From assembly GCA_034189135.1 (NCBI GenBank), contig JAXHVO010000081.1:1-64000 (forward strand): a stretch of 64,000 nucleotides of DNA, in the 5' to 3' direction. The stretch is from Thermodesulfobacteriota bacterium. GTDB lineage: Bacteria; Desulfobacterota; Desulfobacteria; Desulfobacterales; JAUWMJ01. Both the position numbers and the translations under genes were made by a program. Positions 1 through 64,000 of this stretch are shown here, one piece after another; within the stretch, counting starts at the first letter, position 1; each line of letters opens with the position of its first letter. The notes beneath the pieces are model-generated. The model saw only the letters and a list, made by a program, of their open reading frames with translations, was not told the origin of the DNA and ran no database searches.

Positions 1-185
1 TTCCGTTTTAAATGAGGAAACTGTCTGAGTGTATTAGAAATCGTTGAGAAAGAACTTAAGTGCAATATGGTTTATTGAAGTAGTTGTAGTATTGAAATTA
101 AATATAATACAGACAATTAGTTCTTTCTTTACGATTTCTTATATACGAGTTTTTCATCGTTTAAAACGGAATATATTTTTGAGAA
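1..185 (+). repeat. MITE family 1, copy A (left tip cut by window edge)
   Basis: AT-rich element with long imperfect terminal inverted repeats. The left arm starts at the window edge with TTCCGTTTTAAATGAGG and the right arm ends ACGGAATATATTTTTGAGAA. A second inverted pair (TTAGAAATCGTTGAGAAAG against CTTTACGATTTCTTA) lies inside. It closely matches 32226-32428 along its whole length. No open frame of protein character was seen. The hydantoinase-like gene begins about 60 bp beyond its right end. Confidence 0.85.
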
Positions 186-197
186 ACAGTATAAATA

Positions 198-226
198 TTG
201 ACACTATCAGCTGTTTTAGATAAATT
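198..226 (+). promoter_or_regulatory. Candidate sigma-70 promoter for the hydantoinase-like gene
   Basis: TTGACA at 198-203, a 17-nt spacer, then TAAATT at 221-226. It sits just outside the right end of MITE copy A, so the element may have supplied or displaced promoter context. The implied leader is very short (start codon at 248). The call rests on sequence match only. Confidence 0.4.
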
Positions 227-247
227 TTATCTGGAAAGGAAAATGGC

Positions 248-1936
248 ATGATTATCGGACTTGATGTTGGCGGCACCCATACGGATGTGGTTCTTTTAGA
301 CAAGGATGGTCTTCTTAGGGAGATTAAGGTAACCACAGACCCGTCAGATCTTTTTAACTCGGTATTGACCGGCCTGATAAAGATCACCGAGGGAATTGAA
401 CCTGAGAAGATCAAGCGCATTGTGCTAAGCACTACCCTGACAACCAATGCCATTGTCCAGAGAAAATTTTCCCCAGTGGGGATGATCGTCTCCGGCGGCC
501 CCGGGCTTGATCCCGAACTGTATCGAACCAATAAAAATTATTTCGCCGTTTCCGGTTCCATTGACCACCGGGGGAAAGAAATTGAGCCGGTTAATGAGGA
601 CGAAATCAAAGAAATCGGAAACCGGTTTCAAAAAGAAAACATACCATGTCTTGGAGTTGTATCTAAATTTTCGGTACGAAATCCTGAGCATGAACGTAAA
701 ATTCATGAAATTTTAAAAGGCTCTTTCGAAAAAGTATTTTTAGGACATCGGATTTCCGGTAACCTGAATTTTCCCCGACGTATTGCCACCACTTACCTAA
801 ACGCAGCCGTTTACCCCATTCATAAAGCTTTTTATGAGGCCGTACAGAAATCTCTTGAAGCAAAGGGGCTGTCGCCTACGATTCGAATCCTCAAAGCGGA
901 CGGCGGAAATATGAATTTCAACTCATCCATCGATATTCCCGGACAGACCATACTTTCCGGACCTGCGGCAAGCATTATGGGGTCAGTGGCATTTAGTTCA
1001 AAAGATGAAGACACACTGATTATGGATATAGGCGGGACCACCACGGACATGTCCATCCTTATTGACCGTGTTCCCCTGTTGGCCCCTTTGGGTATCCGGC
1101 TGGGCCATTATAAAACGCTGATACGTTCTCTCGACACTCTTTCAATAGGCGTGGGAGGGGACAGCGCGGTAAAAATAAAAAACGGACAGCTTAACGTCGG
1201 TCCGGAACGACCCGGACCGGCCATGGCATTTGGCGGCCCGGTGCCCACTCCCACAGACGCTCTTTTTGTGCTGGATGAAATGAAAAATGGAGATCGGGAA
1301 AAATCTGTAAAGGGCATAAAACCCATGGCAAAACAACTCGGTCTTTCGGTTGAAGCAGCCGCTTTGGAAATATTTGAATTTACCTGCAAAAAAATCTTAT
1401 CCGAAGCTGAAAAAATGATAGAACGGACGAATAAAAAACCGGTTTATACGGTTCACGAACTGCAGGAAGGGTACAAGATTGTTCCCCAGAAAATTCTGGT
1501 GCTTGGAGGACCCGCTCTCTGTTTTGCGACACATTTGGAAAGAATTTCTCCATATAAAGTAGAAGTTGTTTCCCGATGGGCAGTTGCCAATGCCATTGGG
1601 GCCGCCCTTGCCAGGACGACCTGTGAAGTTAACTTTTATGCCGATACCGAAAGGGGGGTTGCCACCGCCCCTGCAGAAAATTATTTCAGCAGTATTAACA
1701 GGGACTTTGATCGCAAGGACGCGGTTAAAAATGCCTTTGACCTTCTTAAACAAAAAGCGTTACAAAGAGGTGCAGATCCGGATCATATTGAAATGGAGGT
1801 GCTTGAAACCATGCAATTTAACATGGTAAGAGGGTTTTCTGCTTCCGGGAAAAATATCCGGGTGAAAGTTCAGGTAAAACCGGGGCTGATTCATGGATAT
1901 GACGATATTTTAGCCAATCTGACACGGAGCAGCTGA
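248..1936 (+). CDS. Hydantoinase/oxoprolinase family protein (HyuA-like)
   Basis: 562-residue ATPase-fold protein of the hydantoinase A/5-oxoprolinase family, whose members couple ATP hydrolysis to ring opening of hydantoins or oxoproline or, in relatives, to ketone carboxylation. Visible motifs are an N-terminal phosphate-binding loop (GLDVGGTHTDVVLLD, residues 4-18), the STTLTTNA segment, and a second acidic ATPase motif, MDIGGTTTDMS, near residue 260. The ATG is preceded by AAAGGA at 7 nt. It is shorter than typical HyuA proteins (about 650-700 residues) and lacks much of the usual C-terminal region. No HyuB partner lies next to it, so the substrate cannot be predicted. Family assignment is firm; the reaction is unknown. 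Confidence 0.8.
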   Translation: MIIGLDVGGTHTDVVLLDKDGLLREIKVTTDPSDLFNSVLTGLIKITEGIEPEKIKRIVLSTTLTTNAIVQRKFSPVGMIVSGGPGLDPELYRTNKNYFAVSGSIDHRGKEIEPVNEDEIKEIGNRFQKENIPCLGVVSKFSVRNPEHERKIHEILKGSFEKVFLGHRISGNLNFPRRIATTYLNAAVYPIHKAFYEAVQKSLEAKGLSPTIRILKADGGNMNFNSSIDIPGQTILSGPAASIMGSVAFSSKDEDTLIMDIGGTTTDMSILIDRVPLLAPLGIRLGHYKTLIRSLDTLSIGVGGDSAVKIKNGQLNVGPERPGPAMAFGGPVPTPTDALFVLDEMKNGDREKSVKGIKPMAKQLGLSVEAAALEIFEFTCKKILSEAEKMIERTNKKPVYTVHELQEGYKIVPQKILVLGGPALCFATHLERISPYKVEVVSRWAVANAIGAALARTTCEVNFYADTERGVATAPAENYFSSINRDFDRKDAVKNAFDLLKQKALQRGADPDHIEMEVLETMQFNMVRGFSASGKNIRVKVQVKPGLIHGYDDILANLTRSS

Positions 1937-1943
1937 TCGCTTT

Positions 1944-2120
1944 ACTTGAAGAGCACTGCGTTAGAGGCGCGCGACGCTTGAGGAACATTTCGCTTTAGGC
2001 TTAAAAGCTGACAGAAGCGGCTGATCTATAAGTCCCGCAGGAACGCTAATCGAGTTCACGGAGGGAACGCTCTTCAAAGCCCGTAGGGATGCTCCCAAAG
2101 TCCTGGAAGGACGCTTTTTA
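1944..2120. repeat. Structured intergenic repeat, copy 1 (before HDAC-like gene)
   Basis: An outer stem TTGAAGAGC...GCTCTTCAA encloses several smaller hairpins (GCGT/ACGC, CGCTT/AAGCG with GCTT/AAGC inside, and CCG-GAAC/GTTC-CGG). A tail of short GGGATGCTC/GGACGCT-type units follows, ending in a small GTCCT/AGGAC hairpin and a T run just before the next start codon. A related branched element fills 5371-5488. No coding character was seen. Confidence 0.6.
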
Positions 2121-2125
2121 TAATT

Positions 2126-3442
2126 ATGATACATGCCAAACATAAAACCGGACTTGTTTTTTTCCCTGCATTTGACTGGGCGATAAGCCCTACCCATCCC
2201 GAGAGGGAGGAACGGCTTTTATATACGCAGGATCAAATATTTGAAGAAGGACTGTTTGACATTGAAGGGATCAGGGAATTTAAACCCGACCTGGTTACAG
2301 TGAAAGATGTGCAAAGAGTCCATTTTTGTGTCCCTGATGTATGGAATGTAATGACGGAGTCCCATTTTATTAGCGCCGGCGGTGCCAAAACCATCGGGAT
2401 GGCTGTATTGGACGGAAAGGTGGAAAAAGGATTTGCTCTTGTCCGACCACCCGGGCACCATGCAAGGCGCATTGTGCACGGGGCAAGGGGTTTTTGCAAT
2501 GTCAATATTGAAGCGATTATGATTGAATTCCTTCGGGAAGCATATCATATCGACAGGGTCGCTATAGTGGATACGGACTGCCATCATGGCGACGGGACCC
2601 AGGATATTTACTGGAATGATCCGGATACGCTCTTTATTTCCCTTCACCAGGACGGACGCACACTTTATCCGGGATCGGGGTTTCCCGATGAATTTGGCGG
2701 CTCGAACGCATTGGGAACCACCCTAAACATTCCCCTGCCGCCAAATACATCCGAAGAGGGATTTTTATACACCATAAAAAATGTAGTTAAGCCGGTTTTG
2801 GAAGACTTTAAACCGGATATTATTATCAATTCTGCAGGGCAGGACAATCATTATTCAGATCCTATCACCAATATGAACTTTTCCGCCCAGGGGTATGCCA
2901 CCTTGACTGAAATGTTAAAACCGGATATAGCCGTACTTGAAGGAGGATATTCTATAGAAGGAGCGCTTCCATATGTGAATCTGGGGATCATTTTAGCCAT
3001 GGCCGGAATCGATTACAGCAGGGTAAAAGAACCTGCCTATGACCCGGAAAGTATTCGGCAGACACCTCAGGTGACACAACTGATTGAGATCACAGGGCAG
3101 CTGGTTTTAAGCCAATGGAAACAGAGAGAGGCTGAAAGAGAAAAGATTATAGCATCAAAGGATTTTGATGAGACAAGCCGCAATGTTTTTTACGATACGG
3201 ACGGTATCCACGAAACCCAGAAAGAAAAGATTCGAATTTGTAAAAATTGCAGCGGAACTTATAAAATAGATTCGACTTCTGACCGCGGCAGTCACATCAT
3301 GGCAATTCATATTCCCCGAAAGGCCTGCAAGGAATGCAAAGCGCTAGGATACCGGTGGTATGATATGGCCGCTAAAGACAGCTTTGATATTGTTTTTCTT
3401 CGGGATAGAACTGAGGATGAATATCTGAGCAAGACTTTGTAA
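2126..3442 (+). CDS. Histone deacetylase-like amidohydrolase with C-terminal zinc ribbon
   Basis: 438 residues. Class I/II histone-deacetylase fold (AcuC/acetylpolyamine amidohydrolase superfamily), predicted to remove acyl groups from lysine side chains or small amines using zinc. Motifs are RPPGHH (107-112, catalytic His pair), DTDCHHGDGTQ (near 149, zinc Asp and His), GQDNH (near 239, zinc Asp) and LEGGY. After the catalytic domain, at about residues 370-405, two CxxC pairs (ICKNC and ACKEC) form a probable zinc ribbon, which is unusual for this family. The start abuts the structured repeat and has no clear Shine-Dalgarno sequence. A second HDAC-like protein is encoded at 33657-34607. The substrate is unknown. 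Confidence 0.85.
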   Translation: MIHAKHKTGLVFFPAFDWAISPTHPEREERLLYTQDQIFEEGLFDIEGIREFKPDLVTVKDVQRVHFCVPDVWNVMTESHFISAGGAKTIGMAVLDGKVEKGFALVRPPGHHARRIVHGARGFCNVNIEAIMIEFLREAYHIDRVAIVDTDCHHGDGTQDIYWNDPDTLFISLHQDGRTLYPGSGFPDEFGGSNALGTTLNIPLPPNTSEEGFLYTIKNVVKPVLEDFKPDIIINSAGQDNHYSDPITNMNFSAQGYATLTEMLKPDIAVLEGGYSIEGALPYVNLGIILAMAGIDYSRVKEPAYDPESIRQTPQVTQLIEITGQLVLSQWKQREAEREKIIASKDFDETSRNVFYDTDGIHETQKEKIRICKNCSGTYKIDSTSDRGSHIMAIHIPRKACKECKALGYRWYDMAAKDSFDIVFLRDRTEDEYLSKTL

Positions 3443-3893
3443 AATATAATACTCAAGTTTCGCACCTCTGATTCCCTTACCGTCTATGGTTTTGGGTAAA
3501 CTATGGGGCGCGAAACCTGGGAATGGAAATGCAAAGAGATAGCTTAAAGCAATAGGCAATAAAAATCGTAAGAATAAATTTTAATATTTTCTGCTGCACA
3601 TAAATGTACTGCTTATTTGCACTAAATAAGACATTTTATGAATAAACAGGTGCTCTAAATATTTAATTCCGTTTAAGTATCTGTATTTTTATATATATTA
3701 TTCAATTAGTCATTTTGGAACAATTTTTGCTATTTATTTATAGGTTTAGGTTGCAAACGTTTTAAAATGAGGACTTAACCATTTATTTTTTTATTTCTGG
3801 GGTAAAAAAACAATAGAACAAAAATCGAAACATTCAAAAGTGAATACCACAATGGTAAAGAGGCAGTAACAAGCTTAAAAAGGAGACATTATC
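3443..3893. other. 450-bp intergenic region before the OmpA-like gene
   Basis: AT-rich and non-coding on both strands. Its left end carries a short MITE family 2 derivative (3451-3520). The rest shows no gene or convincing hairpin. The AAGGAG ribosome-binding site of the OmpA-like gene lies at its right edge. Confidence 0.6.
3451..3520 (+). repeat. MITE family 2, short degenerate derivative
   Basis: Begins ACTCAAGTTTCGCACC, exactly as the full 338-bp elements do. It ends about 70 bp later with GGGGCGCGAAACCTGGG, a decayed version of the right terminal repeat GGGGTGCGAAACTTGAG. The interior is lost. Confidence 0.6.
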
Positions 3894-5360
3894 ATGCGAA
3901 AAAATATTTCAGTCATAGTAGCGCTCATTGCTGCTCTATTTTTTCTGGGCGCCTGCGGAGGAAGCAATTTAAAAGTAAAACAGATCCCTATGTCGGAAAA
4001 TCCGACGGAACAGATCAACCGTTTGAACAACGATCTTCAAACCGCTCGAAACAACCAGCTTTATGTTCTGTCGCCGACCTGGTTTGCAAAGGCCGAAGAG
4101 TCTTTCAATAATGCAGTCAAAGACCGAAATAGTGGCGCGGCACTTTCCGACATCCTGAACAATGTGGCTCAGAGCAGAGCCCAGCTCACGCAAGCCCAAA
4201 AAGTGGCCAATATTGCCAATAGTTCGCTACCAAGGGTGATCAAAAGGCGAAAGCTTGCCCGTGCTTCAGGGGCCACCAAAATGGGAAAGGATTATGTAAA
4301 AGCGGAAGAACAGTTCCTTGACCTCATGAGATCGGTGGAAAATAATAATGTGAAATCGGCCCGTAAAAATGAAGCCAAGGTGATCCGCTCTTTTCAGAAC
4401 CTTGAATTAAGGGCCATTAAGGAAAAGACTCTGGGCGAGGTGCGCAAGCTTCTTAGGCAGGCGGAGAAGGAAGACGCAAGGAAATTCGCTCCCAGTACCT
4501 ATGCTCTGGCAACCAATAAGCTAAAAGCAACGGATGCGTTTATCTCAAAAAATCCTTACAAGAAGGAAAAAATGCTGGAAAAGGCAAACGATGCGCTTTT
4601 TGAGGCCTGGCGCTGTATCAGGGTAACCAGGCAGTGCAAAAAGGTTAAAAACATGAGACCCGAACAGATTACACTCTGGTATGAAAAAGCCTTATATCAA
4701 ACTGTAAACGCCCTGGATGCTCCTGATATGCGCGACGAGCCTTTTAAAATTCAGGTAGAGAATATTTTAAGCTCCATTACTAGTTTGAAAGAAGATCGTA
4801 ATTTTATGATCGAGAAGATGAAAGAACAGCAGGCTGAAATCGATGCTTTAAAAAAACAGACCGCCTCTTTGGCAGACAGGAGCAGGAAAGAACAGGCTGC
4901 CAAAGAACGTCTGGCTGCTGAAAAGAAATTTAACAAATTATTCGGTGAGGTTCGCAACCTCTTTAAAACAAACGAGGCTGAAGTTTATAAGCAGGGGAAC
5001 CAGCTTCTAATCAGATTAAGAGCCATAGAATTTCCGGTAGGCAAGTATGTAATTATGCCGGAAAATTATGGACTGCTTAGTACCGTTCAACGGGCCATTC
5101 GCATATTCGGTGAGCCCAATGTCGTCATTGAGGGGCATACGGACAGCACGGGATCGGATGAAATAAATGAACATTTATCGGAAAAAAGGGCTTACGCAGT
5201 CGGGCAATACCTGATAGCAAACCGAACCCTGCCGGCAAATAAAATCGTAACTGTTGGATATGGAGAGATTCGACCCCTGGCATCCAATAAAACTGCAAAG
5301 GGAAGGGCAGTTAACCGGCGTATCGACGTCATTATAAAACCCCAAAGCATGTTGAAGTAG
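3894..5360 (+). CDS. OmpA family outer-membrane lipoprotein
   Basis: 488 residues. A lipoprotein signal peptide ends in the lipobox LGAC with Cys21 followed by Gly, which suggests outer-membrane sorting. The middle (about 30-370) is Lys/Ala/Glu-rich and helical with coiled-coil character near 310-350. The C-terminal 110 residues are an OmpA-type peptidoglycan-binding domain, recognised by EGHTDSTGSDEIN, LSEKRA, GYGEIRPLASN and NRRIDVII. It probably tethers the outer membrane to peptidoglycan. The start is supported by AAGGAG 8 nt upstream. It appears to be a single-gene unit. The role of the long helical region is unknown. Confidence 0.85.
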   Translation: MRKNISVIVALIAALFFLGACGGSNLKVKQIPMSENPTEQINRLNNDLQTARNNQLYVLSPTWFAKAEESFNNAVKDRNSGAALSDILNNVAQSRAQLTQAQKVANIANSSLPRVIKRRKLARASGATKMGKDYVKAEEQFLDLMRSVENNNVKSARKNEAKVIRSFQNLELRAIKEKTLGEVRKLLRQAEKEDARKFAPSTYALATNKLKATDAFISKNPYKKEKMLEKANDALFEAWRCIRVTRQCKKVKNMRPEQITLWYEKALYQTVNALDAPDMRDEPFKIQVENILSSITSLKEDRNFMIEKMKEQQAEIDALKKQTASLADRSRKEQAAKERLAAEKKFNKLFGEVRNLFKTNEAEVYKQGNQLLIRLRAIEFPVGKYVIMPENYGLLSTVQRAIRIFGEPNVVIEGHTDSTGSDEINEHLSEKRAYAVGQYLIANRTLPANKIVTVGYGEIRPLASNKTAKGRAVNRRIDVIIKPQSMLK

Positions 5361-5370
5361 TGATGAAACA

Positions 5371-5488
5371 TTGAGGAGCGCTACATTTGATGAGTGCTTC
5401 GTTTGAGGCATCAAGCCTCGCACAGCGGAATGCTCATCAAGGCATGCAGTGCAATGCCGCTCTTCAATGACCGAAGGGACGCTCCATT
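5371..5488. repeat. Structured intergenic repeat, copy 2 (before epmA)
   Basis: Can fold as a branched structure. The outer stem is ATTGAGGAGCG...CGCTCTTCAAT. One arm is TGATGAGTGC...GCTCATCA with an inner GAGGC/GCCTC hairpin, and another arm is GGCAT/ATGCC. A tail containing GAAGGGACGCTCC runs into the epmA ATG. The outer stem and tail match the element at 1944-2120. Confidence 0.6.
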
Positions 5489-6409
5489 ATGCCCTTTTAC
5501 AGACAAGCGGTTATAAATAAAAACCTTAACATAAGAGCCCGGACAGTTCAGGCTGTCCGGGCTTTTTTTATTGAAAAAGGCTACCTTGAAATAGAAACTC
5601 CCTGCCGGATTCCAGCTCCGGCTCCCGAAGAACATATCGATGCTGAAATTTCGCGCGACTGGTATTTGCAGACTTCTCCGGAACTATGCATGAAAAGACT
5701 TCTTGCATCCGGATACTCCCGCATCTTTCAGATTTGCAAATGCTTTCGACAAAACGAAAGGGGAAGCAAACACCTGCCAGAATTGACCATGCTCGAGTGG
5801 TATGCTTCAGGAACCGATTATTTTGATATGATGGCGCAGACCGAAGACCTGATATGCCATGTGGCTGAAAATATGAATTCCAACCGCCAACTGGTTTATC
5901 AGGGGGGTAAAATCGATTTACAAAAACCATGGCCCAAGATTTCTGTCACGGAAGCTTTTGATAAATTTACCGGAACCACTTTGAAAAATGTGATTTCAGA
6001 AGATTTGTTTGATGAACTATTGACGGCTGAGATAGAACCAAACCTTGGCCAGGAAAGACCTGTTTTTCTTTATGACTACCCCGCCTCCTTTGCGCCTCTC
6101 GCCAGGGTCAAACCAGACAATCCTTTCCTGGCCCAACGCTTTGAGTTATATATTGCGGGTCTGGAATTGTGCAATGCTTTTACAGAGTTGAATGATGCAG
6201 CAGAACAAAGAAAAAGGTTTGAAGTTGAGCTAAAGAAAAGACACCATTTGGGGAAGGGCGTCTACCCGATGCCGGAAAAATTTCTGGAATTTCTTAAGGT
6301 CATGCCGGCTGCGTCCGGTAATGCGCTTGGCATTGATCGGTTGGTGATGCTTTTTGCGGATACGGCAAAAATTGATGATGTGGTGGCGTTTACGCCTGAA
6401 GAGTTATGA
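5489..6409 (+). CDS. epmA: EF-P--(R)-beta-lysine ligase
   Basis: 306 residues. Class II lysyl-tRNA-synthetase paralogue (EpmA/PoxA/GenX) that attaches beta-lysine to a conserved lysine of elongation factor P, helping ribosomes through polyproline stretches. The N-terminus aligns with the known family through FFIEKGYLEIETP. Later motifs are TSPELCMKRLL, QICKCFRQNE, LTMLEWY, ELCNAFTELNDA and the C-terminal GNALGIDRLVMLFA. The length is close to the E. coli enzyme, and there is no anticodon-binding domain, as expected. Neither epmB nor efp is in this window. A terminator-like hairpin lies inside the first 30 codons. Confidence 0.93.
   Translation: MPFYRQAVINKNLNIRARTVQAVRAFFIEKGYLEIETPCRIPAPAPEEHIDAEISRDWYLQTSPELCMKRLLASGYSRIFQICKCFRQNERGSKHLPELTMLEWYASGTDYFDMMAQTEDLICHVAENMNSNRQLVYQGGKIDLQKPWPKISVTEAFDKFTGTTLKNVISEDLFDELLTAEIEPNLGQERPVFLYDYPASFAPLARVKPDNPFLAQRFELYIAGLELCNAFTELNDAAEQRKRFEVELKKRHHLGKGVYPMPEKFLEFLKVMPAASGNALGIDRLVMLFADTAKIDDVVAFTPEEL
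5536..5569 (+). terminator. Terminator-like hairpin inside epmA
   Basis: Perfect 11-bp stem AGCCCGGACAG / CTGTCCGGGCT with a 6-nt loop, followed directly by a run of seven T. It has the form of a strong rho-independent terminator, yet lies at codons 16-27 of epmA, where the encoded residues are conserved. It could attenuate epmA or be a fortuitous coding palindrome. Confidence 0.5.
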
Positions 6410-6559
6410 GACTTTGATAAATAGGGCATAGATTTTGCCAGATTCGCACCGCTCTTCATAAGGTTGTTTTTTTCTTGGCATACTTACAAATAAAAACAAT
6501 ATCTGTGTAATCAGTGTTCATTTGTGTCCCCTTTTAAAAAGTTATTAGCTGAAGGACTA

Positions 6560-6665
6560 AATAAGCTAAATATTGCTCGACATAATAAGCTAAAAAAGCT
6601 ACAACCTAATAAGCTAAATTTAAAACATCATAAAAAGCTAAAAACTACACGGCGCAATAAGCTAA
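6560..6665. promoter_or_regulatory. 24-bp-phased iterons before the Fic gene
   Basis: The 10-bp core AATAAGCTAA occurs at 6560, 6584, 6608 and 6656, with a variant AAAAAGCTAA at 6632. The phase is exactly 24 bp throughout. Only the core is conserved; the 14-bp spacers differ. The array ends 17 bp before the Fic start codon at 6682, so it overlaps the likely promoter. It looks like a multi-site operator. Confidence 0.75.
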
Positions 6666-6681
6666 TGAGAGTACGAAAGCT

Positions 6682-8235
6682 ATGACAAATCCACATGAAA
6701 AATTAGCCGAATCCCTTGAGAAACTGAAAAAGCTGCAAAACCAGGGTGTCGTCGCTGTGCGTTCAGGTGATCTGACCAGAACCCATCGGGAACGCCTGGT
6801 CAAAAACGGCTTCTTGAAAGAGGTCATGAAAGGTTGGTACATCCCTGCCCGCCCGGATGAGGCCGCGGGCGAGAGTACAGCATGGTACGCATCGTTCTGG
6901 GATTTCTGTGCAGCCTATTTGCAGAAGCGTTTTGGGAAGAAATGGAGTCTTTCTCCTGAGCAGTCACTATTGCTGCATGTCGGAAACATGACGGTTCCAC
7001 GCCAACTTCTTGTGCGCTCTCCGAAGGCCCGCAACAAAATTACAAGGTTGCCGCACGAAACTTCTTTATTTGATACGCGTGCGGCCCTGCCTGAAGTTGG
7101 ACAAATTGCAAAAAAGGAAGGCTTGCGTGTGTTCTCTTTGCCTGCGGGCCTTGTGAACTGTGGGCCAGAATTCTTCAGGCAGAACGCAACAGATGCACGT
7201 GCGGCTCTGGCCATGGTGCGCAACGCATCTGATGTGCTATCAATGCTCCTTGAAGGCGGACGTACCAAGGTTGCCGGCCGTCTCGCCGGCGCATTCCGAA
7301 ATATCGGACGTGACCGTATTGCCAGCGATATTGTCAAAACAATGCGAGCCGCAGACTTCGATATTCGAGAAAGTGATCCGTTCGAAAATACAATAAATCT
7401 TATCCTGCCGGTACGCGAACAGTCGCCTTATGTGAACCGTATTCGCCTAATGTGGCGTCAAATGCGAGAACCAATCCTCAAACAATTTCCGATCCCGCCG
7501 GGTTTGCCCTCAGACATCGATGCCTATCTTAAGACTGCAGATGACATTTACGTTACGGACGCTTATCACTCGTTGTCTATTGAAGGTTACCGGGCCAGCC
7601 CTGAGCTGATTGAACGAGTTCGCAGTGGCGAATGGAATCCGGATGAAAACAAGGATGACCACCAACACCGTAATGCTTTAGCCGCGCGCGGATACTGGCA
7701 GGCCTATCAGGCCGTCCGCAAAAGTATGCGCAGAGTAGTAGACGGCGATAATCCCGGCGAAGTTTGTGATAATGATCATAGTGACTGGTACCGTGAGATG
7801 TTTGGGCCGAGCGTAATGGCCGGCCTCTTGAAAGCAGTGGATCTTGCCGGCTACCGAAACGACCAGGTATATATACGCCGCTCAATGCATGTACCACCAC
7901 GTTATGAAGCTGTGCGGGACTGCATGCCTGCACTCTTTGATTTGCTGAGAGAAGAGTCAGAACCATCAGTGCGTGTTGTCCTGGGGCACTTCGTGTTCGT
8001 TTATATCCATCCATACATGGATGGCAATGGACGTATCGGTCGATTTCTTATGAACGTGATGCTCGCTGCGGGCGGGTACCCTTGGACCGTTGTCCCTATG
8101 GAAAAGCGAAACGACTATATGGCTGCGTTGGAAAGCGCGAGCGTAAAGCAAGACATCGTGCCGTTTGCACTGTTTCTTGGGAGCCTTGTTTCCGACAGCA
8201 TAGAAGAAAAACCAGCACCAAAGATACCTAATTGA
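6682..8235 (+). CDS. Fic family protein with AbiEi-like N-terminal half
   Basis: 517 residues. The C-terminal part holds the Fic catalytic motif HPYMDGNGRIGR (near 442-453), the signature of enzymes that transfer AMP (or other phosphoryl groups) to target-protein hydroxyls. An SLSIEG sequence near residue 295 fits the (S/T)xxxE(G/N) autoinhibitory motif, placed N-terminal to the catalytic site as in self-restrained Fic proteins. The first 60 residues resemble the winged helix of AbiEi-type antitoxins (GVVAVRSGDLTRTHRERLVK, then FLKEVMKGWYIP), and the region up to about 220 resembles the AbiEi body. This suggests a one-gene toxin/antitoxin-like fusion that binds the adjacent iterons. No separate antitoxin gene is nearby. 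Confidence 0.85.
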   Translation: MTNPHEKLAESLEKLKKLQNQGVVAVRSGDLTRTHRERLVKNGFLKEVMKGWYIPARPDEAAGESTAWYASFWDFCAAYLQKRFGKKWSLSPEQSLLLHVGNMTVPRQLLVRSPKARNKITRLPHETSLFDTRAALPEVGQIAKKEGLRVFSLPAGLVNCGPEFFRQNATDARAALAMVRNASDVLSMLLEGGRTKVAGRLAGAFRNIGRDRIASDIVKTMRAADFDIRESDPFENTINLILPVREQSPYVNRIRLMWRQMREPILKQFPIPPGLPSDIDAYLKTADDIYVTDAYHSLSIEGYRASPELIERVRSGEWNPDENKDDHQHRNALAARGYWQAYQAVRKSMRRVVDGDNPGEVCDNDHSDWYREMFGPSVMAGLLKAVDLAGYRNDQVYIRRSMHVPPRYEAVRDCMPALFDLLREESEPSVRVVLGHFVFVYIHPYMDGNGRIGRFLMNVMLAAGGYPWTVVPMEKRNDYMAALESASVKQDIVPFALFLGSLVSDSIEEKPAPKIPN

Positions 8236-8274
8236 TACCTGAATTAAAAAAAAGTATTGGAAATAGGTATTTTC

Positions 8275-8490
8275 CTATTTCAACATCGCTCTATCGTTGT
8301 TGACGGTCAGCTTGCCCCCACTGTTGTTCGAATATTCTTTGCCTAATATTTCGTGCATTTTTTTTGGCAAAACAACATACAATAATGCTCCGAATGCTAT
8401 TCCTAAAGATGCTGATATTAATAGGTCGTTATGTACCCTAATAAAGAAATAGCTGTAAAGAGATGAGGCACCAGAAGCAGAAAGTAGCAT
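8275..8490 (-). CDS. Hypothetical small membrane protein (possibly a remnant)
   Basis: 71 residues with two hydrophobic stretches, one at the N-terminus (LLSASGASSLYSYFF) and LLISASLGIAFGALLYVVLP, then a polar tail. The frame stays open upstream of the ATG to a stop near 8530, continuing with hydrophobic residues, so the 5' end may be truncated or the start misjudged. It is convergent with the Fic gene, with stop codons about 40 bp apart. Not recognised. Confidence 0.3.
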   Translation of the reverse strand: MLLSASGASSLYSYFFIRVHNDLLISASLGIAFGALLYVVLPKKMHEILGKEYSNNSGGKLTVNNDRAMLK

Positions 8491-8599
8491 AGTGATTAGA
8501 CCAATTGCACGACTTTGTATTTTCTGACCCCTTCAGCCTAAACAGCTTCAGCCTGACTACGTGAGCAGGTAAGGTAAACTTATGCAAAAGTTGTTACAG

Positions 8600-9382
8600 C
8601 TATCCGGATTTTTTCCGGCTCATCACCTCCTTAATCCAGTTAATCCAAGGATCAAGGCCCTCTTTGGTTTTGGCCGATAATTCAAATACCGGGATGTCCG
8701 GGTGTACCTGATGAATATATTTTACCGCCAGTTCACTGTCATAATCGAGATAGGGGAGTAGATCTGTTTTATTCAGCAGGGCAGCGTCGCATTCACGAAA
8801 CATCAAAGGATACTTAACCGGTTTATCTTCACCTTCGGTTACGCTGAGGACAACCACCCGTGCATCTTCACCGATGTCAAACTCGGCAGGACATACCAGA
8901 TTGCCGATGTTTTCCACAATCAATAGATCGACCCCATCCAGATTTAAACTTCTCGCTGACTTTTCAATCACGTGGGCGGCAAGGTGACAGTCTCCACCGA
9001 ACTCATCCGTATTGATCTGCACCACGGATGCACCTGTTTTGGCAAGGCGATCTGCATCATTGGTGGTGCATATGTCCCCCACAATCACAGCACATTTTAT
9101 CTCCGGCATGACCTCATCAAGGGTCTTTTCCAGCAAAGTGGTTTTGCCTGACCCGGGAGAACTCATCACGTTGAGTACGAAAACGCCCTTTTCTTTAAAC
9201 AGCGCTCTGTTTTGCTGAGCCATCTTTTGGTTCACATCCAGAACCCTGCGAACAACCTTTATCTTCCGGGTCCCGGATTGCATATTTTCCACATGGCCAC
9301 CTGTCTGTGCATGGGTGTGGGATGGCTGGTGAAATTCATGGTGATGGCAATATTTAAAAGTTTTAAAACCAGCTATCTGCAT
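8600..9382 (-). CDS. hypB: Hydrogenase/urease nickel incorporation GTPase HypB
   Basis: 260 residues from the chosen start. SIMIBI-class GTPase that delivers nickel to [NiFe]-hydrogenase (with HypA) in the cytoplasm. Visible are a His-rich N-terminal segment (CHHHEFHQPSHTHAQ), the family segment VVRRVLDVNQKMAQQNR, the P-loop SSPGSGKTT near residue 75, NIGNLVCPAEFDIGE and NKTDLLPYLD. The ATG at 9382 has AAGGA about 8 nt upstream and was preferred over the open frame reaching 9436. It lies downstream of hypA and is probably part of the sucCD-hypAB transcript. No hydrogenase structural genes are in the window. Confidence 0.93.
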   Translation of the reverse strand: MQIAGFKTFKYCHHHEFHQPSHTHAQTGGHVENMQSGTRKIKVVRRVLDVNQKMAQQNRALFKEKGVFVLNVMSSPGSGKTTLLEKTLDEVMPEIKCAVIVGDICTTNDADRLAKTGASVVQINTDEFGGDCHLAAHVIEKSARSLNLDGVDLLIVENIGNLVCPAEFDIGEDARVVVLSVTEGEDKPVKYPLMFRECDAALLNKTDLLPYLDYDSELAVKYIHQVHPDIPVFELSAKTKEGLDPWINWIKEVMSRKKSG

Positions 9383-9491
9383 CTTATAAATCCTTGTGTT
9401 GCAAAAAATTTGCCACGGAATTTCACCGAGAGTCACTGAATTTTAATTATATACGATTGAGAAATTTACGCGCTTTTTGCTGGCAAATCTT

Positions 9492-9839
9492 TTATTCGGC
9501 AATTTCTATGGAATCGATATCCAGCTCCCGTCCTGAAAGAATCTCTACGGAGCCGCTGTTGCATTTTTTGCAGGAAAAAACAGGTTCGGTAACAGTCCAT
9601 TGCGTGTGACAGTCATTACACCTGGCAACCACATCGATTTCATTAATCACCAGCTTGGCCCCTTTAAGGGGAGTATCTTTGGCAACAATATCAAAACAAA
9701 AATGAAGACTGTCAGGGACAACTGCCGCCAGCTTGCCCACTTTAAGATTGATCCTTTCAACCCGAACATTTTTCATGTCAGCTGGGATTGAAGCGGTTGC
9801 AATTTCAACAATTTCCAGTGCGATACCCATTTCGTGCAA
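9492..9839 (-). CDS. hypA: Hydrogenase maturation nickel metallochaperone HypA (TTG start)
   Basis: 115 residues. HypA binds nickel through its N-terminal Met-His-Glu and carries a structural zinc site. Translating from the TTG at 9839 gives MHEMGIALEIVE, the canonical N-terminus. The ATG at 9860 would add seven residues ahead of it and mask the nickel ligand, so the TTG is preferred, with AGGTG shortly upstream. The two zinc pairs are CNDC and CKKC. The start is 2 nt after the sucD stop codon, so translational coupling is likely. hypB follows on the same strand. Confidence 0.9.
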   Translation of the reverse strand: MHEMGIALEIVEIATASIPADMKNVRVERINLKVGKLAAVVPDSLHFCFDIVAKDTPLKGAKLVINEIDVVARCNDCHTQWTVTEPVFSCKKCNSGSVEILSGRELDIDSIEIAE

Positions 9840-9841
9840 AA

Positions 9842-10711
9842 CTAAAACACCTGTGCGCAAAGCTCCCCGAAGGTTCCGAGGTTTTCGCAGATATGAATCC
9901 CGCTTTTTCTCATTGCTTCAAGCTTGCCCTGGGCCGTTCCGCTTTTACCGCTGATAATGGCACCGGCATGTCCCATTCTTCGTCCAGGAGGAGCGGTAAG
10001 ACCGGCAATAAAACCGACTATTGGTTTTGTCACGTTTTTGGTGATGAATTCGCTGGCCTGCTCTTCCGCATTGCCACCGATTTCTCCAACCATCACTATT
10101 CCTTTTGTTTCGGGGTCTTTTTCAAAAGCATCCAGGCAGTCAATAAAGTTGGTTCCATTTACCGGGTCTCCCCCGATGCCGATGCATGTGGTCTGTCCAA
10201 TGCCCTGCATGGTCAACTGATGCACCACTTCATAAGTCAGTGTGCCTGAACGGGATATAACCCCAATGGGTCCACCGGGCTTGTGTGTCGGACCGGGCAT
10301 AATTCCGACCTTGCACTCTCCGGGAGTGATGATTCCCGGGCAATTCGGACCGATGAGGCGGGAGTTTTTGCCCCCCATATAATTTTTTACCTTCATCATA
10401 TCCATCACCGGGATGCCTTCGGTGATGGTGACGATCAGTTCTATTCCAGCATCTACCGCCTCCATAATGGCATCTGCTGCAAAAGGAGGAGGTACGAATA
10501 TCAAGGAGCAGTTTGCACCTGTTTTTTCAGCCGCCTCTGTTACGGTGTTAAATACAGGTACCGCATCCATCTTTTGACCGCCCTTTCCCGGGGTTACTCC
10601 CGCCACTACCTTTGTGCCGTATTCAATACACTGTCTTGTATGAAACTGTCCCTCTCTGCCGGTGATTCCCTGAACCAGAATGCGTGTATTCTTATTCACA
10701 AATATGCTCAT
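9842..10711 (-). CDS. sucD: Succinate--CoA ligase, alpha subunit
   Basis: 289 residues. The alpha subunit binds CoA and carries the phosphohistidine of succinyl-CoA synthetase, interconverting succinyl-CoA and succinate with NDP phosphorylation. Motifs are the Rossmann CoA site near the N-terminus ([18 protein letters not shown]), [12 protein letters not shown] and [18 protein letters not shown] with the catalytic His near 247. GAGGGG precedes the ATG. It follows sucC by 97 bp and is followed almost without gap by hypA. In the methylmalonyl-CoA pathway it conserves energy from succinyl-CoA. Confidence 0.95.
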
Positions 10712-10808
10712 TTTCTACCCCTCGGTTTTTATCATCTTATAATTATCGGTGGTCAGTTGCGGGTGATGACGGGCTATTTTGTTGGCACAGTTTTTTACCA
10801 TCCTGCCA

Positions 10809-11972
10809 CTATCCGCCGACCAATTGTGCAACCTTTTGTGCAGCATCCTTCAAGTCAACAGCAGTAATCAGATTCAAACCCGAGTCGGAAAGGATCTTTC
10901 GACCTTCATCCACGTTGGTTCCTTCCATGCGGATGACTACAGGTATATTGATTCCCGTCTTCTGGGCGGCCTGGACGACTCCCTCTGCCAGCACATCGCA
11001 CCGCAGGATTCCGCCAAAAATGTTGATCATAATTCCTTTTACATTTTTATCGCCAAGAATGATTTTAAAACCGTTTTCAACCATTTCAGCGCTGGCTCCG
11101 CCCCCTACATCCAGAAAGTTTGCCGGTTCGGCGCCGGCAAGTTTGATGATATCCATGGTGGCCATGGCCAGTCCTGCTCCGTTAACCATGTTTCCAACGT
11201 TACCATCCAGGTTGATGTAATTTAAGTTGAATTTAGAGGCTTCTACTTCAAGGGGGTCTTCTTCGTCCAGGTCACGATAGTCCACAATGTCCTGGTGTCG
11301 AAACAGGGCGTTATCATCAAAATTAATCTTTGCATCAAGAGCAATAACCGTTTCCTGTCTGGTAATTACCAGAGGATTTATTTCCAGCAGCGAACAGTCA
11401 TAATTAACGAACAGTCTGTAAAGGCTTGCCAGCATCTTAGAAAACGGCTTTATTACTGAACCCGGAAGGTTCAGGCCAAAAGCAACTTCACGGCAGTGAT
11501 ACGCCTGAATACCGGTAAGCGGATTGATGAATACCTTGATTATTTTTTCAGGGGTTTTTTCCGCCACCTCCTCTATATCCATTCCACCGGCCGTACTGGC
11601 CATGATGACTATCTTTGCTGTTTCCCTGTCTGGTATGATACTGAGGTAAAGCTCTTTTTCTATATCAAGGCCCTGTTCAACCAGGACTTTTTTAACCAGT
11701 CTGCCTTCGGAACCCGTCTGATGAGTCACCAGTGTCATTCCGATCATTTCCTCAGCCAGGCTTTCAGCTTCCTCAATCGATTTGGCGAGTTTAACCCCAC
11801 CGCCTTTTCCGCGACCTCCGGCATGAATCTGGGCTTTGATCACCACCGGAAATTGTCCAAGTTTTTCGGCGGCAGACTTTGCCTCATCGCGCGAAAAAGC
11901 AATACTTCCCTCTGGAATGGGGATATCGTATTGTTTAAATAATTCCTTTGCCTGGTATTCGTGGATTTTCAT
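10809..11972 (-). CDS. sucC: Succinate--CoA ligase (ADP-forming), beta subunit
   Basis: 387 residues, the normal length. ATP-grasp subunit of succinyl-CoA synthetase: it begins MKIHEYQAKELFKQY, has the glycine-rich loop HAGGRGKGGGVKLA, the nucleotide/metal site LLEINPLV, and the C-terminal CoA-ligase domain with GNVGNMVNGAGLAMATMD and NIFGGILRCD. GGGAG lies upstream of the ATG. It is located between the transcarboxylase 5S/biotin gene and sucD on the same strand, fitting one operon for converting propionyl-CoA to succinate. Confidence 0.95.
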   Translation of the reverse strand: MKIHEYQAKELFKQYDIPIPEGSIAFSRDEAKSAAEKLGQFPVVIKAQIHAGGRGKGGGVKLAKSIEEAESLAEEMIGMTLVTHQTGSEGRLVKKVLVEQGLDIEKELYLSIIPDRETAKIVIMASTAGGMDIEEVAEKTPEKIIKVFINPLTGIQAYHCREVAFGLNLPGSVIKPFSKMLASLYRLFVNYDCSLLEINPLVITRQETVIALDAKINFDDNALFRHQDIVDYRDLDEEDPLEVEASKFNLNYINLDGNVGNMVNGAGLAMATMDIIKLAGAEPANFLDVGGGASAEMVENGFKIILGDKNVKGIMINIFGGILRCDVLAEGVVQAAQKTGINIPVVIRMEGTNVDEGRKILSDSGLNLITAVDLKDAAQKVAQLVGG

Positions 11973-12004
11973 AAACCCTGTCTCCCTTTAGTTACTCACA
12001 AACA

Positions 12005-12032
12005 AGGGGCGGATAAACAACCCGCCCCTGCA
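12005..12032 (-). other. Intercistronic stem-loop between transcarboxylase and sucC
   Basis: GC-rich hairpin AGGGGCGG...CCGCCCCT with a loop of about 10 nt, lying in the 93-bp gap between the biotin-subunit stop and the sucC start. No T run follows in the direction of transcription, so it looks like an mRNA-stabilising or processing hairpin rather than a terminator. Confidence 0.45.
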
Positions 12033-12065
12033 ATATTTTTATCAAAGAATCCTTAGATTATAAAA

Positions 12066-14108
12066 TTATCCTATGACGCAAAGAATATCATTTTTAGCCA
12101 CCGAATCACCACTGGAGAAATTAATCGATTTTATGGTACCACTGGCGGGAGCGGACAAAGCGTTTTCCATCTTCATGGCTTCCAGTACCACCACGGTTTC
12201 TCCTTCACTGACGGCATCTCCAACCTCTTTTTCATATTTGACAATCATACCCGGCATGGGAGCAGGAAGCGGGGTTCCATCAGCAGCCGGGGCTGCTGCC
12301 GGTGCAGCTTCAGGCGCGGCCTCTTTAGCCGGTGCAGGTGCGGCAGGGGCAGAGGGTTTGGGAGGTGTCGGTGCTGCAGGAGCAGCAGGAGCTGACGGAG
12401 CAAACTGCACAGGAGCTGCCGCAGGCGCAGAGGCAGGCATCTGTTGCAGATAGCTTATCACCGGGGACTCGCCAATTTCATCAACACCAACCTCAAAATA
12501 ATCATCACCAACAAACACGTTGAATGTTCTCAGGTTTTCACCTTTTGGCGGAGCCTCTTTTCCCTGTTTTTCAACCAGCAACCCGGCCTTTGCCTTTTTA
12601 ATAAGTTCCTGCTCGGCCAGGGCTTCCTCAAGAGTTTTAGCTCTTACCTCTTCAGGCGGTTCTTCCTTGCCGTATTTCCATTTTAAAAACTTCTTTCCGG
12701 TAACCGGATAAATGGCATATAAAATCTCATCATCGAGGTCAACCGCAAGCCCTTTGACCTCTTCCTTTGCTTTATCAAGTTCAGGTTCCAGCACCTCTGC
12801 GGGTCTGCATGTAATCGGTTCTTCTCCTCTTTCATAACCTTTAAGAGCTTTCTTCTGAACTTCCGGATTTATGGGTACGGCAGTTTTTCCATACAGGCCG
12901 TAGCACAGGTCTTTAACCTGGCCGGTAACCATCTTGTATCGCTCTTTTTCATCATCAAAAAGAACGTTATTAACCGTCTGGATTCCGACAATCTGGCTGG
13001 TTGGAGTGACCAGCGGGACCTGACCTAGGTCCTTTCTCACCCTGGGCAGTTCGGCATAAACCTCATCAATTCTGTCAAGCGCATCCATCTCTCTGAGCTG
13101 ATTAACCAGATTTGAAAGCATTCCACCCGGTGTCTGATGGAGAAGAACATTTATATCAATAATAGACACTTTGGTATCATCCAGCAGATGCCGGTACTTG
13201 GGGAGTATTTCTTTTTCCAGGATCTCATTAATTTTGGCAAGGTGTCTGATGTCAAACCCGGTGTCCCTGTTCGTTCCCAATAGGGCCATCACCAAGGGCT
13301 CAATGGCTGGATGAGAAGTTCGGAATGCATAAGGTGACATGCATGTATCCACAATATCGACTCCGGCTTCAATCGCCTTTAAATGCGACATCTGTGCCAT
13401 GCCTGAAGTAAAGTGACTGTGAAGGTGGATGGGAACTTTAACGGCTTCTTTTAAAGCCTTTACAATTCTATAGGCATCATACGGTGCAATCAGGCCTGCC
13501 ATATCTTTAACGCAGACGCTGTCTGCCCCCATCTTTTCCAGGTCTTTGGCCTTGTTTACATAATAATCCAGGTTATAAACATCCCCTCCCAGCCTCGGTT
13601 CGGTCATTGAATAGCAGATACAGCCCTGGAAGTGCTTTCCGCATTCCTTAATGACCGGGACAACCGTTTCAAAATTTCTATAGTCGTTTAATGCATCAAA
13701 TGTACGAAAAATATCCATACCGTTTGCTGCTGCACGGTCCACAAATGCACGGGCGACATCGTCGGCATAGTTTCTATATCCCACCAGGTTCTGTGCCCGT
13801 AGTAGCATGGAAAAGGGGGTTTTTTTCATATAACGCTTCAATGTCCGGATCCTTTCCCACGGATCTTCATTTAAAAACCGGTGCATGGTATCAAAAGTGG
13901 CACCCCCCCATGTTTCAACCGCCCAGAACCCGACTTCGTCCATCAGCTCTGCAACCGGGATCATATCTTCAGTACGTCCTCTGGTGGCAAACAAGGACTG
14001 ATGGCCGTCACGCAAAGTTAAATCCTCAATCATAACAGGATTTTTTGCCTTAGGCCTGTCCTCGGCATAATTCATTTTTGTCATTTTTACTTGGTTTTGA
14101 TCACTCAT
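12066..14108 (-). CDS. Biotin-containing carboxyltransferase (transcarboxylase 5S/PycB/OadA type)
   Basis: 680 residues. The N-terminal HMGL-like barrel (LTLRDGHQSLFATRGR near residue 30) is the pyruvate/oxaloacetate carboxyltransferase domain. A conserved PYC/OADA domain follows (to about 515), then an Ala/Pro-rich linker (about 570-605) and a C-terminal biotinyl domain with EAMKMENAL, the biotin lysine lying near 645. GAGGAG precedes the ATG. Beside a 12S-type carboxyltransferase and the mutase/epimerase pair, the best reading is methylmalonyl-CoA:pyruvate (oxaloacetate) transcarboxylase, with 5S and biotin carrier fused. No membrane decarboxylase beta subunit is nearby, which argues against a sodium-pumping oxaloacetate decarboxylase. 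Pyruvate carboxylase subunit B remains an alternative. Confidence 0.88.
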   Translation of the reverse strand: MSDQNQVKMTKMNYAEDRPKAKNPVMIEDLTLRDGHQSLFATRGRTEDMIPVAELMDEVGFWAVETWGGATFDTMHRFLNEDPWERIRTLKRYMKKTPFSMLLRAQNLVGYRNYADDVARAFVDRAAANGMDIFRTFDALNDYRNFETVVPVIKECGKHFQGCICYSMTEPRLGGDVYNLDYYVNKAKDLEKMGADSVCVKDMAGLIAPYDAYRIVKALKEAVKVPIHLHSHFTSGMAQMSHLKAIEAGVDIVDTCMSPYAFRTSHPAIEPLVMALLGTNRDTGFDIRHLAKINEILEKEILPKYRHLLDDTKVSIIDINVLLHQTPGGMLSNLVNQLREMDALDRIDEVYAELPRVRKDLGQVPLVTPTSQIVGIQTVNNVLFDDEKERYKMVTGQVKDLCYGLYGKTAVPINPEVQKKALKGYERGEEPITCRPAEVLEPELDKAKEEVKGLAVDLDDEILYAIYPVTGKKFLKWKYGKEEPPEEVRAKTLEEALAEQELIKKAKAGLLVEKQGKEAPPKGENLRTFNVFVGDDYFEVGVDEIGESPVISYLQQMPASAPAAAPVQFAPSAPAAPAAPTPPKPSAPAAPAPAKEAAPEAAPAAAPAADGTPLPAPMPGMIVKYEKEVGDAVSEGETVVVLEAMKMENALSAPASGTIKSINFSSGDSVAKNDILCVIG

Positions 14109-14190
14109 GTTAAAGTTCTCCTCTTATAAATGTTTTGCAGCATTTTATATGTTCGAAATAAATTAAAAACGTGTTTTGGTCTGTAAGACC

Positions 14191-14221
14191 GGTTGAGTTT
14201 TGGCTTCTTAAGCACTCAACC
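14191..14221 (-). other. Intercistronic stem-loop in the carboxyltransferase operon
   Basis: Perfect 8-bp stem GGTTGAGT/ACTCAACC with a 15-nt loop, in the 163-bp gap between the small subunit gene and the 5S/biotin gene. No T run follows on the coding strand. A possible processing or stability element. Confidence 0.4.
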
Positions 14222-14271
14222 GCAGTCATTGTTATGGAAGCATCAGCTGAATTCGATCAGCCGAATGATTA

Positions 14272-14481
14272 TTACCTGTGAAAGGCTTTTGCCTGCATCA
14301 GGTTCCTCATCTGCATCATCGCCTGTCGGCCGCTTATTCCCCAAAGTTTCGGGGGGGCCAAAGAAACAGGCGGAGGCTGCTGAGCAATGGGAGCAGCCTG
14401 CATACATACAATCTCTTCTTCAGTCTTTATATAATCCATCACCGCTGATATTGCAGCAGCTACTTTCTTGTTGTTTTCCAT
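14272..14481 (-). CDS. Small acyl-CoA carboxylase/transcarboxylase accessory subunit
   Basis: 69 residues from the ATG at 14481, which has GGAG 5 nt upstream. The N-terminal helix (KVAAAISAVMDYIKTEEE) is followed by a Pro-rich linker and a conserved-looking C-terminus (LWGISGRQAMMQMRNLMQ). Small proteins of this pattern accompany 12S carboxyltransferase genes. Unlike OadG/MmdD gamma or delta subunits, no membrane helix is visible. It lies between the 12S and 5S/biotin genes and probably helps hold the complex together. The assignment is from context and pattern. Confidence 0.65.
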   Translation of the reverse strand: MENNKKVAAAISAVMDYIKTEEEIVCMQAAPIAQQPPPVSLAPPKLWGISGRQAMMQMRNLMQAKAFHR

Positions 14482-14544
14482 ATGATCTCCATTGGTGAAT
14501 GACGGGCTACGGTTAATCATCAACACGCAACACGTATCAAAATG

Positions 14545-16101
14545 CTACATCGGTATATTTCCATGCTTTTTGGGAGGTCTGATTTCTCGTTTGCTGCACA
14601 TGATTTCAAGGGCCTCAATCAGGCGCGGCCTCGTTTCGCTCGGAACGATCACTGCATCCACAAACCCGCGGTTTGCCGCACAGTATGGGTTTGAAAAAAG
14701 CTCTTCATATTCCTTGATCTTTTCTTCACGTTTGGCTTTTGGATCATCGGCCTCTTTTATTTCTTTCCTGTGAATGATATTTGCCGCACCTGCCGCACCC
14801 ATCACGGCAATTTCGGAGCTGGGCCAGGCAAAGGCCATGTCCGCTCCAAGGTCCTTTGAGCACATGGCAAGGTAAGAACCGCCATAATCCTTCCGGGTCA
14901 CGAGAAGCAGTTTGGGGACGGTTGCTTCAGAATAGCACCAGAGAAGCTTGGCGCCGTGGCGTATGATTCCACCCCATTCCTGGGCACTACCCGGAAGATA
15001 TCCCGGTACGTCGGCTATGGTCAGCATGGGGATGTTAAATGCATCACAAAAGCGGATAAACCGTGTGGCCTTGTCCGAAGCATTAATATCAAGGCATCCT
15101 GCCAGAACCTGTGGCTGGTTGGCGATAATTCCTACGGTTCTGCCATTTAACCTGGCAAAACATACAATCATATTGGCCGCGTAAAACTCATGGGGTTCAA
15201 AAATTTCACCATTGTCCACAATACTGAGAATTACCTCTTTCATGTCATAAGACTGGTTCGGACTGTCAGGGATGATGGTGTCCAACATTGGATCGGTTCT
15301 TTTCGGATCATCACCGGTTGGAACCAAAGGGGGATCCTCCATGTTGTTTGCCGGCAGGTAGGAAAGGAGCTTTTTAATTCTGTTTATGGCGTCTTCATCA
15401 TTTTCACAGGCAAACTGGGCCACTCCGCTCTTTTCATTGTGAGTCATGGCGCCGCCAAGATCCTCGAAAGTAATCTCCTCACCGGTAACGGACTTTATGA
15501 CTTCGGGACCGGTAATGAACATGTAGCTGCTTCCTTTTACCATAAAAACCCAGTCCGTCATGGCCGGTGAATAAACAGCGCCACCGGCGGTGGGTCCCAT
15601 GATGGCAGATATCTGAGGAATAACGCCTGATGCCACTGAATTACGGTAAAAAATCTGTCCGTATCCTGAAAGGGCATCGACCCCTTCCTGTATTCTAGCT
15701 CCACCCGAGTCGTTAAAACCGACACATGGAACACCTGCTTTAAGCGCCAGATCCATCACTTTGCAGATCTTTTTTGCATGCATTTCACCAAGGCTGCCGG
15801 CCCTGGCGGTAAAGTCCTGGGAAAATGCAAAAACAGGCCTGCCTTCCACAAGACCGTGACCGGTAATCACACCGTCTGAAGGGATGTCCACCTTTTCCAT
15901 GCCGAAATTCACACATCTATGCGTAACGAACATATCGATTTCCCGAAATGTTCCCTTATCAAAAAGCAGATCCAGTCGCTTGCGGGCGGTCAACTTCCCC
16001 TTTTCCTGTTGTTTGGCGACTGCTTTTTCTCCTCCCATCTGAAGGATTTTTGCTTCCCGATCTTTCAGACCTTTTATTTTGTCTTGAACAATACCCATCA
16101 T
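14545..16101 (-). CDS. Acyl-CoA carboxyltransferase (methylmalonyl-CoA transcarboxylase 12S/PccB type)
   Basis: About 518 residues. Crotonase-fold carboxyltransferase that moves carboxyl between (methyl)malonyl-CoA and biotin. Motifs are KGKLTARKRLDLLFD near the N-terminus, FNDSGGARIQEGVDAL (first oxyanion hole), ITGPEVIKSVTGEEI, and the second oxyanion region around DVPGYLPGSAQEWGGIIRHGAKLL. The start has AAGGAA 4 nt upstream; the ATG at 16098 or a TTG at 16104 are alternatives. It is followed by the small subunit and 5S/biotin genes. With no biotin carboxylase beside it, a transcarboxylase role fits better than propionyl-CoA carboxylase, though the sequence alone cannot decide. Confidence 0.9.
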   Translation of the reverse strand: MMGIVQDKIKGLKDREAKILQMGGEKAVAKQQEKGKLTARKRLDLLFDKGTFREIDMFVTHRCVNFGMEKVDIPSDGVITGHGLVEGRPVFAFSQDFTARAGSLGEMHAKKICKVMDLALKAGVPCVGFNDSGGARIQEGVDALSGYGQIFYRNSVASGVIPQISAIMGPTAGGAVYSPAMTDWVFMVKGSSYMFITGPEVIKSVTGEEITFEDLGGAMTHNEKSGVAQFACENDEDAINRIKKLLSYLPANNMEDPPLVPTGDDPKRTDPMLDTIIPDSPNQSYDMKEVILSIVDNGEIFEPHEFYAANMIVCFARLNGRTVGIIANQPQVLAGCLDINASDKATRFIRFCDAFNIPMLTIADVPGYLPGSAQEWGGIIRHGAKLLWCYSEATVPKLLLVTRKDYGGSYLAMCSKDLGADMAFAWPSSEIAVMGAAGAANIIHRKEIKEADDPKAKREEKIKEYEELFSNPYCAANRGFVDAVIVPSETRPRLIEALEIMCSKREIRPPKKHGNIPM

Positions 16102-16309
16102 CAATTTCCTTTCTTCATGTCACGAGACCTTGATAAAAATGAACATTTTTCGAAGGCCTCGCAATGTTGGTTTTTCATTTATTGAACCACAGAGTAAGGA
16201 GAACTCAAAAATAATTTAAAATCTCAGTGAGATCTGCGTGTTTTAAAGCAAAAAGTTACTTTATTAAATGGAGGTTTATTGTCAAGGAAAAAGTGATTTT
16301 TAAGAGCAT

Positions 16310-18439
16310 CTATGTATTTCCTTCAAGGGCATTTAAGACTTTATTTGCAGAATCGGTAATAACGGTCCCCGGTCCAAATACCCCGACGACACCGGCATCA
16401 TAAAGGAACTTATAATCTGCCGGGGGAATCACGCCACCGACAACCACTTGTATGTCTCCGCCGCCTTCTTTTTTCAGATTTTCTATCAGCTGGGGAATGA
16501 GGGTTTTGTGCCCGGCAGCCAGGCTTGAAGCCCCTACGACATGCACGTCGTTTTCCACGGCCATCTTTGCTGCTTCCTCCGGAGTCTGGAACATGGGGCT
16601 GATATCCACATCAAACCCAAGGTCTGCAAATGCGGTGGCAATCACCTTGATCCCACGGTCGTGGCCATCCTGACCCATCTTGGTGACAAGTATCCTGGGC
16701 CGTCGTCCCTCTTTTTCCAGAAAGTTATCCGTTCTTTTCCTAACGGAAGCAAAAATTTCGCTGTCGCCGAACTCTGCAGCATATATCCCGGATATACACT
16801 GGGTGGTAGCTACAAACCGCCCAAAGATCTTTTCCATGGCATCGGAAATTTCACCCACTGTGGCCCTTGCCCTTACAGCAGGGAGACAGGCTTCAAGCAA
16901 GTTTCCATTGGATTCAGCGGCACTGGTAATAGCATCTAGCGCTTTTTTAACGGCAGCAGTATCACGCGAGGCCTTTATCTCTTTTAATCTCTGAATCTGC
17001 TCTTCACGTACCGCCTCCGACACTTCACGAACATCTTCTAAGGGTTCTTCCTCTATCTGATACTTATTTACTCCAACAATGACATCCAGGCCCTGGTCGA
17101 TACGGGCCTGTTTTCTTGCTGCGGATTCTTCAATTCTAAGCTTCGGCATACCGGTTTCTATAGCCTTAGCCATACCGCCCAACTCTTCGACTTCATTGAT
17201 AATTTTTCTGGATTCTTTGATAATGCCATCGGTGAGGGCTTCGACGTAATAAGATCCGCCCAAAGGATCAACCACATGGCAAATCTGGGATTCCTCTTTG
17301 ACAATAATCTGTGTATTTCTGGAAATTCGAGCTGAAAAGTCGGTGGGAAGCCCCACTGCCTCATCAAAGGAGTTGGTATGAAGAGACTGGGTCCCGCCGA
17401 GCGCGGCGGCCAGACATTCAAGTGTGGTTCTGATGATATTGTTATACGGGTCCTGCTCTGTAAGGCTCCAGCCCGATGTTTGAACGTGGGTTCTTAACAT
17501 GGTCGATTTCGGATTTTTCGGATTAAACCGGCTGATCAATTCATGCCACAGAAAACGGGCGGCTCGGAGCATGGCGATTTCCATGAAAAAATTCATGCCA
17601 ACTCCAAAAAAGAACGACAGGCGCGGGGCAAAGGCGTCGATATCGAGCCCCGCGTCAAGGGCCGCCCGCACATATTGAAGGCCGTCCGCCAGTGTAAAAG
17701 CGGTCTGGAGAACGGAATTTGCTCCGGCCTCCATCATGTGATAGCCGCTTATACTGACCGTATTATATTTGGGCATATTTTTAGAACAAAAAGCGATAAT
17801 ATCGGATACGATTCGCATGGAAGGCTCAGGAGGATAGATGTATGTGTTTCTGGTCAGGTACTCCTTTAATATATCGTTTTGTATCGTACCACCAAGCTGC
17901 TCATGCTTTACCCCCTGTTCTTCCGCAGCAACAATATATCCGGCAAGAATCGGCAGTACCGAACCGTTCATGGTCATGGAAACCGTCATTTGATCCAGAG
18001 GAATCTGATCAAAAAGGATCTTCATATCTTCGACCGAATCTATGGCCACTCCTGCTTTCCCAATATCACCGATCACCCTGGGGTGGTCTGAATCATATCC
18101 CCGATGGGTGGCAAGATCAAAGGCCACCGAAAGCCCTTTCTGCCCGGCAGCAAGGTTTCTCCTGTAAAATGCGTTTGAATCCTTTGCCGTTGAAAATCCT
18201 GCATACTGGCGAATGGTCCAGGGGCGTCCTGCGTACATTGTAGCCATGGGGCCCCGGACATAAGGTTCAAGTCCCGGAAGGGTGTTGACATGCTCCATTC
18301 CTTCCAGGTCTTCTGCGGTATAAAGGGGTTTTACCCGTATCCCCTCAGGAGTTTCCCAGTCCAGTGATTCCAGAGATTTTCCTCTGAGTTGTTTGGTGGC
18401 AAGATCCGTCCATTTTTGTTTGTCAGGATGTTCAGGCAT
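16310..18439 (-). CDS. Methylmalonyl-CoA mutase (fused catalytic and B12 domains)
   Basis: 709 residues. Adenosylcobalamin enzyme interconverting (R)-methylmalonyl-CoA and succinyl-CoA. The N-terminal TIM barrel shows [30 protein letters not shown] and [10 protein letters not shown]. The C-terminal cobalamin-binding domain carries DGHDRG near 594 with the His that replaces the B12 base. The ATG at 18439 was chosen because AAGGAG lies 7 nt upstream; a longer frame to 18463 would overlap the epimerase gene. It sits 13 bp after the epimerase stop codon. Large-subunit type; no separate small subunit is present here. Confidence 0.95.
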
Positions 18440-18452
18440 GATATGCTCCTTT

Positions 18453-18854
18453 TTATCTTTCACACAGCTCTACCAAAACTCCGTGAGTTGCTTTTGGATG
18501 CAGAAATGCAATCTTTGCTCCACCTGCACCCATTCTTGGTTTTTCATCAATGAGTCTTACACCTTTTTCCTTTAATTCATTTAAAGCATCTTCGATGTTT
18601 TTAACACGGAAAGCGATGTGCTGGATTCCCTCGCCTTTCTTTTCCAGATATTTGGCAATGGGTCCGTCCGGTGCGGTGGATTCCAACAGCTCCACTTCAC
18701 TTTCTCCTACCGGGAAAAAAGCCGTGGTGACTTTCTGCGATTCAACGGTTTCAGAGCCTTCGAATTCAAGCCCCAGAACGTCTGTCCAAAACTTTTTCCC
18801 TTCATCAATGCTTTTGACCGCAATACCAAGATGGTCGATTTTGAGTACCTTCAT
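18453..18854 (-). CDS. mce: Methylmalonyl-CoA epimerase
   Basis: 133 residues, the typical length. Vicinal-oxygen-chelate fold enzyme interconverting (S)- and (R)-methylmalonyl-CoA. It starts [15 protein letters not shown] with the first metal His, has [15 protein letters not shown] with the second, and ends [16 protein letters not shown] with the third His region and metal Glu. It is the first gene of the -strand methylmalonyl-CoA cluster, directly ahead of the mutase. A GGAG-type site precedes the ATG. The 150-bp upstream region carries a near-palindrome around CGTATACG (about 18872-18886) that might be an operator. Confidence 0.93.
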
Positions 18855-19007
18855 ATCTTCTCCTTATATTGTATCGTATACGGATAAACAAAAAGATAAA
18901 CCAAAACTCCGCAACAAAATCGAATAGCAAATGACCGAAACGCATATGTTAGCAATATGATGTTTTTGTCATTGGAGCATTTGTTTTCACAATTTTCAGT
19001 CTGTACC

Positions 19008-20189
19008 CTAGTGATACTTTTGTATAACCTTTTTAAATCCGGGGATTGCATTTTTAATGGTTTCATCTTCCACGCAGAATGCAATTCTAAAATAACCCGG
19101 ACAACCGAATCCGCTACCAGGCACGGCAAGGATCAACTCTTCCTGCAGGGCTTGTATAAATTCTACATCATCTTTAACCGGCGTTTTGGGGAAAAGGTAA
19201 AAGGTACCGGGAGGGGTAATAAATTCGTACCCGCATTCACCAAGGCCATCGCATAAAAGCTTTCTTTTTCTGGCATAGGCGGAAATGTCTACGCATTCTC
19301 CCTGAATGGCACCTATCACCCGCTGCATGAGGGCAGGCGCGTTTACGAATCCGAGTGTTCGGTTGGCAAATGTGATGCCGCCTAAAAGCTCCTTTTTAAA
19401 TGAAGCGTTTGGATTTACAGCGACAAACCCGATGCGTTCTCCCGGTATGGAGAGGTCTTTGGAATACGAGGTGCCGACGATGCTTTCATTGTAGCAGGCA
19501 AATATGCTCGGAACCGTGTGCCCGTCATATACAATCTTGCGGTACGGTTCATCCGATATAAGATATATAGTCCTGCCGTATTTCCCCCCCATCTTTTCTA
19601 AAAGCTCGCCGAGTTCTTTTAAGTTTTGCTTTGAATATATCTGTCCGGTCGGATTGTTGGGGGAATTGATGATAATGGCTTTTGTCTTTTCATTAACTGC
19701 AGATGAAATCGCATCTATATCAAGGGTAAAATCGGGCTTTGTCGGTACAGGTTTTAAAATTCCACCATGGTTATCCGCATAGAAATTATATTCCACAAAA
19801 TAGGGGGTCGGCGTGATAATCTCATCACCCGGATCGGTGATGGCTTTAAGAGTTGCATTCAGCGCTCCTGCCGCGCCGCAGGTCATTATGACTTCGTTTT
19901 CCGTGACCTGCACACCCTGTTCCGTTGTCAGATAATCCGCCACAGCCTTGCGCACATGGGGATAACCTGTATTCGGCATATAGGCGTGACCCATCGCACC
20001 GGTTGAAGCAACCGTTTCTTTGAGCGCAGTCTTAAAACTATCAGGAGGTTCAATGTTTGGATTACCCAGGCTGAAATCATAAACGTTTTGGGCACCGTGT
20101 TTTTGTTTAAGACGCGTACCCTCTTCAAACATCTTCCTGATCCAGGAAGACTTTTCAAGTATAACCTCAATTTTTTTTGCGATTGTCAT
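19008..20189 (-). CDS. PLP-dependent class I/II aminotransferase
   Basis: About 393 residues from the ATG at 20189 (GGAG 9 nt upstream). Fold type I aspartate-aminotransferase-like enzyme. Visible are the N-terminal FSLGNPNIEPP, TCGAAGALNATLKA, the substrate/PLP segment NSPNNPTGQIYS, ISDEPYRKIVYDG and the PLP lysine in GTSYSKDLSIPGERIGF, with the C-terminal Arg in FRIAFCVEDE. The substrate cannot be read from sequence; aspartate, alanine or aromatic amino acids are possible. It is in the same orientation as the flanking genes but separated from the epimerase gene by about 150 bp. Confidence 0.85.
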   Translation of the reverse strand: MTIAKKIEVILEKSSWIRKMFEEGTRLKQKHGAQNVYDFSLGNPNIEPPDSFKTALKETVASTGAMGHAYMPNTGYPHVRKAVADYLTTEQGVQVTENEVIMTCGAAGALNATLKAITDPGDEIITPTPYFVEYNFYADNHGGILKPVPTKPDFTLDIDAISSAVNEKTKAIIINSPNNPTGQIYSKQNLKELGELLEKMGGKYGRTIYLISDEPYRKIVYDGHTVPSIFACYNESIVGTSYSKDLSIPGERIGFVAVNPNASFKKELLGGITFANRTLGFVNAPALMQRVIGAIQGECVDISAYARKRKLLCDGLGECGYEFITPPGTFYLFPKTPVKDDVEFIQALQEELILAVPGSGFGCPGYFRIAFCVEDETIKNAIPGFKKVIQKYH

Positions 20190-20216
20190 AATAAATGTCT
20201 CCGATACAAAATGGAA

Positions 20217-20280
20217 CTCACCACAGAGCACACAGAAATCACAAAAATTTTATTTTTTTCTTTGAGTACTCGGTGGTTAC
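20217..20280. repeat. CCACAGAG-type low-complexity repeat
   Basis: Contains TCACCACAGAGCACACAGAA and, about 30 bp on, an inverted relative (CTTTGAGTACTCGGTGGTTA). Similar scraps occur at 16185-16210 and, in related form, at about 6498-6530 and 9409-9440. They are non-coding and lie at gene ends. Confidence 0.4.
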
Positions 20281-20326
20281 AATTAATATTTTGCTCCCTC
20301 GTATTTCTTCATGAATGCCATGCTCA

Positions 20327-20548
20327 TCAGTCTGCAGATTCTACCGATTTAACCTCCGGGATTTCCTTTTTCAATATTTTCTCAATTCCGTTTTTTAAAG
20401 TCATTTGGGACATGGGACATCCGGCACATGCGCCCTGCAACCGTACCTTTACCACCCCATCTTCCACATCAACAAGTTCCACGTTACCTCCATCAGCTTG
20501 TAACATCGGCCTGATTTTGTTTAAAGCTTCCTCAACTTTTTCTTTCAT
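20327..20548 (-). CDS. NifU-like (NFU domain) iron-sulfur scaffold protein
   Basis: 73 residues. Stand-alone C-terminal NifU/NFU domain with the cluster-binding CxxC in LQGACAGCPMSQMTLKNGIE. Such proteins carry or transfer Fe-S clusters to apo-enzymes in the cytoplasm. The start overlaps the end of tgt by 4 bp, so the two are translationally coupled. The N-terminal half (KVEEALNKIRPMLQADGG) is typical of the family. Confidence 0.92.
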   Translation of the reverse strand: MKEKVEEALNKIRPMLQADGGNVELVDVEDGVVKVRLQGACAGCPMSQMTLKNGIEKILKKEIPEVKSVESAD

Positions 20549-21669
20549 GTTGACCCCCTGTGTTGTTTGCTATAAAAATCCTTTCTAAAGGCTTCAAATG
20601 CATCATTTTCTATTTCATTTCTCATTTGTTCCATCAGACTTGTGTAATAATGGATATTATGAACCGTATTTAATCGATAGGCAAGAAGTTCTTTTGTCAT
20701 ATACAGGTGTCGCAAATAGGCTCTGGAAAAATTTTTGCATGTGTAACAGGTGCAACCGGACTCTATGGGGTCTGTATCATGTTTAAAGCGGGAATTGCAA
20801 ATATTTATCGTTCCGTACCGGGTAAACAGCTGACCGTTTCTTGCATTTCTGGTAGGAAGAACGCAATCAAACATATCCGCCCCAAGGGCGACCAGTTCCA
20901 CCAGATCTTCTGGAGTCCCCACCCCCATGATATATTTTGGTTTTGATTCCGGCAGCTTCGGAAGGGTAAAATCCGCCATCTCATACATAATCTCTTTTGG
21001 CTCACCCACGCTCAGCCCGCCTATGGCGAAACCGGCAAATCCGATTTTGACCATTGCCTCCGTTGACATTTCACGAAGTTCCTTGAACATACCACCCTGG
21101 ATAATCCCAAACAGTGCTTGGCCGGAGCTGGAATTCCGTTGTTTAGCAAACTCCTGTTTGCATCTTTTTCCCCAGCGTGTGGTCAGTTCCATGGCATCTT
21201 TGGTATCATTTAGGCTTGCAGGGTACTTGATACACTGATCGAGACACATAACGATATCCGAGCCAAGGCAAGCTTGGATTTCAATTGCCTTTTCAGGAGC
21301 AATCAGGTGTTTTGACCCATCGATATGGGATTGGAATTCAACTCCTTTTTCATCCAGTTTTGTAAGTTTTGCCAGGGAAAATACCTGGAATCCGCCGCTA
21401 TCCGTTAAGATGGGTCCATCCCAGTTCATAAACCGGTGAAGTCCTGAAAAATGCTGTATAACTTCACAACCCGGTCTCAGGTATAAATGATAGGTATTGC
21501 CAAGTATGATCTGTGCGCCACACCCAACCAGTTCTTCCGGAGACAACGATTTAACCGTTCCCAAAGTTCCCACCGGCATAAAAACCGGGGTCTTCACTTC
21601 GCCGTGGGCGGTCTTCAATACTCCTGTTCTGGCTCTTGACTCCGTAGATTTTGAAACAGCATTAAACAT
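20545..21669 (-). CDS. tgt: Queuine tRNA-ribosyltransferase
   Basis: 374 residues, the normal bacterial length. Exchanges guanine-34 of GUN-anticodon tRNAs for preQ1 in queuosine synthesis. Motifs are TPVFMPVGTLGTVKSL, LTDSGGFQVFSLAKL with the general-base Asp, GFAIGGLSVGEPKE, the nucleophile region FDCVLPTRNARNGQLFT, and the zinc site GCTCYTCKNFSRAYLRHL. The next queuosine enzyme, QueA, is encoded at 29188-30240. The gene is coupled to the NifU-like gene downstream. Confidence 0.96.
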   Translation of the reverse strand: MFNAVSKSTESRARTGVLKTAHGEVKTPVFMPVGTLGTVKSLSPEELVGCGAQIILGNTYHLYLRPGCEVIQHFSGLHRFMNWDGPILTDSGGFQVFSLAKLTKLDEKGVEFQSHIDGSKHLIAPEKAIEIQACLGSDIVMCLDQCIKYPASLNDTKDAMELTTRWGKRCKQEFAKQRNSSSGQALFGIIQGGMFKELREMSTEAMVKIGFAGFAIGGLSVGEPKEIMYEMADFTLPKLPESKPKYIMGVGTPEDLVELVALGADMFDCVLPTRNARNGQLFTRYGTINICNSRFKHDTDPIESGCTCYTCKNFSRAYLRHLYMTKELLAYRLNTVHNIHYYTSLMEQMRNEIENDAFEAFRKDFYSKQHRGST

Positions 21670-21987
21670 ATATTCATATTTTGTAGTTCCAGGATTTCAG
21701 ACATGTGGCAGCCCTATAATATTTCCAGTCCGGTGGGTATCGATTATTTTGCCCTCAATCCTATCCCGGGGAAGCCTGTTGCATGAAAATTTCGGGTATC
21801 GCTCGAATAAAAAGCTATATATAAAACCGGTTGCCATGTCAATTTATTAAAATAGTTCCAGTGCCAACATAAATTATAATCCAGTTCGTCTGTACTTTCG
21901 TTACCGTCCGTTATCCTCGTGAGACGGTAAGTATACGAGTTTTTCATCGTTTAAAACAAAATATATTTAGGAGAAATCGTATGGCTT
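21670..21987. other. 318-bp intergenic region with hairpin and MITE fragment
   Basis: Between tgt and the receiver-domain gene, both on the - strand. It holds an 8-bp perfect hairpin TTACCGTC/GACGGTAA (21901-21930, 14-nt loop) directly followed by a MITE family 1 right-end fragment (21933-21975). No gene-like frame was found. Confidence 0.5.
21933..21975 (+). repeat. MITE family 1, right-end fragment
   Basis: ATACGAGTTTTTCATCGTTT followed by AAAAC and a decayed GGAATATATTTTTGAGAA end. It matches the last 43 bp of the element at 1-185. The left arm is missing. Confidence 0.65.
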
Positions 21988-22374
21988 TTATTTGCCGGTT
22001 TTAGCCGACGGACTTAACAATTTACTCACTTTTTGCAAAACCTGTGCATTGAAAAATGGCTTTGTGATATATGCATCAGCCCCGAGCGCCATTCCTTTGG
22101 TAACGTTGGCTTCGCCTCCCAAAGCAGTGAGCAGTACTATCCGAATATGATTCCACCTTGGGTTTTCCCGAATCCGCTGGCATACCTCAAACCCGTCGAT
22201 AACCGGAAGCATGATGTCCAGCAAAATCAAGTCCGGTTCAACAATCGCGATCGTCTCCATGGCCTCTTCGCCACTGAAAGCCACCATGGTTTTATACCCA
22301 TTTTGCTCCAGTAAAAACTGTAATGCTACAATGATGCTGGTATCATCATCAACAATGAGTATGCTTTTAGGCAT
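21988..22374 (-). CDS. Single-domain response regulator (receiver only)
   Basis: 128 residues: one CheY-like receiver domain and nothing else. Acidic pocket IVDDD near the N-terminus, phosphoacceptor Asp in LILLDIMLPVIDGFEV, switch Thr in VLLTALGGE and conserved Lys in YITKPFF. There is no output domain, so it probably acts by binding a partner protein. It lies downstream of prpE on the same strand, separated by a stem-loop, and may be the last gene of the symporter-prpE unit. The cognate kinase is not visible. Confidence 0.9.
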   Translation of the reverse strand: MPKSILIVDDDTSIIVALQFLLEQNGYKTMVAFSGEEAMETIAIVEPDLILLDIMLPVIDGFEVCQRIRENPRWNHIRIVLLTALGGEANVTKGMALGADAYITKPFFNAQVLQKVSKLLSPSAKTGK

Positions 22375-22419
22375 TCGGCCGAAGCCTCTCAGAAAATTAA
22401 TTGAGAAATTGCATAAATG

Positions 22420-22453
22420 AAGCCGACACAGAATTTACATGCTGTGCCGGCTT
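22420..22453. terminator. Stem-loop between prpE and the receiver gene
   Basis: 12-bp stem AAGCCGACACAG/CTGTGCCGGCTT with one mismatch and a 10-nt loop. The T run is on the + side only, so on the - strand (direction of transcription) it looks more like a partial terminator or processing hairpin that would lower expression of the receiver gene. Confidence 0.4.
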
Positions 22454-22505
22454 TTGAATACAACAAGTTCTCAATACGCGTAACCGTTTCAATTCTCCGG
22501 GAAAA

Positions 22506-24413
22506 CTATTTTCTTGCTTTTGCATATCCAATTCCGACAAGTGCGTCTTCCATTTCAGCTAAAGTTGCAGGATCGTCGATGGTTGCAGGCATTTTCCATT
22601 CTTTGTTGTCGGCGATACTCTGGATCGTACCCCTGAGAATTTTGCCGGAACGGGTTTTCGGTAGGCGCTTGGCGACTGTCGCCGTTTTGAATGAAGCCAC
22701 CGGACCGATTCGATCCCGCACCATCTGAACGACCTCCTTTAAGATGTCCTCATGGTTACGGGTGACACCGGCATTGAGTACAACAAAGCCAATCGGGACT
22801 TGTCCCTTGAGCTTGTCTTCAACACCCAAAACGGCACACTCGGCGACATCCGGATGGTCGGCCAGAACCTCTTCCATGGCGCCGGTGGAAAGGCGGTGTC
22901 CGGCCACATTAATAATATCGTCGGTGCGTGTCATCACAAAGACATAACCGTCCTCATCAATAAAACCTGCATCGGCGGTTTTATAATAGCCGGGGAATTC
23001 TTCCATATAGGCCTTCAGGAAGCCTTCATCGTTATTCCAGCAGGTGGGAAGCGTTCCCGGGGGCAGTGGCAGTTTGACAACCAGAGCACCGATATCACCC
23101 CGTTTGATCGGTTCTTTTGTTCCCGTATCGAGCACCTGCAGGTTCCACCCGGGGGCCGGCTTTGTGGGTGAACCTTCTTTTACCGGAAAGTGGTGAAGAC
23201 CAAGGCAGTTGGCGGCAATGGCCCAGCCGGTTTCAGTCTGCCACCAGTGATCGATGACCGGCACCTTTAGAGCATTTTCGGCCCATTTTAAAGTGTCGGG
23301 ATCCAGGCGTTCTCCAGCTAGGAAAAGGGCTTTAAAACAGGATAGATCATATTTTTTCATCATTTTTGCCTGAGGATCCTCGCGTTTAATGGCCCGAAAA
23401 GCGGTGGGGGCGGTGAACAGGCAGTTCACTTTATGCTCTGAAATGACGCGCCAGAAAACGCCGGCATCCGGTGTGCCCACAGGTTTGCCTTCGAATAGAA
23501 TCGTGGTGCAGCCTCTGAAAAGCGGACCGTAAATAATATATGAATGTCCCACCACCCAGCCTACATCGGAGGCGGCCCAGTAAACATCACCTTGGTCGAC
23601 ATTATAAATGTTTTTCATGGTCCACTTCAGGGCCACCACATGACCACCGTTATCACGGACCACCCCCTTGGGTACGCCGGTAGTGCCTGAAGTGTACAGA
23701 ATATAAAGTGGATCGGTGGCGGCCACCGGTACGCAATCATGGGGTCTGGCATCTGCCATGAGATTTGCCCAGTCATGGTCCCGACCTTCAATCATCCCGG
23801 CGGTTTCCATCGGCCGCTGGAGTATGATACATTTTTCCGGTTTTGATGACGACATGTCGATGGCGCCATCCAGTAACGGTTTATAGGGGATCACTTTTGC
23901 CACCTCGATACCGCAAGAGGCGGATACAATGACCTTGGGATTTGCATCATCAATGCGAACAGCCAGCTCTTTTGCTGCAAACCCTCCAAAAACCACTGAA
24001 TGAACAGCGCCAATACGGGCACAGGCCAGCATTGCAATTGCCGATTCTGCAATCATCGGCATATAAATAAGAACTCTGTCTCCTTTTCTTACTCCCAGTG
24101 AAGCAAGTACGCCTGCAAATTTAGCCACCTCGTCTCGTAGTTCATTATAAGTATATTTTTTTATCGTATTCGTAACCGGACTGTCATAGATTAGGGCATC
24201 CTGATCACCCAGTCCGTTTTCAATGTGAAAATCAAGAGCGTTGTAACAGGTATTGATTTCACCACCTGTAAACCAGCGGTAAAACGGTTTGTTGGAAGCA
24301 TCCAGAACCATGTCGGGTTTTTTATACCAGGCCACATTTTCCGCTGCTTCACCCCAGAAGCTATCCGGGTCGTTAATCGATTTTTCAAATGCCTCATTAT
24401 ACTGATTGGTCAT
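22506..24413 (-). CDS. prpE: Propionyl-CoA synthetase (acetyl-CoA synthetase family)
   Basis: 635 residues. Acyl-adenylate-forming enzyme making propionyl-CoA (or acetyl-CoA) from the acid, ATP and CoA. It is closer in pattern to PrpE/ACSS3 than to Acs: FYRWFTGGEINTCYNALDFH near the N-terminus, P-loop YTSGTTGVPKGVV, DHWWQTETGWAI, and the C-terminal PKTRSGKILRG with the catalytic lysine near 590 that protein acetyltransferases modify in relatives. The ATG at 24413 has a perfect AGGAGG at 7 nt. It is downstream of a symporter and the 28-residue peptide gene, and a sigma-54 promoter heads the unit. Propionate is the likely substrate given the methylmalonyl-CoA cluster nearby. Confidence 0.9.
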   Translation of the reverse strand: MTNQYNEAFEKSINDPDSFWGEAAENVAWYKKPDMVLDASNKPFYRWFTGGEINTCYNALDFHIENGLGDQDALIYDSPVTNTIKKYTYNELRDEVAKFAGVLASLGVRKGDRVLIYMPMIAESAIAMLACARIGAVHSVVFGGFAAKELAVRIDDANPKVIVSASCGIEVAKVIPYKPLLDGAIDMSSSKPEKCIILQRPMETAGMIEGRDHDWANLMADARPHDCVPVAATDPLYILYTSGTTGVPKGVVRDNGGHVVALKWTMKNIYNVDQGDVYWAASDVGWVVGHSYIIYGPLFRGCTTILFEGKPVGTPDAGVFWRVISEHKVNCLFTAPTAFRAIKREDPQAKMMKKYDLSCFKALFLAGERLDPDTLKWAENALKVPVIDHWWQTETGWAIAANCLGLHHFPVKEGSPTKPAPGWNLQVLDTGTKEPIKRGDIGALVVKLPLPPGTLPTCWNNDEGFLKAYMEEFPGYYKTADAGFIDEDGYVFVMTRTDDIINVAGHRLSTGAMEEVLADHPDVAECAVLGVEDKLKGQVPIGFVVLNAGVTRNHEDILKEVVQMVRDRIGPVASFKTATVAKRLPKTRSGKILRGTIQSIADNKEWKMPATIDDPATLAEMEDALVGIGYAKARK

Positions 24414-24543
24414 TTTCACGCCTCCTGTTCCAGATTCAATTTTTTTGGAAATAAGATCAAATTACCCTTGTTTTACTGTTTGATCTTAAAACCGGCCGGA
24501 AGAAGATCAACCCTTCCGGTCGATTAAGCTTCAAACATATTCT

Positions 24544-24630
24544 TTATCCCCATAGACCCCATCCAAACGACAGGGAAAACAGTATAGAAAAAACGAGCAG
24601 TATGATCATCCATAAATCTTCGCTTTTCAT
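24544..24630 (-). CDS. 28-residue single-helix membrane peptide (possible symporter accessory)
   Basis: A very short gene: ATG at 24630, TAA at 24546-24544, with AAGGAG 9 nt before the start. The peptide begins MKSEDLWM and continues as one hydrophobic helix (IILLVFSILFSLSFGWGL) ending in Trp-Gly. It lies 39 bp after the symporter stop codon and about 130 bp before prpE, all on one strand. Very small membrane peptides are known companions of some sodium symporters, so an accessory-subunit role is inferred from position. Presence of a strong ribosome site and perfect operon placement support it being real. Confidence 0.7.
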   Translation of the reverse strand: MKSEDLWMIILLVFSILFSLSFGWGLWG

Positions 24631-24669
24631 AATAAATATCTCCTTTTCGTTGAAAAAATATTGACCATT

Positions 24670-26436
24670 TTATCCCTGCACGACAGCCATTCGTTCGGTT
24701 TCGGCGCGTTCCATTTGTGTTACAGACGTGGTTGCCATTTCGGCTTTAAAGCAAAGTGCCCACATCATGACGATGGCATAAAACCACCAGACCAGCTGCC
24801 AGGACCATATTGGGGGAAACCCGCCAAATGAAAACGCCTTGTGGGCGAGCAGCGCTCCGGGGCCGATAGCAAAAAAGAACCAGACGGGCACACTAAACTT
24901 GCTCAAAGTACGCCACTTTTTGCCACTTTCAGTGGGGGCATCCACATCGTCCAGCCAGGTCCGCACTTCGTTCTGCCGCTTAATTGTCTCTTCGTCGTCT
25001 TTTACGCCAAACCCTCTGCATAAATAAGCAACAATAAGTCCGATACCTGTTCCCCATGCAGCCGGATGAATGGTCAGTATTTTGTAATTATAGGTAACAA
25101 TCACCGCGATCATTCCGGCTAATACGCCCAAAACAGCGCCAATCCGGGGAAACCTGAAACCCCAAAGTACACCCAGCTGAAGGATATACATCACTGCCCC
25201 GAAGGATGTGGCAAAAGCGCCGAGAATGACCAGCATGGATGATGACGTCAGCCCGACAACCAAAGCCAGAGCCGTAATAATTGTTGAAAATATCCGGTTT
25301 ACCCAGATCTGTTCGGCATCACTGGCCTGTTGTTTTCGGATATAGCGCCAGTAAACATCCCGCAATAAAATCGAGCCTCCGGTGCCGACATAGGGGGCAG
25401 CGGTGGAATGAATGGCAGAAATGGCTCCCATGAAAACAAGACCCAGAACAAAAGGTGGCAGAAACTTGCTCATCAGCATCGGTACCACCATATTGCTTTT
25501 AATGCCTACAAATCCTTCCACGCCCTGCAATTCAAGGATGCGGGCACCGAGACCCTGGAAAGCGGCAAAGAAAAAGAGAGAAAAACCGACCACGAACACT
25601 GTCATGAAAGCCTGCTGCCAGGCCAGCGGTTTGGGCGATTTAATTCCGAAATTCCACATAGTGAAAGCCGGAGAGGATTGGATTCCCATAAGAGCGAACA
25701 TGTAAGTGAGAATATAGATAGCGGTCCATTTGCGGTTCAGCTCAAAATGGATCAGGCCCGGAATCTCAAGATACTTGTTATCTAAATTATTGACCGCTGC
25801 CAGGAAACCGGACCATCCCCCGAACTGGGCGAGCACAAAGGCCCCCAGGGCAATGATGCCGGCAATCATCAGGACGAACTGGATCACGCCGACCCATGTA
25901 CTGGCCTTAAGGCCGCCGGCAGCCACATAGAACCAGACGATAAACGCCATGAACACGGCTCCTACCGTAAAAGGGACGCCGCAGACCACCTGAAAAAGTG
26001 CGGCCGAAGCCATCAGTTGTACCGCAGAGTAGAAAACGGAGTATAAAACGGCCGTTAACACGGTCAGCCAGCGCAGGGCTTCGCTGTTATAGTAGTATGC
26101 ATACATATCCCCGGGAGTCACAAAGCCATAACGTTTACCCATGAGCCAGTTGCGCTTGGCAAAAAAGGTGCCGGTCATTGGAATGATAACCACATAAAAT
26201 GAGCAAAAAGCATACACCAGCCCTGCGGCCCAGATAGCTCCCGGGTGACCGACAAATGTCCATCCGCTGAAAGACGCGGCTGTAGCAGCCATTAAAAAGG
26301 CCACAAACGGAATCGACCGGCCGGCAATGGCATAACCGGAAGAGGTTTTTTCGGAAAAATATCCCTTAAGACCCCAGTAAAAACAGTAAACGATATAAAT
26401 TCCCAGCATTATATAAACCCAAGTTGTTCCACTCAT
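24670..26436 (-). CDS. Sodium:solute symporter family (SSS) permease
   Basis: 588 residues with about 13 hydrophobic segments, typical of SSS transporters that co-import a solute with sodium. The N-terminus (WVYIMLGIYIVYCFYWGLKG) and the conserved ATAASFSGWTFVGHPGAIW fit the family. A cytoplasmic loop near 480-510 precedes the last helices. The start has AAAGGAGG 5 nt upstream. It is first in the unit symporter - small peptide - prpE. A short-chain acid such as propionate or acetate is the likely substrate by context. A consensus sigma-54 promoter lies 168 bp upstream of the start. Confidence 0.88.
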   Translation of the reverse strand: MSGTTWVYIMLGIYIVYCFYWGLKGYFSEKTSSGYAIAGRSIPFVAFLMAATAASFSGWTFVGHPGAIWAAGLVYAFCSFYVVIIPMTGTFFAKRNWLMGKRYGFVTPGDMYAYYYNSEALRWLTVLTAVLYSVFYSAVQLMASAALFQVVCGVPFTVGAVFMAFIVWFYVAAGGLKASTWVGVIQFVLMIAGIIALGAFVLAQFGGWSGFLAAVNNLDNKYLEIPGLIHFELNRKWTAIYILTYMFALMGIQSSPAFTMWNFGIKSPKPLAWQQAFMTVFVVGFSLFFFAAFQGLGARILELQGVEGFVGIKSNMVVPMLMSKFLPPFVLGLVFMGAISAIHSTAAPYVGTGGSILLRDVYWRYIRKQQASDAEQIWVNRIFSTIITALALVVGLTSSSMLVILGAFATSFGAVMYILQLGVLWGFRFPRIGAVLGVLAGMIAVIVTYNYKILTIHPAAWGTGIGLIVAYLCRGFGVKDDEETIKRQNEVRTWLDDVDAPTESGKKWRTLSKFSVPVWFFFAIGPGALLAHKAFSFGGFPPIWSWQLVWWFYAIVMMWALCFKAEMATTSVTQMERAETERMAVVQG

Positions 26437-26603
26437 TCTTTCCTCCTTTAAGCAGTAGTTTGGTTTTACCCTATCAATAGCAAAACGATAGCCGCCCCTG
26501 ACAGTGGTTTATGTTTGATCACCTCCTATCATATGAGTATTGATTTGGATGTCTGCGAAGTGTCGAATTTGAAGTAAAACTATCCGGAAACGCCATATTA
26601 GGT

Positions 26604-26618
26604 GCAACAGATGTGCCA
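26604..26618 (-). promoter_or_regulatory. Sigma-54 promoter of the symporter-prpE unit
   Basis: On the - strand the sequence is TGGCACATCTGTTGC: a perfect -24 (TGGCAC) and -12 (TTGC) with the invariant 5-nt spacing, followed by A as in the consensus. Transcription would start near 26592 and give a leader of about 155 nt to the symporter ATG. The adjacent gene encodes a sigma-54 activator. Confidence 0.85.
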
Positions 26619-26703
26619 GAAAAATTTAGTATGAGATGGGGAGCTTGGTCATACAACAGGAGGAAGAAAGTGGGCTTTTTTCCCAAAGGCAGGTTATTAT
26701 AAA

Positions 26704-26721
26704 TGGGACATTTGTGTCCCA
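26704..26721. promoter_or_regulatory. Candidate enhancer (activator-binding) dyad
   Basis: Perfect inverted repeat TGGGACATTTGTGTCCCA, centred about 120 bp upstream of the predicted sigma-54 start site, a normal distance for an activator enhancer. The half-site TGGGACA recurs at 26775-26781 and, beside the second sigma-54 promoter, at 28943-28949. Confidence 0.7.
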
Positions 26722-26800
26722 AAAATGAAAAAACTATTTGGTTATTACTTGAATATAATACAAAAAACTCTATATGGGACAATAAAGCCCTGATTTGGGT

Positions 26801-28780
26801 TTAGTTAATCCCGTATTGTTTAATTTTTCTAAATAGAGTCCTTCGGTTGACGCCTAATATGGAGGCAACTTTGGCCCGGCGCCATTGGTGCTCTCGCAAC
26901 AACCTTTCGATATAAATCTTTTCGAAATTTTTGGCTACCGAACGTAATTCCAGATTCCGGCTGTCTTTAAAAACCGTTGCCTCAGCTTCTGCTGCCGGAT
27001 CTTCAATACCTTCCTGGTTGATATCTAAAAAATCGACCTTTTTCAGAGTGACATAACGGTGAATCTTGTTTTGCAGTTCCCGAACGTTTCCCGGCCAATC
27101 ATATTTTTGCATCGCTGTCATAATTCTTTCCGGAATAGGGGGAATATTCTTGTTTTCTGCATATGTTTGCAGGAAATGGTGGATGAGCAACGGAATGTCT
27201 TTTTTGCGTTCTCTTAGCTGCGGAAGATAGATCGGGATAATATGAATCCGGTAATAAAAATCATCACGGAAGTCACCTTTCCGCACTCCTTCCTTTAAAT
27301 CACTGTTGGTCGCCGCAATAATCCGGAAATCCGGCTTCTTGATTTCCTGGCTTCCTATCGGCATATATCCGCCGCCATCAATCGCCCGCAGCAGTTTCAC
27401 CTGCATGTTTAAATTCAACTCACCCACTTCGTCCATAAAAAGGGTGCCGCCGTTGGCGCTATCCAAATAACCTGGTTTATCGGTATTGGCGCCGGTAAAA
27501 GCACCCTTTCTATAACCGAAAAATTCGCTTTCAATGAGATTATCCGGAATAGCTCCGCAATTGACGGTTACAAAATTCTTTCCGCCACGACCGCTTAAAT
27601 CATGAATCGTTTGGGCCACCAGCTCCTTGCCCGTTCCGGATTCACCGTAAATGATTACATTGGCACTGGAAGACGCTGCCTTGAGAATAGTTTCATAGAT
27701 ATTCTGCATGGCTTTACTTTTACCGATAATATTGCAAAAGTGATTGCTCCCTTTAAAAGTCGATCGGAGTCTTATGTTTTCCTCTCGTAAATGGGCCTCA
27801 CTTATCCGCAGCGCTTCTTCGTTGAGTTTTCGTTCGGTGATATCCACATGCGTTCCCACCATTCGAACCGGAATGTTCTTTTCGTCACGCTCAACCACTT
27901 TGCCCCTTGCCAGTATCCATCTCCAGGTGTCCTGTTTGGTTTTTAAACGGTATTCGACTTCAAAGGCGTCGATTTTCTTTTCCACATACCTGTTGAGCGT
28001 GCTGTCTGTATGATTCACATCTTCAGGGTGAATTAAATTCTTCCAGGTATCAAAACTTTGAGGCAGCTCGTTGGGCTGATAGCCCAACATGGTATAAAAA
28101 CAACGATTGAAATAAGCTTTGTTGGTGATCAGGTCCCAATCCCACAGTGCATCACTGGTGGCTTCCATGGCCAGATCGAGGCGTTTTTTACTTTGTCTCA
28201 GCGATTCTTCAATACGCTTGCGCTCATCAATTTCTTTTCTCAATCTCTGGTTTACCTCGGAAAGTTCAGAGGTTCGCTGCTTGACACGCTGTTCAAGCTC
28301 CTGATGGGCTTTTTCCAGGTCTTTCTTGGCCTGCCTGGCCTGGGTGACATCCCGGTGGATCACTATACTGGTTGTATGCTTCCCCTTCCGGTTCTGCAAG
28401 ATTGCTGTCCTGAGCTGGATTTCCAGGGTTTTTCCCTCTTTGGTTAGGCGCCGGGTTTCAAAAAGAACTTTCTTGCCCTCAAGCGTGCGCTTCCAGGCTT
28501 CCAGGGTTGCTTCCATCTCTTCCGGAGGAACAAAGTCGATCCGGTGACCCAACAACTCGTCCCGTTCCCATCCAAACACCCGAACGAATGCGTCGTTCAC
28601 ATAGGTCGCATTTCCTGCGGAATCGTAGACCACCACAGGGTCCGGAATGGCCCCCAGTAGAGCCCGGTAATGTTTTTCGTTTTCTTTCAGGGCAGCTTCA
28701 GCCTGTCGACGCAGGGCGGTTTCCCGCTCCAGCTCCCTGACCCGAATTTCGAGTTCTTTACAGGTGGGTGCCTTTTTCAT
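26801..28780 (-). CDS. PAS-containing sigma-54-dependent transcriptional activator
   Basis: 659 residues. Order: coiled coil (1-35), PAS domain (about 38-145), coiled coil (150-195), second PAS/PAC domain (about 198-315), AAA+ ATPase (about 340-570), Fis-type helix-turn-helix at the C-terminus (WRRAKVASILGVNRRTLFRK). The ATPase has Walker A GESGTGKELV near 380 and the sigma-54-contacting GAFTGA near 428. There is no receiver domain, so control is probably through ligand or redox sensing by the PAS domains. It is transcribed towards the symporter-prpE unit and most likely activates it. Its own promoter also matches sigma-54, suggesting autoregulation. Confidence 0.93.
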   Translation of the reverse strand: MKKAPTCKELEIRVRELERETALRRQAEAALKENEKHYRALLGAIPDPVVVYDSAGNATYVNDAFVRVFGWERDELLGHRIDFVPPEEMEATLEAWKRTLEGKKVLFETRRLTKEGKTLEIQLRTAILQNRKGKHTTSIVIHRDVTQARQAKKDLEKAHQELEQRVKQRTSELSEVNQRLRKEIDERKRIEESLRQSKKRLDLAMEATSDALWDWDLITNKAYFNRCFYTMLGYQPNELPQSFDTWKNLIHPEDVNHTDSTLNRYVEKKIDAFEVEYRLKTKQDTWRWILARGKVVERDEKNIPVRMVGTHVDITERKLNEEALRISEAHLREENIRLRSTFKGSNHFCNIIGKSKAMQNIYETILKAASSSANVIIYGESGTGKELVAQTIHDLSGRGGKNFVTVNCGAIPDNLIESEFFGYRKGAFTGANTDKPGYLDSANGGTLFMDEVGELNLNMQVKLLRAIDGGGYMPIGSQEIKKPDFRIIAATNSDLKEGVRKGDFRDDFYYRIHIIPIYLPQLRERKKDIPLLIHHFLQTYAENKNIPPIPERIMTAMQKYDWPGNVRELQNKIHRYVTLKKVDFLDINQEGIEDPAAEAEATVFKDSRNLELRSVAKNFEKIYIERLLREHQWRRAKVASILGVNRRTLFRKIKQYGIN

Positions 28781-29187
28781 GGTCTTGCCTTAAATTTTTG
28801 TCGGTTTTTGCGGTCCCTGTTTGTTGATGCGAATCAACTGGTTTTGGTCGGGCAGAGCGGTGACCATATGATACTATTATCAACCCAGGGCATTAATAAT
28901 CTGTTTATTTTAATTTAAAAAAAGCAATAACTGTGCCAAAAATGTCCCATTAAAATGGCAGGAGCAAAATCAACCCTATTTACTGAAAAATCGGTTACTC
29001 TAAATCAATCAGGTCAAGGAACCCCTCCTTATCGCCAGTGTCGGTAAGGAGGGTGAGCAAATTTCCCCTTCATATCTTTTGCGAATCAAATCTTAGCCAT
29101 CGGTCTGGAAAAATAGAACAGGACCTAAGCTTTTAGTTCAGCTCATTTTTTATAAAAAAGGCTCACCGAGAATTGCGGTTAGCCTTT
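28781..29187. other. 407-bp region between the activator gene and queA
   Basis: Holds the second sigma-54 promoter (28924-28938), a 9-bp hairpin CCCTCCTTA/TAAGGAGGG at 29023-29053 with no T run, and the queA terminator (29153-29190). No reading frame with coding character was seen. Confidence 0.55.
28924..28938 (-). promoter_or_regulatory. Sigma-54 promoter of the activator gene
   Basis: On the - strand the sequence is TGGCACAGTTATTGC, again a perfect -24/-12 pair with T following. The half-site TGGGACA (28943-28949 read on the - strand) sits 4 bp upstream of the -24 box. The predicted start near 28912 would give a leader of about 130 nt. Confidence 0.8.
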
Positions 29188-29190
29188 TTA
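29153..29190 (-). terminator. Rho-independent terminator after queA
   Basis: Stem AAAAAGGCT-x-ACCG / CGGT-x-AGCCTTTTT with a 7-nt loop, starting at the queA stop codon and followed by T-rich sequence on the - strand. The run of A on one side and T on the other would let it work in both directions. Confidence 0.8.
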
Positions 29191-30240
29191 CCCTAGATAC
29201 ATGGCATCTCCGTAGCTGTAAAACCGGTATTTGTTCTTTATTGCATCTTTATATGCACAAAGAACATTTTCTTTCCCTGCAAATGCGGATACAAGCATGA
29301 GAAGGGTAGATTTCGGCAAATGAAAATTGGTAATCATTGCATCGACCGCCTTGAAGGTATAGCCCGGATAAATAAAAAGGTTGCATGTGCCGTTGCCGGA
29401 TTGGACTGTGCCTTTTTTACCTGCAGCGAACTCAAGGGTACGCACACAGGTGGTTCCAACCGCAATAATACGACGGCCTTCTTTTTTTGCGTGATTTATT
29501 AAAGCTGCCGTTGGTTCAGGTATAAAAAATCGCTCGGAGTGCATCCGGTGATTTCTAATGTCAGACGATCTTACCGGTAAAAAGGTCCCATAGCCGACAT
29601 GGAGGGTAATTGCCGCAATCTCAACTCCTCTTGATTTTAGCTTTTCAAACAACGCTTTGGTAAAATGAAACCCGGCAGTCGGTGCTGCAATTGCCCCTTT
29701 TTCACAGGCATATACTGTCTGATAGGCTGTTTTGTCATTACATGGCGAAACTTTTTCTTTCCTTTTTATATAAGGAGGAAGCGGAATCTTCCCCATCTTG
29801 TATAACAGGCTTTCAAAGTTACCCCTGTAGTAGAACTTTAAAGAATGAACTCCGTTAAAAAAGCCGGTTACTTCTGCTTTCAAGTCATGGCCAAAAAAAA
29901 TAAAGGCGCCTGTTTTGGTTGGTTTTGACGCATTTATCAGGCATTCACTGGTAAATTTACCGGAGCCTTCTTTTCCTCCGGCATAATCTAAAATCAGAAC
30001 TTCCGCCTTGCCTCCCGTTTCCTTTTGGCCAAGCAGACGGCCTGGAATCACTTCGGTATTGTTTAAAATCAGGACGTCCCCTGGTAAGAGGAATTTATAG
30101 ATCTCGGAAAACTGATGGTGGGACAGATCCCCTGTATTTCGCTTTAAAAAAAGGAGTTTTGATCTATCCCTTTGCTTTACCGGTTGTTGTGCAATAAATT
30201 CCTCGGGAAGATCGTAGTTGTAGTCACTTAAAGAAAACAT
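29188..30240 (-). CDS. queA: S-adenosylmethionine:tRNA ribosyltransferase-isomerase
   Basis: 350 residues. Converts preQ1-modified tRNA to epoxyqueuosine using the ribosyl part of S-adenosylmethionine. It starts FSLSDYNYDLPEEFIAQQP, and has GDVLILNNTEVIPGRLLG, YQTVYACEKGAIAAPTAGFHF, ITLHVGYGTFLPV and the C-terminal MITNFHLPKSTLLMLVSAFAG (written here as overlapping family segments). The ATG at 30240 is preferred over a TTG at 30246. The DUF2065 gene ends 12 bp upstream. Queuosine partner Tgt is encoded about 8 kb away. Confidence 0.95.
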   Translation of the reverse strand: MFSLSDYNYDLPEEFIAQQPVKQRDRSKLLFLKRNTGDLSHHQFSEIYKFLLPGDVLILNNTEVIPGRLLGQKETGGKAEVLILDYAGGKEGSGKFTSECLINASKPTKTGAFIFFGHDLKAEVTGFFNGVHSLKFYYRGNFESLLYKMGKIPLPPYIKRKEKVSPCNDKTAYQTVYACEKGAIAAPTAGFHFTKALFEKLKSRGVEIAAITLHVGYGTFLPVRSSDIRNHRMHSERFFIPEPTAALINHAKKEGRRIIAVGTTCVRTLEFAAGKKGTVQSGNGTCNLFIYPGYTFKAVDAMITNFHLPKSTLLMLVSAFAGKENVLCAYKDAIKNKYRFYSYGDAMYLG

Positions 30241-30252
30241 AATCAACCAGGC

Positions 30253-30438
30253 CTACCTCTTTCCCATGTAAACCAGAAAAAGTCCGGCAATCATAAGCAC
30301 AAAACCAAATTTTCGCATACTGCCGGCAGGCATGTCGAGGAACTTTTTAACCACCAGCTTCATTTTTTCCGGAAAGGCAAAATACGGAAGCCCTTCAACG
30401 ATCATAACCATTCCAACCACGCAAAGAAAAAATTCCAT
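30253..30438 (-). CDS. DUF2065 (YjeT-like) small inner-membrane protein
   Basis: 61 residues with two membrane helices (FFLCVVGMVMIVEGLPYFAF and FGFVLMIAGLFLVYMG) joined by a basic amphipathic loop containing FPEKMK. This is the DUF2065 pattern; in other bacteria the family lies near hflC or queA-type genes. The function is unknown. It ends just before queA on the same strand, so the two are probably co-transcribed. Confidence 0.85.
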   Translation of the reverse strand: MEFFLCVVGMVMIVEGLPYFAFPEKMKLVVKKFLDMPAGSMRKFGFVLMIAGLFLVYMGKR

Positions 30439-30642
30439 AAAATCCTTCTTTCAGCAATCAACGAGTTAAGTTCTCGCTGAAAAATATAAACACCAACACG
30501 AAATGTCTCCGATAATATCAAAAACCACTCTTGAATATTTATACCCTTTTCAGGAAAAGGTTGTCAAAGTCTAATGTTGCCTTTACATATCTTAATTGTA
30601 ATGGTAATTGGTTGAATAATTTAGCAATGGAAAGGAAAAACA

Positions 30643-32076
30643 ATGGAATTTGTGCCTGTAATAGGCTTGGAAGTTCATGCCCAACTTAAAACAAAGACAA
30701 AGATTTTTTGCGGATGCTCAACATCTTTCGGAGCCCCACCCAATACACATACGTGCCCGGTATGTCTTGGGTTGCCCGGAGTCCTCCCTGTTTTAAACAA
30801 AAAGGTGGTTGAATATGCCCTTCGCATGGCCATTGCAACAGACTGTAAGATTGCAGGAAAAAGCAGGTTTGCCCGGAAAAACTATTTTTATCCTGACCTT
30901 CCAAAGGGCTACCAGATATCCCAGTATGAACTTCCCATTGCCGAGTTCGGACATGTTGAGGTTGAGATAAACGGTGAAAAAAAGCGAATTGGTATCACAC
31001 GGATACACATGGAGGAAGATGCCGGTAAGCTGAACCATGATCCAGACAGGCCGGTGAGCATGGTGGATTTTAACCGGACAGGCGTTCCCCTTATCGAAAT
31101 TGTCAGTGAACCCGATATAAGGTCTTCCCAAGAGGCGGGCGCTTATTTGAGGCAACTTAGATCCATTGTGAGATACCTGGATATATGTGACGGAAATCTT
31201 GAGGAGGGAAGCTTCAGGTGTGACGCAAATGTATCGGTGATGCCCGCAGGAAGCAAGATATTCGGAACACGCACAGAACTCAAAAATCTCAATTCTTTCA
31301 AAAATGTTGAAAAAGCAATTTTATACGAAATAGACAGGCAGAAAGAAATATTAATGGAGGATGGTGAGGTTGTCCAGGAGACAAGGCTCTGGGATGCAGT
31401 TAAAAACAGGACAACTTCCATGCGGAGCAAGGAAGAAGCCCACGATTACCGGTACTTCCCCGATCCGGACCTTTTGCCCCTGATGATCGATGCCGGGTGG
31501 GTGGATTCAATAAAAAAAAGCCTTCCTGAATTGCCGGATAAAAAAAAGAAACGATTTATCAAACAATACGACTTGCCTTCTTATGATGCCGGCTTTTTAA
31601 CATCAGGCCGCGATCTTGCAGAGTTTTTTGAGAAATGCGTCAAAATATTTCCCGATTCCAAGCAGGTGAGCAACTGGGTGATGGGCGCCCTTTCAGCCCT
31701 TTTGAATGTACAGGGAAAAACAGTAAGCCAGTCCCCCATTTCTCCTGAGAACCTTGCCGGACTTCTCAGACTGATCGATAGGGGTGTCATCAGTGGCAAG
31801 ATTGCCAAAACCGTGTTTGAAGAAATGGCTCAATCCGGTAAAACTCCAGAAGAAATCGTTGAAAAAAAGGGCCTGGTTCAAGTCACCGATGTTTCCGCCA
31901 TTGAAAAGGTTGTCTCCGATGTGCTTGGGCGATCTCCTGCCGAGGTGAAAGCTTACAAAGGGGGAAAAACTAAACTTCTGGGCTACTTCGTGGGCCAGGT
32001 GATGAAAGAAACCCGGGGTAAGGCAAATCCAAAAATAGTCAATGATTTGCTGAGAAAACTACTCGAAGCCGGTTGA
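30643..32076 (+). CDS. gatB: Asp-tRNA(Asn)/Glu-tRNA(Gln) amidotransferase subunit B
   Basis: 477 residues, full length. Binds and phosphorylates misacylated Glu-tRNA(Gln)/Asp-tRNA(Asn) in the GatCAB complex. Motifs are [35 protein letters not shown] with the zinc cysteines, [48 protein letters not shown] and the C-terminal YqeY-like tail domain ([17 protein letters not shown]). AAAGGA precedes the ATG. gatA and gatC are not in this window. Confidence 0.96.
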
Positions 32077-32177
32077 CCAGGGATGAAGCCGCCATTTTGT
32101 GTTATCTCCTGACCGTTTTTTATTCAAGTTGAGCTAACCAAGCCGATATCAAGCTGCCTATAAAGAGTGTTGCTATA

Positions 32178-32208
32178 TTTCCTGATTTAAAATGGAACAT
32201 ACTTATGA
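32178..32208 (-). repeat. MITE family 1, inverted left-arm fragment
   Basis: Reads as a decayed reverse complement of the left terminal repeat: TTTCCTGATTTAAAATGGAA against TTTCCTCATTTAAAACGGAA in intact copies. With the neighbouring full copy it makes a large inverted repeat whose centre is the perfect 12-bp palindrome TACTATATAGTA. Confidence 0.55.
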
Positions 32209-32225
32209 CCACTACTATATAGTAA

Positions 32226-32428
32226 TTCTCAAAAATATGTTCCGTTTTAAATGAGGAAACTGTTTGAGTGAATTAGAAATTGTTAAGAAAGAACTTAAGT
32301 ACAATATTGTTTATTTATTGAAGTAGTTGTCATACCGAAACTAATTATTATAAAGACAGTGAGTTCTTTCTTTACAATTTCTTATAAACGAGTTTTTCAT
32401 CGTTTAAAACGGAATATATTTTTGAGAA
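32226..32428 (+). repeat. MITE family 1, full copy (203 bp)
   Basis: Begins TTCTCAAAAATATGTTCCG and ends CGGAATATATTTTTGAGAA, giving terminal inverted repeats that continue as TTTTAAA and, further in, as a second arm (TTAGAAATTGTTAAGAAAG / CTTTACAATTTCTTATAA). The two arms make up most of the element, so the whole could fold into one long hairpin. There is no coding frame. It matches copies at 1-185, 21933-21975, 32178-32208 and 61098-61180. Confidence 0.85.
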
Positions 32429-32801
32429 ACAGTGTAAACAGATTCTATTTTTCCTGATACATTTACTCTGACCATTTTTGAACAAAGCTGGGAAAAGAGT
32501 CCACGGTTTTCACCTGCCTTTGAGTGAAAGCAGTATATACAAAAGATGCTTGACTGTTAGGGGCAACTGACCTAATTTATGCATGCGTAAAAATATAGAT
32601 ATTCAAACATTGAACTTAAAATAGCTTAACCCATAAAACGTATTGCCAATGGATAAATAGAAGGTTCCATGAACAAGATGCAGCGATTTTTCAAGGACAG
32701 GCCAATACATGTCGTATGCCGAGTGTTTGAGAAACCGATGCCATGCAGCAGATGGAACTTTCTACGATGCCAGCAAACTTGACGGGAGGGAATTTTTTAA
32801 A

Positions 32802-33551
32802 ATGCCATTTTCAATTGCACTGGCCGGAAAGGGAGGTACCGGTAAAACCACCCTTGCAGGCCTTCTGATAAAATACCTGGTAAAAAATGGGAAAACACCC
32901 ATTTTGGCCGTAGATGCCGATTCCAATGCAAATTTTAACGAAGTGCTCGGACTTAAATATGAGCAAACCCTGGGAAATGCCAGGGAAGAAATGAAAAAGG
33001 GAATCGTTCCGGGTGGTATGACCAAAGATGTTTTTATGTCCATGAAACTGGAGCAGGCCATTGTCGAAACAGATGGGTATGATCTCATTGTCATGGGGCA
33101 ACCCGAAGGGCAGGGATGTTATTGTGCTGCCAATACTCTGTTGACAGGATTTCTTGACAGATTAACGGGCAACTACCCATATATTGTAATGGATAACGAA
33201 GCCGGCATGGAACATATAAGCCGACTGACCACCAGCAATGTTGATATTCTTCTCGTTATTTCAGATACATCCAGGCGAGGGATTCAGGCAGCGGTAAGAA
33301 TCAACCAGCTTGCAAAAGACCTCAATATCGGTGTAGGGAAAAGCTATCTTATCATCAACCAGACCAAAAACGGTATTCCCGAGGCTGTTTCAAGCATTCT
33401 CAATGCAGAGGATCTTGAACTGGCAGGGATGATCCCAATGGATAACACCATATATGATTATGATTTAAACGGACAACCCACCATAGAAATGCCGGAAGAT
33501 AATCAATCGGTAAAAGCGGCATTTGAAATATTTGAAAAAATTATCAAATAG
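32802..33551 (+). CDS. CooC-like nickel-insertion/nucleotide-binding ATPase
   Basis: 249 residues from the ATG at 32802, which directly begins the family N-terminus (PFSIALAGKGGTGKTTLAG, deviant Walker A at 9-15). SIMIBI-class ATPase of the CooC/AcsF type, known for maturation of the nickel site of carbon monoxide dehydrogenase/acetyl-CoA synthase. Other motifs are VDADSNANFNEVLG, the Cys-containing GQPEGQGCYCAAN and VMDNEAGMEHISR. The frame is open to 32709, but those residues do not look like the family. CODH genes are not in this window; their presence elsewhere is likely in this kind of organism. Confidence 0.85.
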   Translation: MPFSIALAGKGGTGKTTLAGLLIKYLVKNGKTPILAVDADSNANFNEVLGLKYEQTLGNAREEMKKGIVPGGMTKDVFMSMKLEQAIVETDGYDLIVMGQPEGQGCYCAANTLLTGFLDRLTGNYPYIVMDNEAGMEHISRLTTSNVDILLVISDTSRRGIQAAVRINQLAKDLNIGVGKSYLIINQTKNGIPEAVSSILNAEDLELAGMIPMDNTIYDYDLNGQPTIEMPEDNQSVKAAFEIFEKIIK

Positions 33552-33656
33552 TTTTATAATAATGATGGTTCCAACAATTAGTGATTTTTGGGTGCGCCTT
33601 GTTTTTAGGTTGGGATATGATCCAAGTTTTTTAATTACTCCGGGACAGGAATAGAT

Positions 33657-34607
33657 ATGAAAAAAACAGGCTTCTTATTTGATCGAAGATATATGCTTCA
33701 TGAAACGAGTGATTATCATCCCGAAATACACCAAAGACTTGATGCGATTTATAAAGGGATAAATGATGCCGATCTTCTCCCCAAGCTTACCTTAATAAAT
33801 GGAAGCCGGGCAGACTTAAAATGGGTGGAAGCTGTTCACGATAAAGATTATATTAACAGTTTCCAGGATGCCTGTATGTCCGGGAAAAAAATATTCCGCC
33901 ATCCGGATAACCAGATGTGCTGCGAGACATTTGAGATAGCGCTGCTGGCTGTCGGTGGCATACTTGATGCTGTAGATCTGGTTATGAAAGACGAATTAGA
34001 CAATGCTTTCTGTGCCGTCCGTCCTCCGGGGCACCATGCAGAGAGATCTGAGGCCATGGGGTTTTGCTATTTCAACAACGTGGCGATTGCAGCAAGATAC
34101 CTTCAGTTACAATGGAAAATAACCAATGTGGGAATCGTTGATTTCGATGTTCATCATGGAAACGGCACACAACACATTTTCGAACAGGATCCCAGTGTAT
34201 TTTATTACTCTATCCATGAACATCCGTCATTCGCCTATCCCGGTACAGGCAGGGAATTTGAATACGGCTCAGGCCTGGGGTATGGCTTTACTAAAAATTC
34301 TCCGGTTCTTCCGGGCCAAGGGGATTCGGAATACAAAAAACTGATTAAAAAAGACCTGCTGGCTGATTTTGAAAAATTCAGACCGGAAATCATTCTTGTT
34401 TCGGTGGGCTTTGATGGCCATGTGGACGATGACATGTCCGGCATTAAGCTTTCAACCGAATGGTATTCGTGGGTCATGCAAAAAATTCTGGAAATGTCTG
34501 ACAAATACTCAAACGGAAGGCTTATTACCATACTTGAAGGAGGATATTCGCTCAAACGCCTTCCTGAGCTTGCCAAGAATCATGTTAGTATTTTGTTGGA
34601 TGGCTGA
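33657..34607 (+). CDS. Histone deacetylase family protein (AcuC-like)
   Basis: 316 residues. Zinc amidohydrolase of the deacetylase superfamily. Motifs are RPPGHHAERSEAMGFCYFNN (from 122), VDFDVHHGNGTQHIF (from 161, zinc Asp/His), VSVGFDGHVDDDM (near 249, zinc Asp) and ILEGGYSLKRL (near 296, catalytic Tyr). It is followed about 100 bp later by a CBS-CBS-ACT protein, the same pairing as acuC-acuB in Bacillus subtilis, where AcuC deacetylates acetyl-CoA synthetase. That makes acyl-CoA synthetases such as PrpE plausible targets. Acetylpolyamine hydrolase activity cannot be excluded. Confidence 0.85.
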   Translation: MKKTGFLFDRRYMLHETSDYHPEIHQRLDAIYKGINDADLLPKLTLINGSRADLKWVEAVHDKDYINSFQDACMSGKKIFRHPDNQMCCETFEIALLAVGGILDAVDLVMKDELDNAFCAVRPPGHHAERSEAMGFCYFNNVAIAARYLQLQWKITNVGIVDFDVHHGNGTQHIFEQDPSVFYYSIHEHPSFAYPGTGREFEYGSGLGYGFTKNSPVLPGQGDSEYKKLIKKDLLADFEKFRPEIILVSVGFDGHVDDDMSGIKLSTEWYSWVMQKILEMSDKYSNGRLITILEGGYSLKRLPELAKNHVSILLDG

Positions 34608-34713
34608 TTTGACCAACCTTATAAGAATTGATGAATTGGTAGAAGTACAGAATCACACTAAAACCGTCAACTAAAACACCCGCCATCATTACGAATGGGG
34701 TTTGGAGGATAAA

Positions 34714-35391
34714 ATGTTTGTCGGAAAATCAATGACAAAAAAAGTCATTTCAATCGGCAAAGAGGTTGGCATTTTTGAGGCATATGAAAAAATGTTGCAG
34801 CATAACATCCGGCACCTTCCCGTTGTTGAAGAAAATAATGCTTTAATCGGCATAATAACGGATCGCGATATCCGAAGTGCTCTGCCATATAAGCTTTTTA
34901 AAAAGGATAATTTTGCCAAAGAAAAGGAAAAATTTTCCGATCTTAAAGTAAAAGACGTTATGACAAAAGATCCATTTACAATTTCTCCGTTACATACCAT
35001 TCAAGATGCCCTCTTGCTTATTCAGGAAAAACGGGTGGGCGCTTTTCCTGTTGTTGATGAACAGGGCAAACTGAAAGGTATTCTTTCGGTCCGGGATCTT
35101 CTTCGCACATTCACCAACGTACTGGGAATCGGTCAACCCGGCACCCTGCTGTGTCTTCTGGTGGAAGAAAAGATTGGCCAGCTTAAAAAAATTGTTGGTG
35201 CCATTACCGAAGAGAAGATTTCCATTGGGAGTATCCTGGTAGCCAAATACTGGGAAGAAGGAAAGCGAGCTGTTTTCCCTTATCTTTTGACTCAAAATGT
35301 TGCCCCGGTAAAAAGAAAATTGGAAAAAATGGGCTATCAATTACTTGATCCAATGGAATGGTATATGGATCAGTTGCCAAAAAATGACTGA
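34714..35391 (+). CDS. CBS-CBS-ACT protein (AcuB-like)
   Basis: 225 residues from the ATG at 34714 (GGAGG 5 nt upstream). Two CBS domains: VGKSMTKKVISIGKE...HLPVVEENNALIGIITDRDI and VKDVMTKDPFTISPL...AFPVVDEQGKLKGILSVRDL, followed by an ACT-like domain (GTLLCLLVEEKIGQLKKIVG to about 215). CBS pairs usually bind adenine nucleotides; ACT domains bind small ligands. The same architecture is found in AcuB, and the upstream gene is AcuC-like. Likely a nucleotide-sensing partner in acyl-CoA metabolism control; the biochemical role of AcuB itself is not settled. Confidence 0.82.
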   Translation: MFVGKSMTKKVISIGKEVGIFEAYEKMLQHNIRHLPVVEENNALIGIITDRDIRSALPYKLFKKDNFAKEKEKFSDLKVKDVMTKDPFTISPLHTIQDALLLIQEKRVGAFPVVDEQGKLKGILSVRDLLRTFTNVLGIGQPGTLLCLLVEEKIGQLKKIVGAITEEKISIGSILVAKYWEEGKRAVFPYLLTQNVAPVKRKLEKMGYQLLDPMEWYMDQLPKND

Positions 35392-36253
35392 AACACGATA
35401 CAGATTGAGCCGCGCCGATAACTATCTGAATATACCATATAAAGATCTGTATATATACTATCTTAAAGGACATTTAACCTCTGATAGCAAATTTTTTTAT
35501 AAAGACTTTATTGGCAACTGGGAAGAGGATGAATTTTCCTTTCTTTTTTTTTCCCGGCCGTCAAAAAAGAAGGTGGAAGATCTTTTACATGCTCAGCCGC
35601 AATTAACCCTGCTTGATCATTATCATATGACCTATGATGATTGGCATGGTGAAAAACTTGCTCCTTTCAGAGCAGGGAGGTTCTTCATCACGCATCCATG
35701 GGATAAAATAGGGGACAACTTAGATGCGGGAATGAATGGACTTCACATCACACTAGATCCTGGTGTGGTGTTCGGCACAGGAGCACACGCCACCACTTAC
35801 AACTGTCTAGAGGCTCTTGAACTGGTATTTTCCAATTCAAAAGTGCAATCGGCTTTGGATCTCGGAACAGGAACGGGCGTACTGGCAATTGCCGCTGCCA
35901 GGCTGGGATGCAAAAAAATTTTAGCGGTTGATAAAAATTTACTTGCCGCCAGGACAGCTGAAAAAAATGTTCAGCTAAATAACGCAACAGAAAAGGTGGT
36001 GGTGATTCAAGGATCCGCTGAAATTTTCGTAGACAACCATGCAGATCTTGTGATAGCAAATATCCATTTTGATGTAATGAAAAACCTGCTAAATTCAGAG
36101 GGTTTTTGGTCCAAAAAATGGTTTATCCTGTCAGGACTTTTGCACAGCCAGGCAGAAGAGGCTGCGTACATGCTGGAACAAAAAGGGGCTAAAATAATAA
36201 AAAATTGGGAACGTGACGGTATCTGGCATACTTTTTTCGGAAACATATGCTGA
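35384..36253 (+). CDS. prmA: Ribosomal protein L11 methyltransferase
   Basis: 289 residues from the ATG at 35384, which overlaps the end of the CBS/ACT gene by 8 bp. SAM-dependent methyltransferase that modifies ribosomal protein L11. Motifs are FGTGAHATTYNCLEALE, typical of PrmA; the SAM-binding loop ALDLGTGTGVLAIAAARLG; ILAVDKNLLAARTAEKNVQL; and a substrate-site motif beginning ADLVIANIHFDVM, where PrmA usually has DLVxANI. The N-terminal domain is shorter and less conserved. It is translationally coupled to the upstream gene. Confidence 0.87.
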   Translation: MTETRYRLSRADNYLNIPYKDLYIYYLKGHLTSDSKFFYKDFIGNWEEDEFSFLFFSRPSKKKVEDLLHAQPQLTLLDHYHMTYDDWHGEKLAPFRAGRFFITHPWDKIGDNLDAGMNGLHITLDPGVVFGTGAHATTYNCLEALELVFSNSKVQSALDLGTGTGVLAIAAARLGCKKILAVDKNLLAARTAEKNVQLNNATEKVVVIQGSAEIFVDNHADLVIANIHFDVMKNLLNSEGFWSKKWFILSGLLHSQAEEAAYMLEQKGAKIIKNWERDGIWHTFFGNIC

Positions 36254-36282
36254 ATTTTTAATTCATTCCGAAAGGTTAAGAC

Positions 36283-37122
36283 ATGTACATTAAATGCTGG
36301 GGTTCAAGAGGTTCTATTCCTGTTTCAGGAAAAGAATACCTTAAATATGGTGGTGATACGACCTGTCTGGAAATCCGAACAAAGAGCAATGACATCATTA
36401 TCGTTGATGCCGGTACAGGAATCCGACGACTTGGCAACCTGTTGACTGATGAAAAACAAAATAAGTATCATTTCCTTTTTACTCACGCTCATTGGGACCA
36501 TGTGATGGGGTTTCCCTATTTCAAACCCCTCTATTCCAAACATGCCGAATTCAGGATGTATCGATGCCCTTTTCACGATGAATTCGTGGAAAAAATCATC
36601 TCTAAGGTCATGGCTCCTCCCAACTTTCCTGTTAAATATTCCGATATAAGAGCTGAATTATCTTATGAAAAAGCCCGTCCAGTGGAGTTTGAAATCGGCA
36701 GCGTTAAAGTCGTTCCCATAGCGATTAGTCATCCCAATGGCGGCAGCGGATACAAATTCATTGAAGGCGGAAAGTCCTTTGTGTTCTTAACGGATAACGA
36801 ACTCGGTTTTATCCATCCTGGTGGGCTTCCCTACAAAGACTATGTCAATTTTTCTTCAGGCGCAGACCTTCTTATTCACGATGCAGAGTACACACCCAAA
36901 GAGTACAAAACGTATATTGACTGGGGGCATTCCGTATACACTGATGTTCTCAATCTGGCCTTTGAATCCGGGGTTAAAAAAGTGGGCCTTTTCCATCTAA
37001 ACCAGGAAAGAACCGACCGGGAAATGGATAAAATCGTCAAAACCTGCGGAAAAATAATAGCCGACAAAAGCAAAAAATTGGAATGTTTTGCCGTAGGATG
37101 TGATATGACGTTTGAGTTGTAA
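36283..37122 (+). CDS. MBL-fold metallo-hydrolase
   Basis: 279 residues. Metallo-beta-lactamase superfamily. It starts IKCWGSRGSIPVSGKEYLKY, has the metal motif THAHWDHVMGF (67-77) and LTDNELGF, HDAEYT and GHSVYTD supplying further ligands. The pattern resembles phosphodiesterase-like MBL proteins (PhnP/RNase Z-like group, often fused to or beside signalling proteins). It lies 30 bp after prmA on the same strand. The substrate is unknown; a cyclic nucleotide or phosphodiester is possible. Confidence 0.82.
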   Translation: MYIKCWGSRGSIPVSGKEYLKYGGDTTCLEIRTKSNDIIIVDAGTGIRRLGNLLTDEKQNKYHFLFTHAHWDHVMGFPYFKPLYSKHAEFRMYRCPFHDEFVEKIISKVMAPPNFPVKYSDIRAELSYEKARPVEFEIGSVKVVPIAISHPNGGSGYKFIEGGKSFVFLTDNELGFIHPGGLPYKDYVNFSSGADLLIHDAEYTPKEYKTYIDWGHSVYTDVLNLAFESGVKKVGLFHLNQERTDREMDKIVKTCGKIIADKSKKLECFAVGCDMTFEL

Positions 37123-37255
37123 CCTGATTCGGAAAACAAAACAGCCTCTTGGCCTACACTTTTCGGCTTTTGTAATACTTATTCATACGAAATGCAGCAC
37201 AAGGTCCTGCTGAAATGAAGCGGGAGACTTGTTATGATGCCGTCAAGGATTATTT

Positions 37256-38005
37256 ATGGATGACCTGATAAAACGAGCAGCCAAAGATCTCGCTTCAGCA
37301 AAAAATGTGGTCGCCTTAACGGGTGCGGGTATTTCTGTAGAAAGCGGAATTCCACCTTTCAGGGGAAAAGGCGGGATATGGGAAAAATTCGATCCCATGG
37401 AATTTGCTCATATCGATGAGTTTATGAAGGATCCTGCAAGAGTATGGAATGTACTTATTAAGGAAATGAAGGATATCGTTGACACGGCAAAACCAAATGA
37501 TGGTCATTATGGCCTGGCTAAGCTGGAGCAAAAGGGAATCTTAAAAACGGTTATTACGCAGAATGTTGACGGACTTCACCAGAAGGCAGGGAATACAGAT
37601 GTAATTGAATTTCATGGAAATTTTGCATGGCAGAAATGCATGACCTGTGATAAGCGAGTGGAAACTATCCGGGTAAATATGTCGCAAATACCCCCACGGT
37701 GTGAGTGCGGAGGTATTTTAAGGCCCGAATGCATTTTTTATGGCGAGATGATTCCAACAAATCACCTGCTACGTTCCAGGCTGGTGTCCTCCCGGTGTGA
37801 TATCATGCTGGTAGTGGGAACTTCAGCAGTGGTACAACCTGCATCCTTTATGCCGGTTATGGCAAAACAATCAGATGCCAAAGTGATAGAAATCAATCCG
37901 GAAAAAACCCCTCTGACAGGTGATATCAGCGACTACCTTATCATGGGAAAAGCAGGACCTGTAATGAAACAAATCATAGAAGAACTTGAGGTACTCCTTG
38001 TTTAA
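37256..38005 (+). CDS. cobB: Sir2-family NAD-dependent protein deacylase
   Basis: 249 residues. Sirtuin that removes acyl groups from lysine with NAD. Motifs are ALTGAGISVESGIPPFRG (NAD site, from 20), TQNVDGLHQKAG (near 101), the catalytic His in EFHGN (near 120), zinc cysteines CMTC and CEC, VVGTSAVVQPA and the C-terminal EINPEKTPL. In other bacteria CobB reactivates Acs and PrpE by deacylation, and both an acyl-CoA synthetase and two HDAC-like enzymes occur in this window. It probably ends the + strand run that begins with the CooC-like gene, though a 133-bp gap separates it from the MBL gene. Confidence 0.92.
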   Translation: MDDLIKRAAKDLASAKNVVALTGAGISVESGIPPFRGKGGIWEKFDPMEFAHIDEFMKDPARVWNVLIKEMKDIVDTAKPNDGHYGLAKLEQKGILKTVITQNVDGLHQKAGNTDVIEFHGNFAWQKCMTCDKRVETIRVNMSQIPPRCECGGILRPECIFYGEMIPTNHLLRSRLVSSRCDIMLVVGTSAVVQPASFMPVMAKQSDAKVIEINPEKTPLTGDISDYLIMGKAGPVMKQIIEELEVLLV

Positions 38006-38323
38006 AGCATCGGAGAGTTTTTCAATCTCTGCTCTGTCCACCAGTGAAATAGCCCAATAACCTACCAATTGAAACCTGCCTTTAAAAATTTCGATGGCAA
38101 GAAGATCGGCGTGCCTGTGCGATGCATACAGACCGGTGAGCTAAGTTCAAACTGGCCTGAAATTGCCATTCCAGTGGAGTAAAATAAGATTGACAACAAA
38201 ACCTACTTCAGCAATCTGAAAGCTTATGGTTTGTGCCAACGGCTGCTTCAATATGTTGGGTTGCAGTTGAAGGTGATACACAATTCAGAATTTTCGTTTG
38301 GTCCATACTGGAAAAGCAATGCC
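38006..38323. pseudogene. Coding remnant sharing a GxWAIxxxDRAEIEK segment (318-bp gap)
   Basis: On the - strand, about 38016-38145 reads without a stop as LYASHRHADLLAIEIF...GYWAISLVDRAEIEKLSDAL. A clearly related stretch, GDWAIPQADRAEIEKFPD, is readable at about 61196-61330, and the DNA is similar too. The frame runs on into the sirtuin gene antisense, so this looks like the broken end of an old gene. The family was not recognised. The rest of the gap holds nothing identifiable. Confidence 0.35.
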
Positions 38324-40183
38324 TTATCTTTTTTTTAAGATAAACATCGTCATATCATCAAACTGCTCTCTTTCGATCTGAAAAGCATTTACATCTTCAA
38401 TTAACTTTTCGCACATATCTTGTGCAGGCAGGTCTGCATACTTATCAAGAAGCCGGGCAAAACGCTTTTCTCCGAACTCCTCATTCTGCTTATTTATCGC
38501 TTCAGTTATTCCATCGGTATACAGTACGATGGCTCCCCCTTTGTTCAGATTGATTTCGGCCAAATCCATGGACATACCTTCCATCATTCCTGCTACCATG
38601 GTCTTCATCTGGGGCAACATGGCAAAATTTTCACCAGGAGCCATTGATGTTTTAACAAAAGGCATATTGTGTCCGGCTGTTGAATAAATAAATCGACCGG
38701 TAGTCATATTGAACACACCATAAAATAAGGTGATAAACATATTTGCTCCCTGGTCCAAAGCCACAAGTCTGTCGTTGAACTCGGTGAGCACCATGTCGGG
38801 GGGCAAGTCTCTGGAGCTTAATATGCGAAATAATGTACGGCTTACAGCCATAAAGAGGGCTGCAGGAACTCCTTTACCGGAAACATCGCCGATAACTATT
38901 CCACAATTATTGTCGTCAATTTGAAAAAAATCAAAATAATCTCCTCCAACCTCCCGTGCAGGATCGCATTTACCCCACACTTCAATTTCTTTAAACCGGG
39001 GGAATTCTTTAGGAAGAAAGCCCTGTTGAATCGTCTTGCCGAGTTCCAGTTCGCTCTCTACCCTTTCCTTGGCCTTGGTGGTTTCCGTCAGTTTGTCAAT
39101 ATACAAACGAAGATCATCCACCATTTTATTAAAAGCGGCGGACAACTCACCAATTTCGTTTTTTTGTTCTTTACCTTCAATACGGGTCGAAAGATTACCT
39201 TGCGAAATTTGGCGCGCAGCCCGTGTCAGTTTCAGCAGGGGTCTTGTCAAAGAGACGGAAACAATAATTGCTCCAACCACGGCGACGGAAAAACCGAAAA
39301 CGATCCAGATAAAAAGGTTGCGCTGCATCTCTGCTGCGGCTTGGTAGGCGTCTTCTTCATTCTTTTCCACAATCACTCCCATCTTCAGTATAGTTGGGAT
39401 ACCATATGCACCCAACATTTTTTCGCCTGAGGGCCGCTGATAGGGTTGGGCGCCAATTGTGCGGATATTCGAAGCCAGCAATTCTTTCACTGTTTTAACC
39501 AGTCGGTTCTTACTGAGATCCGGCATGCCTGAGGCAAAAATCTTTCGTCCCTGAGGATTAATTAGGGTGATGGGAATTTTTTCAGCAGATTGATTGTTTT
39601 CAATGCGTTTTCTAAGGCGATCAAGATTGATTCTGGCGGAAAGGGTTGCCCTGCGGCCGAAGGTTCTTTGGTCCAGTTCCAGGATCAGGGTAATTAGCCA
39701 TGCATCTGCATCGTTTAGATAGGTTAAATCGCCTGCAAAGATCACTCCATCCTTTTTTAATGTTTCAATCTGTTCGGGTGTTAGTTTGAGGAATTGCTTT
39801 GAATCGACAGATATTTTGCTAAGCTTATGGGAAAATTCATCTTGAGTCACCAGGAGCGGAGTCGAAGCACCCTGAACAGAAATTTGAAGCGCGACAATAT
39901 CAGCAATATCTTTGATTCCCTCGGTTAGAAGAGAAAGCTTTGCATTGACACCCAGATCTTCATTCTCAACCGCTTTTTTGATTAACCTGAGAGGCGCCAA
40001 CCACGAATATTTATAAAAATCCTCAATTTCCTGGGTGACCTTCTTGGCCGTTATGATAAGTTTGTCGTTGGCAGAGCTTTTTAACTCATCCCTGGTTATC
40101 TTGATCAAGCTCCTTCCGGCAATTCCCAAGGGAATCAATGCAAGAATAATAGAGAAAACAAGCAATTTGGTTCTTAGACTCAT
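38324..40183 (-). CDS. Membrane-bound SpoIIE-type serine phosphatase with HAMP domain
   Basis: 619 residues. Membrane helix 7-27, periplasmic sensor region (about 30-285), second helix near 290-310, HAMP domain (to about 366), short coiled coil, then a PP2C-like SpoIIE phosphatase (about 395-617) with GGDYFDFFQIDDNNCGIVIG, DVSGKGVPAALFMA and VLYTDGITEAIN carrying metal-binding Asp residues. Such RsbU-like enzymes dephosphorylate anti-sigma-factor antagonists. No antagonist or anti-sigma gene is adjacent. It lies upstream of nothing on its strand except the remnant region. Confidence 0.9.
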   Translation of the reverse strand: MSLRTKLLVFSIILALIPLGIAGRSLIKITRDELKSSANDKLIITAKKVTQEIEDFYKYSWLAPLRLIKKAVENEDLGVNAKLSLLTEGIKDIADIVALQISVQGASTPLLVTQDEFSHKLSKISVDSKQFLKLTPEQIETLKKDGVIFAGDLTYLNDADAWLITLILELDQRTFGRRATLSARINLDRLRKRIENNQSAEKIPITLINPQGRKIFASGMPDLSKNRLVKTVKELLASNIRTIGAQPYQRPSGEKMLGAYGIPTILKMGVIVEKNEEDAYQAAAEMQRNLFIWIVFGFSVAVVGAIIVSVSLTRPLLKLTRAARQISQGNLSTRIEGKEQKNEIGELSAAFNKMVDDLRLYIDKLTETTKAKERVESELELGKTIQQGFLPKEFPRFKEIEVWGKCDPAREVGGDYFDFFQIDDNNCGIVIGDVSGKGVPAALFMAVSRTLFRILSSRDLPPDMVLTEFNDRLVALDQGANMFITLFYGVFNMTTGRFIYSTAGHNMPFVKTSMAPGENFAMLPQMKTMVAGMMEGMSMDLAEINLNKGGAIVLYTDGITEAINKQNEEFGEKRFARLLDKYADLPAQDMCEKLIEDVNAFQIEREQFDDMTMFILKKR

Positions 40184-40431
40184 TTTTTTACCTATTGGTT
40201 TTAAGCTTCAGACAAGTTGTCGTGAGACCTTGGTAAAACATCACTTTATGTCCGATTTCAGTGTTGGTCTTATCTTTTAATCTTCAAAAGATTCTATATA
40301 TTTCTGAGGTTAAAATATTTGCCCTCCTTGAAGGCGAATATAAATTACCATTCGTCAAAGGTTTCGTCTTTTAGAATTTTTCCAACATCATAGACCCCAA
40401 AAACAGATCGCTTTGGTTGAAAACCCTGCGT

Positions 40432-42147
40432 TCAGTTATGATCCGGATGATATCTGACGCTGTTTCTGCCTTCCTTTTTAGCTCGATAGAGCGCTTGGTC
40501 GGCCGAAGACACAAGCTCAACCGAAGACCTGTGCACCAGATTGTTATACAAGGCAATGCCGATGCTGATTGATATGGAAAAATCTGATGAATCATATTTA
40601 AACTTGTGGTTTAAAATCTTCTTTCTTAATCTTTCACATACGGTCATGGCATTTTTTAAAGATGTATCCGGCAGAATAACGGCAAATTCTTCACCTCCGT
40701 ACCTGCAGATGAGGTCTCCCTGGCGAAAATGTTCGTCTATCATCCTGCCAATAGCAGAAAGGGCCATATCGCCGGCAAGATGCCCATACCTATCGTTGAT
40801 ATTTTTAAACTTGTCCAGGTCGATCATGCAGAAGCCCAGATTCCGTTTGTATCTTTTCGCTCGTGCCAGCTCCCGCTTCAGGGATTCAATGAAATATCGA
40901 CGGTTATATAGGCCGGTTAATTCGTCTCTGGTTGACATCTGAGCCAGCTGTATCTGGGCCTGTTTCATTTCTCTTTCCAGGCTTGACATTTCAGCCAATT
41001 TTTCCTGGGCCAGTTTTATTTCTCTTTCCAGGCCAAATTTTTCAACCGTATTGGTTATACTTCGGGAAAGGGATTTTTTGCTGATTTTATTTTTAGGCAG
41101 ATAGTCATAAGCCCCTGCGTTAATGATTTCAGAAGCGATCGTTTCATCTTCCAGTTGGGAAATGATTACTACCGGTATTTCAAGTTTGCTATCGCTTAAT
41201 GACTGCAGAATATCCAGTCCGGTGCCGTCAGGAAGAAAATGTTCCGATAAAATCAAATCAACCGAGCAATTATTCAACTGAGTGATGGCCGCTTTTATAT
41301 TTTTAACACGGGTCAAGTCGAGTTGTATAAAGGTTTTTAAACAGTTGGATATTTTCTTAAAGTCAGCATCAGATTTTTCCACCGACATGATTGATATTTT
41401 TTTATCATGGCTCTGTGTAGAGTGGTCGTTGTCATCTGATGCTAAGTTATCTTGAGGGATGGTCTGAATTCGCTTAATTATTTCAAAAATCTGTTGTCCG
41501 GCGTCTTCTATGCCACACATGTATTTTTTAAGTTCAGGGGGAATTTTTTTTTCAAACCGCATCAACTCCACATTATCCATGAGTTCTGTCAGTGGCTGAT
41601 TTAATTCATTGGCGGTTGCTCCAGACAAAAGAAGCAACATCTTAAGCCTTTCTTCTTCAATGACTGATTTTTGTTGATTTATGATTTTCTGATTGGCTTT
41701 TTTCAGCTTTTCCACAGTTCGTTTAAGATGGGCAGTGGTTTTTTTTAAGGCCTTCTTCGCCTGGTGGCGCCCCACCGCATAACGTATTGCACGGACGAGG
41801 GCCTTGCTGTCTGTCTGGCCCTTTATCAGATAATCTTCCGCCCCTGCATTGACAGCCTTGATACCAAGAGTTTCATCATTTTGCCCTGTAAACACGATAA
41901 TGGGAATATCTGAAGTCTGGGCATACACTTTATTTAGCGTCTTAATTCCACTGCTGTCAGGAAGTCCAAGGTCAAGCAGAATAATAGCAAAATGTTCATC
42001 TTGCAAATGTTCGAGTCCCGAAGAAAGACGGTCGGCATGAACCAGCTCAAATGAGATATCTCTGACTTTGTTCAGCATACGCCGTATCATTTGAGCAATA
42101 TAGGGGTCATCTTCAATTATCAAGGCGCTTACCGACTTAATTTTCAT
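40432..42147 (-). CDS. REC-REC-GGDEF diguanylate cyclase
   Basis: 571 residues. First receiver (about 5-125) has an intact acidic pocket IIEDD and phosphoacceptor Asp in ILLDLGLPDSSG. A coiled coil (130-250) follows. The second receiver (about 255-375) has Glu where the acceptor Asp is expected (LILSEHFLPDG), a natural mimic of the phosphorylated state. The C-terminal GGDEF domain has an active site RYGGEEFAVIL and an I-site RQGD five residues before it, so product inhibition by cyclic di-GMP is expected. A coiled coil with LAEMSSLEREMKQAQ repeats links REC2 to GGDEF. It probably makes cyclic di-GMP in response to a histidine kinase not seen here. Confidence 0.92.
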   Translation of the reverse strand: MKIKSVSALIIEDDPYIAQMIRRMLNKVRDISFELVHADRLSSGLEHLQDEHFAIILLDLGLPDSSGIKTLNKVYAQTSDIPIIVFTGQNDETLGIKAVNAGAEDYLIKGQTDSKALVRAIRYAVGRHQAKKALKKTTAHLKRTVEKLKKANQKIINQQKSVIEEERLKMLLLLSGATANELNQPLTELMDNVELMRFEKKIPPELKKYMCGIEDAGQQIFEIIKRIQTIPQDNLASDDNDHSTQSHDKKISIMSVEKSDADFKKISNCLKTFIQLDLTRVKNIKAAITQLNNCSVDLILSEHFLPDGTGLDILQSLSDSKLEIPVVIISQLEDETIASEIINAGAYDYLPKNKISKKSLSRSITNTVEKFGLEREIKLAQEKLAEMSSLEREMKQAQIQLAQMSTRDELTGLYNRRYFIESLKRELARAKRYKRNLGFCMIDLDKFKNINDRYGHLAGDMALSAIGRMIDEHFRQGDLICRYGGEEFAVILPDTSLKNAMTVCERLRKKILNHKFKYDSSDFSISISIGIALYNNLVHRSSVELVSSADQALYRAKKEGRNSVRYHPDHN

Positions 42148-42328
42148 TCCTTCTCCAGTTCATTTTTATTCATTCATAACCATAGCACATAAATCGCTTT
42201 AAGTTCAAGAAAACATTCAACATGCAGCAGACCAATTCAAAAAGATTAGATCCTATTAACCACTCGCTGCACGCCATCGGCCATTCAAAACACTTAACCA
42301 TTCAAAAAAAAATACAAAAAAATATGGT

Positions 42329-42356
42329 TTGACTGTAACCAAAAATACAGTATAAA
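42329..42356 (+). promoter_or_regulatory. Candidate sigma-70 promoter of the cyclase gene
   Basis: TTGACT at 42329-42334, 16-nt spacer, TATAAA at 42351-42356. AT-rich surroundings. The predicted start near 42363 gives a leader of about 60 nt to the ATG at 42422, which has AAGGAC shortly upstream. Confidence 0.5.
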
Positions 42357-42421
42357 ACAAAATCAAAAAATTTGATTTTATAAACAATATTATTTCCGCA
42401 ACAATTTTATAAGGACATACC

Positions 42422-43657
42422 ATGGCTACAAAGGTACTAAAACGTAAGCTTGCCGCCATCTTTAGTGCGGATGTGAAAGGATACAGTCGCATGATGGGTA
42501 TGGATGAAGGCTCCACTGTCATCACCCTGACAACTTATCGTAAAGAAATTTCTTCTCTCATTAATAAACACAGGGGTCGGGTGGTGGACTCTCCCGGTGA
42601 CAATCTTTTGGCCGAATTTGCCAGTGTGGTGGATGCAGTTCAATGTGCGGTTAAAATACAGGAAAGACTCAAGACGAAGAACAAGGAACTGCCCCGAGAC
42701 CATAGGATGGAATTTCGTATCGGTATCAATTTGGGGGATGTAATAGAAAAAAGAAAGCGTATTTATGGTGATGGAGTTAACATTGCAGCCCGGATAGAAG
42801 GGCTTGCAGAAGCCGGAGGTATCAGCATTTCAAGCACCGCTTACGACCAGGTAAAGAACAAACTGGGCCTTGAGTTCGGGTATATGGGAGAACACAACGT
42901 GAAAAATATCGCGGAGCCTGTAAGAGTGTATAAGGTTCTTATGCAACCCGGAGCTGCCACCCCAATGTTACCGGCACAAAAAATAGAGGTTCTGCTTTAT
43001 ACTGCCGTCACCCTGGGAGCACTGTATTTTCTCTATTTTAAGTATTTAAGATATATTATCGCCGATTTTAAATTTATGGCTTTGTTGCCAATAAACTTTA
43101 TATCTTTGATAAACATTCATCCGATAGTTTCTATAGCCATTGGTGTTCTTTTTATGGCTGTGATTTTATTGTTAATGAAATTTAAAAAAAAGGCACCCCA
43201 ACTCTTCTTTAAAATGCTTAAAGGTGGATTCGGTTTTTGTGCCGGTTTTCTTTTATTTTACCTTCCTGCAGCGTACCTTCCTTTTGATGCAGGAGCAGGA
43301 TTAAGGAGAACCGTTTATCAGTCTGAAAATCTATTTGTTGAGGTGGTGGAAAATAATGTCCATATCTACAAGGAACCCAACAGTGATTCCCCCATACTGC
43401 GTAAAGTTAATAAGGGCAATTTATTACTGTTGGCAGATGTGAGTAAAAAAGGCTCGCTGACATGGAATAAAGTGCTGTTGGGGAAAAAAGAATACGGATG
43501 GATCATGCGCGTGGTTCCTCCCAAATTCGGTGCATCGGAAAAAAGGCTTACCTTTACTTATAAATTTAACTTTAGATATACAGATATAGGCGCATTCCTA
43601 ATCGGAATTTTCGGTTTTGTTTGGGGCTTTATTAAATTCAGAATCAGGACTACCTGA
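42422..43657 (+). CDS. Class III nucleotidyl cyclase with C-terminal membrane and SH3-like domains
   Basis: 411 residues. The N-terminal cytoplasmic cyclase domain (about 8-175) has the metal Asp residues in FSADVKGYSRMM and SPGDNLLAEF, and YGDGVNIAARIEGLAEAGG with the transition-state Asn/Arg. The position usually held by the adenine-selecting Lys (KxxGD) appears to be Asp (DSPGD), so the product cannot be assumed to be cAMP. Three or four hydrophobic segments follow (near 190-215, 215-255, 275-300), then a bacterial SH3-like domain (about 305-380) and a last helix near 390. The order catalytic-then-membrane is the reverse of many membrane cyclases. It is convergent with a gene encoding a cyclic-nucleotide-binding PilT fusion. 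Confidence 0.85.
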   Translation: MATKVLKRKLAAIFSADVKGYSRMMGMDEGSTVITLTTYRKEISSLINKHRGRVVDSPGDNLLAEFASVVDAVQCAVKIQERLKTKNKELPRDHRMEFRIGINLGDVIEKRKRIYGDGVNIAARIEGLAEAGGISISSTAYDQVKNKLGLEFGYMGEHNVKNIAEPVRVYKVLMQPGAATPMLPAQKIEVLLYTAVTLGALYFLYFKYLRYIIADFKFMALLPINFISLINIHPIVSIAIGVLFMAVILLLMKFKKKAPQLFFKMLKGGFGFCAGFLLFYLPAAYLPFDAGAGLRRTVYQSENLFVEVVENNVHIYKEPNSDSPILRKVNKGNLLLLADVSKKGSLTWNKVLLGKKEYGWIMRVVPPKFGASEKRLTFTYKFNFRYTDIGAFLIGIFGFVWGFIKFRIRTT

Positions 43658-43738
43658 AAGAGTTTATTATAGCAAATAAGAGCTGACCTTATTTGAAAGC
43701 TCGTCAAATACAAACGGATAGGCAAAAGCGATTGACCC

Positions 43739-43757
43739 GTCACCGGCAACAGGTGAC
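43739..43757. terminator. Hairpin between the convergent cyclase and PilT-like genes
   Basis: GTCACC/GGTGAC stem with a 7-nt loop in the 132-bp gap between stop codons. A short T-rich tract follows on the + side. A weak bidirectional terminator candidate. Confidence 0.35.
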
Positions 43758-43789
43758 ATTTTCAATACAGCTCCTCGGGCGCAGATTAC

Positions 43790-45622
43790 CTAATTTTCCA
43801 ACCGCCTTACAAGATCGTCCTTATCTTCCGCTTTGCTTAAGGCTTCCTTATAATCCACTTTTTTACGCCTTACCAGCTTGGCCAACTCTTCATTCATAAG
43901 CATATTTCCCTGTGCTTTTCCGGTTTGCATGGTAGATTTAATTTGATTTATTTTTTCTTCACGAACCAGGTTGGCAACTGCCGAATTAACCACCAGAACT
44001 TCCACAGCAGCTGCTCGACCACCACCGATACACTTGCAAAGTACCTGAGCCACTATACCTTTTAACGAGTCACAAAGACCCACACGAACACGGCTTTGCT
44101 GATCGGGTGGAAAGGAATCGATAATACGATCAAGGGCGCTGATTGCCGAATTGGTGTGCAGGGTACCGAAAACCAGGTGGCCGGTATTTGCAGTCTCAAT
44201 GGCAAGGGAAATGGTCTCTGAGTCACGCAATTCACCTACAAGCACAATGTCCGGATCCTCTCTGAAGGCAGCCCTAAGGGCACTGGAAAAACTATTGGTA
44301 TGGCGTCCTATCTCCCGTTGATTAATTAAAGAAAGTTTACTTAGATGTACGTATTCAATTGGATCCTCCATGGTGACGATATGCGCACGGCGAGTGCGGT
44401 TAATATAATCTATCATTGCCGCCAGGGTAGTCGACTTCCCGGAACCGGTCGGACCTGTAATAAGCACCAACCCTTTGGGATGATCGGACAGCTTCTTTAA
44501 AATCAGCGGGAGGCCCAACTGCTCGAAAGAAAGAATTTTAGTGGGAATAAAGCGAAATACAGCCCCTATACCAAGATCATCGCGAAAAAGGTTTACACGA
44601 AACCTTCCCACATCAGATACCGAATATACAAAGTCCGTGTCATTTTGATCTAAAAATTGATTTTTACTTCGTTTACCCATAACAGGATCCAATAACTCAA
44701 AAACCTCTTTAGCTCCGACTTTCTTTGTGTCGGCGATGTCCTGGATTTCACCATCAATACGCCAATGTGGAATCTGACCGGCTGAAAGGTGGAGATCGGA
44801 AGCCCCTTCGGCCACCATTCTTTTAAGCAAAGTATCCAGTTTGGGTGAAGACTTGTCTTCACCCTTTTTTTCATCTTTTTCAGGTTTTTCTGTAGATGCG
44901 GACCACTCTTCCACCCCGGCTTGTGAGCCCAGCACCGTATCGAAAAAATCGTTGTCGATACGAACCATCTGGAGCTCCATGCTTGGCAGAAAACTTCGAA
45001 CAGCCCCGAGGACCTTGGAACTGGGATCGTTGACTAATCCTATACGCAAAACATTTTGGGTTGCCTGTAATGGTAAAACACGGTGCCTGATAATAAAATC
45101 CAGCGGAAGCATTTGTATGATATCAGGCGACGGGAGATCTGAGTCTTTATCGTAAGCCGGAAGGGGAATATTGGTGGAAAGCTGCTCCACCCTTCTGGCA
45201 AGGTTTTGGCTGATACTCGGTCCGAAGGCGGGTATGTTTTCAAACATATATTCAAAAAGGGCTCTGTCAAACTTCAAGATCAGTGTCTTTTGAGTCGCCT
45301 GAACCGTTGCCGTGCGTGGTTCCTTTAACAAAAGGCCTATTTCCCCGATAATACTGTTTGGTTTAATCCTTCCCAGCTCTATCATTCCATCGGTGGATTT
45401 ATGGTGGTGCAGAATAGAAACTTCTCCCTTAATAAGCATGAAGAATGCCTCTGACGGCTCGTTTTCTTTTACAATATTTTCCTGCGGATCATAGTGACAA
45501 AGCTTTGCACGGCTGGCAATTTTAATAAGCGAGTCTTCCTTAAGAGCACCAAACATCTCAGTCTTGCCCATTGCTGCGGCAACCATTTTCAATGCATCAG
45601 TTTCAATCTTTAGAATTTTCAT
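43790..45622 (-). CDS. PilT-like retraction ATPase fused to a cyclic-nucleotide-binding domain
   Basis: 610 residues. The N-terminal cNMP-binding domain (about 20-150) has the phosphate-binding cassette GEIGLLLKEPRTATVQA with the canonical Glu and Arg. A GSPII_E N-terminal-like domain follows (about 168-245), then an acidic linker and a PilT/PilU-type secretion ATPase (about 270-605): Walker A ITGPTGSGKST near 392, Walker B region DPDIVLVGELRD, His box GTLHTNSA near 488, and NLVREEKINQIKSTMQTG, the counterpart of PilT's AIRNLIRE segment. Type IV pilus retraction controlled by a cyclic nucleotide is the simple reading. AAGGAG lies 8 nt upstream of the ATG. Thr after the cassette Arg resembles cGMP-preferring domains. 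Confidence 0.88.
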   Translation of the reverse strand: MKILKIETDALKMVAAAMGKTEMFGALKEDSLIKIASRAKLCHYDPQENIVKENEPSEAFFMLIKGEVSILHHHKSTDGMIELGRIKPNSIIGEIGLLLKEPRTATVQATQKTLILKFDRALFEYMFENIPAFGPSISQNLARRVEQLSTNIPLPAYDKDSDLPSPDIIQMLPLDFIIRHRVLPLQATQNVLRIGLVNDPSSKVLGAVRSFLPSMELQMVRIDNDFFDTVLGSQAGVEEWSASTEKPEKDEKKGEDKSSPKLDTLLKRMVAEGASDLHLSAGQIPHWRIDGEIQDIADTKKVGAKEVFELLDPVMGKRSKNQFLDQNDTDFVYSVSDVGRFRVNLFRDDLGIGAVFRFIPTKILSFEQLGLPLILKKLSDHPKGLVLITGPTGSGKSTTLAAMIDYINRTRRAHIVTMEDPIEYVHLSKLSLINQREIGRHTNSFSSALRAAFREDPDIVLVGELRDSETISLAIETANTGHLVFGTLHTNSAISALDRIIDSFPPDQQSRVRVGLCDSLKGIVAQVLCKCIGGGRAAAVEVLVVNSAVANLVREEKINQIKSTMQTGKAQGNMLMNEELAKLVRRKKVDYKEALSKAEDKDDLVRRLEN

Positions 45623-45943
45623 AGATCAATCTCCTTAATAGTGGTCATTTTCTGCAACCCGGTCAAAATTATCGTATTTTTTGTACCTATAGTCAAGTCC
45701 CATCCTTTATCCAAGGGAAAACCTCATTGGTGCGTTCAGTGGTTGACTATTTAATCATTTGTTATCATAGTATCATTAACCGTTTTTAAACGAGTGGATT
45801 CCATAAAAGATGGGGGCACACAACAGGATGACCATATGGATGTCATCAATATTATTCCTTTGACGCGCTGTTGTTTTAATATTATACTCCCAATGTTTTT
45901 TACAGCCATAAAATAAACTGGGAATTATCTCCAAAGGAAAATA
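45623..45943. other. 321-bp divergent promoter region
   Basis: Lies between the oppositely oriented PilT-like and zinc-ribbon genes and must hold both promoters. TTGACT boxes are present on both strands (near 45685 and 45752), but no well-spaced -10 was found. No gene or repeat was seen. Confidence 0.4.
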
Positions 45944-46459
45944 ATGGGTCAGCTGAGATGTAAAAAATGCGGTAGGGAAGTAACCGGTAAAGATAAATAC
46001 TGTCCGGTTTGTGGCAAATTAATTAAAAAAAATGCTGTGGCAAGAGCGGTTCTTTTTATCATTGCAGTGTTGATTGTTTTTTATGTATATCCAAGGCTGA
46101 CCAGTAAAATAGACGAAAAACCGCAGGTCCAATACTCCGAACCGGCTGTTTCGATCACAGCGTTCCGGTTGTATAAAATATACCAGCAGAATGAACCTTC
46201 TGCAGATAGAAAGTTTAAAGGAGAAATCGTTTCGGTCAGCGGCGAGATAGGCAGTATTGGCAAAGATATGATTGGAAAATTTAACATCTGTCTGAAAATA
46301 AAAGATAGCCGCTGCGGTGTCCAATGCTTTTTTGATAAAGCATATAAAAAAAAGGTGTTGGCTCAGGAAAGGGGAGCCCGTATAACCATCACCGGAAGAT
46401 GTGACGGGAAAACAGGAAGAGTTATTCTTAGAAAATGCGTCATCCTTATAGCACATTGA
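45944..46459 (+). CDS. Membrane-anchored zinc-ribbon/OB-fold protein
   Basis: 171 residues. The N-terminal zinc ribbon has four cysteines in two CxxC pairs (6, 9 and 20, 23). One membrane helix (about 32-49) is followed by a C-terminal OB-fold of the tRNA_anti-like type (about 65-165), with FKGEIVSVSGEIGSIGKD and ARITITGRCDGK as typical strands. Similar domains bind nucleic acid or act in envelope stress proteins, but no function is established. AAAGGA precedes the ATG. It is not obviously part of an operon. Confidence 0.7.
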   Translation: MGQLRCKKCGREVTGKDKYCPVCGKLIKKNAVARAVLFIIAVLIVFYVYPRLTSKIDEKPQVQYSEPAVSITAFRLYKIYQQNEPSADRKFKGEIVSVSGEIGSIGKDMIGKFNICLKIKDSRCGVQCFFDKAYKKKVLAQERGARITITGRCDGKTGRVILRKCVILIAH

Positions 46460-46993
46460 AGATTTGATTGTTTTCATTACTTGGGCATTCATAATTCCTG
46501 GTTCGATATTTTGCTGTTCAAAACAAATCCGTAAGTTTGACGTTTTAAAAAGATAACGTATTATAAAACGGTCTGTTTTTACACCGGTTATGACTTATTT
46601 ACTCAAGTTTCGCACCCCTTATCAACGGTGGAGCCGGAATTGTTAAAGCGCCGATTGATGTTAAGGGTGTGAATCGAGACAGTTATATTATTTTCTTCCA
46701 GGGGATATGAATTGAATCAGTTGCAGCGTGTCCGGATATTTAGGATACAGTCTATCCATTGCTAAACAATATAAAAGGGACGGTCTATCCCAAATATCCG
46801 GACACGGCAAAAAGGTGCAATAGATCACCCACATATCCCCTTACAGAAAAAAACATAACCGTTTCGATTGACATCTGATTTTATATGTTACGTACCGTCA
46901 GGGCATTACTTTCCGCCAAACCGGGGTGCGAAACTTGAGTTATTTATTTTTATCTGCCCACGGCTCAACTTAACAGATTTGGCAGGTGTGCCT
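46460..46993. other. 534-bp intergenic region dominated by MITE family 2
   Basis: From 46460 to 46594 no feature is recognised. The 338-bp element with its target duplications fills 46595-46946. The last 50 bp carry the AGGTG-type ribosome site for the oxidoreductase gene. Confidence 0.6.
46602..46939 (+). repeat. MITE family 2, copy 1 (338 bp, target duplication TTATTTA)
   Basis: Terminal inverted repeats CTCAAGTTTCGCACCCC and GGGGTGCGAAACTTGAG. Flanked by a perfect 7-bp direct duplication TTATTTA (46595-46601 and 46940-46946). An inner near-perfect inverted pair (GTGTCCGGATATTTAGGATA / TATCCCAAATATCCGGACAC) could form a cruciform. There is no transposase frame. It is the same length as 54807-55144, with about 25 substitutions between them by my count, and in the same orientation. 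Confidence 0.9.
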
Positions 46994-48961
46994 ATGTCAG
47001 ACTCAAAATCAGATATGTCTTCCATAACAAGCACAGTAGATTCGGTAAAACATCTTTTTACTGCTTTTCGTTTTAAAGGCCTTACGCTGAAAAACAGAAT
47101 TGTATTGCCCGCCCTTGCGTCCTTTCTATTAGACGATGATGGTGCTGTTACCGAAAAAGCGGTTAATCATTACAGACTCAGGGCTGCCGGTGGCCCGGCC
47201 ATGGTTATAACGGAAGCCTGCGCTGTTTCACGGGAAGGCATTGTCTCTCCCAATCAGGCCAGGATTTCCCACGACCGATTTATAGAAGGTCTTTCGAAAA
47301 TAGCTCGTGCCGTAAAAGCTGAAGGAGCGATCCCCGCCATTCAGATACACCATGCCGGCAGACAGACCTCGGTTAAAATAATCAAACAAAAACCCTATGC
47401 CCCGTCACCGCTGCGTTGCCCGGCAATTAGGGGTGATGTAGACCCATTGACTAGTGAAGGCATACAGGTACTGGTGAAAAAATTCGGAGATGCTGCCGTG
47501 AGAGCCATGGAAGCCGGTTTTGAACTTTTAGAGATTCACGGCGCACATGGTTATCTGATTAATCAATTTATTTCCGGATTTTCCAACATCAGGGAAGATG
47601 AGTATGGCGGGAGTACGGTTGGGAGGACGCGATTTGCCAGAGAGGTTGTACGGGAAATCAGGAGTAGGCTTGGCGACGGATTTCCCTTATCATTTAAAAT
47701 CAGTGCCCAAGAATTTGTACCCGGCGGTCTAACGGTGGAAGAGAGTGTTCAGGTGCTGAAAATACTGGCTGATGCCGGGATCGATATTGTTCAGGTTTCT
47801 GCGGGTAATGATGCAACACCCGAATGGATATGCCAGCCCGCTTTTATGAAAAAGGGTTGTCTGGTAGATTCTGCCGAGAAAATCAGGAAAGAATTGGATA
47901 TTCCCGTGATGGTGGTGGGAAGGATCAATGATCCGTTGATGGCCAACAAAATTATACAAACCGGAAAGGCCGATCTGGTTTGTATGGGCAGGGGCCTTAT
48001 GGCGGATCCGAAAATGCCCAAGAAAGCGATACAAGGTCGTTTTGATGATATCAGAACCTGCATCGCCTGTAACACCTGCATGGAATCTATCTTTAGAAAA
48101 GGCCGCGTGGAGTGCCTGGTCAACCCCGCTTTGGGCAGGGAAAGGGAGATGGAAATCCGTCCTGCTGAAACGCCTAAAAAGGTGATGGTGATCGGTGGCG
48201 GCCCGGGCGGGTTAAACATTGCCTGGGTTGCAGCCAGAAGGGGTCATGATGTGCAACTTTTTGAAAGGCAACCACAGCTGGGTGGTCAGCTGAAAATAGG
48301 GAGTGTATCGAACTTCAAAAAAGAACTGCTGAACCTAATCAGGTTCCAGAAAAGACAGGTTAAGAGATTCAAGGTCAAATGCCATCTCAATCATGAAGTG
48401 ACGATAGAAACCATAAAACAGGTTAATCCGGAGGTGGTTGTTCTGGCAACCGGGTCTATTCCCTTGGTGCCATCGGTTGAAGGGATTGAGAACGAAATTG
48501 TTGTTCCCATTCATGCGGTTTTAAACCGTGACCGACCTCTTTGTAAAAAAACAATTATCATTGGAGGTGGCGCTGCCGGTTGTGAGATTGCTCTGCATCT
48601 TTCCGAATGTGGATCTTTGGTTACCATGGTTGAAATACTTCCCAAAATCGGGGGTGATCTGGAAACAATGACCAAAAAAATTCTTGTCCAAAAGCTTAAA
48701 GAACATAACGTGCAAATAAAAACTGAATCTAAGCTGTCAAGGATTGAAAATAATGGAGTTGTGATTACCGACCAAAACCAAAAAGAAACCTTTATTGAAA
48801 CTCAAAGAGTGGTGATTGCCATCGGATATCGCTCTGACAACAGGCTTTACGATCAAATCAGATCTTTGGGATATGAAACCCATCGTATCGGCGACTGCCT
48901 TGAAGCCAGAAGTGCCAAAGAAGCGATCTATGAGGGAATGGCCTTAGGCTGCTCGATTTAG
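46994..48961 (+). CDS. NADH:flavin oxidoreductase (2,4-dienoyl-CoA reductase type)
   Basis: 655 residues from the ATG at 46994; a longer frame reaching 46868 lies inside the MITE and is rejected. The N-terminal old-yellow-enzyme FMN barrel (about 20-350) includes [11 protein letters not shown] and [22 protein letters not shown] 4Fe-4S site [19 protein letters not shown] starts near 355, and FAD and NAD Rossmann motifs lie near 399 ([10 protein letters not shown]) and 522 ([10 protein letters not shown]). Members reduce enoates, dienoyl-CoA or trimethylamine-type substrates. Its 3' end overlaps that of the convergent dppF-like gene by 18 bp. The exact substrate is not predictable. Confidence 0.9.
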
Positions 48962-49951
48962 CCCAACTGCACCGGCAAAGTGGCACGCGGTAAAGTGGCC
49001 TTTTTCAACTTCCTGTAGTTTCGGTTCTTTTGAACTGCATATATCCCGTGCGTACATACACCGGGTGTGGAATCGGCATCCGGCCGGAGGATCTATGGGG
49101 CTGGGCACATCTCCTTTTAAAATAATGCGTTTTCTTGTTAAAGTCGGGTCCGGCATGGGAGAAGCCGACAGCAGAGCCTGGGTGTAAGGATGAAGCGGCC
49201 TGTGATAGAGTTCTTTGCTGTTCGCAAGTTCCACCAGTTTTCCCAGATACATTACCGCCACCCGGTCACTGATATGTTCAACCACATGCAAATCATGGGA
49301 GATAAACAGATAGGTGAGTTCAAATTCATCCTGGAGTTCTTTAAGAAGATTAAGCACCTGGGCCTGGATTGAAACATCCAGTGCGGAAACGGCTTCGTCA
49401 CATACGATCAGTTCCGGATTAAGCGCCAGTGCTCTGGCCACCCCGATCCGCTGGCGCTGTCCTCCCGAAAACATATGGGGATATCGGCGCATGTGCTCAC
49501 GCCTTAAGCCGACCACATGCAAAAGCTCCAGCACCCGTTCCTCTCTTTCACTTTTATGCTTAACTCCGTGTATCAGCAGCGGCTCTCCGATAATTTGCGA
49601 TACATTTTTACGGGGGTTCAAAGAAGAGAATGGGTCCTGAAAAATAATCTGCATCTTTTTACGTAAAACGCGCATCTTGTTTTGATCATAGGACAGGATG
49701 TTTTCGCCTTCAAAAAGCACCTCACCGTCTGTAGGTTCTTCCAGCCTGAGAATGACCCGTCCGAAAGTGGTTTTACCGCAACCCGATTCACCCACCAATC
49801 CCAGGGTTTCTCCCTTGCGAATGTTTAAGCTGATGCCATCCACCGCTTTAACAGCTGCCACCTGTTTTAAAAAAACACCCCCCAGTATCGGGTAGTGTTT
49901 CACCACATCGTTTGTTTCAAGCAAGTATGGGGTTTTCCAATGGTCAGGCAT
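48944..49951 (-). CDS. Peptide ABC transporter ATP-binding protein (DppF/OppF type), system 1
   Basis: 335 residues. Second ATPase of a dipeptide/oligopeptide importer. Walker [18 protein letters not shown]-loop [11 protein letters not shown], signature [17 protein letters not shown], Walker [18 protein letters not shown], and the C-terminal oligopeptide/dipeptide domain ending with the Cys-rich [14 protein letters not shown]. The start overlaps the DppD-type gene by 8 bp. Last gene of the - strand operon; its end overlaps the convergent oxidoreductase gene. Confidence 0.93.
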
Positions 49952-50921
49952 ATTTTAAGCACCTTGCAATATGGTTTTCACCAACTTTATACATCTTTGG
50001 TTCGGTTTTGAAACAGTCCTCAAAAGCATCCGGGCATCTGTCACTGAACAGGCAGCCTTTGGGTAGGTTGAACAGCGATGGTACGGTACCGGAAATGGTG
50101 CTGAGTTTTCCATCGGTGGTTTTGCGGCCGACTGACGGTATCGATTCCAGCAGTCCAATGGTATACGGGTGTTTGGGATTGGAAAAAAGAGTGTTGACGT
50201 CGGCGAATTCAACCCGTTTTCCGGCATACATAACCGCAACGTGCTGGGCCATCTCTGCAATGACACCCAGATCATGGGTGATAAACAGGATGGCGGCCCC
50301 GGTTTCCTCTTTAAGTTTGTTCATCAGGTCCAGGATTTGTGCCTGAATGGTCACATCCAGGGCTGTGGTCGGCTCATCGGCAATCATCAGTTTGGGATTG
50401 CACGCCAGCGCCATGGCAATCATTACCCGCTGGCGCATACCACCGCTCATCTGGTGCGGGTAATCGGACAACCTAGTTTCCGGTGCCGGGATACCCACCT
50501 TGTGAAACATTCCGATCACACGCTCCTGGGTGTCTTTGCGCGACAGTTGCTGGTGCAGGCGGATGACTTCACCGACCTGTTCTCCCACGGTGAAGACCGG
50601 GTTCAAAGATGTCATGGGTTCTTGGAATATCATGGAAATCCGGTTGCCGCGAATTTTACGCATCCGGGCCTCGGAATATAACAATAGGTTGTCGCCTTCA
50701 AAGAATATCTTCCCGCCCATAATTTTTCCCGGCGGGTCAGGAATGAGCTGGATAATGGAATGGGCCGTCACACTTTTGCCGCAACCGGATTCTCCCACCA
50801 GTCCCAGGGTCTGACCGGCCTGGATGGTCAGGTTGATATCGTCTACAGCCTTTGCAGTCTGTCCCCGAACAGAAAAATAAGTTTTCAGGTTTTGAATGTC
50901 TAGTAGGTTACTGTTTTGCAT
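49944..50921 (-). CDS. Peptide ABC transporter ATP-binding protein (DppD/OppD type), system 1
   Basis: 325 residues. First ATPase of system 1. Walker [35 protein letters not shown], signature [15 protein letters not shown], Walker [19 protein letters not shown]-terminal [15 protein letters not shown]. It is 48 bp downstream of the permease gene and overlaps the next ATPase gene. Works with DppF-type protein as an asymmetric ATPase pair. Confidence 0.93.
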
Positions 50922-50969
50922 CAGACGTTATGGGTCACGGTGAACATTTTATAAAAAGATTTATTGGTT

Positions 50970-51863
50970 TTAGTCTCTAAGTCTCGGGTCAAGTGCATCT
51001 CGCAGGCCATCACCCAGCAGGTTGAAGCCGAGAACAGCCAGTAAGATCGCAATACCGGGAAATGTCATCACCCAGGATGCCCGTAAAATCAATCCCCGGC
51101 TCATGGCAATCATCCCTCCCCATTCGGGAGTGGGTGGCTGGGCGCCCAGCCCTAAAAAACTCAAGGCGGCTGCATCCAGAATTGCCGAAGCCATACTCAA
51201 GGTGGTCTGGACAATCAGAGGACCCATACAGTTGGGCAAAATCGCCAGGAAAATGATCCGCCAGTTATTGGCACCGATGGATTTGGCGGCCATCACATAA
51301 TCCTTTTCACATTCTTCCAGCACACTGCCGCGCACAATGCGTGCAAACCGGGGAATATAAGTAAAGCCGATGGCCATCATGGCATTCCGCAAGCTCGGTC
51401 CGAGATAGGCCACCACCACAATGGCCAGCAAAAGATAGGGAAAGGCAAGGATCATATCCATGATGCGCATAATGATGCTGTCAATCGTTCCTTTATAGTA
51501 TCCGGAAATAGAGCCGAGCAGGACGCCGAAAAAAAAGGCCAGGCCCACACTGATCACCGCCACAGCCAGGGATACGCGGGCGCCATAAATGATACGGGAA
51601 AGGGTGTCCCTGCCCAGATCATCCGTTCCCAGGATGTTTTTCCATGTTCCTTTTTCGTGCCAGACCGGGGGTTTGATCTGATCATAGAGGGAGACCTCCA
51701 GTGGATCATGAGGGCTAAGCTGCGGAGCGAAGATGGCCGCTAATATAAATACGGTAATAATCACCAGACCGATAACGGCTGTCTTGTTTCGCCACAGCTG
51801 ACTGAGCTGTTCCAGCATCGGGTGCCGGTCAAAAGGATTTTTTTGTGCTGTTTCCTTAGTCAT
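50970..51863 (-). CDS. Peptide ABC transporter permease (DppC type), system 1
   Basis: 297 residues, about six membrane helices. N-terminal OppC_N segment (RNKTAVIGLVIITVFILAAI) followed by the DPLEVSLYDQIKPP periplasmic loop and LGTDDLGRDTLSRIIYGAR. The EAA loop is seen as SVLEECEKDYVMAAKSIGAN. Its start codon overlaps the stop codon of the DppB-type gene by one base, so the two subunits are made together. Confidence 0.93.
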   Translation of the reverse strand: MTKETAQKNPFDRHPMLEQLSQLWRNKTAVIGLVIITVFILAAIFAPQLSPHDPLEVSLYDQIKPPVWHEKGTWKNILGTDDLGRDTLSRIIYGARVSLAVAVISVGLAFFFGVLLGSISGYYKGTIDSIIMRIMDMILAFPYLLLAIVVVAYLGPSLRNAMMAIGFTYIPRFARIVRGSVLEECEKDYVMAAKSIGANNWRIIFLAILPNCMGPLIVQTTLSMASAILDAAALSFLGLGAQPPTPEWGGMIAMSRGLILRASWVMTFPGIAILLAVLGFNLLGDGLRDALDPRLRD

Positions 51864-52867
51864 TATTGGACACTGATTCTCGGGTTAATAACCGCATACA
51901 GTATATCTACACATAAATTGATGATCACAAACATGGCGGCAATAAACAGTGTTCCCCCCTGGATGACCATGTAGTCGCGCTGCATCACGGCATCATACAT
52001 CCATTTGCCCACACCGGGCCAGGCAAAAATTGTCTCGGTTAATATCGCCCCCCCCAAAGCCACACCAAACTGCAGGCCCACCGTGGTTACTACCGGGATG
52101 AGGGCATTGCGCAGGGCATGCTTGAAAGTCACCATAAACTTGGAAAGACCCTTGGCCTTGGCGGTTTTAATATAATCCTGGCGAAGAACTTCAAGCATGG
52201 CCGAACGCGTCATCCTGGCGACAATGGCCATGGGGATGGTACTCAGGGTTACGGCAGGCATGATGATATGCCAGAGCGCATCTTTCAGAGCCGCCCAGTT
52301 TCGGGTCAAAACAGCATCCAGGATATAATAATTGGTGATGATTTCCAGATCGATATCGATACTCAACCGTCCGGACATTGGGAGCCAGCCCAGGTTGAGA
52401 GAAAAAATCAGCATAAAAATCAACCCCAGCCAGAAAACGGGCATACTGACACCGGCCAGTGCGCCAAGCATGCTGACATAGTCAAAAATGGAGTACTGTT
52501 TGGTTGCCGAAATGATACCGAAAATAATACCGAAAAAACAGGCGATGCATAGGGCCACCACAGTCAGTTCAATGGTGGCGGGAAAACGCTGTTTGACCTC
52601 GGTCCAGACCTTCTGGCGGGTCCAGATGGTTTCGCCCAGATCACCTTTCATCAAACGCTTCATGAACATTCCGTATTGGACGTAAAGAGGTTCATTCAGT
52701 CCCAGGTGCTCTCTAAGTTCAACCAGTGTTTCTTCAGTGGCTCTTTCACCCAGAAGCAGCATGGCAGGATCGCCGGGCGTCATATGCAACATTAAAAAAA
52801 CAATGATAGACACCCCGAGAAGGGTGGGGACCAGAATCAATATGCGTCGGATGATATAAGACAGCAT
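51863..52867 (-). CDS. Peptide ABC transporter permease (DppB type), system 1
   Basis: 334 residues with about six helices. It opens LSYIIRRILILVPTLLGVSI as DppB/OppB proteins do, has HMTPGDPAMLLLGERATEE in the first loop, an EAA loop with MLEVLRQDYIKTAKAKGLS and FAWPGVGKWMYDAVMQRDYM. It lies about 110 bp after the binding-protein gene, with a strong stem-loop in between. Confidence 0.93.
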   Translation of the reverse strand: MLSYIIRRILILVPTLLGVSIIVFLMLHMTPGDPAMLLLGERATEETLVELREHLGLNEPLYVQYGMFMKRLMKGDLGETIWTRQKVWTEVKQRFPATIELTVVALCIACFFGIIFGIISATKQYSIFDYVSMLGALAGVSMPVFWLGLIFMLIFSLNLGWLPMSGRLSIDIDLEIITNYYILDAVLTRNWAALKDALWHIIMPAVTLSTIPMAIVARMTRSAMLEVLRQDYIKTAKAKGLSKFMVTFKHALRNALIPVVTTVGLQFGVALGGAILTETIFAWPGVGKWMYDAVMQRDYMVIQGGTLFIAAMFVIINLCVDILYAVINPRISVQ

Positions 52868-52920
52868 GAAAATATAGATGGATAGGTTTGATCAGTTTTA
52901 GATAAAAGCGCACGAGCAAA

Positions 52921-52945
52921 GGGGAAGAGGTTTAACCTCTTCCCC
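52921..52945 (-). other. Stem-loop after binding-protein gene, system 1
   Basis: Perfect 11-bp stem GGGGAAGAGGT/ACCTCTTCCCC with a 3-nt loop, between the binding-protein stop and the permease start. Only three T follow on the - strand. Probably protects the upstream mRNA or partly terminates, raising the binding protein relative to the membrane subunits. Confidence 0.6.
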
Positions 52946-52976
52946 CGATTACTTATTTTACATCTGTTTTTTATGG

Positions 52977-54584
52977 CTACTTGAGCCACACGTTTTTCAA
53001 CCGCACAGATCCGGTGGGATGAAGTTTGAAATTCATTACGTTTTTCCGTGCGGGCCAGATGACCGTTGAGTGGGCAATACTGATCACCGGACACTCATCG
53101 TAAATCAGCTGCAGCGCCTGCTTATATATTTTGCTACGCTTTGCCTGGTCAATCGTTTGTCTGCCCTTGACCATCAGATTGTGGTACTTTTCATTGTGCC
53201 ACTGGGTCCTAATGGAGCTGGACGCCAACCCGTCGAATAGGACCGCCAGGAAGTTATCCGGGTCACCATTGTCACCGGTCCAGCCAAGCTGGAACAGATC
53301 CATGTCTTCCGGTTGTTCCCGCTGCCGTTTCAAGTAAGTTCCCCACTCAAAAGTGACAATCTTGGCCTTGATACCGACTTTTGCCAGATCAGCAGCCATG
53401 GCCTCACCGATCTTGCGCCCGTCCGGATTATACGGACGAGGAACAGGCATGGACCATAGTGTAATTTCCCCCAATCCTTTTCCATTGGGGTATCCGGCTT
53501 TGGCAAGGAGCTTCTTTGACAGGGCAGGATCGTATTTAAACCCGGGGATCTTCTTGTTATAACCCCACATGGTGGGCGGGATTGGATTTTTAGCGGTCTG
53601 TCCCATACCCTGATAGATATTATCGACAATTGCTTTACGGTTGACCGCATGGGCGATGGCCTTACGCAGGTTAAGATTGCTCTTCCAGGGTTCCTTGGTG
53701 TGATTGAATGAAAGGTAACCGACATTCATCCCCGGTTGGGTTGGGAGTTTCAAGTTGCGGTCTTTTTTTGCCAGATCAATATCAGCCGGATTGGGAAACT
53801 GGCAGATATGGATATTGCCGGTCTTGAGCTCAAGGAAGCGAACCGAATTTTCCGGAATTGATCTAAAAACAATTCTTTCCAGGTAAGGGCCGCCTTTTTT
53901 GTCCCAGTAATCGTTGTTTCTGGTCAGTACGATACGGTCGTCTTTGATCCATTTTACGAATTTAAAGGGACCGGTTCCCACAGGATTTCTCAAAAACTCT
54001 TTGGGGTTGCTCAAAAAAGCCTCGGGGCTGATAATATTGGCAAAATCCATCCCCATGTTTGCAATAAATGGTGCTTCAACTCTTTTCAGCTTAAATACTA
54101 CCGTGTATTCTCCAACAGCTTCAATGGAACCAACCGTCTTGTCCATTTCCATGGAGACCCAATACTCCGGCGGACGTTCCTGAGCCGGAATTTCCCATCC
54201 TTTACCAAAAAATTTTACATTGCGTTCTTTCATCATACGGCCGATGGAAAAAACGACCGTATCGGCGTTGAACGGCGTGCCGTCATGAAATTTTACCCCT
54301 TTTCTCAGATTAAAGGTATATGTTTTGCCGTCCGGAGAAATTTTCCATGATTTAGCCAGACCGGGTTCCAAGGCGGTGGATTCATCTTTGTAGAATACCA
54401 GAGCCTCAAAAATATTATCACAGACCAAAAAAGAGTTTCCGTCTGTTTCATAAGCCGCGTCCAGCCCCACGCTGTCCCCGCCCCTGCCGAATACCAACGT
54501 GCCGCCTTTTTTAGGCGCTGCCATGGCCATACCTGTTACGGCAAACACAAATACGGTCATAATGATTAAAACCTTTTTCATCAT
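52977..54584 (-). CDS. Peptide ABC transporter substrate-binding protein (DppA type), system 1
   Basis: 535 residues from the ATG at 54584, which has AAGGAGG about 8 nt upstream. The signal peptide ends AMA-A (KVLIIMTVFVFAVTGMAMA). SBP_bac_5 family: LEPGLAKSWKISPDGKTYTF, LRKGVKFHDGTPFNADTVVF, NPVGTGPFKFVKW, DRIVLTRNNDYWDKKGG and NLRKAIAHAVNRKAIVDNIY. It binds a peptide or similar solute in the periplasm and hands it to the DppBC pore. It is the first gene of a five-gene operon on the - strand. Confidence 0.93.
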   Translation of the reverse strand: MMKKVLIIMTVFVFAVTGMAMAAPKKGGTLVFGRGGDSVGLDAAYETDGNSFLVCDNIFEALVFYKDESTALEPGLAKSWKISPDGKTYTFNLRKGVKFHDGTPFNADTVVFSIGRMMKERNVKFFGKGWEIPAQERPPEYWVSMEMDKTVGSIEAVGEYTVVFKLKRVEAPFIANMGMDFANIISPEAFLSNPKEFLRNPVGTGPFKFVKWIKDDRIVLTRNNDYWDKKGGPYLERIVFRSIPENSVRFLELKTGNIHICQFPNPADIDLAKKDRNLKLPTQPGMNVGYLSFNHTKEPWKSNLNLRKAIAHAVNRKAIVDNIYQGMGQTAKNPIPPTMWGYNKKIPGFKYDPALSKKLLAKAGYPNGKGLGEITLWSMPVPRPYNPDGRKIGEAMAADLAKVGIKAKIVTFEWGTYLKRQREQPEDMDLFQLGWTGDNGDPDNFLAVLFDGLASSSIRTQWHNEKYHNLMVKGRQTIDQAKRSKIYKQALQLIYDECPVISIAHSTVIWPARKNVMNFKLHPTGSVRLKNVWLK

Positions 54585-55347
54585 CTGTGCCCCCTCCTTT
54601 GACAATTAGCAGTTATTGGATTTTACTTCTCAAAAAACACCCCCGGTGGGTGATAATCCAATTTATAAACACGTTCGTTTCTTATCAAAACATTTTAAGC
54701 ATGTCAAAAGATATATCACCGGGTTGTCATGGCACTTATCGGCCATATTTAAATATAAGCGTATTAAAAAAAGCGACGCCAGGCGTAAACAGGTATAGAG
54801 TTATAACTCAAGTTTCGCACCCCTTATCAACGGTGGAGCCGGAATTCTTAAGGCACTGATTTGTGTTGAAGGTGTGAATCGAGACAGTTATATTATTTTC
54901 TTCCAGGGGATATGAATTGAATCAGTTGCAACGTGTCCGGATATTTGGGATAAAGTCTATCCGTTGCTAAGCAATATAAAAGGGACAGTCTATCCCAAAT
55001 ATCCGGACACGGTAAAAAGGGGTAATAGATGACCCACATATCCCCTTACAGAAAAAAATATAACGGTTTCGATTCACATCTGATTTTATATGTTACCTGC
55101 CGTCAGGGCATTACTTTCCACCAAACCGGGGTGCGAAACTTGAATTATAACTTTAAAGTTTATCGGGGCAAAAGATTCGATTTTCTATGCGGAGAAAAAA
55201 ACCACAAGATTTAATCATCATGTTGGTTTTTATTACTTGACCTGATAGGGATTCCGAATGTAAAACACATATTAGAGGCTGATGGAGAGAGTGAAACGGA
55301 CTTTTTTAAGTTCAATATTAACTTTGGAAAACTAAAAGGGGGTAGGA
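54585..55347. other. 763-bp divergent region between two peptide-transport operons
   Basis: Both operons must have their promoters here. The 338-bp MITE (54807-55144) sits in the middle, leaving about 220 bp on the system 1 side and about 200 bp on the system 2 side. No clear promoter box or other gene was recognised. The system 2 gene has GGGGG-rich ribosome-site sequence just before its ATG. Confidence 0.55.
54807..55144 (+). repeat. MITE family 2, copy 2 (338 bp, target duplication TTATAA)
   Basis: Terminal repeats CTCAAGTTTCGCACCCC and GGGGTGCGAAACTTGAA, with a 6-bp duplication TTATAA at 54801-54806 and 55145-55150. An inner 21-bp perfect inverted pair (54932-54952 and 54991-55011, starting CGTGTCCGGATATTTGGG) has a 38-nt loop. 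Same size and orientation as copy 1. Confidence 0.9.
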
Positions 55348-56904
55348 ATGAAAAGATTATTGGTAGTGTTTTTAGCAATTTTGTTGCTTTTTTCTTTTGG
55401 CATGACGGCAAGTGCAAAAACTTTGAAGCTTGCCATGGACGCGGATCCGAAAACCATGGATATCCAGGAACAGTTATCCGGTGGCATGCTGCAGTTTTCG
55501 CATTGGGTGTTTGATCCCTTGGTACGCTGGACCCAGGACGGGAAATTTGAACCGCGTCTGGCAACCAAATGGGAGCGGATCAATGATCTGACCATGCGCT
55601 TTTATCTTCGCAAAGGGGTAAAGTTTCACAGTGGAAATCCGTTTAACGCCAAAGACGTCGTATTTACCATGAAGCGTTTTAGAAAGAGTGCGGACTTCAA
55701 GGGACTTTTCGAGCCTTTCGGAGAAACCAAGATTGTAGATAATTATACCATTGATATTACAACCAAAAAACCTTACGCGCTGCTTTTAAATATGGCCACC
55801 TATATTTTCCCGTTGGACAGCAAATTTTATACCGGTACGGATGACCAGGGAAAGCCCAAAGACGCTATCCTGAAAGTCGGGTATACCTTTGCCAAAACAA
55901 CCCTTCCCAGTGGAACCGGTGCGTTCAAATGTACCTTCCGTGAGCATGGGGTAAAACTGGTCATGGAAAGAAACCCTGACTACTGGGACACCCAATCACC
56001 GGGAAATGTGGATAAAATTATTTTCACCCCCATCAAAGAGGAAGCGACCCGGGTGGCGGCCCTTCTTGCCGGAGATGTCGATTTTATTTCTCCTGTCCCG
56101 CCGCAAGATTTTAAACGGATTAAAAAGGATAAAAAAGTCGATTTGCTTACCTACACCGGCGGCAGGATCATCACGGTGCAGATGAATCAGAAACGTCTGG
56201 AACCGCTCAGAAACAAAAAGGTGCGCCAGGCTATTGTACATGCGGTGAACAACGCGGGTATTTGCAAGAAAATCATGAAAGGGACCGCCACAGTGGCCGG
56301 TCAGATGAGCCCCAAAGGCTATTTCGGATACAGGGAATCACTAGTTCCCAGATATGACCTGAGAAAAGCCAAAAAACTGATGAAGGAAGCCGGTTACCCG
56401 AAAGGTTTTAAGGCAACCATGATCGCGCCCAACAACCGTTATGTGAACGACGAAAAAATCGCCGAAGCATTCTGCGCCATGCTGGCCAAAATAAAAATTG
56501 ATGTCAGTTTAAAGGCCATGCCAAAAGCGCAGTACTGGGATGAGTTTGACCGGCAGCCTGCGGATTTCCAGATGATCGGATGGCATTCCGATACCGAGGA
56601 CTCCGGTAATTTTTATGAGTTCCTGGCCATGTGCCCCAACAAGGAAACCGGTTACGGACAGTACAACAGCGGAAACTACTGCAATCCCGCAGTTGATGTG
56701 TTGACACTGAAATGCCAGTCAGAAACCAACCTGGAAAAGAGATCACAGATGCTTCAGGAAATTGAGCAGATTTTGTATGATGATGCGTCTTTTGTACCTT
56801 TTCACTGGCAGAACCACTCCTATGGAGTTAAAAAAGGGGTGAAAGCCGGACCGATTATCAACACCTTGAATTTTCCGTACCTGGGAGACCTGGTAATAGA
56901 ATAA
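55348..56904 (+). CDS. Peptide ABC transporter substrate-binding protein (DppA type), system 2
   Basis: 518 residues. Signal peptide with cleavage after ASA (RLLVVFLAILLLFSFGMTA). SBP_bac_5 family: FEPRLATKWERINDLTMRFY, LRKGVKFHSGNPFNAKDVVF, LPSGTGAFKCTF, VMERNPDYWDTQSPGN and VRQAIVHAVNNAGICKKIMK. It is clearly divergent in sequence from the system 1 binding protein, so the two systems probably take up different solutes. It is the first gene of the + strand operon. Confidence 0.93.
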   Translation: MKRLLVVFLAILLLFSFGMTASAKTLKLAMDADPKTMDIQEQLSGGMLQFSHWVFDPLVRWTQDGKFEPRLATKWERINDLTMRFYLRKGVKFHSGNPFNAKDVVFTMKRFRKSADFKGLFEPFGETKIVDNYTIDITTKKPYALLLNMATYIFPLDSKFYTGTDDQGKPKDAILKVGYTFAKTTLPSGTGAFKCTFREHGVKLVMERNPDYWDTQSPGNVDKIIFTPIKEEATRVAALLAGDVDFISPVPPQDFKRIKKDKKVDLLTYTGGRIITVQMNQKRLEPLRNKKVRQAIVHAVNNAGICKKIMKGTATVAGQMSPKGYFGYRESLVPRYDLRKAKKLMKEAGYPKGFKATMIAPNNRYVNDEKIAEAFCAMLAKIKIDVSLKAMPKAQYWDEFDRQPADFQMIGWHSDTEDSGNFYEFLAMCPNKETGYGQYNSGNYCNPAVDVLTLKCQSETNLEKRSQMLQEIEQILYDDASFVPFHWQNHSYGVKKGVKAGPIINTLNFPYLGDLVIE

Positions 56905-56938
56905 TTCATTATTATTCTCTAACAACTTAATTCCCAAC

Positions 56939-56984
56939 GGGGCAGATTGATTCAAGTTGAACGTTAATCTGCCCCTGTATTTTT
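56939..56984 (+). terminator. Stem-loop with T run after binding-protein gene, system 2
   Basis: 10-bp stem GGGGCAGATT/AATCTGCCCC with a 17-nt loop, then TGTATTTTT. It sits in the 97-bp gap before the permease gene and would act as a partial terminator, giving more binding protein than permease. It mirrors the stem-loop at 52921-52945 in system 1. Confidence 0.6.
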
Positions 56985-57001
56985 AAAAAATAAAAGATAC
57001 T

Positions 57002-57976
57002 ATGTTTGCATTTATTATTCGACGGATCATCCAGGCCGTTATTGTGATGCTGGTGATTAGTTTCATTGGTTTTTCCGTCCAGCATAATCTTGGCGATCCG
57101 GTCAGGGATATGGTTGGGGAACGGGTATCGGTAGCCGAACGTGAAGCATTAAGGGACAAACTCGGTCTAAACGATCCTTTCTTCACGCAGTACTTCCGGT
57201 TTGTAAAAAACGCCTGTCAGGGAGATCTGGGAATTTCATATTTTCATAACAAACCCACCGTGGAAGTCATTCTCAGAAAAGCCCCGGCAACCCTTGAGCT
57301 TGTTTTTGTTACATCCGCCATCATTCTACTAATCACTTTCCCAGTGGGTGTATATTCGGCGCTTTATCCCAAAAGCTGGTTTTCCAGGTTTGCCATGGGG
57401 GCGAGTACCATTGGAGTTGCGGTACCGGTGTTCCTAACGGCAATTGTCTTGATTTATATCTTTGGCGTAGAGCTTCAGTGGCTTCCTGCCTTTGGTCGAG
57501 GAGATACGGTTAATGTCTGGGGCTGGGAAACAGGACTGTTAACCAAGGACGGCTTACTCCATCTCATCCTGCCAAGTTTTTCCTTGGCGTCCATCATGCT
57601 TCCTTTATATATCCGTCTGATTCGCAGTGAAATGATGGAAGTGCTTGAAACAGAATATATCAAATTTGCCTGGGCCAAAGGATTGAACCGTTACCGGGTG
57701 TGGCTGCTACATGCTTTCAAGAATACCCTTCTTCCGGTGGTGACGGTTTTTGGTGTTGAAATCGGAATCCTGTTCGCTTTTACCCTGCTGACGGAAACGG
57801 TTTTTCAATGGCAGGGGATGGGATTTATGTTTCTTGAAGCGGTTGAGCGGGCGGACACCGCCCTCATCGTTGCATACCTGGTGATTATCGGTTTGATGTT
57901 CGTGGTAATCAATACAATTGTGGATGTGATATACGGATTTGTAAATCCAATGGTCAGAATAGCAGGAACAAAATGA
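57002..57976 (+). CDS. Peptide ABC transporter permease (DppB type), system 2
   Basis: 324 residues with about six helices. It begins FAFIIRRIIQAVIVMLVISF, then NLGDPVRDMVGERVSVAERE, the EAA loop with MMEVLETEYIKFAWAKGLNR, and VFQWQGMGFMFLEAVERAD. The start follows the stem-loop. Its stop overlaps the next start by 4 bp (ATGA). Confidence 0.92.
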   Translation: MFAFIIRRIIQAVIVMLVISFIGFSVQHNLGDPVRDMVGERVSVAEREALRDKLGLNDPFFTQYFRFVKNACQGDLGISYFHNKPTVEVILRKAPATLELVFVTSAIILLITFPVGVYSALYPKSWFSRFAMGASTIGVAVPVFLTAIVLIYIFGVELQWLPAFGRGDTVNVWGWETGLLTKDGLLHLILPSFSLASIMLPLYIRLIRSEMMEVLETEYIKFAWAKGLNRYRVWLLHAFKNTLLPVVTVFGVEIGILFAFTLLTETVFQWQGMGFMFLEAVERADTALIVAYLVIIGLMFVVINTIVDVIYGFVNPMVRIAGTK

Positions 57977-58890
57977 AAACATGGCAAAGATTTAAAGACT
58001 CATATTTTTTCTACAGCTTTAAACGCGATCCGGTCGCGTTCACCAGTTTTTCCATATTTTTTTTCCTGGTCCTGATCAGTTTTATGGCTCCCATAATCGC
58101 ACCGTACAGTCCGTATGACACCTCCACCATCGATATTATGGATATCGAAATTCCACCGCAGTGGATGGAAGAAGGGGATGAAAGATTTTTATTAGGTACC
58201 GATAACATGGGCCGGGATTTATTCAGTACCATGCTATATGGTCTGCGTACCTCAGTGATTATTGGAATCGGGGCCGTACTGTTTCAAGCTCTACTTGGTA
58301 TCATGGTGGGATTGACCGCCGGTTATCTCGGTGGACGGGTAGATGCTTTTTTAATGAGAATTGCGGATATACAATTTGCAATACCTTATCTTATGGTCGC
58401 TATCATCACCAGTGCCATATTTCAAATCGCGTTCGGGGTTGGGCGTTTTGAAGAGCTGGCACTACCTCTGTTGGTTGTTATCATTGGCATTTCAGAATGG
58501 CCCAAATACGCCAGGACAGTAAGGGCTTCCGTTTTAGGAGAAAAGAATAAGGAGTATGTGGAGGCGTCTAGGGTGATCGGGCTTAACCGCAGACTGATAG
58601 TGTATCGGCACATTCTGCCCAATACTTTGACACCGGTGCTTGTTATTTCGACCATCCAAGTGGCACAGGCAGTTATGAGCGAGGCCGCACTTTCCTTTTT
58701 GGGATTGGGAATGCCGATTACCAAACCCTCTCTGGGTTCGTTGATCAATGCCGGCTTTGAATATGTGTTCAGTGGTTCCTGGTGGATTACACTTTTTCCG
58801 GGTATTCTTCTGGTGACGTTTACCTTGGTAATCATTCTTTTTGGGGATTGGCTGCGGGATGTGTTAAACCCCAAACTGTACAAGGGATAA
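57973..58890 (+). CDS. Peptide ABC transporter permease (DppC type), system 2
   Basis: 305 residues with an OppC_N-type first helix (DPVAFTSFSIFFFLVLISFM), APYSPYDTSTIDIMDIEIPP, LGTDNMGRDLFSTMLYGLR and an EAA loop (SVLGEKNKEYVEASRVIGLN). Translationally coupled to the DppB-type gene upstream; only one base separates its stop from the next start. Confidence 0.92.
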   Translation: MKTWQRFKDSYFFYSFKRDPVAFTSFSIFFFLVLISFMAPIIAPYSPYDTSTIDIMDIEIPPQWMEEGDERFLLGTDNMGRDLFSTMLYGLRTSVIIGIGAVLFQALLGIMVGLTAGYLGGRVDAFLMRIADIQFAIPYLMVAIITSAIFQIAFGVGRFEELALPLLVVIIGISEWPKYARTVRASVLGEKNKEYVEASRVIGLNRRLIVYRHILPNTLTPVLVISTIQVAQAVMSEAALSFLGLGMPITKPSLGSLINAGFEYVFSGSWWITLFPGILLVTFTLVIILFGDWLRDVLNPKLYKG

Positions 58891-58891
58891 A

Positions 58892-59860
58892 ATGGGTCAT
58901 TTATTGCAAGTCACAGATTTGGAAGTTAAATTTGCCTTGAGATTTGGTGATCTTACCGCCATTGACGGTATCAGCTTTACTCTGGACAAGAAAGAGAAGC
59001 TAGGTCTTGTGGGAGAAAGCGGCGCGGGCAAGTCGGTCACCGGCTTTTCAATTATCAATCTGATCAGCAAACCTGGGTATATATCCGGTGGTTCGGTGAT
59101 GCTGGAAGGGCAGAAATTAAATGATCTGACAGATGAAGAGATGCGTAAAATACGGGGCGATAAAATCAGTATGATTTTTCAGGATCCCATGATGACATTA
59201 AATCCCGTATTGACCATCTGTACCCAGATGACGGAAACCGTCCATGCCCATCGCAATGTCACTAAAAATGAAGCCATTGATATTGCGTTGGATAAATTAA
59301 AAAAGGTATATATCCCTTCCCCGGAAAAACGATTGTTTCAATATCCCCATGAATGTTCCGGCGGAATGAGACAGCGAATCGTTGTGGCCATCGCACTGTT
59401 GACAAATCCGGCATTGATTATCGCTGATGAACCCACCACCGCGCTGGACGTAACCATTCAGGCAGGGATTACGGATCTTTTGTCCGAATTGTGTGAAACA
59501 GAGGATATGGGGTTGATACTTATTACCCACGATCTGGCGGTTGTTTCGCAGGTTACTGAAAAAATTGCGGTCATGTACGCAGGTAAGATCATTGAAACCG
59601 GTCTAACAGAGGATATTATCAAAAATCCCAGACATCCTTATACCAAGGGACTCATAGGCTCTTTGCCGGGAGGGCAGAAAACGGGAAAACGCCTGACGCA
59701 AATACGGGGCATGATGCCGACACTGACCGATATTCCAAAAGGATGTGCGTTCCATCCCAGGTGTGATCTTGCGGAACAGATCTGCCGTGAAACCACACCT
59801 TTGCTTAAGAGTGTGGATGGTGAAAAGCGTTTGGTTGCCTGCCATATGGCAGGTGTTTAA
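58892..59860 (+). CDS. Peptide ABC transporter ATP-binding protein (DppD type), system 2
   Basis: 322 residues. Walker A LVGESGAGKSVTGFSI, FQDPMMTLNPVLTICTQM, signature CSGGMRQRIVVAIALL, Walker [17 protein letters not shown], and a C-terminal GCAFHPRCDLAEQIC typical of oligopeptide transporters. Follows the permease gene by one base; 57 bp precede the second ATPase gene. Confidence 0.93.
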   Translation: MGHLLQVTDLEVKFALRFGDLTAIDGISFTLDKKEKLGLVGESGAGKSVTGFSIINLISKPGYISGGSVMLEGQKLNDLTDEEMRKIRGDKISMIFQDPMMTLNPVLTICTQMTETVHAHRNVTKNEAIDIALDKLKKVYIPSPEKRLFQYPHECSGGMRQRIVVAIALLTNPALIIADEPTTALDVTIQAGITDLLSELCETEDMGLILITHDLAVVSQVTEKIAVMYAGKIIETGLTEDIIKNPRHPYTKGLIGSLPGGQKTGKRLTQIRGMMPTLTDIPKGCAFHPRCDLAEQICRETTPLLKSVDGEKRLVACHMAGV

Positions 59861-59917
59861 TTTCACTTAATTTATGTTGTCTGTCCGAGAAAATTTTAAA
59901 GATAACGCCAAAAGAGT

Positions 59918-60937
59918 ATGATGGAAAAAAATAACGGACTGCTTACAATCAAAAACCTGATCAAACATTTTGATATTTCCGGAGGCCTGCTTGAACAGCT
60001 TAGATTTTCCAAAGGAAAGATTTCGCGGAAGCGAACCGTGGTTAAGGCTGTCAATGATGTCAGTTTTTCAATTAAAGCGGGAGAAACCTTGAGTGTGGTT
60101 GGAGAAAGCGGATGCGGGAAGTCCACCCTTGCCCGAACAATACTGGGGTTATACCCGCCAAACAGCGGCGAAGTTTACTATCGCGGAGATCGAATCGACC
60201 ATCTTTCTTCCAAGGAGATGCTACCCTATCGGGCAAAAATGCAGATGATATTTCAGGATCCCTATGCTTCACTGAATCCCAGAATGACGGTGCAGAGAAC
60301 ATTGGAAGAACCGGTCTTATTTCATAATAGATCGATTTCCAATAATGAAGTCCAAAAAAAAGTCGAGGATGTCATGGAGCAGGTCGGTGTGGACCCGCAA
60401 TGGGTGGACAGGTACCCCCATGAATTTTCCGGCGGTCAGAGACAGAGGATCAGTATTGCCAGGGCATTGATGGTGGACCCTGAGTTTGTTGTCGCGGACG
60501 AACCGGTGTCTGCCCTGGATGTTTCCATCCAGGCACAGATTTTAAACCTGATGATGGATGCCCAGGAAAAACGGGGTTTGACTTACCTGTTTATCACCCA
60601 CGACCTGTCCGTTGTAAAGCATATCAGCACAAGGGTTGCGGTGATGTATCTGGGGACCCTATGCGAACTGGCTACAGTGAGAGAACTGTTTGAATCAAAG
60701 CGGCACCCATATACAAAAGCGCTTTTAAGCGCGATACCGATACTGGGAGAGAAAAAACCAAAACATATCAAATTAAAAGGCGAAGTACCCACCCCCATAA
60801 ACCTGCCCCCGGGCTGCATTTTTCATGGTCGGTGCGAATATGTAAATGAGCGCTGTAAAATAGAAATACCGAAAATCAGAAAACTCGATTCAGGAGCATT
60901 GGTCGCATGCCACGGCGTGGAAGAAGGAAGGTTGTAA
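59918..60937 (+). CDS. Peptide ABC transporter ATP-binding protein (DppF type), system 2
   Basis: 339 residues. Walker [37 protein letters not shown], signature [17 protein letters not shown], Walker [19 protein letters not shown]-terminal GCIFHGRCEYVNERC. An insertion of about 20 basic residues (LRFSKGKISRKRTVVKA) follows the first strand, as in several DppF proteins. It could start at 59918 or at the next ATG (59921). Last gene of the operon. Confidence 0.93.
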   Translation: MMEKNNGLLTIKNLIKHFDISGGLLEQLRFSKGKISRKRTVVKAVNDVSFSIKAGETLSVVGESGCGKSTLARTILGLYPPNSGEVYYRGDRIDHLSSKEMLPYRAKMQMIFQDPYASLNPRMTVQRTLEEPVLFHNRSISNNEVQKKVEDVMEQVGVDPQWVDRYPHEFSGGQRQRISIARALMVDPEFVVADEPVSALDVSIQAQILNLMMDAQEKRGLTYLFITHDLSVVKHISTRVAVMYLGTLCELATVRELFESKRHPYTKALLSAIPILGEKKPKHIKLKGEVPTPINLPPGCIFHGRCEYVNERCKIEIPKIRKLDSGALVACHGVEEGRL

Positions 60938-61531
60938 CTTATACATCAGGATCTTTGCAGATAAGTGCAGACTTCGAAACACCCCTTTTTGTCTAATACC
61001 TCAAGCTGTATGTCAGTTATCTCATCCCACCAAATCTGGAACACAATATGATAACGGTTAACTTTTCGACTCCATATGTAATTTCTGCTTATACTGTTTC
61101 TCAAAAATATATTCCGTTTTAAACGATTTCTAATACACTCAAACAGTTTCCTCATTTAAAACGGAACATATTTTTGAGAATTATTATAAATGAGGGATCG
61201 GGGAATTTTTCGATTTCTGCTCTGTCTGCCTGGGGAATAGCCCAATCTCCCGCGCAATGCTTAACAATTTTATCGAAAGATTTTTGTACGGCAGCTATCT
61301 CGCTGAAATTAGATTTGAACCAGCCCCAATAGACAGATTCCCACGGCGGCTATGATCGTCTCTGCCTGTATGGGTTTAACGCAAAGGATAGGGGGCGGCT
61401 ACGAGGTACTGTATTCATATGTTTATGATTGCACGGGCGATTGGGCTATTCCCTAGGCGGATCGCTGACAATCAATAAAGGGCCAACTGTTCATATAGAA
61501 GTCTTAGGGGAAAAACTCCACGACTCTTCAA
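60938..61531. pseudogene. 594-bp region of gene remnants interrupted by MITE family 1
   Basis: On the - strand, 61196-61330 reads SVYWGWFKSNFSEIAAVQKS...GDWAIPQADRAEIEKFPD, then comes the 83-bp MITE derivative (61098-61180), then 60946-61097 reads KVNRYHIVFQIWWDEITDIQ...KGCFEVCTYLQRS to a stop. On the + strand at about 61435-61475 a third scrap reads GDWAIP-stop-ADR-stop. The pieces look like decayed copies of one unrecognised protein. Whether the two - strand pieces once formed a single gene is a guess. Confidence 0.4.
61098..61180 (-). repeat. MITE family 1, internal-deletion derivative (83 bp)
   Basis: Has both terminal repeats (TTCTCAAAAATATATTCCG and CGGAACATATTTTTGAGAA) but lacks about 120 bp of the middle. 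The junction falls in ATCGTT, which occurs at both deletion edges in copy A (in GAAATCGTTGAG and TTCATCGTTTAA), so the deletion fits recombination at a 6-bp microhomology. Confidence 0.75.
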
Positions 61532-62851
61532 TTAAATATCTTTTAACAGTCTGTTTGCAGGAGAATGATCAATTGCATCCGCAAGCTCTCTTAAAGCTTC
61601 CGACAGCGCTTTCAGTTCTTTGGTGTGCGCCACAGGGATATGGCTGACACCTCTTTGATCAAGAGCATCAATGATATATTTTATGGTCAACAGGTTAATA
61701 TCAAGAGCGGGCTGGTAGGTGAACTCTTCATATTCCCCTGTTTTCATATCGGAAATTATCTTGCATGCAACGAGTTCATCAAGTATTCGATGCACCATAC
61801 GAATGGGAATTTCCAGCGTTTGTGAAATCTGTGCGGCAGTTGAAGGATTGTCACCTCTGGCAAATTTATTTATTAACAAATGGGCGATCTGCAGAGAAAG
61901 CAGCTTTTTGAAATGCGGACTTATGTTAAGATAATCAGGTTCAAATTCGTACATTTCCACATTTTGGTGGGCAAAAGAGACCTCGGCGCCAATAAGAATA
62001 ATGGCCCAGCTCGCTTGAAGCCATATCAACAGAAGCGGCAAAGCCACCAGACTGGCATAGACCGGGTTGTTTTTGGCAATGGCGACCTGTAAATAGATAT
62101 ATCCCACCTGGGCAAGCTGGTAGATAGTACCTGCCACCATACCAGCCAGCAATCCGGATCTGAATTTAACCTTCGTGTTTGGCATCAACACATAAATAAA
62201 AGTAAACAGTGTCCAAAGCAGGAAATAGGGTAATAATTTTAAACTGGAGAAGATAAACGGGCTGAATATCTTTATCAGGTCAATTTTTTCAGTGATCGCA
62301 GCGATCTGGGTGGTGAGGAAAACAGGGAGGCTGCTGGACATCAACACCAGAATCGGGGTGATAAGCATAAATGCAAGATAATTGCTAATTTTTCTTTTTA
62401 AAGCGCGGGACTTTCTTATTCCCCAGATATCATTAAATGATCGTTCAATATGCCCCAGCACCTTGAGAACAGACCAAAACAAAACCACCACACCAAAACC
62501 GGCAATCATGCCGCCTTTGGTGTTTTCAATCAGCCTTCCCGCATAGTCAATAATCTGTATCAGCACCTGTTCCTGTCCGGGAAATTTATTAAAGAGCTGT
62601 TTTTCCAACAGGGTTTCTAATCCGAAGCCTTTGGCTATCCCTAGGGCCAGTGCAGCCACAGGGCCTATGGAAAGAAGAGAGTAAAAGGTCAAAGCGGAGG
62701 CTCTCAGCAGACATTTATCTTGATGAAATTTCCGTATGGTCAGCAGGAAAGTCCGCAGCAGCCTGATAATCAAGGCTTTTATAAAAGGAAGGTCTTTGAG
62801 TCGAATCCTCCAGATATCGGTTTTAATAAAACTGAAAATTTTAAAAACCAT
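61532..62851 (-). CDS. YihY/BrkB family membrane protein with C-terminal helical extension
   Basis: 439 residues. About six membrane helices in the first 300 residues. Family features are KDKCLLRASALTFYSLLSIGPVAALALG (abridged here), SFNDIWGIRKSRALKRKISN and VGYIYLQVAIAKNNPVYASL. The last 130 residues are soluble, winged-helix-like (TAAQISQTLEIPIRMVHRIL), as in the longer members formerly named ribonuclease BN; a nuclease role is not supported. The function is unknown, possibly transport. Confidence 0.88.
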   Translation of the reverse strand: MVFKIFSFIKTDIWRIRLKDLPFIKALIIRLLRTFLLTIRKFHQDKCLLRASALTFYSLLSIGPVAALALGIAKGFGLETLLEKQLFNKFPGQEQVLIQIIDYAGRLIENTKGGMIAGFGVVVLFWSVLKVLGHIERSFNDIWGIRKSRALKRKISNYLAFMLITPILVLMSSSLPVFLTTQIAAITEKIDLIKIFSPFIFSSLKLLPYFLLWTLFTFIYVLMPNTKVKFRSGLLAGMVAGTIYQLAQVGYIYLQVAIAKNNPVYASLVALPLLLIWLQASWAIILIGAEVSFAHQNVEMYEFEPDYLNISPHFKKLLSLQIAHLLINKFARGDNPSTAAQISQTLEIPIRMVHRILDELVACKIISDMKTGEYEEFTYQPALDINLLTIKYIIDALDQRGVSHIPVAHTKELKALSEALRELADAIDHSPANRLLKDI

Positions 62852-62983
62852 GTTTTAAATTGCTAAAATTTGAGAGGAGAGAAGCCCAGTTTATGTTTAA
62901 TCCGCATTGTCACGGCCTTATATTTTTCTATATTCTTTTAACTTTTCTGTCAAATTTTTTAAATCGTTTAAGGGTGGCTCAGA

Positions 62984-63622
62984 TCAACGTTCCAAAGCTT
63001 TAATGATGTCAGGTGAATTAAATAATTCTTCCAGCTTTTTCTTAAACGCTTGCGGCACTTTTTTTCTGGTCCCCTTAAGTATATTAAAGCCTCCGGAGCC
63101 AAGGTTTTCGTCACCTGAACTTGTCATTTCTGCAAGCAGTTTACCCTTTGTATCAAATACGGTAAGGATCATTAAGTATTCCAGACGAACGTTGTTATAA
63201 GTATCGCTTTTCCATTGCTTTATCTGGAAATGAATCAGTTTTTTTGCTCCGGTATCCGTCAGTTTATTTCTTACCTGGGCGATGGGTTCTGTGGGATTTA
63301 CCACCAAAGGAATGGGGTTAAATCCTTTTCTCCCCAGTGCGCCGGTAATAACATCACCCATTTCATCGGCCAATGGACGTCTGCTGTCCGTAACCATGTA
63401 TAATGGATTTCCAAAAGCGCCTCTGATGACACCAACCACCTGAGGTTTGGTCTTCCCGGAGATAACATAGCTGCGCTGGTCCTGAGATGCCACCGCCACC
63501 GAGCCTTTGCCTGCTGGATATAATTCCGGTTTTACCCTGGCAAGGTTGTAAGTATATTTAACACAACCAGTTGCTACAAACATGGCGGCCAGTACAAATG
63601 CAAATTTTATCCTGTTTTTCAT
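62984..63622 (-). CDS. Putative outer-membrane or periplasmic lipoprotein
   Basis: 212 residues from the ATG at 63622 (GGGAG 4 nt upstream). Lipoprotein signal with lipobox VATGC, Cys20. The mature part has SVAVASQDQRSYVISG, VVGVIRGAFGNPLYM and GDVITGALGRKGFNPIPL, resembling YajG-type lipoproteins. The second half is mixed alpha/beta with FQIKQWKSDTYNNVRLEYLM. The role is unknown. It follows the ferritin-like gene on the same strand. Confidence 0.7.
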   Translation of the reverse strand: MKNRIKFAFVLAAMFVATGCVKYTYNLARVKPELYPAGKGSVAVASQDQRSYVISGKTKPQVVGVIRGAFGNPLYMVTDSRRPLADEMGDVITGALGRKGFNPIPLVVNPTEPIAQVRNKLTDTGAKKLIHFQIKQWKSDTYNNVRLEYLMILTVFDTKGKLLAEMTSSGDENLGSGGFNILKGTRKKVPQAFKKKLEELFNSPDIIKALER

Positions 63623-63724
63623 TTTTCTCCCTTTAGCTGTTGGTTTTTTTAAAGAACGGCGTCTGATTTTCTTAATGAACAAAGTCTCCCCTTTTTTCGC
63701 AGGGCAGAAAATCGTACAATCAGT

Positions 63725-64000
63725 TCAGTCGATCCTTCGGCAGTGTTCGACCGCACGGCTCAGCATACGCATATGGCCTTTTTCCGCCTGGGCAATATCC
63801 AGAAAAGTGCTTCTTGCCGGCGGGGCTGTCGTCCGTTCTGCCATAACCCGGTAAAGGTCAAAGGCGGCCAACTCGATCGATAGCGCGATTTCAATGATGT
63901 TGAGGCACAGATCTCCGGACATGTTGGAAAAACGGTTCGCCAGTTCATCAAAGGTTTGGCCGCCTTCGAGGATATCCCCTTTCAGGCCGGCATATAGAGT
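63725..64000 (-). CDS. Ferritin-like/rubrerythrin-type protein, C-terminal part (runs off window)
   Basis: The last 91 residues of a frame that continues beyond the window edge without a start. IEIALSIELAAFDLYRVMAE and FLDIAQAEKGHMRMLSRAVE carry the Glu and ExxH positions of one half of a di-iron four-helix bundle. The segment before it (YAGLKGDILEGGQTF) might belong to a linker from a rhodanese-like domain, as in some rhodanese-rubrerythrin fusions. The rest lies outside the window. Confidence 0.65.
   Translation of the reverse strand, partial: TLYAGLKGDILEGGQTFDELANRFSNMSGDLCLNIIEIALSIELAAFDLYRVMAERTTAPPARSTFLDIAQAEKGHMRMLSRAVEHCRRID

Follow-up and report, generated by a model that had tools for sequence, protein, structure and literature searches.

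An enhancer-binding protein gene followed by paired dyads and a sigma-54 promoter at conserved spacing in Desulfobacterota, with a symporter and an acyl-CoA synthetase gene as predicted targets

Introduction

Which genes does the sigma-54 activator encoded at this locus control, through which DNA sites, and does it control its own gene as well? The initial annotation of the window (the whole 64 kb stretch of DNA analysed here) noted two perfect sigma-54 promoters and a shared TGGGACA element around the regulator gene, and proposed that the regulator activates both propionate uptake and activation and its own gene. Activators that adjoin a single target and act through several upstream sites are familiar from the Desulfovibrionales (Kazakov et al. 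2015, PMC4641369) and the Clostridiales (PMC6615313). In the passages of these papers on such regulons the regulator likewise adjoins its target, several activator sites (UAS) precede the sigma-54 promoter and mostly one or a few operons are controlled. Among the one-component enhancer-binding protein genes discussed in those passages, however, DVU0569 alone is stated to have a sigma-54 promoter downstream of its own gene.

Results

The regulator and the elements around it

The features of the locus, all on the minus strand, are as follows.

22506..24419, minus strand: acyl-CoA synthetase gene, PrpE-leaning according to NCBIfam; second predicted target
24670..26436, minus strand: sodium:solute symporter family transporter gene (Pfam SSF); predicted target
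26604..26618, minus strand: predicted symporter sigma-54 promoter, TGGCACATCTGTTGC, a perfect TGGCAC-N5-TTGC
26704..26721, minus strand: putative proximal activator site UAS2, TGGGACACAAATGTCCCA, a perfect dyad TGGGACA-N4-TGTCCCA
26775..26792, minus strand: putative distal activator site UAS1, CAGGGCTTTATTGTCCCA, a degenerate dyad recognised by the position, spacing and half-site that it has in common with relatives
26801..28780, minus strand: regulator gene, 659 aa (Pfam matches and translation)
28924..28938, minus strand: second perfect sigma-54 promoter match, TGGCACAGTTATTGC, 158 bp upstream of the regulator ATG
28943..28949, minus strand: half-site TGGGACA, abutting the second promoter on the upstream side of its -24 element

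According to the Pfam scan, the regulator consists of two PAS domains, a sigma-54-interacting AAA+ domain (Sigma54_activat PF00158, 218 bits) and a Fis-type helix-turn-helix (HTH_8, 45.6 bits, residues 618-656); the translation contains the GAFTGA loop of the AAA+ domain and gives NRRTLFRK as the recognition helix. Together with a -24/-12 target promoter and the presence of rpoN in the genome, these features characterise a sigma-54 enhancer-binding protein. Pfam detected no N-terminal receiver domain, which sets the protein apart from NtrC-type response regulators, and no histidine kinase gene adjoins it. PrpR is also a sigma-54 activator linked to a propionyl-CoA synthetase, but the Pfam scan found no PrpR_N sensor domain in the window protein, and the full-length PrpR model TIGR02329 reached 267.9 bits, below its cut-off of 499.2.

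The coordinates of both promoters, as well as those of the perfect dyad and of the half-site adjoining the second promoter, agreed with the initial annotation. Within the 64 kb window there are just two perfect matches to TGGCAC-N5-TTGC, each on the minus strand. In the whole 4.6 Mb genome TGGCAY-N5-TTGC was found 64 times, versus 9 for the reversed control pattern, and there is one copy of rpoN; most of the perfect matches are therefore probably real promoters, the second promoter of the window probably included. A search of 24300-29400 against Rfam gave no RNA family.

Downstream of the regulator gene, whose stop codon is at 26803-26801, UAS1 begins 11 bases beyond that codon's first base and lies 71 bp upstream of UAS2, and the symporter promoter follows 85 bp downstream of UAS2. 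Only one half-site of UAS1 is intact. The initial annotation had reported a single upstream site, the perfect dyad; the degenerate second copy at 26775-26792 had been overlooked.

The layout is conserved in relatives

Homologs of the regulator were gathered from the order and the phylum, and the sequence following each stop codon was inspected. In the first set, from the order, 42 of 71 homologs have a sigma-54 promoter in sense orientation 160-199 bp past the stop codon; in a larger set 56 of 132 do (51/110 from the order and 5/22 from the phylum), where about 0.13 would be expected by chance given a background rate measured at 0.025 per kb per strand. More distant homologs, collected in a later batch, had it in 6 of 36 cases (chance, about 0.04). 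A search for paired dyads that was blind to TGGGACA placed 31 of 58 cassettes above the 99th percentile of shuffled sequence, and the two dyads of a pair were most often 69-71 bp apart; lesser clusters had spacings near 81 bp and 91-94 bp. Scanning of genome contigs gave four close relatives, including Candidatus Desulfatibia vada and Desulfobacteraceae Eth-SRB2.

The layout common to relatives across the order is, in sequence, the stop codon, about 10 bp, site 1, 69-71 bp, site 2, about 87 bp, the sigma-54 promoter and the target gene. In each of the 17 cassettes whose regulators have the same helix as that of the window (class A), site 1 started 11-14 bases beyond the first stop-codon base; the distance between the two sites was 69-71 bp in 15 of them, and site 2 was separated from the -24 element by 85-90 bp in 13. 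Position 4 of the half-site was G in all 68 half-sites counted and position 3 was G or A in 64 of them, giving the consensus TGRGACA. The order and spacing of stop codon, sites and promoter is the important feature; this geometry is kept across the Desulfobacterota relatives while the motif, the sensor domains and the target genes vary.

The dyad changes with the recognition helix

Comparison of the cassettes revealed that helices of the form [DNS]RRTLFRK go with the dyad TGRGACA, [DN]RKTLF[RK]K with TGGGGC, HRKTLFTK with TGTGGC, and PxRT[FL][FY]RK with TGCCA-N4-TGGCA. The helix class predicted the dyad class in 43 of 44 cassettes, and shuffles reached at most 28 (0 of 20000 as good), although the shuffles ignore the kinship of the cassettes and independent origins are the stronger argument. 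In a tree built from the AAA+ domain plus the helix, the lysine variant RKTLF[RK]K evolved independently three or more times, and in every instance GGGGC or GGGGT replaces GGGAC, with G for A at position 5. The helix classes were defined after many sites had been seen, which keeps the comparison from being a clean test, and fully held-out cases are few; of the later cases, L210, L229 and L232 fitted the rule, and L258, L259 and L276 did so broadly. SRKTL helices with GGGAC and DRRTLLRK with GGGGC are exceptions, and the rule is therefore not general.

Both kinds of helix were found within one genome, in G289 (L045, L047) and in G213 (L046, L048), in regulators whose aligned portion shares about 70% identity with the window protein. 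Paralogous cassettes of these genomes (L046, L048 and L229 in G213; L045 and L047 in G289) differ in both dyad and helix class, which argues that each set of sites is read by the neighbouring regulator and that the duplicated cassettes are insulated from one another. Since the letters of the dyad change with the recognition helix, the dyads are very probably binding sites of the adjoining regulator itself.

Two other readings of the dyads were weighed against this one. Both dyads come after the stop codon and the perfect one was scored as a terminator-like hairpin, so they might be RNA hairpins that end the regulator transcript. Among 36 class A sites, however, only 8 pair fully and 8 have a T-run, whereas 30 have an intact TGRGACA half-site; moreover, two copies at a fixed 70 bp and a change in step with the recognition helix are unexpected of terminators. 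We rejected the hairpin reading on the small numbers with full pairing or a T-run, and regard it as very improbable. That an activator other than the neighbouring regulator binds the dyads is slightly less remote, yet still improbable: about 33 further AAA+ activators are encoded in the same genome and certain enhancer-binding proteins have targets far from their own genes, but in relatives the sites travel with the regulator gene and change with its helix, and among the roughly 30 activators of the genome that were scanned none has a similar helix, RRTLFRK being unique to the window regulator.

The dyad in the rest of the genome

The initial annotation had envisaged a regulon definable by scanning for the dyad. 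Pattern searches of the whole genome yielded no such regulon of exact sites, because the perfect dyad of 26704-26721 occurs once. With two mismatches allowed, 13 places were found versus 19 for the control, indicating that the loose pattern is at chance level, and the half-site TGGGACA alone is also at chance (12 in the window versus 8.9 expected).

A search for TGRGACA-N4-TGTCYCA with at most one mismatch gave two more genomic places, both on contig C56 and near sigma-54 promoters. This locus (L178) contains two TGAGACA-N4-TGTCTCA dyads, at 7473-7490 and 13365-13382, which adjoin the promoters of a gene for a 119-aa protein and of a histone-deacetylase-family (AcuC-like) gene. They share extended flanking sequence and form no 70 bp pair, so a different regulator is possible; the two dyads may be further targets either of the window regulator or of another one.

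Predicted target genes

The presumed targets were compared with those of the relatives. In L050 the symporter has an orthologue, 71% identical, in the same place, and orthologues of the synthetase (77-81% identical) adjoin the cassette in L050, L052, L055, L057 and L058. In the clade of the window regulator (22 members), most cassettes are followed by an SSS or a SatP/YaaH transporter, and in several the next gene encodes a close relative of the window acyl-CoA synthetase. Other targets in the clade are a gene for a small ABM-domain protein near methylmalonyl-CoA pathway genes (L044, L047-L049), an operon that by eye resembles a 2-oxoacid oxidoreductase (L045, L046) and whose first gene gave no Pfam hit, and an MFS-like transporter (L032, L039). 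The four closest relatives (69-74% identical) belong to a clade, family f21, whose cassettes control different genes. In L030, L036, L038 and L082, where the helix is of the PERTLYRK class, the target is a small protein that resembles, by eye, a lone receiver domain.

The proposal that the regulator activates propionate uptake and activation holds in its first part: conserved spacing, the link between helix and motif, and the transporter and acyl-CoA synthetase targets conserved in most of the clade suggest that it very probably activates the symporter and acyl-CoA synthetase genes through the dyad. Propionate as the substrate is plausible. The synthetase scored 776 bits with PrpE and 644 with AcsA in NCBIfam, both under the curated cut-offs (for PrpE, 721.9 against 827.4 with TIGR02316 and 776 against 955 with NF007815). 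Acetate uptake and activation is the other candidate pathway, and we consider it a serious, if somewhat less favoured, possibility: many relatives pair the cassette with a transporter of the SatP/YaaH (acetate/succinate) family and with a 77-81% identical synthetase, but PrpE is the best-scoring model for the window synthetase, and further downstream on the same strand lie genes that, judged by eye from translations, resemble those of the methylmalonyl-CoA pathway.

Pfam assigns two genes elsewhere in the window to the histone-deacetylase family, and a third looks sirtuin-like by eye (2126-3442, 33657-34607 and 37256-38005). Deacylases of the histone-deacetylase and sirtuin families regulate acyl-CoA synthetases in other bacteria.

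The second promoter and control of the regulator gene

Activation of the regulator gene by its own product, the other part of the original proposal, was not supported: the half-site touches the -24 element, a partner site is missing from the usual distance, and nothing similar was seen in about 40 relatives. In these relatives, for each of which 400 bp or more of upstream sequence was available, neither a sigma-54 promoter nor a dyad was found upstream of the regulator gene. A protein bound at the half-site would be more apt to obstruct RNA polymerase than to activate it.

Control of the gene through 28943-28949 in either sense, activating or repressing, is in our estimate unlikely. In its favour are the perfect half-site near a perfect sigma-54 promoter, a coincidence within about 30 bp of a given promoter that is an event of about 1% at the rate of the window (computed post hoc), and the fact that the half-site and the -24 element together read as a dyad with two mismatches, TGGGACA-TTTT-TGGCACA. 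The second half of that dyad is, however, the -24 element itself, so that binding would compete with sigma-54, which is the geometry of a repressor; no pair of sites is present at the usual -85 to -175, no such arrangement occurs in the relatives, and half-sites as such are at chance frequency. The half-site may therefore be a chance match or a repressor-like site, and self-repression of the 28924-28938 promoter is possible.

The inverted repeat CCCTCCTTACCG-N7-CGATAAGGAGGG at 29023-29053, unique in the genome, precedes the second promoter, 85 bp ahead of its -24 element; this is also the distance of site 2 from the symporter promoter. The repeat may be the site of another activator.

Discussion

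The explanation that we favour, and hold as a whole to be highly probable, is that the regulator is a one-component sigma-54 enhancer-binding protein acting on the genes downstream of its own. Its Fis-type domain would bind as dimers to the two dyads of the TGRGACA-N4-TGTCYCA type, 71 bp apart and just downstream of the regulator gene. The bound protein would then assemble an ATPase ring, and its AAA+ domain would contact and remodel the sigma-54 RNA polymerase waiting at 26604-26618, upon which the symporter gene, and probably in the same transcript the acyl-CoA synthetase gene, would be expressed for a short-chain acid (propionate or acetate). The N-terminal PAS domains presumably sense the inducing signal. 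Several points weigh against this explanation: one half of UAS1 is degenerate, no other promoter of the genome has an exact copy of the dyad, the helix classes were drawn up with many sites already in view, some helices depart from the simple rule, and the clade of the four closest relatives has other targets.

The nearest likeness is the system of L050 and its relatives, which has the same cassette, the same type of dyad or its G variant, and a transporter and an acyl-CoA synthetase as targets. There, the regulators are of the REC-PAS-AAA+-Fis type (L050, L052, L055, L058), and a gene for a Cache-domain histidine kinase lies just upstream in L050, with similar-looking genes preceding L052, L055 and L058. 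In contrast, the window protein has two PAS domains and neither a receiver domain nor a neighbouring kinase, suggesting that the output side of the cassette was retained while the input switched from a two-component system to PAS domains only. Literature searches on the motif, on the recognition helix and on sigma-54 regulators of acetate or propionate genes in sulfate reducers yielded no match to the window system. The fixed geometry of stop codon, site pair and promoter is not described in the passages of PMC4641369 and PMC6615313 cited above, nor was it found in the small open-access sample of the literature covered.

The window case joins the known adjacent-activator systems with an unusually regular layout, and it ties, as predicted from sequence, a regulator to the way in which uncultured sulfate reducers take up and activate a key fermentation product. 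The cassette rule is the part worth following. According to this rule, the target and the binding site of many uncharacterised activators may be found about 185 bp past their stop codons. With evenly balanced confidence, we propose further that this class of activators in Desulfobacterota is a self-contained travelling cassette that duplicates as a unit and is re-aimed at new operons, with cross-talk prevented by coupled substitutions, one in the recognition helix and one in the dyad, and with a Fis-type code that would be readable from genomes. The pairs L045/L047 of G289 and L046/L048 of G213, in which one helix residue and one dyad base differ, would make this DNA-recognition code directly testable.
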